Below, one piece after another: positions 1 to 64,000 of a stretch of 64,000 nucleotides of DNA. Below the pieces are notes generated by a model, which saw only the letters and a program-made list of their open reading frames with translations, did not search any database and was not told where the DNA came from. Position 1 is the first letter of the stretch, and every line of letters begins with the position of its first letter. The position numbers and the translations under genes were made by a program. Source of the stretch: Taiwanofungus camphoratus (taxonomy: Eukaryota > Basidiomycota > Agaricomycetes > Polyporales > Taiwanofungaceae). Location: the NCBI GenBank assembly GCA_003999685.1, contig CP021220.1, positions 1,488,001 through 1,552,000 of the forward strand, given 5' to 3'.

Positions 1-77
1 GTGTTGCGCGCGTCCTGCAGGGTCGCGACAACGCCCGCCTCGGGCTCGAGGGCATTGGACTTGCGCTTGGGTGCCAT
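1..77 (-). CDS. Start of an unidentified gene (cut by window edge)
   Basis: An ATG on the minus strand at 77 opens a frame that runs to the left edge without a stop. It encodes about 25 residues starting MAPKRKSNALEPEAG. The lysine-rich start resembles that of many nuclear proteins, but the piece is too short to identify. It lies head-to-head with the IES2 gene at 416, which makes an N-terminus here plausible. A chance ATG cannot be excluded. Confidence 0.45.
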   Translation of the reverse strand, partial: MAPKRKSNALEPEAGVVATLQDARN

Positions 78-415
78 TATATGCGCGTTGTTGGTGGTAA
101 TATGGGTGTCCTCTCGTTTTATTTGGTCCCGCTAAGAAAGTGGGGACGTGGTGATAGAAAAGGGGGGACGGGGCGCGAGTAACCGTGACAGGCCGCCGTA
201 ACGCGGGAGAGCCCAGACGCGGTCAACCACGGTGCTCCAGTACCGTGACCGCGCCTGGCGCGTGACGCTACGCGTTGTGTGACGCGGCAGCCCGAGGGCC
301 GAGTCGCACGGGTCTCAGGGGCGAGGGGCGTCGGGCGCTTGCGCTGTGTGTGCGTGCGCCACAGCGAGTGCGAGTAAGTAGTGCCGAGATTCGCAGACGT
401 GCGGCGTGGATCGCG
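78..415. promoter_or_regulatory. Head-to-head intergenic region
   Basis: This 338-base stretch lies between the partial minus-strand gene and the IES2 start. It is GC-rich and rich in CpG, with several near-repeats of gcgtgac/gtgacgc around 240-285. Long overlapping frames on both strands here look like by-products of GC richness. No gene is supported. Confidence 0.4.
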
Positions 416-1952
416 ATGGCGCAGCGAAGCGCGGATGCGCACGACGAGTCGGACGACGCCAGCGGTGCGTGTCTCCCTCCCTAGCACCGTGCCGCCCAGC
501 CCAGACCCACACGCCTGCTCCCCGCCAGATATGCAGATGAGCCAGTCTGACGCAGACCAGATCGACATGGACGTCGACGTGGACGACGAGGCGCCCCCGC
601 CGGACGCGCACGACGAGGAGGGCCCGCCGAGCGACAAGGACGTGGATGTGGATGTGGACGTGGATGTAGAGGACGACGACGACGTCGCAGAGGTGCGTGT
701 GCTCCGTCTGCCTCCCTGCCCGGACGTGCTCACAGGGTAGCGACTTGTCCGCGCCCGCCAGGCCGCCTCGGAGCCCGATGCACTGTCCTCGCCCCCTCCA
801 GAGCAGCACGAGCCCGAACCCGAGCCCGCGCCCGTGCAGCCGCGCCTCAAGATCAAGCTCCGGCTCCCTCCCCAGGCCAGTTCCGCGTCGAGCGTGGTGC
901 CGACGCCCGACGATGCGCACCTGTCTTTGCGGCGCGGTGCATCTCGAGGTCCGCCCTCGCGCTTCGTGTTATGTTGCGATCCGTGTGCTCACGATGGATG
1001 ACGAACTCTGTGCAGACGATTACATCGAGTCGGAGGATTCTGAAGACGAAGACGGTGCTCAGTCTACCCGCTCCACCTCCGTCGCGACTACGGGCACCGC
1101 CGGCAGGCCCTTGACCGCCCGCCAAGCCGTCCTCGCCAATGTCGTCGACTCTTCTCATGTATCTCTAGGTGTGTGATTTTATGCCCGATACTCTATTCTT
1201 TTTGCGAGCAATGTCTCTCTTCTTCTCTTCCGTTTCCCGCTAGTGTGCCAACCTCTCACTAAATGCGCGACCTTATCTTCTGCGCAGCCGAACCACCCAA
1301 CCCCCGCAAGAAGAAACCTCTGACAGAGATCGAAATTGCCCTGAAACGAGAAGAAACAGCACGCAAGCGGCGCAACTTGACTGAGAAGAAACTCGAGGAC
1401 GAAAAGGTACGGCGTTCTCCTTCACATAAGCCTTCCCGCACCCCATCTACTTACGCGACTCCATCGCCGCAGGCGGAAACAATAAATCGCCTACTGAAAA
1501 AGCAGTCCCGCGCGAAGGGTAAGCGAAACGCACTCTCCACTGCAGACGACCGCCCTGCGCCGCTCGCGTCTGCGTCCAACGCCGTAGAAGCTGAAGCTGA
1601 GGACGGCGCCGATGCGAGCGCGGCCCCCGCACCGCCGGTGGCCACGATGTACCGGTGGATATCCAGCACGCGGGCAGGACCCGGCAAGGCCGACGGCGGG
1701 GAGGGCGAAAAAATGGTGCTATCGTTTTCCGTCCCGGCCGCTGCGCTCTCGGACGCTCGGGAGACGGGCTCCAGGCCTGCGGAGATGCAGACTGAGGGCA
1801 CTGGTAACCAGGGACAGGGGAAGGAGAGCGTGCAGCCTCGGTGCGACGTGCAGGGCTGTTCCGAGCGGAGAAAGTATCGCCTTGTGAAGGATTGGCGAAG
1901 GGGGGCGTGTAATATGGGACACCTGAAGGTCCTCGAGGCGCAGTCGGGGTGA
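416..1952 (+). CDS. IES2: INO80 complex subunit IES2 (PAPA-1 family)
   Basis: The product is the IES2/INO80B subunit of the nuclear INO80 chromatin-remodelling complex, which stimulates nucleosome sliding by the Ino80 ATPase. Six exons fit one frame: 416-464, 529-692, 762-936 (alternative donor at 949), 1016-1168, 1288-1406 and 1473-1952, giving about 379 aa. The N-terminal third is acidic and disordered, with a run of DVDVDVDV. A short basic/hydrophobic RLKIKLRLP segment follows. The family core is clear: LTARQAVLANV, then LTEIEIALKREETARKRRNL, then ETINRLLKKQ. The C-terminus holds the small zinc-binding region CDVQGCSERRKYRLVKDW ending in CNMGHLKVLE. The start at 416 is the first ATG whose exon joins the acidic exon in frame. 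Identification is strong; only the end of exon 3 is ambiguous. Confidence 0.9.
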
Positions 1953-2300
1953 CCCGCTGAAGCGGGGCGAGTTCGTTCCGTGTGTGGGTGGCATGACCTT
2001 GATTCCAGTAAAAGTTGAGTAAGACTCAACATACATGCAGTGTATTACTATAAGTATGTGATGTTGTTCTTTGTATTCGCTCGATCGTCATTCTGTAATC
2101 TAGGAAGATTAACTATAAGGGAGGATACACGTCAAGTCCCATGCTTGCCCTAGCCATATACCGAGGTGCTGATCCCATACTCAGCATTTCCAAACAATCC
2201 TATATCACGCAACGCTCTTCGAATTCTGAATATTATATTCACGTAAAGCAATGCATACAACGTCCAGAGACAGACATTGGAAAAGTAAAGTGTACGGAAA
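1953..2300. other. Convergent intergenic region
   Basis: This 348-base AT-richer stretch lies between the stop codons of IES2 and the surface-protein gene. It should hold both 3' untranslated regions. No gene, repeat or RNA signal is visible. Confidence 0.5.
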
Positions 2301-3672
2301 TCAGATGAATACACAGTGACCCAGGATAAGAACGAAGGATACAGATACGCAGAACGTCCACCAAAACGTTAGGGAGAACACCAAAAGACGCAATGAAGCG
2401 GAATTGACAGGGAGGAATCCTCCAGTAGGGCTCGTCTGGGTCATCCCAACTGCCATGGTTGTCACCATCGTCTTCCTGTTACAATGACGAAACGGCATCG
2501 CAGCAGTAATGTAAATTGACAGCACAGCGGCGCAAATTGGTGGAACTCACGTTGAGGTGAACTCAATGGTAGTGCCGGGAGCAGTGGTCGTGCTGATTAT
2601 CGTCTCCAGAGAAGTAGATACGACTGTGATCGACTCCACCGCCGTCTTGGTCGCGGTGACCGTGATGACCTCGCTTGAGCCGTTGACCATGGTCGTGACG
2701 GTCCCGTTCCTAGACATGGTAGTAAATCCCGAGGAGATCGGTGTAGAGCTCCCTGGATATGATGATCCGGGAGGTTCAACGACGATGGTGGCGGGGAGGC
2801 TTGTGGGTACCACAGTGATGGCTGATGTGACACCGGAAGGCGCAGCTGTCACCGTGATGCCGCCTGTGGATGTCCCGTATGCGTAACTGGTACTCTCGTT
2901 GGACTCGGCACGATTGGCTATATGCCTCGCCAAAGGGAAACGTCCGGGCTGAACGTATAGAGCATTGGCTCCTTGATGAGAGTCGCACGAATCTGATTGC
3001 GCGTCATTTTGCACCAGTATAGGGACTGCGAGAGCTTCATCGCGACTACTGAACCGTGTGCGGTCGTACAAGGTGAGCTTTGGCGGAGATTTTCAGACAT
3101 ATTTCGAAATATAGAAATCGATGATTTTGCGCACATTGTATTCTCCAGCACTAAGGCATGAGGGTATTGGCCACCTGAAAAATCTGGTGGCGTAGTCCTT
3201 GTGGTTGTCAAGATGTTGTTCGATTGAAATAGATATGTTCAGTGAAGCTTTGCGAGAAATCAGATTCATATCTAGCTTATCTGGGCTTGACCAGAGAAAT
3301 GCGGTGTCTCCGGACATCTGTGGAGAATGTCTGATGAACGCATTGATACAGAACTGTCGGGCACACTGACGCGCAAGATAATTTCAGCAATATTTCCCAC
3401 CTGCCAAACACTGGAGAGATTTAGAGGTTGTAAAATCGAGAGATCAAGGAGGCACCGTACGAGTTGGGCAGAGGAGACTGGAAGGTAATGCGGGCCTGCC
3501 CATCTGCCGCAGGCTCGGCGACGACACCTGAGGCGGTTGAACTGACAAGAAAGCAGATAGCGACAAGAGAAACGAATGCAAAGCTAAGACGCGATGACAG
3601 CACCGAGAAGATATCGACAGAAGCAGTTCGAGAACGATGATGAAAGCGGGCCAGCACCTTCAAACGAGCCAT
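2301..3672 (-). CDS. Ser/Thr-rich secreted, probably GPI-anchored surface protein
   Basis: Exon 1 (ATG at 3672) encodes MARLKVLARF followed by a hydrophobic stretch FAFVSLVAICFLV, which looks like a signal peptide or signal anchor. The next exons read DTAFLWSSPDKLDMNLISRK and then SCLSAGEYN joined to LTLYDRTRF. This has the look of a secreted beta-sandwich domain. A Ser/Thr/Val-rich stalk follows, with repeats such as TVTAAPSG and ITVVSTSLET. The last exon (about 2301-2450) adds a terminal hydrophobic segment, LRLLVFSLTFWWTF onward, with no basic residues after it, as in GPI-anchor signals. At least four introns are needed. The first exon junctions are uncertain. I do not recognise the family; a cell-wall or plasma-membrane location is inferred from layout. 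Confidence 0.65.
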
Positions 3673-3950
3673 TGTGTTTACGATTTCAGGTGCGAGCCTT
3701 GAATGTACTGCTCTGTCTTTGAAAAAAAGGAGCCAAAACGGGCCTCTGCGAAGAGGTACTATGCAAACATGCGCGAGCCTGTCCCGCTGGAGACGGTTAC
3801 CTGCACGCGGTAACTTAAAGAAATACACAATTCGACCGGTTGCTGGGCCTCCTTGCCTCGATCACGATCAAGATCAAGATCTTCTGTAAAATCACGTGGC
3901 ATCCCTTGCACGCGTCTGTCACGTTTTTGACATTTACTGCGACGACCACA

Positions 3951-5171
3951 ATGACTGCAGAGACTACACCACCATCAAATGCCACGGCGTCTTCTAGCAA
4001 GACCTCTCTGTATGAAGGCAGCACACAATACCGTCATTGGCGTTTCTCATCAGAGCAGCTCGCACAAACTCGTGCAGCCCTGAACGGAGCTGCCGTCTCT
4101 GTCATTCGCAACACTTTTGAAGCAGACTCGGCACGTCGACCCTGTTTCACCATGTTATTCCCTCGCTAAAGCTTCATGTTCTAGCCAGGCTCATCTTCAG
4201 GAGTTTCCTTCTTAACCGCAGACGAAGAACACTTGCTCGTCAAGCTATATGTTGGCAAGATTTCCCAGTTATGCGGGCACTTCAGATTTCCGGAGGAGGT
4301 TGAGGCTACCGCTGTGACATACCTTAAAAGATTCTATCTAAAGAACACTGTGATGGATTGGCATCCGAAGAATGTCATGTAAGCTTATCGCGTCTGCTTT
4401 CTTGGTTGTTGGTAAAACGGGTCATGAAGAGCAGGTTGACTGCATTATTTCTGGCCACGAAAACTACGAATCATCCAATATCTCTCGAAGCGTATACTTC
4501 ACATATTCCGAAAACTGCCCCATCAGATGTGCTTGACCTCGAATTTCTTGTAGCCCAGAGTCTGGGATTCGACTTTGCCATATGGCACGCGCATAGAGCG
4601 CTGTGGGGCCTTTGGCTTGATATCCAGGTACGCGCTTGCCATTGTTCGAGCTGGTAGGTCACGTCGTCTCACGCACACGTAGAGTCTTCCGGACACACCA
4701 ATGGATGAGCTTAGAAAGGTCTATGATATCGCGCTGAAGCATGTTCGCGCATCACGGTTGACGGACGCCGAGCTTATATATGCACCTTCCCAAATTGCTC
4801 TCGCTTGCCTATCCCTCGCGTCCCCTTCCCTCGCCTTGTCCTGGGCGCATTCAAAATTCCCCACTGTGCAAGATCCCCCGGCGCTCACTGTCATCGAGCC
4901 GATCAAGCTTACGATAACAACGCATGGCGCCCCACCAGATGTGGAGGCGGTTCGCGAGGTTGACCGACGGCTGAAGCTGTGCAAGAACCCAGAGAAGGTG
5001 GTGGGTAGCAATGCCTACCTGAAGAGACAAGAGGAAGCGGAACGCAAAGCGGAAGAGAAGCGGAAACGGAAGGCAGAAGAAGTCAGGAAGGCCATGGAAG
5101 ATGGCGACCCGTTCGGGAGTGAACTCGCGGGGAAAGCGGGATTAGACGACGATGATGACGACGACGATTGA
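3951..5171 (+). CDS. CCL1: Cyclin H (TFIIH/CAK kinase cyclin, CCL1/Mcs2 type)
   Basis: Cyclin H partners the Kin28/CDK7 kinase in TFIIH, which phosphorylates the RNA polymerase II C-terminal domain. The start reads MTAETTPPSN followed by the family signature SLYEGSTQYRHWRFSSEQL. After an intron come FLTADEEHLLVKLYVGKISQLC and ATAVTYLKRFYLKNTVMDWHPK, the first cyclin box. LTALFLATKT follows after an intron that splits the Met codon (AT|G). The next part, LDLEFLVAQSLGFDFAIWHAHRAL, is characteristic of cyclin H. The last exon, after the junction LDIQ|SLPDTP, gives LIYAPSQIALACLSLASP of the second cyclin box. The C-terminus is a Lys/Glu-rich helix (RKAEEVRKAMEDGDPF) with an aspartate run. It is convergent with nothing close; the next gene follows on the same strand. 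Confidence 0.92.
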
Positions 5172-5694
5172 TTGTCTGATTGTTCTCATGCCTCTTGGTA
5201 TGCTTTGATGAGCTTCGGCAGGCTCATACCCATCACGCTGATGGCCATGGAGACCTCGTTCGAGGTACAATACGGTCTTTGGACGCCAATCTAGTTCGAC
5301 GCGCTGATCGGACGTTTCCTCCAAAAGGTTGCGAATTTGAGTGGTTCCTCGACCTAGCAGATGGGATAGTATGTAATCGAACAGCTTAGAGGGTGTGACA
5401 ATAAATAAGTGGATTTCAAAGCTGAGAGCGCCCGCGCCGTCAGACGACCAGCGGCATGTCCTCAGCACGCGTGTTGCCGCGTAGCTACGCTACCGCCCTA
5501 CTTTGAGCCGTTTCAAGGCTTCAAGTCAAACTGTTTCCTCCTCTCACCTAAGCACTTTCGTCCCACCCAGAGAAACGGTCGTTGGCCATTAGACACGAGG
5601 TGGCCTTTAGCTGCCTGTTTCTATCCTTGCTTGGGGCGCTATCATCAGTCTCGCTGGCGACGACTCGTACATAGTACCTCTCAGGTCCCCGAAC
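5172..5694. other. Intergenic region between two tandem genes
   Basis: This 523-base stretch separates the cyclin H stop from the ATG of the CNH-like/GYF gene. The frames across it do not join to either neighbour. It is best read as 3' UTR plus promoter and leader. The part nearest 5695 is pyrimidine-rich, as fungal core promoters often are. Confidence 0.45.
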
Positions 5695-8600
5695 ATGACT
5701 TCGCCTCCAGCTGGCCTTTCCTCGGACCACATCGATGTTAACCTCGCATCTTCGAGTTCTCCACCGCCCATACCCTTTGATCAATGGAGTGACGCCCATG
5801 ACACGATAGAGACCGATGACGAGAGAGACATCCAGGAAACCATACAGCGTGGGGACTCGGAGGATTTGACCTTGAGGGTTGACAAGATACCTGCTCCCGA
5901 CAAAATGCATGATATTGGGACTCCATCGCCCACCAACCTAGAGCCCAACGCGGAAGAGCGTGCCTCTGACGCCGACGCTACAAGCGTGCACAGCATGCCT
6001 GTTGTCCAGGTCACCGAGCCTAGCAGTCCTGCTAGTACTGCGCCTTTGACAGCACCGAGCGCCTCGTCTAGGTTCCCTTCATCCCCTAGTACGAACCTAG
6101 CGCCGCCTTCTCCCGCGTTGCAGCAGTCGAGGCGCAACCGGAATCGTTCCGCCCTCATCGATGTAAGTGTTTCTCTGGTCGCATCTCGTCTAGCCCACTA
6201 ACTTCAACAGAATCGAGCGTCCAACCGGCTCTCCGGATTCCTCTCCTCCCTCATCCACCGTCGCGACCACACACCATCATCGATCGCGGAGGCAAGTGCC
6301 TCAGCTTCCTCGGTTCCTCACTCATCTTCACGAGGATCATCACCTGCCCCTTCTCGCCCGTCCACTCCTCCGCCTCGGTTGTCACCCCCATCGTTGAATG
6401 ACTTAGGCCTTACTTTGTCTTCGCTCACTACTCATCTTCTTCCGTCTAATTCCAGTACCCCGCCTTCAAGCGGAGTATTCCTTAGTCCGCATTATCTGCT
6501 CTTGTGTCATGCGCAAGGACTGGATGTCTTACCGCTCCTTACGCCTCCTGCGCCGCAGCCCTATGCTTTAGTCAGAAGAGTACCCTTCAAGAGTGTCGTT
6601 ATCATGGAACATCGTGGTGTGCTCGTGGCCATTGCGGGTAGGAGGAACGGCGTACGAGTCTATGCATTGGAAGAAGTAAAGCGCGCGGTGGAGTGGAGGA
6701 TCGATGTAGAGGTCCGGAGAGAGCAGGACCGAGCCCGGAGGGAAGAAGCGAAGCGGGGTCCAGTGTCAGCAGTGAGCGCCCTCCACCGTGACATCGAGAA
6801 GAAATTAGTTGCAGGAAAAATCTCAGAGAAGGCATCTACATCCCCAGTAGTAAATGGAGGAAAGAGCAACCAGGCTCGCAGGTCTTCAGTATCTGTTGTT
6901 CCTCCAGTCTCTGCACTTACTCGTTCACGTACGCAATTGAATAAGAGGCCCAGGACAGCGGAGAGTCCGACAGAGCCTCCAGCGATACGGGCTTCTGCGT
7001 GCTCTCCAATGGGCCCTCCACCGGCATACACGAACCCTTCTCCATCATCTCGCCCAGTAGATCCCCCGTCAGCGATCTCGCTTACACCGTCGCGCTCCCG
7101 TGCGACATCTCTCAACGAAGTCCTTGCTGGCTCACTGAGCCGGAGGCATACTGGTGACTTCCACATTGATCGAGATGATGACCAGAATGACGACTCAAAA
7201 GCCGACTGGTCTTCAAGTGACGATGAGGCCATTAACGTGATGTCGGCACCCAGTGGCAGTCAAGCTCTCGACGAACGAACGAGCTCAATGGGTGCTGCCA
7301 CCGGTGCTAGCATAGCCTCGGGCGGCAACACTCGCATGGAGGTGAATCGTGCACAAACTGCACCATTATTACAGCGTCGGAATCGTCCAGCGGATTTGGA
7401 TCTCTCGTCAGCGCGGGCGAACTCCCGGGCAGATGTAGCTCCTAGCCCTCCACCTTCCCCGACTCCGACTCTTATCACATTGCGCCAGGCTTTGACCTTA
7501 TCTCCTCAAAACGGAGGAACGCTATCAAGGAGAGGGTCTGCTGTAGATGCCGCTGAACCTAATGCTGGTGTTGACGCTGATGCGGATGGCGAAGCTGATG
7601 CGGAAGCCGACGAGGAGGAAGATGTTGATGGTTTCCCGTCCTCCCCTACTACTCCTACTCGGGAACGCATCAGTCTCGCCGAGGCTCTGATGGAGAGTCG
7701 CATGCCCGAGCTTCCACCCGCAGGCTCGCTTCGTCCACAAGAAGCCATCCTCATCGGTGCTCGCAATGGTGCAGGCAATGACGAGGTTCCAGCAAGCCCG
7801 CGAACTTCTGATTCTCACACAACCTACACGAACACGAGACGAAGTACAGGGGACCAGTCCAGCCGACGATGCAGACGATGGTCAGTACTGGGTGGAGTTT
7901 TCTCTCATTCTCCCGCCAATTCGCAATCTTCGATCCCCTCTTTACCCGAATGTGCGACCCTTGAGGCTGCTTCATCCCCTCTAGGAGGTGCTGATCCAGC
8001 GATGCGAGAGCGAACGGCAAGTCAACTCACACGTTCTCAGTCCAGCCGCATAGCACCTTCAGCATCTAGCGCAACCGTTCGGCCTCCTAGTAGACCATCG
8101 ACGTCTCCCGGACCAAGCACATTGCGAGATCTCCCTTCTACTTCTAACGACCAGCCGCCTCTTCCGACTTTGCCTCCTGCGAGTACCTCGCATAACCGCT
8201 TCCTCCCTCGGATAATCACCAATGCGTTCCAATCTCGTCGGTCGGACGACCAAAGTGCTTTGCCGAGGACCGGCGACTCAGATGCAAAGAGAGCGATGGC
8301 TATCCCAATGGCACCACCAGCACCTCCTCCGAAGCTGGAATACGTGAAGCTTCCTGGGACGAAGGGGGCAGTCATGATCAAGGCAGTCGAGACTCCCAAG
8401 AAGAGGTGATTTTCCTTCGCATATGATACAAGACTATGACCTCACGTTTGTTTCCCTTCTCATAGTTTTCTAGCCATCCTGTGCGGGGAGAATGGTGAGA
8501 AAGTGGAATTGTTTGCAGGAACATATCGCACTGCTCTTGGGCTCTCTCGTACCTTCATCCTTCCCGACTCGCCAAGGTCACTTGAGTTGCAGTTACAAGG

Positions 8601-10156
8601 CGACGACCTTGTCGAAGTATTCCTGGTATTTTCGCAGAATGTGTTTGGCCTGGAACCTGCCACTGTGCGGGTGCGTGAGGTAAGAATCGGACGTGCAGAG
8701 CGAAGGGCTGCACGTCGTCGTGCTCGTGAGAACAGGACCGACCAACAGACACCCGACGCCGACGCGGAAGGTGCAGATGCAGGTGCAGGTGACGAAGAAA
8801 CTGCGGTAAATGTTACTATTCTAGCACCATCGCCACCCGTTGCCATTGAAGACGGCACACCTAGCACACCTAGTCCACTGCCAAATCTTTCTCAGGCGCC
8901 ATCACATCCATCAGATCCTCCACAGACACAGACTGAGTGTTCAAGCATGGCAGCTAATTCTACTGATGAACTTGTCACCGTGGCTGCTGCGCAGGCAAGC
9001 CCTTACACGACTTTCCAACAGCTTTCATTTGCCCCAAACTTCCCCCTAGCAACTATTGCTGATGAATATGTGATACCTCCTACGTACCCATCTTTCTTGG
9101 AGTATAGGTCTACATACGAACCCGAAGTCAATGGTAGCTCCAATGTCGATTTGTCACAGGTTCAATTTTCGCCTCCTGGTCTTCCGGTACCCGTTCCAGG
9201 CCCTCCTTCCAAATGGTTTTATCGCGATCCTAAAGGAATCGTTCACGGTGTGTGCATTTGTCGCGCTAAAGTGTTTTTTGCGAATTAACGCGTATGGCGT
9301 AGGTCCTTGGAAAGCAGCCCTCATGCAAGCGTGGTACAAAGATGGCCTACTTCCTCCAGATCTACCAGTCAGACGAGAAGAGGATACCGAATATATACTG
9401 CTCAGAGATTTGAGATTACAATGTGTGAACCCTACACATCCTTTCCGATCTGCTCCTCCTCCCCCTTCTGCACCTGAACAGTTGATCACGGATGTTTCGA
9501 AACCTCTCCTCTCTCCGATTTCTCTCTTATCTCAGCCCAAACGCTTTGGCCCTCCCGCTCTCTTTTACTCCTCGCGTGGCGGACACAGTACCGCGATCGT
9601 TGACGCACGAGGTCGATCAGTTCTCAAAGGACGCTTCTTATGGAGCTCAGATGACCAAGATGACTACCCACCATCTACAGTCAAATTGGGTGATGTGAAG
9701 AGACTAGAGGCGTTCGACGTGGCGGACCGCGCAGTGCTGGTGGCTATGCGACAAGGTGGTCTCGAGGTGGTTGACTTTGGAGATGCGTTGCTGCGTCCAG
9801 CGGATTACTCACGTACAATGTATCCTAACTTTCAACCTCCCTCCTCGAGCATTAGCAGGCGTGGACCGTTCGTGTGGAAAATTGGTACACCTCTTTCACA
9901 CCAATCGTCCTCTTCGTCGTTATCATCTGTGGGCTTCATACCTTCCAAGTCCACCAACGCCGGGCCTCGGAAGAAGCAGAGCACTGGCCCGGCCAAGTCA
10001 CCAGGTCGATCCGACTATTCGTACGCGGGTGAAGTAGACTCGGACCGCTTGCAAGACGAAGTCCTGTTTCTTGGAAGAAAGGATGACGAGCTGTATCTGT
10101 GCGAAAGACGGACTAGTTCCTTCCGGATATTGAGACTATCACCAAGTATATCTTGA
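5695..10156 (+). CDS. CNH-like propeller protein with an embedded GYF domain
   Basis: Four exons join in frame (5695-6162, 6211-8405, 8466-9247, 9303-10156) for about 1432 aa. The first 220 residues are Ser/Pro-rich and disordered. A propeller-like segment follows, including YLLLCHAQGLDVLPLL and VVIMEHRGVLVAIAGRRNGV, which resembles the start of a CNH (citron) domain. A very long Ser/Pro/Asp-rich insertion separates it from FLAILCGENGEKVELF and FLVFSQNVFGLEPATVRV. The intron at 9248-9302 splits a GYF domain: KWFYRDPKGIVHG joins PWKAALMQAWYKDGLLPPDL and VRREEDTEYILL. The GYF fold binds proline-rich peptides. The C-terminus returns to blade-like strands, VLFLGRKDDELYLCERR. GYF is confident and CNH moderate. 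The role is unknown; recruitment of Pro-rich RNA or membrane factors is inference. Confidence 0.8.
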
Positions 10157-10388
10157 CATAGGGTTGATGATCTTATGTGGAGACCTGCTTTATTTTCCTT
10201 GTTGCCCGAGATATCCATGGATCCTCTTAGCATAGGCAGTTATTATTGCAATCTTCTCGTAGAGCCGCCGCATGCCCTTTTACGATTGTCGATGCCCGTA
10301 CGGTATTTTTATTGTTCAAAGAAATCGAATTCAATTAGGTCTTGTGCAATATAAACTGGAGCAAAGTGAGGTCTACTGAAATCCCAAA

Positions 10389-12092
10389 CTATCTGTATGT
10401 GCCAGCCTTCTCCAGCCTCGTACTGTTGACCCATCTGTCCGCCGCCTCCCTCTCAACCTCAACCCCGTGCTCTGATTGTAGATGTCGGCGAAGGTCGTAC
10501 GCTCGGCTGAAGACATATAGACATGCAACATCGGAGCACGAGGCGGATGACACAGACATTCCCGACAGAACTGCCGGTAAATCTGGATATGGGCATCGAA
10601 GGATTTTTGGGTTGTCGGATTTCATCCGTGCGCGTGTGGCGTACGCATTTCCCGTAATGAAATCGATGCCCATGGGCACCGCGGCTGTTTCGCCAGCCTC
10701 GTCTGAGCTATCACATGTCTCCGACTCGGAGCTCGAAGACGAATGAGCGGAGTGAACCTTCGCCATATGTCGCTGTAAGAGGTGCTTGTAACCGAATGCC
10801 CGTTGGCAACCTGAGTACGAGCAGACAAAGTCTCGACGGCCAAGGTGAAAAACGTTGTGATGCGTAGTCAAGGCCTTTTTCTGACAAGATACGCATCAGC
10901 ATTACGGGCGGTCTACGACATGACATTTCTTACAGATTTGAAGTCTTTGCTACAGCCTGCCTCTTGGCAGATCCAATCTCTGCCGACTTCCCCGCCTCTG
11001 CGCCGTTTGAGAGGCCTTTCCTCCTCTTCATCTTCATCGGCGGATTCGGCCACAGCTTTCTCTAATTGAGTTTCAAGATCACGCTCCGCATGCAGTTTGA
11101 GGTGCGCTCGCAGGCCCTTTTGTGCGGTGAAGGTTTTGCCATTGCAAGAAGGATGGGGACAGATGGGCGGGTGAGCAGTGCGCATGTGGTGTTGCAGGGC
11201 AGACCATGTTGGGTAGTAAGTTGCTGGCTGGTTTGTAGCTGGCAGACATGTCTGGTGAACGCAAGTGTAGCGTTTTTCTGGAGTCAAGAACATAAGGTAA
11301 CGATAAGACTACAACGACACTGCAGGGAGAACAAGCTTGCCATTATGGGTTTTCACATGCGCACGCAACTTTTGACTGGTAGTAAATGATTTCGTACATG
11401 CGACAGACTCGCAGCGGTATGGCTTGGTTCCAGGGGGGGAATGAGCGGCACAGATATGCACCCGAAGCTGATGGTGCTTAGAGAACGAAGCTTCGCACAA
11501 AGCTTCACTACACTGTATTGTGGCCACGTCAGGCTCGGTCAATCCTTAGTGAAGACGAGCTGACCTTGAAAGGTTTTTCTCCTCTATGAAGCCTCTCGTG
11601 GACGCGGAGGTGTTGCGTCGTCCAGAAGCGCTTGTTGCATTCGGGTTCCTCGCAGACGAACGGTTTCGCGGAGTCGGGTAAATGAGTCCGCGCATGCGCT
11701 TGCAAGTGGGTGTCACGGAAGTACGATTTTTTGCAGGTAGCACAGACATGTGGTCTCTAGAAAGCCTAGGTGAGGCAAAGGCGTGGGAGAACATCGGAAG
11801 CACGTACATCACCAGTGTGGGCTCTTTGATGCTCTGCTAGACGGGATGGCTTGGTATAAGCCTTATCACAGCCGACATAGGTGCATCTGAACCGTCTTTT
11901 TGGTTGGCTAACTTGACTTGTGGAAGGGCCATAGTCGACATGTCCAGAAAGAGTAGGGCCAGCGTCATACTCAGATTCGGAAGGATTGCAACTCGGAGAC
12001 GGAGAAGAGGCAAGACGGAGGATGAAAGGTGAAGTTGTCCTCTTGCGTTTTCTGAGAAGTACAGTCGTACCAGACAACGAAGAGTCTGCCAT
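10389..12092 (-). CDS. TFC2: Transcription factor IIIA (C2H2 zinc-finger, 5S rRNA genes)
   Basis: TFIIIA binds the internal promoter of 5S rRNA genes and recruits TFIIIC. The protein has nine clear C2H2 fingers and a tenth degenerate one across at least five exons. Finger 1 is FRCTYVGCDKAYTKPSRLAEHQRAH, spaced as CX4CX12HX3H. Finger 2 starts at PHVCATCKKSYFRDTHL. Finger 3 includes FVCEEPECNKRFWTTQHL. Fingers 4-5 are separated by the linker PPGTKPYRC. Finger 6 has a long Cys-Cys spacer, and finger 7 is CPHPSCNGKTFTAQKGL. Fingers 8-9 are DWICQEAGCSKDFKS and FVCSYSGCQRAFGYKHL. After an acidic, Ser-rich linker comes a terminal finger with YVFSRAYDLRRHLQSEH, as in fungal TFIIIA. The start at 12092 (MADSSLSG) is chosen; a frame open to 12143 offers an alternative. 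It is convergent with the CNH-like/GYF gene. Confidence 0.88.
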
Positions 12093-12735
12093 TTCTCGAA
12101 CAGTCAAGTGAGCCCTGCCATGCAAAGAGTCACGGCGGCTCACTTACTAGTTACGCAGCCTCTTTCCTGATTTGGGACTACTGTAGTGATGGCGTCAAAA
12201 CGATCGCCGACGCGTATCATAGACTCAACAATTCACTTCCAGGTCGTTTGACATACTGTATAAACCTGCCCAGGCCTACCAACACGAATGTTCCTCACAA
12301 CATGGAATTGTGAATGAAAAGAAATGAGCCGGCCCTCGCTGGGCTCTCGTATCCAATATCCGCTTCAAGATCTAATTGCACGAATCCAGGCCTAACTTAG
12401 ATGCATCCTGATGATCCTCGCTCAGGTTCAACTATATATTTCCTTGTTTACATGCCAATGTATCTGCACTTATTGCTAAGACTCTGAAGGCTTCAGCACT
12501 CATTTCGATCGAGACGCCAATTCGACATGCTTCGGTCAGCTCGACGATCAGCAGTGTCAGCCCAAACGCTAGATATTAGAGCGGATCCGTCACTGACCGA
12601 CTTCCTGTCTTACTATTCTTGTACAAGCTGGACTTGCTGCATTTCTCTAAGGCTCTGACCACCATTTGTTTGGTGCCCGCTGCTATTCCAGAACGTGCTT
12701 TATATCAGGCTTCGTGTTGTTTTTGATATCCAGAC
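12093..12735. promoter_or_regulatory. Divergent promoter region TFIIIA / alginate lyase
   Basis: This 643-base stretch lies between two divergent starts. A TATA-like tgtataaa sits at 12258-12265. A weaker ttatat lies near 12700-12705, about 31 bases before the lyase ATG. No long frame crosses the region on either strand. Nothing else stands out. Confidence 0.4.
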
Positions 12736-15041
12736 ATGGCAAATTCTTTTTTGAGTCAACTTACAGTTTGCTTGTCTTTGACAGCAGCAGCTAGTCTGGC
12801 TCTAGGTGAGTGTATTTATATGTTCGAGTGTAGACCCTGCGTGATGTCTGTTCTGCAGCTGATTCAAACGACTGGGTGAACGTCAATTACGTGCTCAAAC
12901 AGACAGGCGGAAGTGCATCCAGTGACACAGCGAACGCTCGACAGGGCATCATTAATAGCGCTGGGAGTAGTGCTAAGTCAGGACCTTGGAGTACGTCGTC
13001 AGTCGAATTTCAACGTGAGCCCGTGATTGAGCTATGACTTAAAGGTATTGTTACGAAGGGCAGTGTGGCTCCACCTAGCGGTGACGCCCATGACTATCTC
13101 AGCTGGGCACCTTAGTGAGCAGCTGCACTGTCTTTTTCGATCCACTCAACAAATTTTTCTCGCAGCCACTGGCCGAATTGTAATTGGTGCTCTAAGGGCA
13201 CGACTCATCTGGGTAATCCTGGTCCAGATGGGAGTGACTCGGGAGCTGATCCAGGAGACGATTCCGGCGACGATCCTGGGCCCAGTGACGGTTCTGACCC
13301 TTATGATGATAGCGGTTCAGATGATGATTATGAATCTCTCATCGTAATTCGAGACCCTAATTCTGGTTCTGTCAGTCACAAGAGGAGCCCGTTTGGTGTA
13401 CATCATCGCATGATGCGAGTCAGACGTGCGAGACAGTCACGCGAGCTTCCTGACATACCTCCTGAACCCCTTGCCGTTCGCGACATCCTTCCCACCAGCA
13501 ATATTCCTCTGATTCCAACCCCAACGGTTGGTTCACCTCAGCCTAGTCTTTCTAATAGTGGCACATCAAGTTCGCACGGAACGGTAGCTGGAACTCCTGC
13601 ACCTGCTCAGGCACCTGCCAAAACACAAGGAAGCCAAGGTTCGTGTACGCCATCGCCCACGAAAAGCCTTGCTCCAAGTGCAAGTAAGTCATCTAAGTCT
13701 GTTCTATCATACTTTCCGGTTACAAACTTGATGCACGGTACTGCCAGCTTGGACTACGTGCCCCTATGAGGTCCATGACGGCAAATTGAATCCAGATGTA
13801 CGGACGCTGCCAGATTCTCCCTCAGTCGTCAGCATGTCCCAGTCCGTTCTGTACAACAGTCTGGCCTACGCCCTATCAAAATCGAAGACGTACTCTCAAA
13901 ATGCTGCGACCTTCATTGACACATTTTTTCTGTCTTCGGCCACCGCCATGCACCCGAACATGAATTATGGTCAGCTAGTGCGAGGACCAGGCAAGGACCA
14001 TCAAATTGGGACCTTTACAGGAATCCTGGACTTGCGTGGGCTGGTTAAGGTGGTGAATGGAATACAGTTGTTGAAAGCTACAGGAAGCCCAGACTGGACG
14101 TCGACCAGAGACAATGAGATGTTGAGTTGGATGAACCAGTACTTGTCGTGGTTGCAGAACAGCGATATTGGCAAAGAAACAGCGTCCAAAGCGAAGTGTG
14201 TCGTTTTATTTCATCTTATTATAGTATCTTATGCTGTCTTACAATTGTTCGAACGTCTAGCAATCACTTCACATTCTACGTAAATCAGCTGACGGCCGCA
14301 AAGATATATAGTGGGGACACGAATGGTGCCATTTCTACTCTTCAAGGCTACTTTACAAATCAATTTCTGGATCAAGTTGCTGCTTCAGGAGAACAGCCGT
14401 TTGAAGCCGTTCGGACTCGACCATACCACTATCGATGCTTCAATCTGGAGGCCATGATCGTAAGTATAGCACTTATGCTAGCATCAGCCGAACTTGTGGA
14501 TATCTAAGAGTCTTTCTCTCAGACAAATGCGAAGATGGGCGACCAGCTGGGTCTCAACTTGTGGTCGAATAAATCGAAATATGGCGCCACTATACAGACT
14601 GCTCTTGACTACACCATGGGTCTTGACCCGAAAGACGAGGACGTTTCCGATATATTCCCGCATGTTGCTGCCGTCGCTGCTGCATACGGAGACCCGAAAG
14701 GGAAGTATGCCGCGTTCTTGCAGAAGCAGGTCAGCACCTATCAAAGCATGCCATTTTGGTTCTACGACCAGACTAGTGCCCTTCCGAATTCACCTGCCGC
14801 GAAGTCAGCCCATACGCGAGAGATACGAGAAGACGTAGTTGAAGAGTCTCTGGCAGCGGTCCCCGACGTTGTCGAGGCGGTGGCGGGCACTGTTTCTGCA
14901 GCTGAATCAATTCCCTTCGCATGCCCTGAAGTTTTCGCCTCGGCCCCAGAGGTGGAGATCGAGGACGGCCTCTTTGTGACTTGCGACGAGTTGAAGCCAT
15001 TTTACGAGATCCCCATTCCTCTGTATATGGACTCCTCCTGA
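12736..15041 (+). CDS. Secreted alginate-lyase-like polysaccharide lyase
   Basis: The N-terminus MANSFLSQLTVCLSLTAAAS is a signal peptide, so the product is secreted. The mature start WVNVNYVLKQTGG and then PPSGDAHDYLSWAP with WPNCNWCSKG match the opening of the alginate-lyase Pfam fold (alpha/alpha toroid). The later exons carry the rest: LDLRGLVKVVNGIQLL, WTSTRDNEMLSWMNQYLSWL, HFTFYVNQLTAAKIYSGDT, RPYHYRCFNLEAM and YGATIQTALDYTMGLDP. Between the first block and CPYEVHDGKLNPDVRTL lies a Gly/Asp-, Ser- and Pro-rich insertion of about 170 residues (roughly 13220-13680). Several introns are present; the one after SLAPSA joins TWTTCPYE in frame. The C-terminus adds about 70 residues rich in Glu and Val. 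The substrate is not known; activity on uronic-acid polymers is inferred from the family. Confidence 0.8.
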
Positions 15042-15367
15042 GTTGACTTGCATCACATTTTATCCATTGTCACATTAACGTCGGATGCTTTCTATAAGCG
15101 TTGACCTTTGGTTGTTATTTGCTGGATATTTCTGACAGAACTGGGAACGCGTTGTAATGGCAGATAACAATTAAACATGGTGCTGGATCCGGTCATCAGA
15201 AAATGACCTCGGCAAACGCCGGACAACCCTCTTACATACCTTTGAGAGACCACATTGCAGAGTTGGAATTCAGCTCGAAATGGGATACATTAGACTGGGT
15301 ACACTAAGACAATTTACCTCTTCTTTACAGGCTAGATCAAGTAAAAGACCACGATGTACTAGTCACA
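15042..15367. other. Convergent intergenic region
   Basis: This 326-base AT-richer stretch between two stop codons should hold both 3' UTRs. No other feature is visible. Confidence 0.5.
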
Positions 15368-17129
15368 TCACCATCCACGAGTACCTCGAACCTCAATATC
15401 AAGGCATTTTCTGAATGCGTCTCTCGTTTCATTCACTTCCCATTTCTCGTGGCCTCCTCCTGCGGAAGACGCTTCAAATGCCGGTACAACACAGACTTTG
15501 CCCATGGTGTGGAAGAGGTCCTCTAAAACCCATGTAAGACGGGGGCCGGTGAGCTCGATAGCAGGTTCTGAATTGACCTCCAAGAGATGCACTTGGAATT
15601 TATGGGAGGTGGAGGAGGGTTCAGCATGAGTGACAAGAAAATCAACACCATACAGCTCGAACGCGTTCGGAAGAGGCTAAATGGCGCTCAATTTCACGAG
15701 AAACGTGTCCGCAATTCATAACGTACCTGGAAATGAACACTCATCTCTAATGCAGCCTTGAACGTCTCTGAGAGGACAACCGCTATCTGTGTCTTCAAGT
15801 CATCAACATCCTCTGCAGAGAAGATGGATTCGTTTTGTTGGGATGTCCTGGCCTCCTGTGCATTCTCCTTCTGCTCTTTCCTTGCTGCTTGTATCCGCTC
15901 GACATCAAGGGTTTGCCCCAATGCTTGTGGAGGCCTGGGTTGCTGCGTCCTGGAAGGCGGCACGTTGGGTGATGGGCCAGAGAGAACATGACACCCGACG
16001 AGTTCATCGAGAAGCCTGACTCCCGCCTCACCACGCTCGGTCTGCAACGAGGTGTTGGTCAGATGGGCTGCGAGATTTTCATTAACAGCATGTACGTCCG
16101 ATAGATCTTTTGCAGGCACTCTGGGTGCTGAGTATGGTACAGCGGAGAAGAGTGCTAGGATGCGTGTGTAGAGGTAGACTGTCAAGGCACCGGAGGCGAC
16201 ACAGTAGACGCGAAGGTGGAACTATCGTCGAATGAGCGCTTTGATGGGTGAAGTAGGTGTGTCAGGCTGACTTTATAACCATGCAGAGCGAGTGGCTTGG
16301 GCTGCCCGTCCAAGGCAACTTCGGATGGGTCCAAGAGCAGTGGCTTAGACAGATATTCCTAGCGAACGTAAAAAAGATGAGAGTCATGAGACTTCATATT
16401 CGGGAATTCGCAGACCGGTGTCTACGCAACTGAACAAAATAATTGAAATTGGGGTTCTCACTCATACAATACGACCCGGCGCACTCCACAACAGAAAGGT
16501 ACCTGTAAATACAAACAGAACTGGTCACCCACCTGAATAACAAAATGTCGAAGTTGAGACGTCACAACTGCTGTTGTCGGTCCACGTTGATTCTGATTCC
16601 CTTCTTCGACCTCTTCTTCGGAGTCATCTTGCTCAAATTCTTGGAATATCCTTTCCAGCCCTTCCTTGGTATGGAACAGTCTGATACCCATTCCTCGATC
16701 AGCCATGCCAGGTTTCAGCATCCACCATTTGCTGGTATTGTCCTCCAATTCACGCGCAAGACCGAACAGATCGTCGCCCCACATCTCGTCCAGTTCGTCT
16801 GCAAAGCTTAGTTCAATCTCCCAAGTTTGAGGTGCCGCGTTGGTTAACGGTGAATTTGGATTCTTAGTCAGATAGTTGTGTATGCATCTAGAGAGGAAGT
16901 GTTTGCGGATAAGGGCTTTACGGATAGTGTAGGAGGAAGAGAGGACATTGGAGCTAGAAGATGTTGAATGAGTAAGGTCGTGGTCAATGAAATCATAGGT
17001 TGACCATTGAAGAAGATTTTCAGGAGATGAAACTTGGTTTTCCGAGAGGGAGGTCACAATGGAAGGGGTGGATGGATGGAAGACAGGGCTTTCCGGACAA
17101 GCGAGTCGGTCAGAGGTGCAGATGGCCAA
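15368..17129 (-). CDS. Tubulin-tyrosine-ligase-like (TTL) ATP-grasp protein
   Basis: The TTL family has an ATP-grasp fold and ligates amino acids to proteins; fungal members of the PBY1 type have poorly known targets. The N-terminal exon reads LLQWSTYDFIDHDL, SSSYTIRKALIRKHFLSRCI and TWEIELSFADELDEMWGDDL. It then reads WWMLKPGMADRGMGIRLF, the nucleotide-binding lysine and glycine loop. The following exons give RHFVIQ joined to EYLSKPLLLD, then HLRVYCVASGALTVYLYTRI, then a variable Gln-rich loop. They end with FELYGVDFLV and VHLLEVNSEPAIELTG, where ExN is the magnesium-binding pair. The key ATP-grasp residues seem present. The start at 17129 is the first ATG upstream of the conserved block. 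It lies head-to-head with MMM1. Confidence 0.85.
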
Positions 17130-17392
17130 GTAACTAGAGCGGTTAACCGCTGCATGACGAGAGAGGTCCTAGAAGGAGGAACAAGCAAGATCCTTTTTGC
17201 GCAACGTGCATGGAAGTATGTGCCAGTCCGTCCGTTAACCTTAACCCTAGGTTAAATGACATAAGTACGCATGGCCAAACGCGGCAAGCGTAAATCATGC
17301 ATGATTGTTTCCAAGCATAGAGCCGTCTCGCCGCGCACTCGACCACTCGACCGTCCTCATCTCGCTGTCCCCGCAAAACACCTGTTCGCGGG
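17130..17392. promoter_or_regulatory. Shared TTL/MMM1 promoter with GGTTAA palindromes
   Basis: The 263-base divergent interval holds a perfect 12-base palindrome, gcggttaaccgc, at 17139-17150. It also has two tandem ttaacc at 17235-17246, followed by ggttaa at 17250-17255; the last two form an inverted pair three bases apart. Repeated half-sites in a shared promoter suggest a binding site for a dimeric or Myb-like factor. That reading is inference. Confidence 0.45.
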
Positions 17393-18605
17393 ATGGGGAA
17401 CGCGTATATCTTCTCCTTGCAGCCCACATTCACCCAGGGCCTTATTCTCGGACAGCTCTCGGTCCTCTTCCTTCTTTTCCTCGTCCTCAAGTATCTTTTC
17501 TTCGATGTCATACCGGAGAGTTCACATAGAACCAACTCATACCAGCCCAAAATCGAGCGAGATGGCGAAGAGGACAGAGTAAAGTCATTTTTGGAGGAGT
17601 TGCGCGCAGGGCAAGGTGATGAGGGGAAGCAAGTCGATGCCAGCGCCGAAAGTGCAGATTGGTTGAACGTCCTGTTGCAGCAGGTGTGTGGCATCCATAA
17701 ATATTCTACCCCGATGTTTTAAATGTACTGTCTTGACAGGTACTAGAGGCGTACCGTGTTAAGCTACGTGATGACTTGCCAGGTGCAGAAGGTGACGAAG
17801 TTGCTCGGAAACGAGTGGAAAGCTATGCGAACATGATGCGCCCCCCAGGTTTCCTGGTACGTGAATCCATCCATCGCGCGCATGGCTCCCACAACGTGCC
17901 ATGTACTCCTCTGCCGCAGGATCCTATCAAGGTGCACTCCGTCGACCTGGGGGTGTCGGCTCCTCGTCTATCTCGTGCGCGTCTGAAACATCAAGATTCG
18001 CCAAATTCAGATCCAGTGAATAATTTCTTGTTCCTTTCGTTCTCAAGTCTCTTATGAACGGACACAGACTATTGAATTCGATGTGACTTATGTTGACACG
18101 CTCTCCATTTCCCTTTCCACATCTGTACTTTTCAATTATCCACTCCCCTCGTTTGCACGTCTGCCTGTAACGCTTGTCATTTCCCTATCCCTCTTTTCTT
18201 CGTCAGTACGTGTATTCCGTTTGCCTCCATACCTCCTGCGCACTGACTTACCCTTATCGACCTAAGATACTTTTGACACCGCCACATCCCCATTCTCAAC
18301 ACCCCACAGTCACAGTCACCCTACCCTCACCCCAAACGGACTTCACCCTTGATATCGAGACTACTTCCCTACTGGGTAGCCGAGCCAAGCTACAAGATGT
18401 CCCAAAGTTGCACGAACTGATCAAGGCTCAGGTGTGCTTATGCCGTTGCTTCCATGCTGCTGACCGATGTGATACTCATCAACAGATCCGCAAGGTGCTA
18501 TTGGAAAGGGGCACATGGAAAGTCGTGCTGCCAGGCCTCGCTAGCGTCAAGGAGGTAAAAGAAGACGTGGAAAAGGAGCGAGTGACTACAGAGGAACCCT
18601 TCTGA
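17393..18605 (+). CDS. MMM1: MMM1, ER subunit of the ERMES ER-mitochondria tether
   Basis: Mmm1 is the ER membrane subunit of ERMES and carries an SMP lipid-transfer domain facing the cytosol. The start MGNAYIFSLQPTFTQGLILGQLSVLFLLFLVLKYLFFD is the diagnostic single N-terminal membrane segment, here preceded by FTQGLILGQ. The SMP domain is spread over the next exons: SADWLNVLLQQV, LEAYRVKLRDDLPG, FLDPIKVHSVDLGVSAPRLS, IEFDVTYVDTLSISLSTSVLFNYP and VTLPSPQTDFTLDIETTSLLGSRAKLQD. It ends with WKVVLPGLASV. At least four introns of roughly 40-60 bases are required. A retroposed insertion begins just after the stop. Confidence 0.92.
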
Positions 18606-19510
18606 CACTGCCACTACGTCACAGAGTGAGTATGACAATCAGGTTGTCCAACACGCTATTTTATTTTTTTTTTTTAATTCCTCGGGTTTATACTCCATAC
18701 TACGTAGGTACATGTAGAGTAATGATGATAATAAGTGGGCATCCGCGCCCGCATGAGCGGCACACCTACAGTTTTCGGTGTCCTCGTTATATGGCGTGGG
18801 CATGTAATCCAACAGGGTCTGACAGGAAGCGTACAGTCGCCATACAACGCCATACCCGACCCCGACCCGTCTTTCACGCTCTGTGTGTTTGCTCGGCCCG
18901 GTACCCCGTTCCGTCGGCAAAACACTTAAGGAACTGAGTCTAGCCCTACAGGTTTCGGGCCTCCAACACGCTATTGACTCATTGAATGAAGCATTCTGCA
19001 CTAGAACGCACTGTTATAATAGTCTAAGTATTGTAATTGTACTCCCTATCAATACATTATGTAGTGTTACTTGACGTATGTCAACAGTGAACATATTTTC
19101 TTTGCATCAAAACCCCCCTCTCCGGCGCTTTACTTACCCCAGATGCTGATTAATACTCACCTTGATTTTGGTAGTGTATACCTTCTCATTCTTCTAGAAA
19201 TATCTAACTGCTCAACTCTACTCAGGCTTGAATTGTAATATCGTGCATGTTCGCAGAGTCGACATGAGTGCACGGCTTGGCAAGCGATTGATTTCTGCGC
19301 CCTTTTCTACTGCCGGGCTTCCATGATACAAGCAATATTATGTGAGTCAAGTCTGCGGCCGTACTAATCGTCCTAATGAAATGTGGATGTACATCAATTG
19401 GTGGCCTCCAGCATGCTATTGAAGGTGTATCCAAAAGAGCTGGACATCTGTACTCCGTGTCTGGTAGGTGTCAAGCCTTATCGACGCTGTGACGTCGCAG
19501 GTGGCATAAG
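18606..19510. other. Intergenic region downstream of MMM1
   Basis: This 905-base stretch lies between convergent stop codons. It contains the poly(A)-ended insertion described separately (18647-18975). At 19407-19420 there is a near copy (12 of 14 bases) of the insertion's 14-base flank, also preceded by ggcc. The rest is AT-rich with no supported gene. Confidence 0.5.
18647..18975 (-). repeat. Small retroposed insertion (SINE or retrocopy) with 14 bp target duplication
   Basis: The 14 bases tccaacacgctatt occur at 18647-18660 and again, identical, at 18962-18975. The 301 bases between them begin on the plus strand with a T-rich run, 12 Ts at 18664-18675. Read on the minus strand, this is an insert ending in a poly(A) tail beside one copy of a perfect duplication. 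That is the hallmark of LINE-mediated retroposition. No clear A and B boxes of a tRNA-derived SINE are visible, so a retrocopy of another RNA is equally possible. It sits about 55 bases after the MMM1 stop, probably in its 3' UTR. The clean duplication suggests a recent event. Confidence 0.65.
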
Positions 19511-21173
19511 TCAGGACGATCTCCACTTCTTGCTAGGGTGACTTGTGTCATCTCCCTCTTGCATACGTTTTGAGCCCTTTGAAACCGAACCCCATTCCCT
19601 AGGTGCGGGAGTGGTAGCATCATTATTGATGTTTTTGATTTCCGCCCTGGCATGCAATTCCCTATCGAGCCCGCTATTAAAACCTACACGACGAAATCCA
19701 CAACATCGAATTGGGAGCACGCCTTCAGTGAGCATGTTGTGCACCATATTACTTATCAGCGGCGGGACCAGTTCCTGGTTACGAACCACAGATTTCTGTA
19801 AATAATCAAGGTACTATATAGCAATTACAATTGAGTTACTGGAATGATGAGTATGTCTGAAAAGTAGTACGTACGTTTGGCCCAAATTTGCTGACCAGCT
19901 CCGCCGAAACGCTGATCGAGCCAACACATTCAAATGTGCCGCAGTAGTACCACTGACGGTCTTGCATATAGAACAGGTCTCGTACTTGACCTGGACCAAT
20001 GATATTGTGCCGAGGATTCTCCCAAGTGCGTCCGCGGCGCTTATGATTATAATGATGTATGAGAGAAAGAGTGAGACATCGTTGAATACCATCGTCGGAC
20101 CATACAATCTCGTTTTGATTGAAGGACAAATATCCGTCTCGGGCACTTGGATGCGAATGAGGCTCTGCGCAAGATGATCATGTGAACTGAGCGCACCACA
20201 TATTATCTATCCACTGTCGGGATTGAAAGAGATACAATGAGGAAGCTGGGACTTGAAAACAGCGATAGGCTTACCTTATTGGCAACAAAGCGAGGCGTAC
20301 TCAAAAAAGGCGATATTGAGTCAAAGAGCGGTTGTGCTGGCTCTCCTTTCGGCGTAGATAAAAATTCTAAAGCATTAAAAGCAGACGAAGAGTTCTCGTC
20401 CGCGGTCTGCGATAAGAGTAAGCGATGTCATACAGGGTTGCACGTCGTTCTTACAATCCGTGCATCTTTTCCTGCCGCATCACGTTGAGTGACAACCTCT
20501 TCAAGCTGCTGTCGGAGCTCGCTCAGAGTCTAGAAAGCATTATTTCAAGGAGTGCAAGAATACGACGACGAATGAACGCACGTTCTTGTATCTTTCTTTC
20601 GATTCCTTGTTCTTTTTGTATTTGTCTCGATATGTTGCCACCTTTTCTTCTAGGCAGGCTTTCTCTTCAATCTTATTGAGAACGAAGAGCTGGACGTTTG
20701 TCATCATTGATATAACGGTGAGATGACTGTACATGTTCTTGTTCCTTTCGTTCCCTCTCTACGAGCACCTCCGACAACTGAACACATACTTGATCGTAGG
20801 CCTAGCATTCGAGGTCAGTACAAAGAGGGGGTCTGTGGATTGGAACTCACTGCAGAATTTGAAAAATGTGATAGTTTTGCCTCCTCACTCTCAAGGGCGG
20901 CGTCCAGCCGAAAGCGCAGATCACCAAGTTGACGTTTGAGTTCTGCATTTTCGTCTTTCAATGTGGCATTCTCAGCCACGCTGATCTCTGAATTTGCTCT
21001 ACTGTCCTACAGCCACGCCGAGTAAATCAACTAGGTTGATAATTGGCTGTACCATTGGAATACAGCACCTTTGCTTGGAACTCCCGCAATTGCTGACGTA
21101 CAGCTTTGAGCTCAGATCCCAATAGCTTAATCATTTCGTGCGCCAGCTCCGAGTCGTTTCCTACCTGTTCCAT
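19511..21173 (-). CDS. Coiled-coil protein with a C-terminal DUF6697-like domain
   Basis: This gene is built of many small exons. The start at 21173 gives MEQVGNDSELAHEMIKLLGS and SELKAVRQQLREFQAK. It continues as VAENATLKDENAELKRQLGD, then QLSEVLVERERKEQEH, IEEKACLEEKVATYRDKYKK and TLSELRQQLEEVVTQRDAAG, an extended coiled coil. A linker exon reads TADENSSSAFNALEFLSTPK. The C-terminal domain reads FNQNEIVWSDDGIQRCLTLS, HHYNHKRRGRTWENPRHNII and GPGQVRDLFYMQDRQWYYCG. It ends QELVPPLISNMVHNMLTEG and RCCGFRRVGFN. This W/Y-rich domain matches my recollection of the agaricomycete DUF6697 family. Its function is unknown. The last 45 residues are basic and disordered, which hints at a nuclear place. 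The order and phase of the middle coiled-coil exons are approximate. Confidence 0.7.
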
Positions 21174-21723
21174 GATATCCGGTGCTTAGATAGGTCCGCA
21201 AAACTGTGGACGGCGACCACGCGTGTCAAGCGGATCCCAAGCACTGATCGGGTGAAGGAGACGCGACGCGGCGCGACCATAATCATCTACTGAGTATTAT
21301 ATAATCAAACGCAATCGGACCAAAAGAGGTGACATGGGTAGCGCGCTGCGCATCAGTGTTTACCGCCGTCCAGCGACCTAACTGGAGGTTGTCCAAGAAG
21401 GCTACTTACATATGGCTAGCAGGCAAGAAGACCATACATATGGTTGTCAGGCGAGAAGGCAGACCACTGGCATCATGTGGCCAAATCAAACAATAATTCC
21501 GCGAATTCCGCTATTGTGAGCGAATTATCCATTAGCTTGTTCTCTCCTAGCGCTTGGTCTTGAGATGCGGTATCCATCGACCAAGATAAGTCAATTGTTG
21601 TGAATGGCATATGTCATACTTCTTGCACTGCCTAAAAACTAGCCGCCACAGCTATGTTTCGCATCGACATTCAGTGCTTATAACCGGCCAAAGACTACTC
21701 TGATCAGAACAGAGCAAACTACA
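21174..21723. promoter_or_regulatory. Divergent intergenic region
   Basis: This 550-base stretch separates the starts of the coiled-coil gene and the F-box gene. It holds a two-unit tandem repeat (21406-21461) and otherwise no long frame or recognised signal. Confidence 0.4.
21406..21461. repeat. Two-copy 28 bp tandem repeat
   Basis: Units at 21406-21433 and 21434-21461 share tacatatgg, then cagg and agaag at the same spacing, with a few differences. Such short duplications in promoters may come from replication slippage. No function is evident. Confidence 0.5.
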
Positions 21724-23303
21724 ATGGTCTCGATCCTTGGACAGAGACGTGCGCCAGAAGGCCAACGGTCCCAATCTCATTCTGTGAGCAATTCCTTCGT
21801 AGTGTCTTTGTTGGACTTGTCATCACCCGTCTGAACTCCCAGAATTACCTGCAACGATTCCTGCAACGGGCGCCCCGCCACGCAACATGCCCAATAGATT
21901 CGCTCCCATTCGACGTCCTGGAGGTCATATTCGGTTTTGGATATGATCTTTGTATTTGCGACAAGACGGGCAAGAATTCATCTCTGTCTCGGACAGATCA
22001 AGACTGCTACTGCAGACATTCTTTCCGCAACACCATTTGCGGCGTATCTCACGATTGGAGGCAAGCGGCATCTGCAATTCCTCGTTTATGGACCGCTATC
22101 CAGATCACTGCTTCAACCCCACCAAATCTATTGGCCATATATTTGGAACACTCCAAGAATTTTCCTCTTGACCTTCTTATGTCCATTTCCCACCCGGGGA
22201 CCCAGTGCAAGGTGGCCCCACTTTCCGAAGATGGTCTTCTCGCCCTCATGGAAGTTGTTCTTGTTCATCATCAGCGCTGGCGCCAATTACATATACATAT
22301 AGGCAAACTAATGTACGACCTCGTCATTCCAACTATGCTCAAACTTGGCGACCTTCATGTACCGAACCTCGAGGTTCTTTACGTTCATATGCCTCCAATA
22401 CTACTCCAAAGTGACAACATGTTCCCAAATCTCTTTCGTGGAGGTGCTCCTCTCCTGCACAACGTAGAGCTTCACAATTGCGGTTCCCCACTGTCACACC
22501 TGAACGCATCAGGTCTCACTTTTCCATCGCTACAATCACTCTGGATTGATCGTGCCACTGGACCCCTATCCTATCTAAACAATTTCGCGAATAATTCCCT
22601 TGCACTTACCCACCTGACGCTTTCCAATAGCTTTGCCTACATTCCCAAGATCGATGAGTCCCTTTACCGACTAGTTTTTCCTGCATTACGAAGTCTGCGG
22701 ATACACCATTGGACAGAGACTGCATTGATTCTTGAACTCCTGTTTGCGCCGCTGTTGGAAGTGTTACAGATCGAATACCTGTCTGCAACCGAGCCCGAAA
22801 CTGCGGACAATTATATTGTGGCGCTGCAACGGTACACTATCGTTCAATCATGGGGCAAATTTCCGAGTTTACGTTCCCTCAGAGTGCAGGTCAATGGCGA
22901 GTGCTTGATTACGGGAGAGCGTCTCCGTGCTTTTCTTCAATCGTTTCCGACTATCACACATTTGACGTTTATTAGTCGCCATATAGATAGGTTCGTCGAG
23001 GAATTCGCCAAGCTACATACCGAGGGATCAGCCGTACTGCTTCCTTGCCTGGAAGAAATGGCCTTGGGCGATGCTGGGGGTAATCGTGGTAGGGAGATCC
23101 ATGATGCAGTCATGACTCTTGCATCGGTTCGTCAAGCGGCAGAGGTCCCCTTAAAGTCGGTACAAATACCAGCAAACGGCGTTTGGGCCTTTGGACACCG
23201 TTTACCACAGACATATTACAAACACAGAAACATGAACATTGACGTCAAGATCGAGCCGCTGCCATGCCCTCCTCGATTCGATATGGTTTCAGCCTGGATT
23301 TGA
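21724..23303 (+). CDS. F-box/LRR-type protein
   Basis: Two exons, 21724-21783 and 21843-23303, join in phase 0 for about 506 aa. The intron between them has a donor gtgagc and a branch-like ctgaac. The first residues are MVSILGQRRAPEGQRSQSHS. The F-box-like motif is SLPFDVLEVIFGFGYDL, then VSHDWRQAASAIPRLWTAIQ, the usual basidiomycete form. The rest is a leucine-rich array with irregular repeats: NLEVLYVHMPP, SLQSLWIDRATGPL, ALTHLTLSNS, ALRSLRIHH, LEVLQIEYL and SLRSLRVQVN. F-box proteins of this type are thought to be substrate adaptors of SCF ubiquitin ligases. They are numerous and fast-evolving in agaricomycetes, so the target cannot be inferred. Confidence 0.78.
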
Positions 23304-23456
23304 GATTGGACTTGATTGGTGGAGAGAAGACTAGTTTCGTGTGACTCTTCATGATATTGTAGTCTACAGATTTATTATGTAATTGGGCGTGGTCAAATAA
23401 CTAAATAATGAGTGAATTTCGGCGTCCCCCTCAAACACTAACTGCAGACTTTCGAC

Positions 23457-24953
23457 ATGTCGGATGCTGGACCGTCAACACCGTCTCGCAAAAGATCGCG
23501 CTGGGAGACCGAGGATGGGAGCGATGAAGCGGTGAAGCAGCTTCCACATCCCGTGCCAAAGCGTCGATCGAAGGTCAAACCCGCTCAACATTCGCCTGCG
23601 CCCGAGCATCCCCAAGAAGGTGTGGAACTCCCTGCAAAGATCATTGAAGAGCGTACACGTTCATTGCATAGCCACTACGTCCCTCCAAGATCTCATCATC
23701 CCCCGTTACTGCCTTCACGCTCAGTCTATTGCTATGAAAGGCTAAACACCATTGAGGAAGGCTCTTACGGTGTTGTCTTCCGGGCAAGGGACAAGGATAC
23801 CGGCGATATAGTTGCGCTCAAAAAACTGAAGTTGGACGAGGAGAAGAATGGATTCCCCATTACCGCATTGCGCGAGATCAACTCACTGATGGTGTGCAAA
23901 CATGAGAATGTTGTAGGCATTCGGGAAGTGGTAGTCGGCGATACCTTAACACAGTACGTATCAGTCAGTTTTGTGTATGTCCCTTGAATTCAACCCACAG
24001 TCTTGAAGAGTATTCATTGTGATGGATTTCATCGAACATGACCTTAAAACTCTCTTGACTGTTATGCCGTCACCATTCTTGCAATCTGAGATCAAGACAC
24101 TCATGCTCCAGCTGCTTTCCGCCGTAGCACATTGTCATGAACGATGGATTCTCCACCGTGACCTAAAAACTAGCAATCTACTTATGAACAACAGGGGCAC
24201 CATCAAAGTAGCAGACTTTGGCCTTGCGAGACGATATGGGGATCCAGTAGGCGTAGGTGGACTGACTCAACTCGTCGTCACGCTGTGGTATCGGTAAGTC
24301 GACTCTTCTTAAACTTTATGGTGGAAAAACTATCGCTTCGTTGTATAGTGCTCCAGAGATTCTACTGGGCGCGACGACGTATTCAACTGCCGTGGACATG
24401 TGGTCTGTCGGCTGCATTTTCGCTGAGCTTCTGCTCAAGGAGCCCTTATTTCAAGCAAAGGGTGAAATTGAATTACTCTCCATGATATTCAAGCTGTTGG
24501 GGCCGCCAACAAGCACTTCTTGGCCGGGCTATGATAGACTACCACTTGCAAAGACCATTAGTTTACCACCGCCTCATCCACCTCAACTTCGCCAGAAGTT
24601 CCAATATATCACTGCCGCCGGAATCGACCTCTTGTCCCACTTGCTGACCTACGATCCTGAGCAAAGAATATCTGCTGAAGAAGCCTTGAAACATCCGTAC
24701 TTCAGGTGTGTCTGACGACCCTGGTGATTTCCCTACATTCAGCCCGTCGTGTTCCAGTGAATCTCCTTTTCCAAAGCACCCTGACCTCTTCGGCTCATTC
24801 CCATCCGCTGCAGCTGGAGAGAAGTGTGTCCATCGATTGATTTGAACTTGCTCCTGCTCATGCTATAATTTCAGACGACGGAAACCGTTCGATAGCCCGT
24901 CTGCGCCTGTGCGCGCAGCGGATTATAAGTTATTAACCGACTTCGATCCTTGA
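23457..24953 (+). CDS. Cyclin-dependent kinase of the CDK11 (PITSLRE) family
   Basis: The basic N-terminus ([23 protein letters not shown]) suggests nuclear import. The kinase domain has the glycine loop [18 protein letters not shown], the catalytic lysine in VALKKLKL, and the helix motif PITALREI, which is the CDK11 PITSLRE element. It also has [22 protein letters not shown] and the activation segment TLWYRAPEILLG, split by an intron after [16 protein letters not shown] and [21 protein letters not shown] complete the C-lobe. The tail exons read [16 protein letters not shown] and [19 protein letters not shown], as in CDK11 orthologues. All catalytic residues are present. CDK11 acts in transcription and pre-mRNA processing with cyclin L. 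The stop codon TGA is at 24951-24953, about 120 bases from the convergent RAP1 stop. Confidence 0.9.
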
Positions 24954-25074
24954 CATTCAGGTTGATAGCCTCATATTCATTACAGGTATTTGTGCATGCA
25001 AAGATAGACAGTTTGCATGTATTATAAGATCGCAAGAAGAGCATATACTAAAGCAATCAATTTTGAGGAATCGT

Positions 25075-26970
25075 TCAAGATCCTTGTTGTATATCCTCAT
25101 CCTGGAGCGCCGAGAGAGTTTCTCTCATCCTCCTGAAGCGCGTCCGTGTGCGTTCCACGTCGCCGCACTTGTCATAGTACTCTTGTACTTCCTCGACAGT
25201 GAAACGGAACTCCTGAGCAATATCTCGGACAGCCCTATCAACGACGTGGAGGGTTGGCTGCTCCTCAGCATTTTGTGCGGGACTTTTACTATGAGACATC
25301 AATACAGCACATTACTACTAGATCAGTCAGGGGATGACTTGCCTCGTTCTCTGCCTTTTATTGGTGCCATCTTGCTCGCTGTCATCAGGTTGCTTCCTTT
25401 TTGCCCATGCTGGCGTAGGCTCATGGCCCTCTCGGATCTGCCACTCGCTTTCATCGTCCTCCATTTCCTCCTCAATTGCGTTGCGCCTAGCTATCGCCGC
25501 ATCCATAGGACCACTATTAGGAACTTGCATTGGTTGAAAGACAGGGGCAGGTGCCGGTGCGTACACCATCCCGTTGAAGCCTTCATGTGGTCCTCCAACA
25601 GCCGTTAACACCCCCGCCACACCAGGAAGGGCGACCGGTACTGGTACCGGGAAATCCTCCACCTCCTGGTTAACTCTCGATGGGCCGGCAATGTTGTTGG
25701 CGCCATTATAAATGTTTCGTGCTTTCTTACGAACACGCTTCGGCTTCTCCTCAGGCTTGCGGACGTACCCGTACTGGCCTTTCTCGCCGTGCGCAGGCTT
25801 CTTCTGTTCAACAATCTCAGAGATCTTGGAGTCCAAACGCATTGAATTCTTCTTATAACGTTCACGCCAGGACTGCCAGGTATGGCGAGTCACCCATGCA
25901 TACTCAGGATCACTTGCCTTCAGGAAGCTGTGTCAGCAGTGCCAAGGTTGGGGAGGCAATTCCTGCTTACCATTTCGCATAGTTGCTGGTAAAGTCTATT
26001 TCCGGTTCTACCTCCGGTCTCTTTGTAAGGGATTTTTGCTGCTATCCAATTGCATAGATGTTCTTCGTCTTGCTCTGTGAACTGGGTTCTCCTGTAAAGT
26101 CACGTGATAAGACTGATGGGAATGTTCAGTTCGCGACGAACTTACTCTTCCCCCGGGCGCCTTCCACCAGGATTCTTGTAGACGACGGGTGTAAATATGA
26201 CCTGACCCTTCTCTATGCATTTCTTGACCCAAAGATAACTTTCTACGTATTTATCGGATTCACCTTGGTAGGTCTTTACAAGGTGTTGGAAGACTTCAGT
26301 GTTTGGATCTGCGAGGATCACTTGCGCAGACTGCGCGGAAGCTGTCGGATCACCACCAGAGTGCTGCAGAAGATTCGGTCAGTATGATATGTCAAGAACC
26401 TAAGAAAGAGTCGACGACCGTCCTCCCGAAGCTCGTGCCAAGTCATAGGCTTCACAACGTAAGGTGTATTAAAATGAACAAGACTCGCCATTATTCGCGT
26501 ACTGATGGTGGCGCGGACGTTGACGTTCGCAATACTCGAGTCAATGTGCATGCGGATAGGCTGTCCATTCTGAACGAAGATCTGCTTCAAGAGCATACCG
26601 TGTATCTTGCATGCTTCTACATATGTGTAGGGCACGAAATATCGTTCTGGTCGGTCTGCAGTCGACCAACAGAGGCGGAGGCGCTCCTCCTCAGCAGTAC
26701 CGGGTTGAACGAGAATATAGCCGGCGCGGGGTACTTTGGCTTCAACTCTTCCTCCAAGTGACTAGTAGAGATATTTAGAAAGAAGACAATATCAGTTTGG
26801 AACATACTTGATACTGACTGCAATTGTCTCGCACACTTCGGCCTGAATCTCCTGAGGGATGTCTTTCTGGATGAAGAATTTGATGGCGAGGCCGTTGCTG
26901 TCTTGAAAAATTGGCTGCACAAACCACATATCAGATTATACATACACGAGGGGCAAGGTTCTCGTACCAT
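25075..26970 (-). CDS. RAP1: RAP1-type telomere protein (BRCT plus Myb-like domain)
   Basis: RAP1 is a telomere-bound component of shelterin-like complexes. The N-terminal BRCT begins PIFQDSNGLAIKFFIQKDIP and continues as LGGRVEAKVPRAGYILVQPG, matching the human RAP1 start. A second part reads SAQVILADPNTEVF and YVESYLWVKKCIEKGQVI, the BRCT C-terminal helix with its tryptophan. The Myb-like domain reads FTEQDEEHLCNWIAAKIPY, GGRTGNRLYQQL and HTWQSWRERYKK, the classic RAP1 form. A basic stretch, then a Pro/Val-rich and an acidic linker follow. The last exon holds a helical region, RAVRDIAQEFRFTVEEVQEY, that could be an RCT-like domain. The final intron (25289-25342) is GC-AG. The start ATG at 26970 is followed at once by an intron, so the 5' end is less certain than the rest. 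Confidence 0.88.
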
Positions 26971-27207
26971 TGTATACTGGGCGATGGGCGGAATGAGGGA
27001 GTAACCTTGTTCGGGGGTTAGAGTTTGTCTTGCACAGGATGAGGTTAGGGTCCTTCTTTTGTGGTTATGGTATTCTCCCACGGTGTACGGTGGCCGCGAT
27101 CGGCTATTCGCCACTTTGACGGCCACGACAGTGATGACACGGGTGTGAAACGGTAAATATATTGTACATGCATAGTATGTACCGTATCCTCCTAGGCTAC
27201 ACACTGT

Positions 27208-29068
27208 TTATGCGAAAACCTTTCCCGGATTCATGATACCATTCGGATCGAACAAATGCTTGATCCTCTTCATCCACTCGATGCTTACTGCATTTTTTGA
27301 GTAAGGTAGCGCATGAGTCTTCATGACACCAATTCCATGCTCAGCAGAGATCGAGCCGTTGTACTTGGCTGAAGAAATGATACCCATCAGTAACAGTGAC
27401 GATATGATCAATCAGGCTACTAACCTACGAGTTCGTAGACAAACGGTTCCAGGGCAGCCTCTATCTCTTGGGAATATACATCTGCTACAACGTTTAAGTG
27501 CAAATTACCTGCAAAAACACGTAAGGATTGTGTGGAAGGACAGTAGGTGAACCCCACCCACCATCGCCCACATGACCATAACCGACGACATGCCTGATAC
27601 CACCTTCGCGTAACAAGCCCAGCGACTCGACGTGCTCGCGTGTCGTATCAATGACCTCCCTGAACTTGTGTAGTGGAACTGAGATATCGTATTTATATGC
27701 CTTTCCCTCCTTCGACATAGCCTCAGTTAATCCTTCACGGATGGCCCATAGCGAAGTAAACTGAGCCGGTGAAGTCGCTAGGACACCAGTGTTGATCAGA
27801 GGAGTGTCAGCCTCCATAAGACTTTCCAAGAGACTGTTAAGTTTCTGCATGATGAAACATGGGAAAGGATGGATCATGGAAAAGCAGTGCGGTGACTAAA
27901 ACGACTCACTGCTTCATCGTGTTCTCGATTACTGCCGCTGGTTTCCACCAGGACAAAACAATCGGCGCCCTCTATGTCGGCATCGTCCAGAGCGCGGCCC
28001 TGGCCGTGCTTCACGGCGAGGTCGTAGGCCCTCCGATCGATGAATTCAAACGCTGAGAGGATCTCTGACAGTTGCCGTTTCACTTCCTTGTATAATGGAA
28101 GAACATTGTCAAATGTGGGCAGAGCGAGCATAACATTGTTCGAGGCTTGGGGAGCAGATGCTGTGAGAATCGAAACGCCAGTCACGATGCCAAGAGTGCC
28201 TTCTGCACCGATAAACAACTGCTTCAGATCATAACCTGAGAACCTCTGAATATTTGAAGCAGAAATAGAGTACTTGACATAACGAACCGGTATTGTCCTT
28301 CCGGAGCGTGGTGAGTTGGTCAAGAATCGTTCCATCTGGCAAAACGACCTCCAGACCTAGAACCGAACCATGAAGAGAGCCATAGCGTAGAAGTCGAAGT
28401 CCACCAGCATTAGTGGAAACATTCCCGCCAATTTGACAACTTGACGCGCAGATATGATTACTCGGGGTAGATGTACGCGTCATGCCATAATGCTGACCTT
28501 CCTTTTGCGCCTAGATCAAGTGGCACAATGTGATGGTGAGGCGCTAGATAGTCTGACAGAGACTGCAGGATACAGCCCGCATCTGTCACCAGAATGCCTG
28601 TACACACGAAAATGTTAGTCTCAGGAGCTTGATAGAGCAGCTGCTCGGCACACCGGAAGCATCGTCAAACGAGCGAATGTTAGTCATGTTTGCCAAGCTG
28701 ACGATGAGCTCGTCCTTGATCGGTACACTGCCTCCTACCAGACCGGTATTTCCGCCTTGCGGAACAACACTGATCCGACGCTCATTGCAGTACTTGACGA
28801 TCTCGCTGACCTCCTTCGTTGTCCGCGGTTTGAGTACTGTTGTAGACTTTCCGTGATATTTGTTCATCCAGTCATTGTTGAATGGTTCGAGCTCAGAGGC
28901 GGGGGTGGATGAAGGAGATAGAGTGGAGAGGATGGCCGAGGAGGGAAGGATCTTGGAGAAGTGAGCGAGATCATGCTCTGTGATGGATTGAAACTGAGAC
29001 ATGGAGCGAGCCCATCGTCGAGGGGCCCGTACGGCCAGGCGTCGGGCGAGGAGGTGAGATGCAAACAT
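27208..29068 (-). CDS. D-2-hydroxyglutarate dehydrogenase (FAD-linked, mitochondrial)
   Basis: This FAD enzyme oxidises D-2-hydroxyglutarate (DLD2/D2HGDH family); D-lactate is an alternative substrate in relatives. The N-terminus [22 protein letters not shown] is basic and looks like a mitochondrial presequence. The FAD-binding part reads [45 protein letters not shown], then [20 protein letters not shown] and GLEVVLPDG. The cap domain follows: [36 protein letters not shown]. The C-terminal part has [31 protein letters not shown] (the metal/substrate histidines), [10 protein letters not shown] and [15 protein letters not shown]. About seven introns interrupt it. All family landmarks are present. 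It is head-to-head with the WD40 gene across 200 bases. Confidence 0.9.
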
Positions 29069-29268
29069 ACCTGGTGGCAGCAGTCTGGGTCACCGACGAC
29101 CTGCAACCTGCTCTCACATTTTCGGCATCGACTGTGGGGTAGTTGCACGTGACATCGATCGCGCGTCTCATATCCACCGCGGAATCTGCACGACTTATTC
29201 AACTCTCTCCCTTACCGTATAGATGGTGACTGCGTTGAATTACACAAGAACCCATTTGTGTTAGACTC

Positions 29269-32200
29269 ATGAATCCAGACGTATGCGAAGTCATCGATGT
29301 AGACGCCTTTGAGCCGGACCCAGACATTCCAGAGTTCCAAGGCTATCGGCGCAATCTCGTCAAGACAAAGGAACATGTGCGTCAATTAGAGGGAGATAGA
29401 TTATTGTACATTGGTCTCCACAGCTCAAAAATTCAGAAAGAACTACAGGAAATGCTTACGAAGGCCACGAAAAAGGGTCCCATAGTCATTGATCTTCTTT
29501 CTGATGAAGATCCTGGGGATCAAGCAGCACCAAGCTCGTTTTGCCTACAAACCACTAGACTTACTTCGCAAGACAAGCAAGCTCCAGAAACACAGCCTGT
29601 GAGGACATTTTTGCGTGAGTACATTTATATTATATGCTCACGATCATAGTCGTCTTCCCAAGCGCCTGTGACCGAGAGTAACCCACGGAGCCAAGCCCCC
29701 TTGTTCGTGCAGGTATGTACACTGCAACGATAAACCTTCTTTATTGCTTCATGAAGACTCTTGATGTCTGTAGTTGCATACTCCGACTTCACTTAAACGG
29801 ACAGTGCCTATTGGATCAAGAGTTGAACCACCAGCCAAGCGTCCCAAACAGCATAAAAGATCCTCTCCCTTGAGATCCAGTAATCATTTGAAACGGCCTC
29901 GCGAATTTATCTCAGGACTGAGGAACTCGAATAACATCGCAGCATTGACTGTAGAAGATTCAAGTGATGAAGAAGAACCTACGCCCAAGGTCAACCTTGT
30001 TCAGTTTGTGTGCTCAAATGTTAGGTTGACCTGTGATCTTAGAAGACTAACAGATCACAATCTTCTGGGATGACATGTGCTGCTGCGGTCAAACAACGAA
30101 CACCTGCATGGCCTTCATCCGGAGAGGAAGAAATTCGGGATGTAGAGCGAGCATTGGGGCTTTCTGCTATCAATATGCCGCTTTCTCCAGAGTTGGAACC
30201 TTGCGATGAGTCCATTGATTCCGATGCAGAGTATGCCACTGTCCACGGTGCTCTTGACTTAGCCATGTCTGCTAACGTATGTGATAATCTGTCACTGGTT
30301 CTGGTCCTAGCTGATTGTTGTAAGTGGGAGCCTCTTCCTAAGTCCGCAGCTTCCTCTGTCTCGAAGCAAGACGCTGGTTTACTTTCCAAGATGGCTGCCC
30401 TCTCCGTTTCGGCCAGTGCTTCAAACTCACGACGTCATCGCAGAAAGCAGACTGGCGGACAAGTGTGTCAGGGAGAGCTCTCTTCCCTACTTCTAGAGTC
30501 AGATACCGATGAAGTGGGGTATAATGGGAAGCCGTTCATTTGGACGAAAGTAAGTATCTGTTGAAGGTGAGAACAATCGGATTGAGCGAGATGGGATTGC
30601 CACTTTGTCAGTGTCAATCAGCGTTTGGACTTGCTCGCATCCCGCGATCAATACGCCACGGTCTGCATGATCAATTCAGGGTGTATCGTGGCTTGCAACC
30701 GGTCATCTCCGTTTCTCGAGCTTCAGGATGTGCGCATGTATACTGTGTATGCCAGGTCTTTACTGATTTCCCATCAAAGCCGTCAACAAAATTGTCCAGT
30801 CAAATGGTGTCATCGCCGTCGCAAGTTGTCCGGTTGATGGATTATACTCAGATGATGGTAACCCCTCCGTGATTGGTTGTCGTTAGCTTTTGGCTTACAT
30901 TCTCGAAGGATTACCACTAAGTCCATACAATCGTGAAGGCTCCTTGATTATATGGCACAATAACAAAGGTGGATTACTTGAACCCGGACCTTGATGTTTA
31001 CTGAATATTTGCTAGACTACGTAGTCCATGGACACGAACGTAGGTATGGTGAGACCGGCCAAGGTATGGAACATTGTATCACTGTTTGGCGGCCCTCCTA
31101 TATTGACGTTCTGTCTCCAATAGATCGACTGAAGTACTATACGGTGAACGACGTGCAGTTCGATCCTACCGTGTATGTTCCCTCGCCGAGTCCGCTAGAT
31201 GAACGCACGTACTTACAGACGTCCGTATCTTGTTCTAGTCCAACAAGACTTGTCTCATCTGGACATGACCGCATGGTTCGAATCTGGGATTGTGGAGGAC
31301 TTGAACGCGGTGCAAGACCTCGTTTACGTCAGACAGGTCAATCCAGATGCGAATTTTAGTTCCATATTGACATAGCTTCATTGACGCCGGGTTTTGGTTC
31401 AGTGTCTTACGACGACTGTGTCCCAGACATGCTACTATTCAAGCCAGGAGATTCATTACTAGCAATTCTTGGTTCAGACGGGTTCGCTAATATTTTCTCT
31501 ACATGTACTGGAAAACTCAAGTTTTCTGGTCAAGCTATGTCTACTTACAACAAGTCAAGCTTAGCCATACCCAGAAAACCGGACTGCCTCTAGCACCAAA
31601 TATGGACCATTCTGCGGAAGCGATGGCATGGGGACGAGCATCGAAATCGCACGTTCTGTTTGCGTCCTCAGCAGCTCGTGACAATGAAGACGGAACAGGC
31701 TTTCACAAAGCCTTCGATACAATAAAATGCAAATTAATATGTGAGTTTGATGTCAAGGAGAAAGGCTCAGAGATGGCAGTCGACGAAGTTGGTATGTCAG
31801 TCGCGTTCTTAAGGGTCGATAGTTCTATTAATACGGCTGATATACCCGCCGACAGGAGCGAGCCTTATGGTAGCGACGGAAGGACCAGAAGGTTCGCATA
31901 CGCTTTGGCAATATGATGCTCGGCGTCTCGCTCGACGGGTAGTCCAAAAAATTAGCCTAGAGCCGTTCAACGGCTCAGGCCAGGTCAACCGATTGACTTA
32001 TAGTCCCGATGGTATCTATTTGGCTGTCGCACGACATGATAACACGATACACATTTATGACTCCCGCTATCTGAAACGTCGTGTTCTGCATGCTTTGGCA
32101 CATGATAAAGGGACAATAGCTTCCGAGAAGACTACGACGTATGGTGTGGTTGAGGCTCGGTGGGTTGAGGGCTCATCCCGTGGTCTAGGGTTGGTCACAG

Positions 32201-32529
32201 GAGGTGTCGATGGTAAGATGGTTTCTCTATGTTGTTGTATCTGAAAGTAACATACCTACCTACTCCTAGGTTGTGTGCGATTATGGGACATGAACAAAGC
32301 ACCTGATGACCCTCTTAACGGTGCTGTTCTTGCCCGATGTGATGACGATATAGGCCACTTTTCGCTAGGAGATTGCTACGAAGGTGAAAAACCGCTAGTC
32401 GTGTATGTGTTTACTCGTCTTTCCACACAAGGTGCTGAAGGTGTTTATTCAACCTGTTCTCGTTTTAGAGGTGAATGTGCTTCGGGTAAAGTCACGATAT
32501 TTGACCGGATAGGAAGGATGACTCTATGA
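29269..32529 (+). CDS. WD40-repeat protein with SUMO-interaction-like N-terminus
   Basis: The N-terminal half is disordered. It opens MNPDVCEVIDVDAFEPDPDI and later has GPIVIDLLSDEDPGDQ; VIDLL followed by acidic residues fits the SUMO-interacting motif. A basic patch (PPAKRPKQHKRSSPL) may be a nuclear signal. A second acidic SSDEEEPTP and ESDTDE follow. The C-terminal half is a WD40 propeller: GSLIIWHNNK, YYTVNDVQFDPTV, TRLVSSGHDRMVRIWD, DGFANIFSTCTGKL, NRLTYSPDGIYLAVARHDNT, HIYDSRYLKRRVLHAL, LGLVTGGVDGCVRLWDMNKA. About ten introns are needed, and the stretch 30540-31000 is hard to join with confidence. I do not know an orthologue. A nuclear role as a SUMO-dependent adaptor is inference. Confidence 0.68.
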
Positions 32530-32733
32530 ACTACCCCCAACGGACGAATGCTACCGGTTTCGTGATCTAGCTACGCCCCTTGGCTTGTCGTTTCCGGTTC
32601 GAGATCACTTACATATTGTTGCTCACATGTTCTGCCACGACACGCTACAGCATATAAGATTATCTTGAATACATTACAGATAGCAATACATACTCCTCAT
32701 GGTATAAGGTGGGATTCAAAATACATCAACGAA

Positions 32734-35700
32734 TCAAGCAGGGGAAGTAGTATGAGCCTTATCGACTCTTACAAGACTCTCCAGTTCCGTAAACATATGG
32801 TCGTCTGTAAAGACCTCTCGCGCCAACATGAGTCCCCAGGTGATATCTTCCTGATATCCACTTAGTAGACCCATTCCCTTTTCGACGCGATTTTCTCCGT
32901 GCTCGCCATAACCCATGCCAAACATAAGAGTAGGGACGGTGGATTGTGACGTATCGAACAAGTCTTCCGCATCGTCTATAAGCTTCATCGCTTCGATGGC
33001 GCGCCGTACAGATACGATGAAGTGGACGCGGGCCTCAGGAGGAACGTGGATGGCGAACTTCCTGATCAAGCGCACGAGGACCTTCGTAAAGCCCAACTGT
33101 CGATCTGTCTTTATACGCTTCTTCAACTGAGGCGACGCAAGGAATGCTATCGAATAAATAGCCATGACAATCTTCTCGACATAGCCCAGCCAAACATCTC
33201 GTACGACCACCTGAAAGTCGTTATCCGACACGGGCAGACGGTGCACTAGCGCCTCCATCAGGTTCCACAGCCACTGAGAAGGGACGGCATTAGAGAGGAT
33301 CTGTCGATTATCATCGGGTTGGAAGAGTCGTGTGAACGCTTCTAATGTGACGTCGGCCAAAGACGGTGGTTTCGGTTGGTGCATAGCAGGTGCAATGCCA
33401 GAGTGCAACAAAGACGCGAAAGGCGAAATTGCGTCATTCGGATCTGTCAAGGGAGATGACAAGAGCTCGAATGCTCGTCGAGCATCGCGCAAGGCCTGTC
33501 GTGAGGCGCCCGACGACGAAGCGAAGCTGACCGAACTAGCAACGTTGACCAGAATATATATGGCATCCTTCCGCACTGAGAGCAAATCTGACAGGGAAAG
33601 GGCTGGTGAGGCAGGCATAGGCAGGTCACGCGAGCTAGAGGGCGCCAGGCTACAGAGACGGAGGACAATTGAGATGAGCCTGGGATGTTTTGCCAAGTGC
33701 TCCTGATTCTCGCTCATGTTGGAGAGGTTTCGGAGTATATTGAAGACCGCCAGCACGGTATCTCCCGGGCGCTGTCGTGGTCCTGCATCAGGATTCCTGG
33801 ATCCCTGCCTCGGGTCCAGTCCGGCAAAAGGTTTTGTGCTGTCTTCTACTAACGCATTCACAAGTTCTCGATGCGTTTTAATCTGATATGTGGGGGGTAC
33901 ATCTGACACATCGTCATCTTCGGCGCCGTCAAAACCGACGTCTTCCAGAAGTTCAAGCACCTCCTCGAGCAGGTCGGGCGACTGCGCAATAGGGAAGCCA
34001 GGCTCTCGCTGAGGATATCGCATCAGCGTCAGCATGGTAAACGTTGTCAATGCATAGGACAGTTCTGTCGAGATCCGTGAACGTAGAGACATTGTCAGTG
34101 CTTCCACGTCGACTTGGCCCCATTCATTCATGTCCTTGAGTGGTCTACGGGCCGCACGATCTACTTCGCGTTGAATCGCTTCGAGATCGCGGCCTCCGGC
34201 AGATTCCACTTCCCGCGCATAAGGAATGTATTCTATTTTCCTCCTTGATGGTTGTCGCTGTGGACGTGGAGCAGATGCAGCGGCAGTCGCACTTGTCTGG
34301 GAAGCATGACCATTGAGAGCACTGGAGAGTGGTACAGAACTCCGATCGAGTCCAACTGACTGTTGGTAAAGCGAACAAACATAAATAGGATATAAATAGT
34401 TTATCAAGAAGGGAACTTACGGCTCGCGTGTCAGATGCTTCGGAGCTCCCTGAATAGGTGTTAGTGGACGATACGATGGCAATGGTAAATGCATTCACCT
34501 GTCTTCTGCCTGACGCGCTTGGTATCCAGCTCTTCAGACACTCTCATTTTTCTTTTTCGATTCTCGATTTCGTGCTCCAAATCGGACCCACCTATATCCT
34601 GCCCACTTCCGGGAAACGGAAAACCACCAGCACTTGATTGTGGTCTCATTTGATGCTGCGGCACATTTGTAGAACCTAAGATTGGGGTCGAAGCCGATGG
34701 CAGCCCGAGATTAGCTCGACTGTCCGCTGCAATGTTCACGTTGTTATGTGGTAGATGCTGGGCAAGCTGTGGAGTGTGGGGAATATTCGAGGACGGGAAC
34801 TGACCAGCGCCTACAGCGCTCATAGGAGACTCCAGGCCTTGAACGGAACTTGCGGAGTGTGATTGGCCCATTCCCATCATATTCACACTGTGGGCTGCCG
34901 ATCCCTGCATCGAACCGCCCTGCGAAGGGAATGAGGTTGACATACTGCTAGCCCCGTTAACCTGCCCTGACGAACTCCCTGACTGCGGTTGTTGTGCTCC
35001 GGCCGATACCCGGCCTAGCATCGCTCGTTGCTGTTGCATATGCTGTTGTTGCTGAACATTTCTTCGGTATGCTTCTTCAAACGGACCAATAATGGACATG
35101 TAATAGTTTGCGAGGACAGATGCGACCGAGTGTTGACCACTAGGAGGAGGGATAGGGAATTGCTCAGGGAGATCCAAGTGACGCAGTATATGAGGCCACA
35201 AGGCTTGCTGTGTGACCTGTCAATTCAATGAATATATGAAACATCCTCATGGGAACAGGCGCTTAAGATCACACCTTCATACCGCCACCATACTGCTGCA
35301 CGATGGCCCATAATCTGTAAAGGTCGATGTCCTTGCCGACTAAGCGGATCATGCCAATGTCAACTGGAGAGATCTCGAGCGCCTTCCAAGGCGAGTTGCT
35401 CGAGTCATAACCGGGAGGGTATTGCACTCCTGTAAGAGCGGGCGGTAAAGGAGCGTTGCGCTGCATCATGACATTAGCGAGTCCAGTCAAGAAGGATCGC
35501 TTCTTGTGCTGCAGGTGCACCATCTGCTGTTGCAAATGGGCGGGATTAGTATGGTTCGTGTTTGGCTGTGCCATTGATGAGGATCCATAAGAGACAGCAG
35601 AGATGCCATAAGCAACAGAACTGACGTTGGGCTGTTGATTCGGTGCTTGAAAGTCAGGGAGACCGCCGAATGCATGACTATGGAGTTCTTGGGGAGCATC

Positions 35701-36009
35701 AGGGCGGGAAAGGCCTGGATGTGGTTGGTTCATCGACATTCCCCCGAAATAAGGCACCGAAGTTCCGCCAGGCGCAGAGCGATTACCCGCTTTTGCGAGG
35801 CTTGTGGCTTGTAGGGCGGCCATCTGTTTGGCAGTATACGGATCCAGATTGAAGGGCAGGGACCCATCTGAAACACTGAGAGAAGCCGGGGAAGGAAACG
35901 CTGGCTGATGGGCCGTGTTTGATATGTTGTTGTGCTGCCTTGAAGGGGCCGGACGGGGGGGTCACATTGGGCAGAGAGGGGGAGGAGGAGGACACGAGCA
36001 GACTCACAT
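32734..36009 (-). CDS. SWI1: SWI1/ARID1-type subunit of the SWI/SNF remodeller
   Basis: SWI1 is the large ARID subunit of SWI/SNF. The start codon appears split: AT at 36009-36008, intron 36007-35939, then G in MQHNNISNTAHQP. After a Gln/Pro-rich lead comes the ARID domain: KKRSFLTGLANVMMQRNAPL, IGMIRLVGKDIDLYRLWAIVQQYGGGMKV, WPHILRHLDLPEQFPIPPPS and SVLANYYMSIIGPFEEAYRR. A Gln/Met/Ser-rich region follows. Two short exons lead to the C-terminal part: RKIEYIPYAREVESAGGRDL, ELSYALTTFTMLTLMRYPQR, VFNILRNLSNMSENQEHLAK and KDAIYILVNVASSV. Helical repeats like those of BAF250 C-termini run to the stop at 32734. The DNA-binding role of ARID is known for the family. The gene is head-to-head with a DUF1764 gene. 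Confidence 0.88.
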
Positions 36010-36196
36010 CGTGGACAAGAGCACGCCTGTGTCCGTGGTGTTTGTGCCGGCTTCTAGTTCAAGGCTCAGGCTCCGCTGGCTGTGTGCTGGCCCCGAGTCC
36101 GAGTCGTATCGTGATGGACGCCACCGCTTCGGCCAGTCGCTCGCAGCCGCCTCCGCTGGCTCTCGTGACTCCCACGCACCTTTTCTTCGCGCCATC

Positions 36197-36793
36197 ATGC
36201 CTCTCTCGGAAATAGACCATATTTTTGCATCCAAGCCCAAACGTCGTCTCTCTGCCCCCTCAACGTCCACAGACGCTCCTGACAAGCAATCCAAAGGCGC
36301 GAAGAGGAAGCGGGGACGCACCGCAGAGACCGGTGTCGTGGCACACGGCTTGCAATCTGCCAAACGTCGAGCCCCCGAGACCGTGCTCGACCCCTCTGTC
36401 CGTATCGCTGCGGCCTCGAAAAAGAACAAAGCAGCAGCCGGCACCGCGATCAAGAAAAGGCGCAAGCCAGACACCGAAGATGAAGACCGCTTCAAAGATT
36501 CTAGAGGCGCTGGGCCGAGTATGTTGTTACGTGATCATTCCTTTTTTCCCTTCGTGAATATCGTCCTGTAGGACGTAAGACTGAGGAAGGATTTGCTGTA
36601 TATAAGGAGGACGAACTTGGTATCACCGACCAGGGTGGTGGTCAGGGTTTTTCCCATTCATGAAGCACTGCTCTATTCTGATCCATCCCTACTCTGTTCA
36701 GACACACCACTGTGTCCGTTCGATTGTCAATGTTGTGAGTCACAGTCAGCTTTTGATTTGAATGCAGCTACTTGACATTGTCCAGGTTTTTGA
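36197..36793 (+). CDS. DUF1764 family small basic nuclear protein
   Basis: The start reads MPLSEIDHIFASKPKRRLSA, followed by Lys/Arg-rich runs (SKGAKRKRGRTAE, KKNKAAAG, KKRRKPDTEDEDRFKDSRG). The conserved C-terminus is RRKTEEGFAVYKEDELGI, then DTPLCPFDCQCCF and stop. This is the DUF1764 signature, a C-P-x-D-C-x-C-C-F end. Four coding exons fit in frame. The last one is only eight bases: a junction in the penultimate Cys codon, then the last Phe and the TGA at 36791-36793. The function is unknown; the composition suggests a nucleolar or nuclear protein. Confidence 0.85.
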
Positions 36794-37716
36794 GTGTAGT
36801 CTCTTGTATCTGTACCAACATAATATACCCGGCAAAATATTGTCAAGTGCCCCTTAGCCTACATTCCACAGCTTCCGGCTCTATCGAAGCCTCGTCTACC
36901 GTGCTATTGATGGTTTTACGAGGTCAATGTGTAGCCAACATTGATCCATTGCCTCCTCTTCTTCCTCTTTCTCGGGATGCGCTACCCGACGAGGAACTGA
37001 CGTGCACCGCACGAAGAAGGATACATCAGATTCTAGTTTTTAGATAGCTACGTGGTGAGTAACACGTAGTGTTGGGTCCAGTCTCAGTGGTTGTCGAATG
37101 CAGATGTATATATAGGTTATACAACATTTCAATCACACCCATTGGACCTCTATGTCCTTTCGTATCACCGACAGTGTTTCTGTTGACAGGCTCTTTCGAA
37201 GCCTCGTCTACGATTTATATGTTGTGACCTGTCAGTTTGACCTTCACCGACGGCTACTAAGATCTCTCGTAACTGCCGATCCCCACGGTTCGACAAGGTC
37301 AAATTGAAGCCAAGATTCCGAGTTTTGTTCAAGTCTTCAGTCTCCATCTGTTTGGTGCTGGCACTGGCTAATTGGGGTACTTCGTCTGTACCAGGGATAC
37401 ATTTTTATAATGGGTATTCCTACCAGTTTGCGAACTCGCATGTACTCTTTCGGGGATGGTTTGAATGGTGTGAATGCATTGTGACATTTGTGGGATACGT
37501 GTGCTCCGTTGGAAGATGCGTTCCTTTGTTTGAGGCCGGGACGCGTTCTACAGCGCGATGCCATCAAGTTTCGACGCCGACGTCTGTATGACTAAAGACG
37601 CCCTCGTTGTTCTCGTATGCAGTGTAGTGGCTGAGCATGGAGTGCTGCGTACGACACCTCGACCCTCTCGTGTTTCGACGTGCATAGTCTCTCGCACCAT
37701 ATAATACTGCCCTGCC
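36794..37716. other. Intergenic region with a duplicated segment
   Basis: This 923-base stretch lies between the DUF1764 stop and the arrestin start. Short frames on both strands are not joined by splice sites and show no family signal. A 23-base sequence at 36877-36899 recurs at 37189-37211 with one change. A weaker match follows each copy, around 36915-36950 and 37290-37320. A frame at 37304-37591 with a hydrophobic start is probably chance. Confidence 0.4.
36877..37211. repeat. Dispersed duplicate pair, 22 of 23 bases identical
   Basis: Copies at 36877-36899 and 37189-37211 contain cgaagcctcgtctac and differ at a single base in the left half. Both are followed, 20-90 bases on, by related aggtcaa...agccaa text. 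This suggests an older duplication of a longer segment, of which only patches remain alike. Confidence 0.45.
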
Positions 37717-39781
37717 ATGCCTTCGGACCCGCCGCCAGTCTACTCGCCAGAGACGCCTCATGACCAGCTTCCGTCTCACAATGAGGCTACTGCAGTTGAG
37801 CCCCAGATCCTCATCATCCCAACCGGCAACGATGCCAGCTTTCAGAAGGGATATCTGGGCGCAGATGGAGAGCGAGCGGCCATTGAAGGCGAATTGCAGT
37901 TGAAGTGCGCAGAGAGCTTTCGCTACGACAAAGTGTCTGTCGCTATTCCATCTCTGCGTTTCCTCTGATCTGATAAGCTTGTCGCTGTTAAGGACTGTGT
38001 CACTTCGCACCGTGGAAACGGCCTACGAGGCTGAGATCGAGCTAGGACACTCAGAGGTTCTGCTCTCGTCCCTTAGCACGCAGGCTTCGCGGTCAAGCTT
38101 CCCATTTTCCATTCCCTTGCCACCGGACACTCCTCAATGCATCCATACCTCACAGTCGTCGCTGGTGCACACCCTGACCGCGAACGTCTACGCTTTGGGT
38201 AATGGCTCCCCAGTGCTCTCCAGGTCGCTGACCGTGCATACCCGGCGGTACACCTCTCATCCATACATCAGTAATACAGCTCCCGAGGTCAGAGTGCTCG
38301 ACGAGCCGACTCGCATTGAGTTCCAGGTGCCACGGACGACGTTCAGGAATGGCGAACCCCTGCCCATTTACATCACGGTGCCTGCACCGCGGCGGGAGCT
38401 GGTTCTGGAGCAAGGACTGAGGCTGCGGAACATCCGAGCCGAAATGGTTCGATTTGTGAAGGTCAGGAAGGAGGACGATGGCGACGTGAACTTCGGGTCC
38501 GACTTCGACTTCGAGCTGTTGTCTGAAGCAAGTGAGCATCCGAGCGGAGATGCGCCTTCGTCCTCTGTTGCTCAGAAGAGGGATGTCCAACCTTCCTCAT
38601 CGTCAGGCGGTCTGAATTTCAGACCCTCAACGGGTGTGCATGGAGAGCAGAAGGTCATCGCATTGTCTGGTGCATCCTGCCGTTTACATCCCACGCGTCC
38701 CATTCGTATTCGGCTTGTCTTGCGTCCACCGATTGATGATCCTCCAGTCTTGCAGACTCAAGATCTGCCCACAGAAGACTATTATTCTCCAGACTCGGTG
38801 CAGTGCGCCTCCATCTCACAGACAACGCTGTTGCATTCAGTTTCTTTCAGACTTCGTGTTCATGTAGCATTCATGAATATGACTAGTCGTACGGAGCGCG
38901 TCTCGACGCTGTCCATTCCCATTGTGGTACTTCCTCCCACTGCCCCTCTTCCGGAATTAGAGGAATCGATGGACAGTGCATACCACAAGAAGCATGACCG
39001 TCCCCCCATCAGGACGATAAGAGCAGATGATGCAGATGTGCCACGCTACGAGGAGGGAGAGGCAGGGCCTAGTTACCTTGGCGGTGCACCTCCTCCTTTC
39101 GAAGAGCGGGAAGCTCCCCCACCTTTTTTCTCCACTGAGCCAGAAGCATCGACGTCCTCACGACTTCCCACTTTCCAAGAATCCGAAAGAGAGATCTATG
39201 TCCCTTCTCATGAGGACTCTTCGACCGAAGCTCTTCCGCTACCCGCGTCTGAACTGTTTCTCGAGGGCGAGGGAACGTTGTTTGGTTTCCCAGCCTCAGA
39301 ACAGTTCGACGGTTACACTGATGATACGGATCGTTCTTTCACGCCGCCTCCAACTGTCGAGATGGCCACGAGAGACACTGACGTGACGGGTTTAGCGAAC
39401 CTCGACGCGAACGTTGCGATGGAGGCCCTGGGGCGGGCTTTAGGTCTGGAGCCGCTGCAAGAAGTGGCAGACGATGGTCCTCCGCCGCCGCCGCCACCGC
39501 CGATGGATGATCCCTCGGATCCTCCGCCATCCATCGATTCTGATTTCAGGTCACCGCAAGGCTCCCATCATGGCCCATCCTCTCACCTGCATTCACACCC
39601 CCATGGACCTCCTGGCTTGCAGTTCACGGAACCAGCGGGACATCACTTAGATTCCCCTGACAGTCTAGGCGGGTCGCATGGTCATGCTCCTCCGCCATAC
39701 CGCGTGCCCGATAGCGAAGTAGTACACGAGCACATAGTTCGACCGCCCCCATACATGGACTTGATACCCCGTTCCCAATGA
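37717..39781 (+). CDS. Alpha-arrestin with PPxY motifs
   Basis: Alpha-arrestins bring Rsp5-type HECT ubiquitin ligases to membrane transporters. The short first exon reads MPSDPPPVYSPETP and includes GERAAIEGELQLKCAE. The second exon carries arrestin-like beta strands: RTVETAYEAEIELG, SSFPFSIPLPPDTPQCIHTS, LVHTLTANVYAL and IEFQVPRTTFRNGEPLPIYI. It continues as LRNIRAEMVRFVKV, VSFRLRVHVAFMNMTSR and STLSIPIVVLPPTAP. The tail is long and disordered, with a run of prolines, and ends APPPYRVPDSE and RPPPYMDLIPRSQ. Three PPxY motifs are visible: PPVY near residue 6, and PPPY twice near the end. They are the expected WW-domain ligands. The intron near 37940-37997 is approximate; a donor that keeps frame is GTCTGT after AAAGT. 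Confidence 0.85.
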
Positions 39782-40017
39782 CTCTTAGTGTATTCCCATC
39801 GCTTGCATAAATCTCATACTTGTATGTGTCGATAGCATAATTCTGGAATCTCATGTCCGCTTGCGACAACTGAAATAAAAGCAAATACATGTAATGAGAA
39901 TGAAAACCATAGATCGGACACAAGAAGACAATGGGGATGAACTAGTAATGTAATGGGCATCAAATGTCGCCAGAATGCAAGGATCGCAGATATGTACACC
40001 AGACAAAAATCGTGCGA

Positions 40018-41140
40018 TCAACAATTGCATGAATCTTTGCCTTGGGCTGCGTTCTCCTGAAGATTGACTCCACCTTCTTGCGCTCCACCAGCACGACCAC
40101 CAGTAGTACCAGGCCGGCCTGCGCCTCCACGGGTAGACGCCAAAATCTGCTCGATAGGGATCTTCTTGGCTAAGGCGGAAAGAGGAATCATTAGTTCACA
40201 AAGAGTCGAGGCAGATGGAGCAAACGAACCAATCTCAGTAAAGATCTCCACAACACCCTCTCCAGTTTTGGCACTCGTCTCGAAGAACAACAAACCAGCC
40301 TCCTGAGCGTATGCTTCAGCCTCCTCCCGTGGCACCTGCCTCAAACTCTCAGTTTCAGTCCCTGCATTCTCTCCAGGTGTTGCAGTTGCATCATCAGCCT
40401 CGTCTTCAGACTCTGGTGAAGCGGCACCTGATGACGAAGGTGATGGCTGGACAAGATCGACCTTATTCCCGGCAAGCGCGATGACGATGTTTGGGTTCGC
40501 CTGTCGCTGCAATTCCTTCACCCACGTCTTGGCCTTCTCGAGACTTGAGGCCTTAGTCACATCGTAAACGACTACTGCGGCTTGAGCATTCCGATAGTAC
40601 ATAGGCTATGACAATCATCAGAGGGAGTCTGACACAAGCAGCCAACCGAGCTTACCGCGAGAGAGTGGAAGCGTTCCTGGCCAGCAGTGTCCCAGATCTC
40701 GTATCGCAGGACACGATCCTCAAGTCGGCACTTCTGGGTTAGGAACGCCGCACCAATTGTGGGCTCCTTGTTGGCTTGGAATTCATTGGAGACCTGCAAA
40801 CGAGGTGAGAAGTGCGCATTGCTTAGCAATACAGATACATACGAATCGTAATACTATAGATGACTTCCCGACAGCAGCCTCGCCTAAGCCAGAGAAGAAT
40901 ACGTTAGTATAACGCCACGAAATGATGCGGGATCTGGTAAAATGAACGCTGGAAGCTTCTTGCAATCGCAATAGCTGACGTGCCCAGGCTCCTCGCTCAC
41001 AGGTCTGACATGGAATCGCACGGAGCGCACCGGATGGCCTTTACAGGAGAACTCGGAGAAATTCAGACGATAACCTCACCTAGCAAAACCAGCTTAACCT
41101 GCACAGACCGCTCTGCTGAGCCGGAAGCACCGTCGGCCAT
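40018..41140 (-). CDS. VPS21: RAB5-family small GTPase (VPS21/Ypt51 type)
   Basis: RAB5 controls early-endosome fusion. The start [21 protein letters not shown] (ATG at 41140) joins [14 protein letters not shown], the P-loop. The next exon is [20 protein letters not shown] with the switch-I threonine. [20 protein letters not shown] follows (G3 and switch II), then [28 protein letters not shown] (G4) and [10 protein letters not shown] (G5). Between G4 and G5 there is an acidic, Ser/Pro-rich insertion of about 36 residues, [20 protein letters not shown] and on, that canonical RAB5 lacks. The C-terminus DSCNC is a geranylgeranylation signal (CxC). Five exons fit. The promoter side carries one arm of the inverted repeat shared with RPB8. 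Confidence 0.92.
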
Positions 41141-41284
41141 GTCTATGGAATGTCGTGGAGAGAGAATACAATGCACTGAGCGGAGGGGTGATGGCGTAAC
41201 GAGGAACTGCTCAGCGGTGTCACGCGTGTAGCTTGTTTATCGCCTGTTTGCTGCGCTGCCGAATATGTCGACGCGGCACCTCTC

Positions 41285-41569
41285 ACAATATTGCTATTGC
41301 TAGTTTCACCAAACAAGGCGCGGTGGCAAACTGGCGCAAATCGACGCGCGGTGGCTGCATTTTTCGCCATCCTGACTGTCCGACTCAGAACAACTCTAGC
41401 TCGCTCAGTTTTGCTTGGATCGACTCGTTCTGTGAAGCAAAATGCTCTGTTCGTCTGTGTGGAGGGCACTGCATAATTTTCTCCGAGTTTCACCAATCCA
41501 ATCTTGACCTGCAAATTTGGTGGCTTTCTGAACGAAGAACAGCTTGTGCTCGACAACGACGGCTTTGGG
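41285..41569 (-). repeat. Inverted repeat, RAB5-side arm
   Basis: The 271 bases at 41299-41569 match the reverse complement of 42370-42632. There are about nine substitutions and one 8-base insertion here (caaactgg, near 41327). The inner 150 or so bases, nearest the spacer, look identical; the differences lie in the outer half. Read in the RAB5 direction, the arm ends about 150 bases before the ATG. A weaker match extends outward to the caatatt at 41285. Confidence 0.8.
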
Positions 41570-42369
41570 TGCTTACTTCTCTATGAACTCATTCTGTGCC
41601 TGTAGTTTAATGCTTATAGGTGCCTACTGCTGTGTATCGAGCACCGATTGGGGTTGTCCGGTGCAGAGGCCTGGAACAGTATGCTACAAAGCCTAAGACC
41701 ACATGAAGGTACACATGGTATGTGGTCCAAACCCCTCATTTTCACACTTAATTAGGCCCTCAGAAGATATCATCACACTTGGGTGACTGCATTATCGGTG
41801 TTTAATTTCTACCGGTAAGTACGTGTTCCCGTCTCACACATTGTCATTCCAAGATGCTTAAACATTGTATTTGTATTGTAGGGGTGATGCAATCATCATG
41901 GCATTGTGCATAGTACATTGGAGATGGTGGATAGGCTCCTTGAGGTGTTTTTCGCGCTTGCAAATAGTATTATACCCCTTTTATGTGATTTCTGATGCCA
42001 GGGCAATACAAAATGTATCACAACTTACAATACATTTAACTGGATGTGTCGAGAACAAAAGTATCATAAGAAAAGGCCTGCCTGACAAGTCACAGCTTTG
42101 AAGCTCTTCTATAACCCCCACCACTTTCTATCCCATATAACAACATAGCTTCTGGCTCCCAACTCACCGAAGAAAGCTTCCGACCCACGATAGGTCAGAT
42201 TTGTTCTTGAGCTGGATGGTTATAGTACATAGGGTATGTCAGACCGGAGGAGGGAGGAGGGGGTAATCATACCCTTGTGTAATATCAAAATGACTTGGAA
42301 TCTGCAATCAAAATTTGTACCAGACCCTCCACACATGTTCCAAGAAGAGTCCTACAGAAGCATGTAAGG

Positions 42370-42638
42370 CCCAAAGCCGTCGTTGTCGAGCACAAGCTGT
42401 TCTTCGTTCAGAAAGCCACCAAATTTGCAGGTCAAGATTGGATTGGTGAAACTCGGAGAAAATTATGCAGTGCCCTCCACACAGACGAACAGAGCATTTT
42501 GCTTCGTAGAACGAGTCGATCCAAGCAAAATTGAGCGAGCTAGAGCTGTTCTGAGTCGGATAGTCAGGATGGCGGAAAATGCAGCCACCGCGCGTCGATT
42601 TGCTCCACCGCGCCTTGTTTGATGCAACTAGCAATATT
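42370..42638 (+). repeat. Inverted repeat, RPB8-side arm
   Basis: This is the partner of 41285-41569 in the opposite orientation. Read toward RPB8, it ends about 25-30 bases before that gene's ATG, so it must include the core promoter or leader. An 80-codon frame (42383-42622) in this arm is open in the other arm too. Its amino-acid sequence starts SSTSCSSFRKPPNLQVKIG and differs at a few positions between arms. No known domain is seen. Confidence 0.8.
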
Positions 42639-42662
42639 TCTTATCCTCACGAGTCGGCAGTC

Positions 42663-43380
42663 ATGACCTCGAACACATCAAACATTGTCTTCGATGACAT
42701 CTTCACAATAAGTGCCATTGATAAGGAGGGCAAAAAATTCGATCGAGGTGCGTATTACCCGCCCCGCTCGCACAGCCAGGCTCACGACGTCCGCAATATT
42801 CCTCTTAACTGCCTGGAAATTTGCGTTTTATGATGCAGTGTCCCGTCTGTACGCTCATTCAAAAAACTACGATATGGACCTAACTTTAGACTACAACGTC
42901 GAGCTCTATCCGCTACAAAAGGACCAGTCTTTCGCATTGGCGCTTGCCTCTTCGCTCGCGCGGGGGCCACCAGGGGCTGCGGGAGGCGCGGCAGACGAAG
43001 ATGAGAAGGACAGGGATGTGTGGAGACCAGATGGGAAGGGCCGACGAGGTTTAGAGGAGGATTACGACTACGTAATGTACGGTAAGGTAAGTGCACCTTC
43101 ATTAACACGATGTCCCCGTGGATGTCCATCCCTCTGGCTGCTCCCGTACATCGCATGCTATTCCCACTCATGCGCAATCGAAGGTATACAGATTCGACGG
43201 AGGCACAGCGGAAATTGTGTATGTGGTTGTCTTCACACGTCAGTCAGCTTGCTAAAGGCTTCACTATGTAGGACGGCATATGCATCGTTTGGTGGGCTGC
43301 TGATGTCGCTCACAGGGTCATTCCGACATATGACAAGTATAGTACTCGGCGATCCCGTGTATATACTTCTGCGCAAGTGA
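42663..43380 (+). CDS. RPB8: RPB8, shared subunit of RNA polymerases I, II and III
   Basis: RPB8 is a small OB-fold subunit common to all three nuclear RNA polymerases. The first exon reads MTSNTSNIVFDDIFTISAID and KEGKKFDR; the intron splits the Val of RVSRLYAHSKNYDMDLTLDY. Then come VELYPLQKDQSFALALASSL, an Ala/Gly-rich loop, DRDVWRPDGKGRRGLEEDYD and YVMYGKVYRFDGGTAEIV. The last exon gives TAYASFGGLLMSLTGSFRHM and IVLGDPVYILLRK. Four exons, all with consistent phase, give about 150 residues, the usual size. It is convergent with the CON-6 gene. Confidence 0.95.
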
Positions 43381-43686
43381 TTTGCTATATATTATTGTTC
43401 ATTGATATCCATCCGTTTTGTGATCTTGTGGCTGAGCCTCTTGTGGCGACTTTCTCTTTCTTTGATCCCACTAGATGCATCCCTCCCGTTTATCGGGGGC
43501 GATGGATGAACGTCATTAGAAGTTCGCCGGCATAGTTTAGCAGTCCCCGCCCATCTTGTTGCACCAAGGAATTCGTGAAGAAAGCGAGACTGCAGATACA
43601 GGTACTATTATACTACAAACTATGATACACAGGCTTCTCTAACCGAATAATCATACAAGAGCAAGAATATCGACAACTTCGGACCC
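43381..43686. other. Convergent intergenic region
   Basis: This 306-base stretch between the RPB8 and CON-6 stop codons is presumed 3' UTR. It shows no gene or repeat. Confidence 0.5.
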
Positions 43687-44092
43687 TTAAGAACTCATGT
43701 CCTCAAGGACGGCCTGAGAGTGCTCCTTTGCCCCCTCAGAAATGTTCGGGTTGGTAAGCGCAGCCTGTTATTACCTTTCGGCATTGTTTTCTCTTGAGCA
43801 GCAAGAATCAGACACAAACCTTGTGACCGATTGCAACGTTTGCGTCGTGAGCCTCGGTGGAATCGAGCTCGCCGGTCTCTTGCATCTCCTGGAGACGCTC
43901 AGAGGCGCGTCCCTTTGCCTCCTCGGAGTTGTTGGGGTTAGATATAGCAGCCTCTGGCAATGAAGTGAGTAAATACACGAGGACGTGCACGATATACTAA
44001 CTCAAGCCACGAGCTACCTAATAAATGACGAGATGTCAGCAGGATAAATTATACGATGGAGCTGCGGCATTCACATTTCCTGGGTTGGCCAT
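43687..44092 (-). CDS. CON-6 type small stress/conidiation protein
   Basis: Four tiny exons assemble into a protein of about 80 residues. MANPGN joins VARGL, which joins KAAISNPNNSEEAKGRASER, LQEMQETGELDSTEAHDANV and AIGHK. The last exon is AALTNPNISEGAKEHSQAVL ending EDMSS. The two repeats of the form AA(I/L)xNPNxSEEAK are the CON-6 motif. The family was named for conidiation in Neurospora, but members are widespread small hydrophilic proteins linked to stress and dormancy. The first intron is about 56 bases, starting directly after PGN. Its place beside RPB8 seems incidental. Confidence 0.85.
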
Positions 44093-44734
44093 TGCGAATA
44101 TAAGTGTTGAAGCAGAGAAATCAATTGATGCCAGTTGTTTGTATTGCTCGTTGTCCCGAGCAGCTCGCCCTTTTAATGCATCCTCGGGCGCGCCTGTGGC
44201 TATATCTTGTGGCCACTCGTGCGTCACTTTCCTTTACATTTTTCCTCATCTCTGCTGATTTTAGCAGAAATATCGAGGAGTATGGGTGCGACTTTGCGCC
44301 GCTACTGATGTCAATACATCACGTGATCGCATCTGCACCGACGAACTCCGCATCCCCACTTCCTCCACGCGCGTTTACGCAACACTGCGGCGACCCAACT
44401 GGTTTATGCTGTATTTGTCGCTCTGGATGTGTGAAACGGTCTCCCCGATTCCTGACGTGTTTGCATTCTCGAAGGACGTCGACGTCGCACACTCTGACAA
44501 ATAGCTCTTATTTTTTTCCATTGGATGCACATGCCAAGACCAGTGACGAAGAATACAGAGAGTCCACATATATTAAAGATTACACTAACAAAGGAGTATC
44601 ATAACATAGCGGAAGAGCAATGGACATATAAGATTAAGGCGCATGTTGGTTTCCCCATCCGACTCGGTCGGAGGGTACTTATCCCGAGGACCACGAAAAG
44701 GTCTACGCCAGGACGGACACTCAATTCTTGAGCA

Positions 44735-44852
44735 TCCGCCCTCCCTCGAGGACTCACCTTGTATGGGACCTACCTGAGCTCCATGTTTTTTGGCGACTCA
44801 AGCCCTGAACGTCCGCCCTCCCTGAGCGACTTGCCTTGTGTGGGACCTACCT
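44735..44852. repeat. Imperfect tandem duplication, 77 bp period
   Basis: About 41 bases at 44735-44775 recur at 44812-44852 with six or seven differences. Both begin tccgccctccct and end tgggacctacct. Weaker similarity extends upstream of each. It lies just left of the T-poor tract. Confidence 0.55.
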
Positions 44853-45349
44853 TGCTCGTGAATTTCGTGGCGAATAACTTGGCGTTGAGCGCTTGACATT
44901 AGGGGAGCAGCCGAGTGCTCGACCCCGGCGTGATATGGAAAAGGAAGGCTGGAAAGAGACAGACAAATGAAGCGACGATGACAACACAAAAGATGAAAAT
45001 GAAGGTGAGAGCAGAAAACAAACAGCAGCGAGCAGACGAGCGCAGTAGAGCAACGAAGAGAAAGCACGGAAACACAGCAGCGCACGGACGACAGCAGGGA
45101 GAGAGCAGCACGAAAAATAGATCGACAGGCGATAAGACATGGGGAAGAGTCATATAGAGAAAGAATGTCATAGTGACAGTGCATAGACAGTCATAGAAAG
45201 GATGCATAGACAGGAACAGCCATAGAAATAGTAACCAGGGGCGATAGGGAAGAGACACAAGACAGCAATGACGTTGAACAAGACACAGAGCAGACACAGG
45301 ACAGGCCGAGCATGATGCACGAAAAGTCAGACCCAGAGCAGAACAGGAC

Positions 45350-45380
45350 ACAGACCAGACCAGACCAGACCAGACCAGCG
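45350..45380. repeat. Microsatellite (CAGAC)n
   Basis: About six tandem copies of cagac occur within the T-poor tract. The next line adds imperfect gcagagcagcaca repeats. This is low-complexity DNA with no sign of coding. Confidence 0.7.
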
Positions 45381-48012
45381 CGGACAGAAGAACAAAGTCA
45401 TCGGATAGCAGAGCAGCACATAGCAGAGCAGCACAGCACAGCAGACAGGACAGCACAACTGAGGACCAGAGAGCGCGGACAGACACACGGCTGGAACAGT
45501 TTTGAATGTATTTGACACTTAAAAGATCAGCGTAAGTAACAGAGCTCGAAGCTCACGGGAGAAGAGGCGAGCGCAGAATAGAGAACACAGAGAAACGACA
45601 TAGCTTGAGACCTCTTGAGATAAGCACAGCAGCTTGATAGGAGACGAATTGAGGCGGCACTGAAGCAGATGCACGAAGTGGGCATGATGACAAGCTGCAA
45701 CGTACCATCCATGGTTTTGAGGGCCCAGTGTTGAAGGGAAAGACGAGAGATCAAAAGGAAGGCAATAAATAGGAATAACTTATAGAGCAGTGAGCACAAA
45801 AGGGGCAGTGTCGGGGACTACTTGCTGGTGACGTTCTAGGAATAGCTGTTTTGCAGCGGTGCTGTATAAGGTCACCAAAGGTTTAATGAATGTTAGAGAA
45901 CAGTAATACTGCGACGCACCATTTATAGCAGAAGTGGTGGTGGAGAATAAATAGATATAAAGAGAGCAGAACAAGAGCGATAAGGGCAAGAAAGAGCAGA
46001 TTTCACAGCATTAGTCAAGAACAGGCAACACAGAAAGAGTTTGAGGCAGCACAAAGCGACGACAACAAGACCGAGAGCAGGAAGAAAGCACCTCTAGACC
46101 TATAAAGATAAGAATAAATATGAGATGCCAAACCAGAAACAAGTGTCCAGTCAGAATAGAAGAGCGGAAAAGACCCGAAGACCAGAATACGAAAGCAGCA
46201 ACAAGACGACAGGCCATAAAGAAAGGAATAAATATAAAAGGCCAAAGGCATACGGCCCCCCCAGGCGGGAGACGCACAGACATGTCAGACAGAGATGGGG
46301 CGTTGAGGGCCTTGAGTTGAAGCCTTGACGCTTGAAACCAACCAGACATGATCTTGAGGAGGAAAGCTGAAGACCCACAAGGCTCAATCAAGTCTGAGAC
46401 CCAAGAGCTCAGGCGAGGAGCAAAGGGAGTAAGCAGCTCGACGAGATGGGAGTGGGTAGTCGAGGGGGGGCGAAAAATAAACGCACCTCAAAGGGCCCTT
46501 TTAACTGTTGCATTGAGTGGCTGACGGCGACTGTGGCTGTTGGTAGTGCTTTAACTTGGCAGCCGCCACAAAGCGAGTGAGCGGAACTAGTGCCGATCAA
46601 TAATTGTAAATAACACGAGGTCTCGTGATCGCGGCGTGACAATCCCTCTGCAGGCTCCGAGTCAGCCTCGAGAACTCGGAAGGCGTTCTTTCTGCAACAG
46701 TAAGTACACACTGTACGAATCTGCAAATATCCCGTTTCTTTTCTGACAGTGTAGGAGTTGTCTACTCTCCTGCGAGAGACTGTGGCCTGTTTGTTGGTCT
46801 TTCAAGTTGGAAGTTCATTTCGCTTCTGTGCTTTGGCCGGCCCAATTTGGCCATTGTGCTTTGGCCAGAATCCCTTTTTGGTAGCCGCAACCATGTGCAT
46901 CAACGCGCATTGACCGAGCCCCATGCGTTGCTTTGGAGTTGTCAGGGTCATCACAGCAGGGTCGATACCTGTAGTTGCTCTGTATTGTGCCTACTGGTGG
47001 AGTCGCACCTCTGATTGGTCCAAAACTCGTCTTCTTTGATGGCTTTCGCAAATACCAAAACTCTTATTGGTTGAGACCCTAAGTGCCGACCGAGGGAGTT
47101 TGGTTGAACTAATCTGTGAGGCGGTATATGTTATACAGGTTTCTACTACTATGCCTACGTATGGCACCCTGACTCAGTCGGCAATTGCTTCTTTTCACCA
47201 TATTAATTAACCACAATACATTAACAATCTTTTCTAAACCAGTGGCACTACTCCCTTTGAGGTCAAAAATATTGAAAATCTCACCCTGAAGTTGAGTTTT
47301 CCCCCCCCTCTGAAATTGCCTTTGGATCCGAATCCTATTAGCTCCACGGGCGCTTAGATTTGCGAAAACTCTAAAATGAACTGTGCCGAGTTGTGCCGGT
47401 GTCCCGCACCGACTGTCGATCCTCATGACGTCATCCGTTACCGCGGTGAAATGCCGCCTTTGGTACTTACCTGTGTTTGATTGAACTGAACTGGTCGCCA
47501 TGACGGTCCATGGGCCATGATGGTGAACCAGCCGTCTCAGTACAGTACTCGACGAATCGATCAAGCCTTGTATCAGCGTTCCATTCTCGCTCCTAAGGAC
47601 CTCGGACGCCCTGAGGATGTACGAAACCACGCACAACACTGTAAATGCTAATGAAAAGTGCCCGAGGTGTAAGACCTCCCAATCTTTGCATTTCTATTTA
47701 TTTGCGTCGACAAAATCATCAGCAGTGACAAAAGACAAGTGCAAAAAAAGGTGAAAGAGCGGCGGCTAGCGCAACGTTCAAATACTATGCAACTACTAAT
47801 AAGAATAATAGATGAGCAAGTACCACACGACAAAGATAAATAGATGCATTCGAGCTCAATATAGAAACGCCGCATGGACTTGCGCGCGCGCGCGATCAGA
47901 CAAATATTTGGGATATGTAGAAAGAAAGAACTTTTTGCACTGAATGGTGAAGTGGAACGAACCAACAAGTCCCGCACATATATCCCAAGAGCCGACAGAA
48001 CAGACACCAAAG

Positions 48013-50608
48013 CTACCTCATGCGCCGCAGCTGCTCGATCACCTCGCGCATGTCCATCTCCTTGACCACGTTCTTCTCCAGACGGCGGACGCGGAACGGG
48101 CTCTTCATCTCCGCCGCCATCTCGACGGTCGTCGACTGCCCCCTCGAGTGGCCCTGTTCCGGCGCGTACCCCCGGACCTGAGCCTGAGCCATTGTCTGTG
48201 CCTGTGCCTGGTCCTGCACGGGCGCCTCACCGGCAGCAGGCGCCGGCGACGTCGGACGCACAGGCGTGGGAGACATGGCGCGCAGAGGCGTGGGCGCGCG
48301 CTGAAGCGACACGACCGAGTCCGCTGCCTCGGACTGTGGCCACCCGCTCTGGGGCGGCGCGGCGCCCCACGCGACGGGCGACGGCGGCGCCGAGAGCACC
48401 TCAGCAAGGTCGTTCAGCGCGACGCCGAAGAAGCGCGACAGCTTCGCCGCGCGGAGACGCCGCGCGCGGAACTCGGGAGCGCCGGGGCGCGGCGACGGGC
48501 TCTGCACGCGCGCGCGGTCGCCCTCCGGGTCGTCGTGGTCCTGGGGATGCGCGTGCAGGTGCACGGGAGTGGCCAGCCGGCCGCGCGTCTGCGGCGCGAA
48601 GGGGAAGGTCGGCGCGAAGGGCGGCGGCGTGTGCAGCGTGCGCTGCTCGTGCTGGAGGTGGGCGGTGAGTGGGGCAGAGGACGACGCAGAGTGCGAGCGC
48701 GTGTGCGAGATGGTGGACGCGAGCGAGAGGGATTGGATGCTCGGCTTGAGGTGCGGAACGGGCGAGGGCGGTGGGTACAGTGTGAGGTCCGAGTACTGCA
48801 CAGCCTCGGAGTGAGGCTGTAGCTCTGGATCTGATTGCGCCTGTGGCTGCGGCTGCTGTTCGGGTTGCGATGTGGCTTCTGAGAGGACTCGGGAGAATGT
48901 TCTGTCGCCTTCACCTTCTGCCTCTGTGAAGACAAGAGGAGACGACGGCTCCGACTTATGCGACTGAAACGAGTCGCGTGCAGATCTATGTGATGCAGAT
49001 AATGTAGAGGCGATCGAGGTGTAGGTCGCGCGGGAGTCGCGGCGGTTCTCCGAAACAGTGGTCAGTATTGAGATTGCATCGTCCTCCGGGGAATTGTCAG
49101 TATGGTCAGTACGGATATTTGTGATCTGGAAGAGCGCTGGGGGAGGCTTGTCACCGAAGACCTACAGATAGAGGATAATCGGTCGGTCAGACGACCGAGA
49201 TGAACGAGTGAAGAAAGTTGCGTGCCTGCATCATCTTCTTCGCTCTTCTCACATTCAGTGCCCTCTGTTTCTCGCTCATCGGCTCCCCCAGCCTCGCCGT
49301 CTCCCCATCTACCCAGGCCTCCGCAGTCTCCTCCAATACACGCTCTTCTGGCGCTCTCTTCGCCATCCACAATGACCTGCTCTTCCTCAGCGTCGCGCCC
49401 TTCGTCGGCTCCGCCGCGAACGCGCGCAAATCCAGACTGAGCCGCCGCTTCGCGGGAGGACGCGTGCCCTTGATGCGGCGCAGTGAGGAGGTCCGGCGCG
49501 GCAGTGCAACACTGTCGATCAAATGTCCCGGGACGGGCGATGGTATGCGGCGGCGCGGTTCGGGAGATGGTGGCGGCAACAGGCGTGGGCTTGGTGGAGG
49601 CGCAGTCGAGGCGGCACGAGACCCGCGAGAGCTAGGACGGGAGGCGGGGGGTGCGGCGCGGAGGAGGGCCTCTGGCAAGGCAGCGTCGCTGTGCTTGCGC
49701 ATGAGGTGTGCGCGGGGCGGGGGCTTTATTGGTCGGGGGCTTTGCTGAGGCTTGCGTGGCGACGAGCCCGATGAGTCGCACCTATCACGGCTAATAGGCT
49801 TGGACTCGGGTGATACAGCGCGGTTGTCCCCAATTGGATTGTGGGTAGGAGCATCTGAGAGAGGCGAGTCATCCAGTACGGGTTCAGAGTATATGATCGA
49901 AGGCGCCTTCGAGGGCACCAGTGAGTCAGAGTAGAGCACACTACTCGACTCGGAAGAGACGCCTTCGGGCCAGGCAAAAAGAATGGGCGAGATGGGCGAA
50001 GACCTGGGCATGGATGCGGGAGGGGGGATCGCCAAGGCGGGCTGCAGGGAAGCAATTGAGCGAGCGCGATGCACCGACGTGTTTTGTAGCGCCTGGCCGG
50101 CGCTGAACCCGACAGTTGCACTGCGCTTGAGTATCCCTGAATTTGAAGTGTCGGGGAAACTTGTTTCAGACGGCGAGGGCGACAGCAGCACAGGAGACAT
50201 GGTTGCCAGCGGGTCCTCCAACATGTCCCCGAGACGGCGCTCGCTTGCGCTCTCGTCGACAGAATCGGGCACCTCGCTGAGGATCCGGCTAAATTTCCTG
50301 ACCTTGCGCATGATGCTCATTTTTACTCTCGCGTGGTGTCTCGGGGTAGGGGATGTGCCGCGGTCAGAGTAGTCCGAGTGAGTAGGAGATGGAAGGAGTG
50401 ATGGGTCAGATTGAACAAGAGATGAGAACGATGTAGCAGACGCGGCAGGATTCCGGAGTGGGGTAGGCGACCTTGGCACGTTGACGACAGCCTCATGTTC
50501 TCTCGAGACGCGACCTCTCTTGGAGGTCAGCTTGCGAGATAGGATTGGCGGTTTGGAGGAGACGCTGGAAATGAGAGAAAATGTTTTACGGTGTGAATCG
50601 TGTACCAT
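48013..50608 (-). CDS. Uncharacterised Ser/Pro-rich disordered protein
   Basis: Two exons, 50608-49226 and 49161-48013, give about 843 aa if a GC-AG intron (49225-49162) is used. The protein is nearly all Ser/Pro/Arg-rich disorder: VHDSHRKTFSLISSVSSKPP, RRLSLDLRAFAAEPTKGATL. One conserved-looking island spans the junction: EKQRALNVRRAKKMMQ joined to VFGDKPPPALFQITN. I recall similar AxKMxQVFG...PPxxLF motifs in other fungal hypothetical proteins, but no function is known. The end holds Gln-rich repeats and a basic helix (RLEKNVVKEMDMREVIEQLR). The start at 50608 is the first ATG of the long frame. Confidence 0.7.
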
Positions 50609-51186
50609 TAGGTGTGTTGAGCTGCGAGACCAAGATCAGCTGGAAGGTGACGTGACGAGTTCGGTGAGATATTGATGGGAGATTTGTGCCGGTGACAGTG
50701 GGGGTGTGAGGTGTTGCCTGTGCTGAAACAAGCAGAGGGGACTGCTGCAGCAGAGGGAGTGAGGCCAGTGCACGGAGAGGAGGGCATGAAGCGTAGACTA
50801 GCTGGGAGACATGGAACACGCCGATAGCATTGGTATCTGGACGAGAGACGAAACTGTCTGCATGTCCCCTGGCAACAAGCGTGTCGACATCTTACTTACC
50901 ATTTATGGACAGCATCTGGCGCTTATTGCACTCGGAGGCGCACGCGCTGGCTACAAGTTTCAACGCTCAGACACATGGCCCCGACCCGACGTCGGCTGTC
51001 GGGGGTATCGAGCCCATCTATTATGCCTCCTATGATACATACACGATAACTAGCGAATGGATGCCACTAATCTATGTCTACGTGTGCGATGGTGCCAAAG
51101 AGCGACGACGAAGCTTGTAACGTCCAGATCAACAGCTATGAATACATGTATACACACTTCGATGATCCACTTCCTCGATGCGGCTG
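50609..51186. promoter_or_regulatory. Intergenic region
   Basis: This 578-base stretch runs between the start of the disordered-protein gene and the stop of the ARF-GEF. It should hold the promoter of the first and the 3' UTR of the second. No further gene is evident. Confidence 0.45.
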
Positions 51187-54100
51187 CTAAATGTCCAACA
51201 TCGTGATCGCCTCCATCGCCCCATCTGTCCGGTCGTATGGGTTGGCCCTCTTGGGTGACGACGGCGCAGTGGCGGTGCCCTCATCATTCCCAGTGTGACC
51301 CTGTTTCCCGAACAGCACAGAGATCCGCAAATCCGGCGGCAGCCTGACCAGCGACACCCGCTTCGCTGCACGCGTCTTGTTCCACTCTTCCGCCTGCTCC
51401 TCCTGCATCTCGTGTGCCGTGAAGAACTTCTTGTGAGTCCCACCTTCCGAGATATCCGGTGCAGATGCCGCGCTGTCTGCCGAGCTCTGCGCTGCGAGCG
51501 GACTCGCGTGAGGACGCCTCGACACATCAGGGAACGGATATTCGTGACCCGATTCCGCATGCGTCTCCAGAGGCGAGGTCATCAGCGACTCGGAAGAATG
51601 CGACTCGCGCAGGCGCCCCGAGTCCAACAATGCCGCAGAGCCTTGGGAGCAGTCGTGCCAGTCCAAGCTCTCGTCCAACGCGGAATAGAATGACTCGCTG
51701 AAGGACGACTCCAACTCACGCGAGCTCCTGGACGTGTCCGCCGTGCGGGACATGCTTCTCGGGGAAGATACCACAGCGCGGTTTGGCTCATTGTCGTCAA
51801 GATACAACGACAAGGTCATCTGAGGCACCGCCCTCGACTGCGCGCGGGGGTTCTGCAACGCGAGCTTGTCCGTCGCCGCGCGCATGGCAATCTTCTTTGT
51901 CCGCAACCAATTTTGCTCGTCTGCAGCAAGGTCGTCCGAAAGCACATCGCGGTAACAAGCGAGCTTCTCCAGGTCCAGCCGCACCTGCATGATGCGCTTC
52001 GCTGCACTTTGCACGGCAAGCTGCAAGCGATCCCGCGTCGCGCGCTGGAACGGCGTGAGCACCGCAAGGTTGCGCACAAAACGCATGTCCGCATCGAGCT
52101 GCTTTTGTGCAAGCGACATCTTCCCTTCCAGGTCACGTAGCTTTCCTCGAATGATCTCCGCACGAGACGATCCTCGCGAATTATCGCTAGCAACGGACGT
52201 AGACGGGGATGTCGGAGACGTAGGGGGTGACCCGAAGCTGCGCATACGGCTGTGTCCATTGTGCCACACGCTCGAGTCGTCTCGAGACTGCCAACGCCCT
52301 GATGCAAGCTCTGATTTCACCTGGTCAAAGGTCGCCTTGAACAACTTGGAGGAGCTCTCAATCGGTGACGTGGTGGAATCTGAGCCTGACGTGGTCGAAG
52401 CCTCTCTCGCAGGCGGCGACGAAGGAGGAGACGCTCCAGCCGGAAATGCAACATCATGAGAAGATCCGGCCACGTCGTTGGACGCCCCGCCATACCATGT
52501 GCGAACTCTGGGCGCAGATGCCAAAGTAGGGCGATGCTGGATATCTCGCAGGTGTGACGCTGCAGCGGCCTCGCCAGTCAACTCGATGTCTCTATTGGCC
52601 ATGCCGAGGGCACGCATGCGCACACCTGCCGTCTTGAACGCGCTTGCGTAATTGATGCGGGAGATCCACTCGTTCATCTCCCTCTCTTCTTGGGCTTGTA
52701 ACAGATAATGATGTCCATCCGGCATGACGAGACGAAAGGTGTGAGCGTGCTGACTTACGCGTGAGATCGAAAGCATCGCGAACTAAGTCTGAAACACATA
52801 CCTTAGCATAGGATTTATCAAAGACGGCGATGCAATCCCTGACGGACAAGTATTCATCTGGAACCGGCATCGCTGTGTGTGGAACGAGTGCATGGCCACT
52901 GGATGAGTCGACTTGCGCCTTGAAAGACGTGGCAAAAGTGGAATCGCGAAAGAACAGAAGTTGCGAGCCTGTCAGTACCATGCTCCATGGCCGCCACTTC
53001 CGGTTCATGGCTCGCCGTCCACCCTCAAGCGTGTCATCCTTGCGCAGCAACAGCCCGATCTTTGTCACCTTGAGAGTATATACATTCCCATGCGCTGTAT
53101 CTGGCGCGCGGACGGCACCGTGAGAGTTCTGAAACATCGGCCCTGGTCCAGCTGTTACACCAAGTCCAAACCATTGTTGTGAGAGATATCGATTCTCTGC
53201 CGTATTCACCTCCACAATGCTAGCCATGACAAACGCACGTAATAGCTCCTCTTCGTCCCATGAGCCTCCAGTACCTTGGTACATAAATGGACTTTCGGAA
53301 GGCACCAACGACTGGACTTTAACGCGAAGATCGTCGAGCATATTCTGTAATAACTGCTGAGTAAAGACAACGAATTTAATTGGGTGACACATACGTGTGT
53401 GATAAGATAATAGGGGTCAATCTTATTCCCCTTACCCAACAGCGTGGATGCAGGGCCGTTGATACCCCCTGGTGTAGAGGGGGTGAAAGTAGACATCCGT
53501 CGCGTGGTGATTGACTCGGGCATTAAGCCTCGCTGACCGTTGACATCCAGAGGATCCTCAATAAAGATGAATGGTGCAAAACAAATGTTGTCATAAAAAC
53601 ACTGTAAATAGCATATAAGTAACAAGTCTCTGTCTCTAGAGGCTTGTATCTTACATCCAACACTTCTGGGGATACGCCAGGAAGACGAGTATTTTTCACG
53701 TAATCTGGCTTTGTCATTTTTCGCTTATTAGACTTGTTAAAAGCGTCCGTGTGCAACATTATAAGGCTAAATGCCAGAATGTAGGGATGATCTGTAGTAT
53801 ATGGAGTCAGAATGATTATATGAAATGAACGTTTTAACAATTACCATCGGATGTAAATAAGTTAGGATTACATTGCAAATATCTTGCGGCAAACGCCTCA
53901 ATAACACGATCAATTTGCTGAGTTTCACGAGGAAGGCCAACGTCCATAAGTAATTTGCGGACGGCGACATCCAAGGGGTCTCCATTGAAGTTGAAGCGCG
54001 CAATATACGCTCGCAGAGCCTGAGCATGGAATGGGTCTGGCCTATAGAAAGCTGTGAAACCAACAAGACATACGTCACGCGACAAACTTACTTCAGTGCT

Positions 54101-55779
54101 AAGATAGTCCCCACTTCAGCCTTACTCACAGCCTCCATGAGACGTTGGAGGTAGACTTCGGGTGTCTCCTCCTCGGACCGTGGCCTCGGAATCTCAAGCG
54201 AGCGCTTTGACAAAGAGGGACGAGAAGAGCCAAGGCTGGAAGGTGAAGAAACGACCGGATCTGGTCCCGTCATCGCATCATATAAGGGATTGGGGACTAC
54301 GTGAGGAGTGCTTGTCGACTGCGAGGAGCCGAAGAGGTTGACTGACAAGCGGTGAAGAAGAGGAGGATTTGTCTGCGCACGGGGACGGCTTGGCGCGCGG
54401 AATGTATGCGACGCAGGAGGCATAGGCGGTTGTGAGACAGTGTATTCCTCAGAACGTGCTGGCCGACCCATCGGTGGAGGTGAAGAGGTGACAACCCGCG
54501 GTACTTCGGTGAAGGACGATGAGAAATGCGGGCTTGAGGCAGAATCTGCTGTCTGCGGACGTTTGGGACGACGGGGTCGTAGGGGTCGCGGGGTCGTAGG
54601 CGCGTTTAAGAGTATTTCTTGGGGAGGCATTCCTTCGAAGTACTCCGATTTGAGCGAGGCTGACGAGTGCGTTCTGTCTGAATGTCGTCGTTGCAGATTC
54701 GCCAGTAGATGCGGCGAGGAGGCAGTATCGTGCGGACCGAGGGGTATAGAGGTATCCATATAGAATGGGGAGATGGGCTGTAACGATGGCAGTGACGGTC
54801 GTGGAGAGCGATCAACGGTTAAATGAGTGACTGAGGGGGGCGGAACGTGAGAGTCGTTTCTTTTGCGCGACCAAAATGAGCTTTTGCGAGACAGCGGTTT
54901 AGGTGCTAGAGGGGCCGCAGCCGCGTCAGGTTCTCTTTGTTTTTCTTTCCCCTTGTCAATCGTGGTGAGCTGGAGGGGACCAAGGGAGAGACCTCTCATC
55001 CGCCTACGTTCGCGAACAGCAGCGGGTGAGAGATCTTCTTGAGAACGCGCGTCCGGATTCCTATGAAAACTCTTAGCACGTCGCATAATCGAATGCGAAG
55101 CTCGAGGTTCTGGAGGACTTGGTATTGGCGGTGGCGGCGGTATTAACGTGAGAGTGTTCACATCTGAGGTTGACGATGAGGCAGAGAATGACTTAGGTAT
55201 AACATGAGGTAAACCAATTCCCAGCGCGGCACGGGCGAGTGCGACGGTTGACTGTGAAGTGGACTCCCCCAGAGCAGGTGGGCTTCGCAGTAATGAAGGA
55301 ACTGAAGAAACGCCCGAGACCAGACCCATGTCAGGATGTTCTGCATCATGCATTCCCACCTCCGACGTTTCGCACTGCTGCCGAATAGCAGCCGTCATGA
55401 CCTGAGAAGACGGCCCCGCATTATCCTCAGCAGAGTAAGGGGTCGGGGGGAGATCTTTATCTCTCATCAGGACCGTTGTGTTCGCGTTTGATTTCAGAAC
55501 GCCAAATTCATCAGCTGATAGGTCGATCGAGCTTGTTGTCGGAGCCGCGGTGGAGAAAGCGAGTGTGCCGCGCCGTCTCCAGAGAGGTAGGGAAAAGAAA
55601 TGAGTGGTAGTATGAGTGGTAGTCGTCACAACATGAGTCGTAGTGGTAGTGGTCGCAGCCGTGAAGACAGTGTTCTCATGGCCGTTCTCCTGGTACGGCG
55701 GGGGAGGAGAGACGGCTGGGGAGTTCTGAGGTTGACGAGATGGTGGACTCTTGCTGCCAAGGTTGAATTTACCGACCAT
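51187..55779 (-). CDS. Sec7-PH type ARF guanine-nucleotide exchange factor
   Basis: Sec7 proteins load GTP on ARF GTPases; this layout (disordered N-terminus, Sec7, PH) is that of fungal SYT1/YEL1-like and EFA6-like factors. The N-terminal 550 residues are Ser/Pro-rich and include a threonine/histidine run. The Sec7 domain starts YLQRLMEAVSKAEVGTILAL. It continues FYRPDPFHAQALRAYIARFN, GDPLDVAVRKLLMDVGLPRE and TQQIDRVIEAFAARY, the glutamic-finger region with its Glu present. HPYILAFSLIMLHTDAFN, KRKMTKPDYVKNTR and CFYDNICFAPFIF follow. A PH domain reads YTLKVTKIGLLLRKDDTLEG, KWRPWSMVLTGSQLLFFRDS, HTFRLVMPDGHHYLLQAQEE and EMNEWISRINYASAF. After it come coiled-coil-like and acidic parts up to MLDI. 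At least six introns are needed. Confidence 0.85.
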
Positions 55780-56341
55780 ACCACAAGCGCGGTATACTAA
55801 TTGTAAGTCAACACTACGTGTTGGAGAAGTTGCGCTTATGGTGATCCAGCCTGGCGATATTCTGGAGAGGTGACGGTGTACCTAGTAGCAGCTGGCTGAA
55901 AAAGGCAGGAGGTCTAAATAGAGACCAAACATGCACAGGACGTGATGTCACACACGTCACGCCGTGTGCGTCGTCGCGTGCTCGAGTGCTTTGTGCTCTT
56001 GAGCCTTTTTCGGCTAAGCTCCCTGCTTTGTTCACTTTCGCGATTAGTATAAATTTCACGGACATTCACTAATGTGTAATTAAGATTTCCCGTCTTCCCT
56101 CAGTCCCCCCGTGTAGCCTTGCCTTTCCGATCTCCCACCGACAGTGTTCGTTACCGTTAATTGCTGATTCCCGAACCTAGAGGTAAGCATTGCGAAATCG
56201 GCCAAATTTAATCCACCGCATGTTTACCATGTTTCAGCACGATTCACGATTCACCCCCTCTGTAATTTCTTTCCGAGGAATCAAATCTAGGTGCGATGGA
56301 CAGACACTGATATACTAAGTCATAAGCTCAACAGTATCACC
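55780..56341. promoter_or_regulatory. Divergent intergenic region
   Basis: This 562-base stretch lies between two starts on opposite strands. It has a CRE-like cluster near 55938-55970 (acgtgatgtcac, acgtcacg). No long frame crosses it. Confidence 0.4.
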
Positions 56342-56803
56342 ATGTTTGAGTGCTCACAGATGGCTGATTCCTACGTCTTGCAAGTCACCCAGAGTTGGCG
56401 CGGCAGAGACTCGAAGGGTCAAATCCTACCCCTCCACTGGGCGATCACTGTCAAAACTGCAGGTTCAGATAATACCCCCATCGGAATGGTCTACAATGCA
56501 GCCGGCAACATCGACACCTTCTTCTATGAGACTGTTGCCAATGTTTCTCTCAAGAATACGAACTGGCGTGGCGCCCTCACCGTGGGCAGCTTGCCCAAGG
56601 AAATCCTTCCTAACGTAGAAAGGGTTTTCTCTCAGGTCCCAATCGTACGCCATGATTACAATTGGAACTGCCAGAATTGGGTCTGGGCTAGTCTTCGAGA
56701 ACTGAGACAGTTGGGCTATCCCATCAAGCCTAATCTGACTTGGGAAGTCCTACGAGCCGAGATGAATGATCTCCTGGACGCTTGGGAGGCTGGGGATATC
56801 TAA
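56342..56803 (+). CDS. Small single-exon orphan protein with an NCQNW motif
   Basis: The frame has 153 codons from MFECSQMADSYVLQ, or 147 from the Met at 56360. The sequence LPLHWAITVKTAGSDNTPIG, GMVYNAAGNIDTFFYET, VGSLPKEILPNVERVFSQVP and YNWNCQNWVWASLRELRQLG looks globular. There is no signal peptide or membrane segment. The W-N-C-Q-x-W motif followed by a helix recalls small fungal proteins of unknown function, such as DUF6914, but I cannot confirm the match. No introns are needed. Confidence 0.6.
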   Translation: MFECSQMADSYVLQVTQSWRGRDSKGQILPLHWAITVKTAGSDNTPIGMVYNAAGNIDTFFYETVANVSLKNTNWRGALTVGSLPKEILPNVERVFSQVPIVRHDYNWNCQNWVWASLRELRQLGYPIKPNLTWEVLRAEMNDLLDAWEAGDI

Positions 56804-57251
56804 TAACGACCGATATTGATTACACAGCACCTGTTACCCAAGTGTAAGTGGCAGCAATTGCACTCGATGGGAATTGAAATCAGAGTAACTAAAGAATCAT
56901 TAGTTTGTCACAATGTAACAAGGTAATAAGCTGTTTTTCCTGTGTTGCATGCCTCTCATGCCTTAAATAACAACCTGCGCATTAATATAGACATTAATCT
57001 ATAACGAGATGTGATTCTCGGATGTCACCGTCAAGGCAAACGTATATAGTAGTTGTATCACGAATGTCGATGTTGCGTTTGTATCAGCCAAAACCGTTGA
57101 ATTGAGACGGTCGGATACACTTGCTGTCAATGAACGAAAAATGCTTTCGATTCCATCCCACAAAAACAAATGCAAGAGATCTCGTAGACAATACAGGTAT
57201 CCAAGTAGACTGAAAGATTCCTCCCAGGTTCGAGCTTCAAGTCTTACTCCG
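56804..57251. other. Convergent intergenic region
   Basis: This 448-base AT-rich stretch lies between the orphan gene and pescadillo stop codons. Only 3' UTRs are expected, and nothing else is seen. Confidence 0.5.
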
Positions 57252-59325
57252 TCACCTCTTTTCCTTCTCTATCGCTCGTTTTTTCTGCTCAAGATTTTGT
57301 CGCTGAGATTATCATGACGATGATAAGCCCAAAGAACGGGAGATATATGGACCAGACATACCTCTGTCGCCCGCTTCTTTTCACCGTACTTCATCCGCTC
57401 ATAAAGCTTTCTCTGCTTATTGCTCATCATCATCTTGTTCATGTCTTGCTCGCCTTCACCCTCTTCTTGGGTTTCCATCTTCTTCGTCTTCTTGGCCTTC
57501 CTAACCTCCTTCTCGAATGTACCGTAATCAACGCCTGCAGCCTCGGCCTCCAGCTCTGCAGCCCGAAGTGCAACCTCGTCTTCCGCTGATGCAGCTGCCT
57601 TCAAGGCGGCCTGCTCTGATCGTGCGCCCTCTTCGTCCGTATCGCTGCTCTGCGCCCCTCCCTGCTCGCCATCTTCCTTATCGTCAACATCCTGCATCGT
57701 TGTGTCCTCTCCCGTAAGCCCAAAATTGGGATCATAAGCCCCAACATAATCACCGAACGGACTGAGGTGTGGGGGCAGCGTTTTACCCTGCAGATAGGGC
57801 TCTTCAAGGAGGATCTTCTCGGCATTAATACAATCTACAAGCCATTGTGGCTGGACATACTTGCGCCTTCGTCTCCGCTCCTTCTCCTCGTCTGTCTCGT
57901 TCGGCTTCTCGACAATGGGTCGGTCAATGATGACGTGCGTGATGGTCTCATCGGTCTCGTCGAAAGGCGAGCCGCTGCCAGAGGGCGCAGGCCAACCTAT
58001 TCGGCCACCAAAGGACCGTACAATAAATTCGAAAATGGGGCGCGAGGTCTCTCGCGACAGCCAGAAAGTGAACGGTGCGAACAACCTAGACGAGGTGGAT
58101 TGAGGGAGCGTAGAGAGTGTCCTGAGGGTGGGTAGCGACGCAGTCTCATCGGGATTTGATTTCGATGGAAGTGAAACAAACTCCTCATCTTCCTCGTCGA
58201 CTGGGGCAGATTCATTGCCAGGTATGTTTACGTCAAAATTGTCAGAATTAGCGGTCGCGATGCTCTTGATCGTCAGCCGGACATCCTTGCTGGACACTCG
58301 CTTGCCATTGATTTCTATTTCCTTGATCGTTGGTGCACCAGAAAACTGTAAGGGCTTGATCTCTTGTAGGCGGAACGCGTCTACACCAGCGCCAGTCTCG
58401 TCTTTCTCCGCATCTCGTGGAGGGGGGTAGACAAGACCAGCGTCCGCGTAAAGCTTGAAAAAGACGAATCCGAGAAGAGTCTGATAAAGCTCCAGGAACG
58501 TCAACATGACCCTAACATCAACGTCCATTGGAATCTAGCAGGATCACACATGAGTATGTTGAGACGAGTAAGGACAGGAGGGGCAGAACTTACTTTTTGA
58601 GTGAATTGATATGGTACTAGCCACGTCACCGTCTGGTCTAGGACTTCAGCCTGGTAGTAGACCCCTTTTATCGATAGGAATATTCTTCGCAGACAGTGTG
58701 CGTGCATGACATACAATTGCCATTCCGAGGCGAGACGAGAGCAATTTTCGACCAATGACGGCGAAATACGTGTACTTGATGGGAGCGATGCAAATAAAAA
58801 GATCATGCATAGAGCATCATCGATGTCTCTTACAGCGTCAATGAATGACGGATACCTTGAACGACAGGAGTTCAGTGTAAGGTCGACGAGAGCGCAATAT
58901 TACAGACCTCTCTTTGATGATATGATCCAATCGATACACTGGTCTATTCTCTTCCAGGCTTTTTGCACTGCTCCATTCTCCTCTTCCGAGTGCACGGGAA
59001 AGTTTCTTTGCAAAAGCCTTGTGTTCTCTGAGCTTCTTCAGGACAGGCTCGTGTGCAAGGTATGCGATATCCTTGGCGTAATAGAACGACGTTGGGGCAG
59101 ACGACCCCTTATTTGCACGCTTCCTATTACGGGGCTCACGGGGAAATATACCTTTGTTGAACAGATAAGTTCCGTAAACCAAGAAGCGAGACCCATAGAG
59201 ATACCTTTGAGGATACATAGCCGCCGGAAATCTGCCAAAGAACACTGCAACTTTTTGACCGCTGTGGAACGGGTCATATAAGCTTTGGCAGCACCAGCCT
59301 TTCCCTTTTGCCTAAGGCGGCCCAT
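57252..59325 (-). CDS. NOP7: Pescadillo homologue (NOP7/PES1), 60S ribosome assembly
   Basis: Nop7 works with Erb1 and Ytm1 in nucleolar maturation of 60S subunits. The start [20 protein letters not shown] and [20 protein letters not shown] is the pescadillo N-terminus. An intron joins LKG to [19 protein letters not shown]. Then come [40 protein letters not shown] and [40 protein letters not shown] and [20 protein letters not shown] follow. The BRCT domain includes [20 protein letters not shown] and [10 protein letters not shown], with [17 protein letters not shown]. The acidic and basic tail ends [20 protein letters not shown], joined by an intron to [16 protein letters not shown] and a stop at 57254-57252. 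It is head-to-head with SmD2 across about 160 bases. Confidence 0.93.
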
Positions 59326-59485
59326 GTTTACGAAACAGTGGGTGGGTTACCGGTGAGCAAGATGGAGAAAGACAAGATTGAAAGTGTGTCGCTGCGGACC
59401 AATCAGCGATCAGAAGACCAAACTTTTCAACGTCTTGTTTGCGGTAGCCACACATGTCCCGCCATCCCTTTGCAGCTCGAACAAC
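59326..59485. promoter_or_regulatory. Shared NOP7/SMD2 promoter
   Basis: The two divergent start codons are 160 bases apart, so the core promoters must overlap. Coupling of a ribosome-assembly and a splicing gene in this way could give joint growth control; that is inference. Confidence 0.5.
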
Positions 59486-60087
59486 ATGAGGTGAGTTCGA
59501 CATCTGCACCAGTCTTTCTCTCCCTAAGATTCCTACAGTCAATACGTCCATGTCCCCAAGTCTGAACTCGACGAGGCTCAACTGCGTGCTTTGGAGGAGC
59601 ACGAGATCAGTCAGGGTCCATTATCGGTATTGCAACAGGCCGTCAGGAATCATACGCAAGTCCTTATTTCCCTGCGCAACAACAAAAAGCTACTTGCTCG
59701 TGTAAAGGCCTTCGACCGACACAGTAATATGGTATATATTTTTAGTTCCATTCCTCTCACTGTTGATTGACTGCGATCGTATAGGTACTAGAGAATGTGA
59801 AGGAGGCAAGTCGCTCCGATTGCATGTCAGACGTTTCATATTTACTTTTTCTCAGATGTGGACGGAGATGCCGAAGGGCAAGAATAGGAAACCAGTCAAC
59901 AAGGATAGATTTATCAGTAAAATGTTCCTGCGGTGTGTCCTCTTGCGATTCAACTGACATCCCAATTAACTGTATGGGTCTACTCGTTGTCAGGGGTGAC
60001 TCAGTAATATTGAGTACGTTGTGCTAGTTCATTATTTATTTTTCGCGCAACTCATGCACCCGCCCAGTTCTCCGCAACACTGCGTAA
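59486..60087 (+). CDS. SMD2: SmD2, core spliceosomal Sm protein
   Basis: SmD2 is one of seven proteins of the Sm ring on spliceosomal snRNAs. Six exons fit exactly: 59486-59490, 59539-59731, 59785-59805, 59856-59932, 59994-60013 and 60068-60087, giving 111 aa, the family length. The first coding exon is only five bases (ATG AG). The protein reads [80 protein letters not shown] and [20 protein letters not shown], ending DSVILILRNTA. The Sm1 and Sm2 motifs are complete. The intron after VLENVKE (59806-59855) starts with GC. The gene is convergent with the RdRP. Confidence 0.96.
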
Positions 60088-60431
60088 GCGCTGCATCTGC
60101 GAGGCTATCTCCAGTTGTCTCGGCGACATCACACATGCCGGTGCAGTGGAAACAGGAGACACTCTCATTATGGTCCAGAATCAAGATCACATTCGGATGT
60201 GAGATGCTCTGGCCACTTCACATTGTTTTGTGAGTTCGGTATTCGTGTACATAAACTAGTGTACAATGGTTGCTTTCAATACGAAATATTGTAGTGCACC
60301 GAGTTGGTGCATCATTAGAGTCAATTTCATGACTATGCGGACCTACGATCCTCACGCATTTACTTCTGTACTAGTACTCTCATCGTAAATCTGCTCATGC
60401 CTGCACTTCGTCTGACAACAACTCACCTTAA
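60088..60431. other. Convergent intergenic region
   Basis: This 344-base stretch lies between the SmD2 and RdRP stop codons. It is presumed 3' UTR sequence; nothing else is visible. Confidence 0.5.
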
Positions 60432-63400
60432 TTACCTCTGGGATCTCCGATCGGCCTCCTCGATGTCTTTGATAGCATCAAATATCTCACCCAAAGCTAT
60501 CCATGCAAAGCTACGTGCACCAAAGTGAACGTCTTCGATATGCGCAAGTCTGTAAGCGACCCATGCTCGCTCCAGGGATTGTTCCGCTGGTGTTTCTTCG
60601 TCACCAGATATTTCTGCTCGAACATTGCTGACGAGCGTCGAGGTCTGCTCGCGCAAATGTGACATCAGGTCCTTGCGTCTTCGTGGCTGCGAGCACTTCG
60701 CAACAATTGAACCAATAACAGCTTCCTCTTCCGTAAGTATAGCCGCACGAGTATGGGAGAGGGTGTGATCCGCGCAGATTGCGCGTAATTGAGATACGTA
60801 CGACCCAAAAAGTTCCCAAAGCCCCAGAATAACAGATCGATCGACGTCCTCTTCCCGAATAGCGATGAATTCTGAGATGCGGTGCTGCACAACGAGTCGA
60901 ACATTGTCGTCTGCGCGGGGCTCGCTCGAGTAGAAGTCACGAATGATATCGTCAAACGTTAAATCGTTCCCGTCCGCCGTCTGTCGACGCTGGAATCTTG
61001 ATTCATTCCGCACAGTGTTCAATGCAGGGAGGTCAATAGCTCGGAATAGTCTGCCGATCGCCCGTATACTCTCGTAATAATTTGATGTATCCCCCGTAAG
61101 TGTTTCAGGTGCGTTCCAATCAGGCCTAGTCTTTAACTTGCACTTCGGTATGTTCTGTATAGGGACAGGTTGGCCGGTCTTCGGATAATCAACGGCATCG
61201 CTATGTAACTGGGCAAGTTTAAGGCAATCTTTATCTAAAATTCCTTCGGCACTTTCATCTGCGATCAACAACCATGTAATGGCGATGATGCCTAGTGTCT
61301 AGCAATCGATCCAGTTAGCTAGCTCAGCAATGACATCATAAATACTGACATCGCTAATAATGTATTCTGCAACGAAGTCTGCCACATCTTCCATAGTACT
61401 CGGGTGGTCTACGAGTTTTCGCGGTGCAGCATGATAGCTTGCTGCTTGATATATTTTCGTAGGCCGAAAGGAAGATATTGCGGTCACATTGTATACATCA
61501 CCGTCGAGATCACCACCACCTAAGCACGAGGGCAAAGGTCTTTCCCCTACGGAGGACATTGAAAACAATGAACCAAGCCATATCTGTATATGATCATGAA
61601 CCAACCTTTAGTAGAAAAAACAACACTATTCCGCAGCGATTCTATCGCGAAGGGTGAACCTTGCGGTGGTCTGCCAATAGCCACCGCGAGCTGTACATCA
61701 CCAGGGTGAATGGTTGGTGATCGCGATACTAGGGTAGGCCCCTCCAAGTAGATTGGCTCAGTTTCATTCGGATCATGAATGCAAGCAAAGATCTCTCCTT
61801 CTTCTAAGAATCCATGAATATCAGCTACACCCACAAGCGACCATCCATCTGGAACCGGTATGCGAGCATGGTGTTTGAGCTCACGTAGGACATGATTGAC
61901 GGCAAAATCCATCATTTGCTGCCAGAACATGTCCTCTGTGAGGGGCCCAACACCAAGTTTATGCAGGCTTAACATTGCCGATGTAAGCCGGAATGATGCA
62001 CCGAGGCCGTAAGCCTCGAGTAGCCGAGCTGACTTCTCTAAAGATGTGACCGAGTTCTGGGCATCCTGCACAGCGTCGTCTTGAAGGGTTTTGAAGGCCT
62101 CGTAAGGTACTCCAAGCCCCTCCAAGAGCATAATAAGCGGCCGATTTAGATAATATCTTCCCGGTCTATCGAACGCTCTAGCAATCTCGATTTCAAGAGA
62201 TGTTGGAGCATCAAATTTGACCATTGACGGGCGTATACCAACGGCACGGCCTGAAAGTTTATAATCAACACTGAGCATGCCCTTTGAGCCCATGAAACGG
62301 ATCTGAAATGAGCGTGGATACGTTTTGATGCGTCGTGCTCGACGTCGCTTGGCGCGTAGTTCATTCCAGATCTCGCGGGCCAGCTCCGGAGAGACGGTCC
62401 CCACACCATCTGTGAAACAATAACGATGGTCTGAATCATGGATATCATCGAGATATATTACTTCTTCTGTTTCAACAGAGATGGATGAATCTGTCGCAGT
62501 AAATGCTTGCGAGATGCGTGCAGCATACCGAGCCGGGCAGTAAATGAGCTTTCGATCGAAGGCCAAATCTTGGAAGGACCCTAGGCCAGCAATGATCGTC
62601 GACGCATCGATCAAGCCGTGGGTGGGATCCATAAATGGTTTTACGAACCATACTGCATGTTCCTTTAATGCAGACTGTGAGTATGCAAGGAACTGAAACT
62701 GGCGGCCAGCAATAGTTATGCCCGACAATAAAAGGCTTTTCACTCTACGATTGACAAAGCTTCGTCCGTCGACCTCTCGATCGAAGCGATATGTCAACCG
62801 TGTTTCGTCCAAAAAGCTTACTCGAAGGAAGCTATCCTGATTGGCCGCGTATCTGCGCATTACTCGATTGGATCTTTCGGGGTAAGGACCATCGAGGTAC
62901 CACGTTGTCGGCGTCACAGTCAGATGCAAGCAATCGAAGTTGTCGGGAGAGGCTTGCTGTGTAAGGGGCACAGGTTTGGAAAAAAAGGCGCGACGTGAAC
63001 GATCAAACAGGTCTCGGAAAGGTAACTGAGATTCCTGAGATTCATACGAACCGCCTCCAAACCAGATTAAGGCCTTTGATTGGGAGGTAAAGTCGCGAAG
63101 GAAAGCGCTGGTCATTGTTGGCCCTTTGCGTAGAAGCATATTATCAATGCTTGTACGCAGAGTCAACAATGTTTTCATATCGACGATGTGACTTCTCGCT
63201 AGAGCCTCGACCTGGAATGCAACATTCCAACTCAACAGCGATACCCAGTCATTGTAGGCCTCACGGATCTCGCGAGAGAACAGGTGACGCCACTCCACAA
63301 TGTAAGACCAGTCGTCCAACTTTGTCCGAGCAACGCGACAGAGCCATCGGAAAGTTTCAAGGTCGTGGGACTTGTCGCATATTATTCGTATGGCGAGGGA

Positions 63401-64000
63401 AGTGAAAGGTGCTACCGGCTCATGATCTGCATTGAATGCAGACCATCGCTGTCGAGTAGGAATGGAACGACCATGAAACGTCAGCGCCGATAATAATAAG
63501 GAGAGCTCCGCGTCGATGGCTTCAGACTCGTACATGGGTGGGTGGTTGAGATAGAAAAATATTGCTGGTGTTTTGGAATAGTCAATGCAAGCACCTGTCC
63601 AATAAATAGAGGCAACACGTATGGCTACGATGCGAATTTCGCTCGGCTCGTATACTTTGATCCTGAATTCCCCTCGTTCCTCGTCATAGACCAACTCAGC
63701 TCCGAAGGTGCATTGCTTCTCCCATTCTATAGAGAACACCTCGTCTGGGCACACCCATCCGAACTGAAGGGTACGGACCGTTACTACTTTCCTTTGTAGT
63801 TCGGTGGCCCTAACTTCCTTCTCCTTGAGTGCCTGAGGATCAACATAAGGCAGGCGGCCGATTGTCTGCAACACCTCATACTTCGGGGCATTTCGACTTT
63901 TTGTGAACAATATTCGGGTGACACCCGTTGCGACAACCTTTCGCGGATTGGGCTCCCCATATTCGCTGAGAAAATTGTTTCCTATGTCCTCGCTAGGCAC
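60432..64000 (-). CDS. Cellular RNA-dependent RNA polymerase (QDE-1/RdRP family), 5' end off window
   Basis: Cellular RdRPs make double-stranded RNA for silencing (quelling). The frame is open to the right edge (first visible residues PSEDIGNNFLSEYGEPNPRK). It carries YCFTDGVGTVSPELAREIWN, FQIRFMGSKGMLSVDYKL, IRPSMVKFDAP, NRPLIMLLEGLGVPYEAFKT and PDGWSLVGVADIHGFLEEGE. An intron joins FSTKG to ERPLPSCLGGGDLDGDVYNV; the catalytic DLDGD is at 61502-61516 (minus strand). A second, 51-base intron (61349-61299) joins YIISD to TLGIIAITWLLIADES. Then KLAQLHSDAVDYPKTGQPV and a C-terminal helical region run to the stop at 60432. About 1180 residues are visible, close to the family's length, so little may be missing. 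Confidence 0.9.

Follow-up and report, generated by a model that had tools for sequence, protein, structure and literature searches.

Foldback and other non-autonomous DNA transposons with long terminal inverted repeats carry long inverted arms around a non-coding core and are found near gene starts. The unit that lies between the RAB5 and RPB8 genes studied here is like them in all of these features, but it has no convincing target-site duplication of at least 4 bases, its ends are not specially conserved, and it is present as a single copy in the window, i.e. in the whole 64 kb stretch of DNA that was analysed.

In Drosophila subobscura, 59-bp inverted duplicates are reported at a microinversion of 2,026 bp, together with duplicates of 534 and 540 bp that are assigned to a larger inversion and are now in direct orientation; the authors name repair as another way in which the duplicates may have arisen (PMC7584159). 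The RAB5-RPB8 locus is like these staggered-break inversions in having a mirror-image duplicate at both ends of a segment, the limits of which breaks would set, and neither arrangement needs a target-site duplication. However, the uninverted state is known in Drosophila, whereas the present arrangement is read from one sequence, in which an 800-base segment separates the duplicates between two gene starts.

A third comparison is provided by the Alu quasi-palindromes studied for fragility in yeast, which have arms of ~300 bases with 94-100% identity and a 12-base spacer, and for which hairpins and template switching have been proposed (PMC3855049). The RAB5-RPB8 arms are similar to these in length and identity. 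Unlike the Alu constructs, which were studied for breakage with their 12-base spacer, the present arms are separated by 800 bases, and cruciform extrusion is less likely to occur because of a spacer of this size. No title or abstract start in the topical literature searched describes such a layout, a statement that is confined to that literature, and no paper containing RPB8, RAB5 and intergenic as whole words was found in the literature library searched.

The divergent genes and the limits of the inverted duplicate

The RAB5-type GTPase gene occupies positions 40018-41140 on the minus strand, with its start codon at 41138-41140, and the RPB8 gene occupies 42663-43380 on the plus strand, so that the two genes diverge and point away from each other. 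Both names are supported by protein matches. The best matches of the spliced RAB5 protein in the PDB are Ypt51 and Rab5 chains (E down to 6.9e-65), and the long exon of the gene, taken unspliced, gave a Pfam Ras match. In the spliced reading, RPB8 consists of four exons (42663-42747, 42839-43086, 43184-43218 and 43272-43380), separated by introns of 53 to 97 bases, and the predicted protein of 158 aa matches solved RPB8/RPABC3 chains (E down to 6.4e-28). The stop of RAB5 was taken from the long open reading frame at 40018-40602, inside which a last intron of 60 bases was read at 40170-40229; its GT...AG limits were checked, as were the junctions of the first four exons in the spliced reading. 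The RAB5 protein (40021-40602) further includes, as judged by eye, an acidic, serine-rich insert of ~35 residues after NKVDLV, and the top Rab5 chains match the protein in two stretches, the better one covering residues 14 to about 134.

Alignment and repeat search placed the left arm at 41295-41569 (minus strand, 275 nt), pointing to RAB5, and its inverted copy, the right arm, at 42370-42636 (plus strand, 267 nt), pointing to RPB8. The unstranded core between them (41570-42369) is 800 bases long and was characterised by its composition. In the inverted alignment, 259 of the 267 ungapped columns are identical and a further 8 bases are gapped. Measured from the outer ends at 41295 and 42636, the distance to the start codon is 154 bases for RAB5 and 26 bases for RPB8. 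The preliminary description had proposed that the two genes carry one upstream sequence as an inverted duplication, in arms of ~270 bases with near 96 percent identity that end ~150 and ~30 bases before the respective starts, and these aligned, bounded and inverted arms bear it out.

At their outer ends both arms read AATATTGC...CTAG, and the left arm has, as seen by eye, six additional bases in tandem (TTGCTA). If this tandem copy is allowed, the left arm possibly starts at 41287, and the true outer limits of the arms fall within 41287-41295 and 42636-42642. Beyond these limits, the nearest 60 bases on either side, including a shared TCGGCAG, are no more alike than expected (468 of 2000 shuffles were as good, which is not significant), and with the RPB8 coding start added, 1652 of 2000 shuffles were as good, giving no significant extension. 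A homology reaching into the gene leaders was rejected on these two results. At the inner ends, the local alignment and the blastn match continue for ~26 weakly similar bases (41570-41595 with 42343-42369; 91% overall), and this tail was left out of the arm counts because 208 of 2000 shuffles equal it. That figure applies to the first 50 bases inward; over 200 bases, 957 of 2000 shuffles were as good, and when the two core halves were compared with each other, 755 of 2000 were.

Self-comparison of the window confirmed the inverted repeat. Only two other inverted pairs of at least 30 nt were reported, measuring 31-33 nt at 71-73%, and nowhere else in the 64 kb was an inverted repeat as large as the arm pair found. 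A low-stringency search with 41140-42662 found no third copy of the arm or of the core in the window, other matches having E values of 0.79 or worse. An exact 25-base arm pattern had no match in the viral and prokaryote DNA collections, and no related locus was found when the proteins of the two genes were compared with viral and prokaryote DNA, a comparison able to detect close relatives only. Elsewhere in the window, at 44719-44852, there are two 57-base direct copies that are 79% alike and start 77 bases apart.

Uneven divergence and composition of the arms and core

The 8 substitutions between the arms, 7 transitions and 1 transversion, all lie in the outer half, and there are none in the inner 136 bases, which are identical in the left arm (41434-41569, minus strand) and the right arm (42370-42505, plus strand) as judged by the alignment and a recount of its columns. 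From the outside in, the recount gave 2 changes in 32 columns, an indel, 6 changes in 98 columns and 0 in 136 columns, with one isolated column also having 0. The preliminary description had put the identical inner stretch at 150 bases; the identity stands, but over 136 bases. If 7 to 9 events are scattered randomly across 275 positions, the P of an inner end that is change-free for at least 136 bases is 0.002-0.008, and that of a change-free run of at least 136 bases anywhere is 0.02-0.06, in a test that is post hoc and hinges on omitting the weak inner tail. The gradient from a perfect inside to a diverged outside is real, as had been noticed, though modestly supported, and it rests on 8 substitutions. 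It fits either a conversion that begins next to the core or a later, second round of copying, and proves neither; the hairpin-driven conversion first suggested for it would be compatible with it.

The core has a GC content of 0.43 and a CpG observed/expected ratio of 0.37 (14 CpG vs 37), which is lower than in any of the 1264 windows produced by an 800-base scan of the 64 kb in 50-base steps. Among 78 other non-overlapping blocks the ratio averages 0.96 and is never lower than 0.61; the core is 4.3 sd below this mean (Poisson P 1.9e-5), and the ten other blocks with a GC content <0.47 gave ratios of 0.61 to 1.17. This contrast was noticed first and tested afterwards. The ratios of the arms are 1.04 and 1.09, with 18 CpG in each, and that of the RAB5 leader is 1.20. 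The difference between arm and core is less sharp than these whole-arm figures because the inner arm block has a ratio of 0.77 (6 CpG) and the outer halves have 1.26 each. TpG and CpA are raised in the core, at 1.31 and 1.34 vs 1.13 and 1.10 for the window, and they are raised in the arms too, at 1.18-1.31, which is nearly the level of the core. On the left side, CpGs end at 41560 and restart at 41638; on the right, the last core CpG is at 42245 and the first right-arm CpG at 42378.

The CpG contrast adds to what had first been noticed in the unit of arms and core. The two parts of the unit seem to differ in their history: the arms resemble ordinary gene-flanking DNA, and the composition of the core suggests that it has long been cytosine-methylated, or derives from DNA that was, and that the arm pair has not. 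A RIP-like mutation of repeats is not favoured, as it is the repeated arms that keep their CpG overall and the unique core that is depleted. A second CpG-poor stretch (0.56-0.66) is located at 45101-46550, where it adjoins short tandem repeats at 45175-45457, and there is a strong AT skew of 0.246 at 44001-46000.

Stop-free frames, e.g. of 84 and 145 aa, exist in the arm and core region. All 29 of the 29 stop-free stretches of at least 35 aa were searched against Pfam up to E = 10, and the 5 matches obtained (E 0.11-0.71) are all under the curated cut-offs, with no transposase family among the stretches scanned. In the ungapped 234 bases that hold 6 of the 8 substitutions, the codons that differ between the arms are non-synonymous in 5 of 5 cases in one stop-free frame and in 4 of 5 in another. 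A coding exon in the arms was therefore rejected, given these differences and the fact that Pfam gave only sub-cut-off matches. The hexamer score of the arms is <0 in every frame (best -0.12) and that of the core is also <0, although this is a weak test, since the control exons reached only 0.00 (RAB5, which was not trained on) and 0.04 (RPB8). TpA is low in the arms, at 0.24 and 0.36, values that put them among the bottom 3% and 7% of windows, and no weight was placed on this. An intron-like GTAAGT ... TAG of 67 bases was seen by eye on the plus strand of the core at 41815-41881, and the core may hold a spliced transcript.

No Rfam family reached its gathering score in the 64 kb window, the three matches in the intergenic region being far below it (E 0.55-3), and ARAGORN, in its bacterial-code setting, found no tRNA. 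A structured RNA or a tRNA was rejected on these grounds. When the left arm and the core were folded as DNA, neither gave a better fold than its shuffles (z 0.75 and 0.78). The whole unit taken as single-stranded RNA is predicted to form a long hairpin, as expected, in a fold made without a shuffle control.

The CCAAT box is a promoter element, and plain CCAAT is common, with 123 occurrences in the window. Each arm has a single copy of the tandem CCAATCCAAT, and the rest of the window has none; in both arms it lies in the inner block, which on the right holds it as ATTGGATTGG, with CCAATCCAAT on the other strand. CCACCGCGC occurs twice per arm and once elsewhere in the window. ATG triplets read towards the gene number 3 in the left arm and 4 in the right, and transcription of a whole arm would make them upstream ATGs.

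Origin of the arms

The reading that we tentatively prefer, with a chance just short of even, is a local inverted duplication of the upstream sequence of one gene, which gave both genes the same upstream sequence. Under this reading, a mirror-image copy of ~275 bases from the immediate upstream region of one divergent gene would have been placed in that of the other, and the donor could have been the upstream sequence of either RAB5 or RPB8. The copying may have occurred by template switching at a stalled fork, or the arms may be the ends, filled in after a staggered break, of a mini-inversion that comprised the 800-base core. The gene-proximal halves would since have drifted apart, and the core-proximal 136 bases may have been homogenised by gene conversion between the arms, or may be a more recent copy.

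A local duplication is favoured because the arms are bounded and form the sole inverted repeat of their size in the window, with no third copy there, and because they keep a normal CpG content overall, like the RAB5 leader and unlike the core. It is favoured further because the arms give no coding signal, there is no convincing target-site duplication of at least 4 bases and the outer ends are not specially conserved, and the microinversion of Drosophila subobscura is a precedent for it. Counted against it are the CpG-poor core, which could be mobile-element DNA, and the TA on both sides of TTGCTA...CTAGCAA, which is compatible with a TA-target element. The gene-ward ATGs of the two arms, the blurred CpG contrast between arm and core and the small number of substitutions behind the gradient were also counted against this reading and the promoter reading that goes with it.

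The main competitor, plausible though the less probable of the two, is that a ~1.35 kb non-autonomous DNA transposon with long terminal inverted repeats (foldback- or MITE-like) landed between RAB5 and RPB8, and that its ends are now the promoters of both genes. Long arms around a non-coding core are the layout of such elements, and terminal inverted repeats of 275 and 267 nt are present. Methylated mobile DNA is often CpG-depleted, as is the core, but the arms do not share this depletion. A TA-target element is possible given the TA that flanks the ends named above. However, a scan of 35 by 37 end positions, which considered matches of at least 4 bases only, found just CTAG and CTCA at near-symmetric ends, i.e. 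no convincing target-site duplication of that length. The best longer match, 9 of 10 between the flanks CAATATTGCT and CAATATTTCT, lies at asymmetric ends and is confounded by the palindrome AATATT, as this is supplied by the inverted repeat itself. The working ends of a mobile element should be better conserved than the rest, but the outermost 32 columns, with 2 changes, are conserved no better than the next 98 columns of the outer half, with 6. Neither a transposase family in the 29 stop-free stretches, which would be expected of autonomous members only, nor a second copy in the 64 kb was found, and an old or degenerate element is compatible with the tests made. Removal of the unit would leave ~166-180 bases between the two ATGs. 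For this reason, and because of the results on target-site duplications and on the outer ends given above, a copied promoter fits slightly better, of the two origins first suggested, than a foldback element. Both survive, with the local duplication slightly ahead of the mobile-element origin.

The inner 136 bases of an old shared regulatory sequence might also have been kept identical by purifying selection acting on control sites, instead of by a recent copying or conversion event, and the tandem CCAATCCAAT in the inner block of both arms, found nowhere else in the window, would agree with this. Regulatory sites are usually short, however, and a run of 136 bases without a change, next to 130 aligned bases that have 8, exceeds what such sites readily explain, making this very unlikely. 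Equally improbable is an assembly artefact in which a chimeric read or a misplaced haplotype made a false inverted copy, since although inverted chimeras are known from amplified DNA, a simple one-molecule chimera would give identical copies, whereas the arms show 8 substitutions as well as indels, all in the outer half, and each adjoins a gene of its own, the spliced reading of which is open.

Shared upstream sequence of two unrelated genes

Under the preferred local duplication, as judged from the sequence, the arms are most likely the promoter or upstream control DNA of each gene. The preliminary description had assigned the same proximal control sequence to both genes. The common sequence is there; a common control role is suggested by the position of the arms, their non-coding content, their overall normal CpG and the tandem CCAATCCAAT.

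A further-reaching proposal is that RAB5 and RPB8 undergo concerted evolution, in which continuing gene conversion between mirror-image promoter copies flanking a methylated core, starting from the core side, would keep them under the same control sequence. In a side version, read-through transcripts would form a long dsRNA hairpin acting on both gene leaders. We regard this as improbable.

RAB5 is endosomal and RPB8 is an RNA polymerase subunit, i.e. the two are unrelated housekeeping genes. If the mirror-image sequence came from a foldback element, the locus would be a neat if ordinary example of mobile DNA that provides the promoters to either side of it. The RAB5-RPB8 unit is a neat new case of a known phenomenon. 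If the arms are working promoters, a single mutational event would have placed two functionally unrelated genes under a common control sequence, and the gradient from arm to arm could be used to measure gene conversion between promoters.
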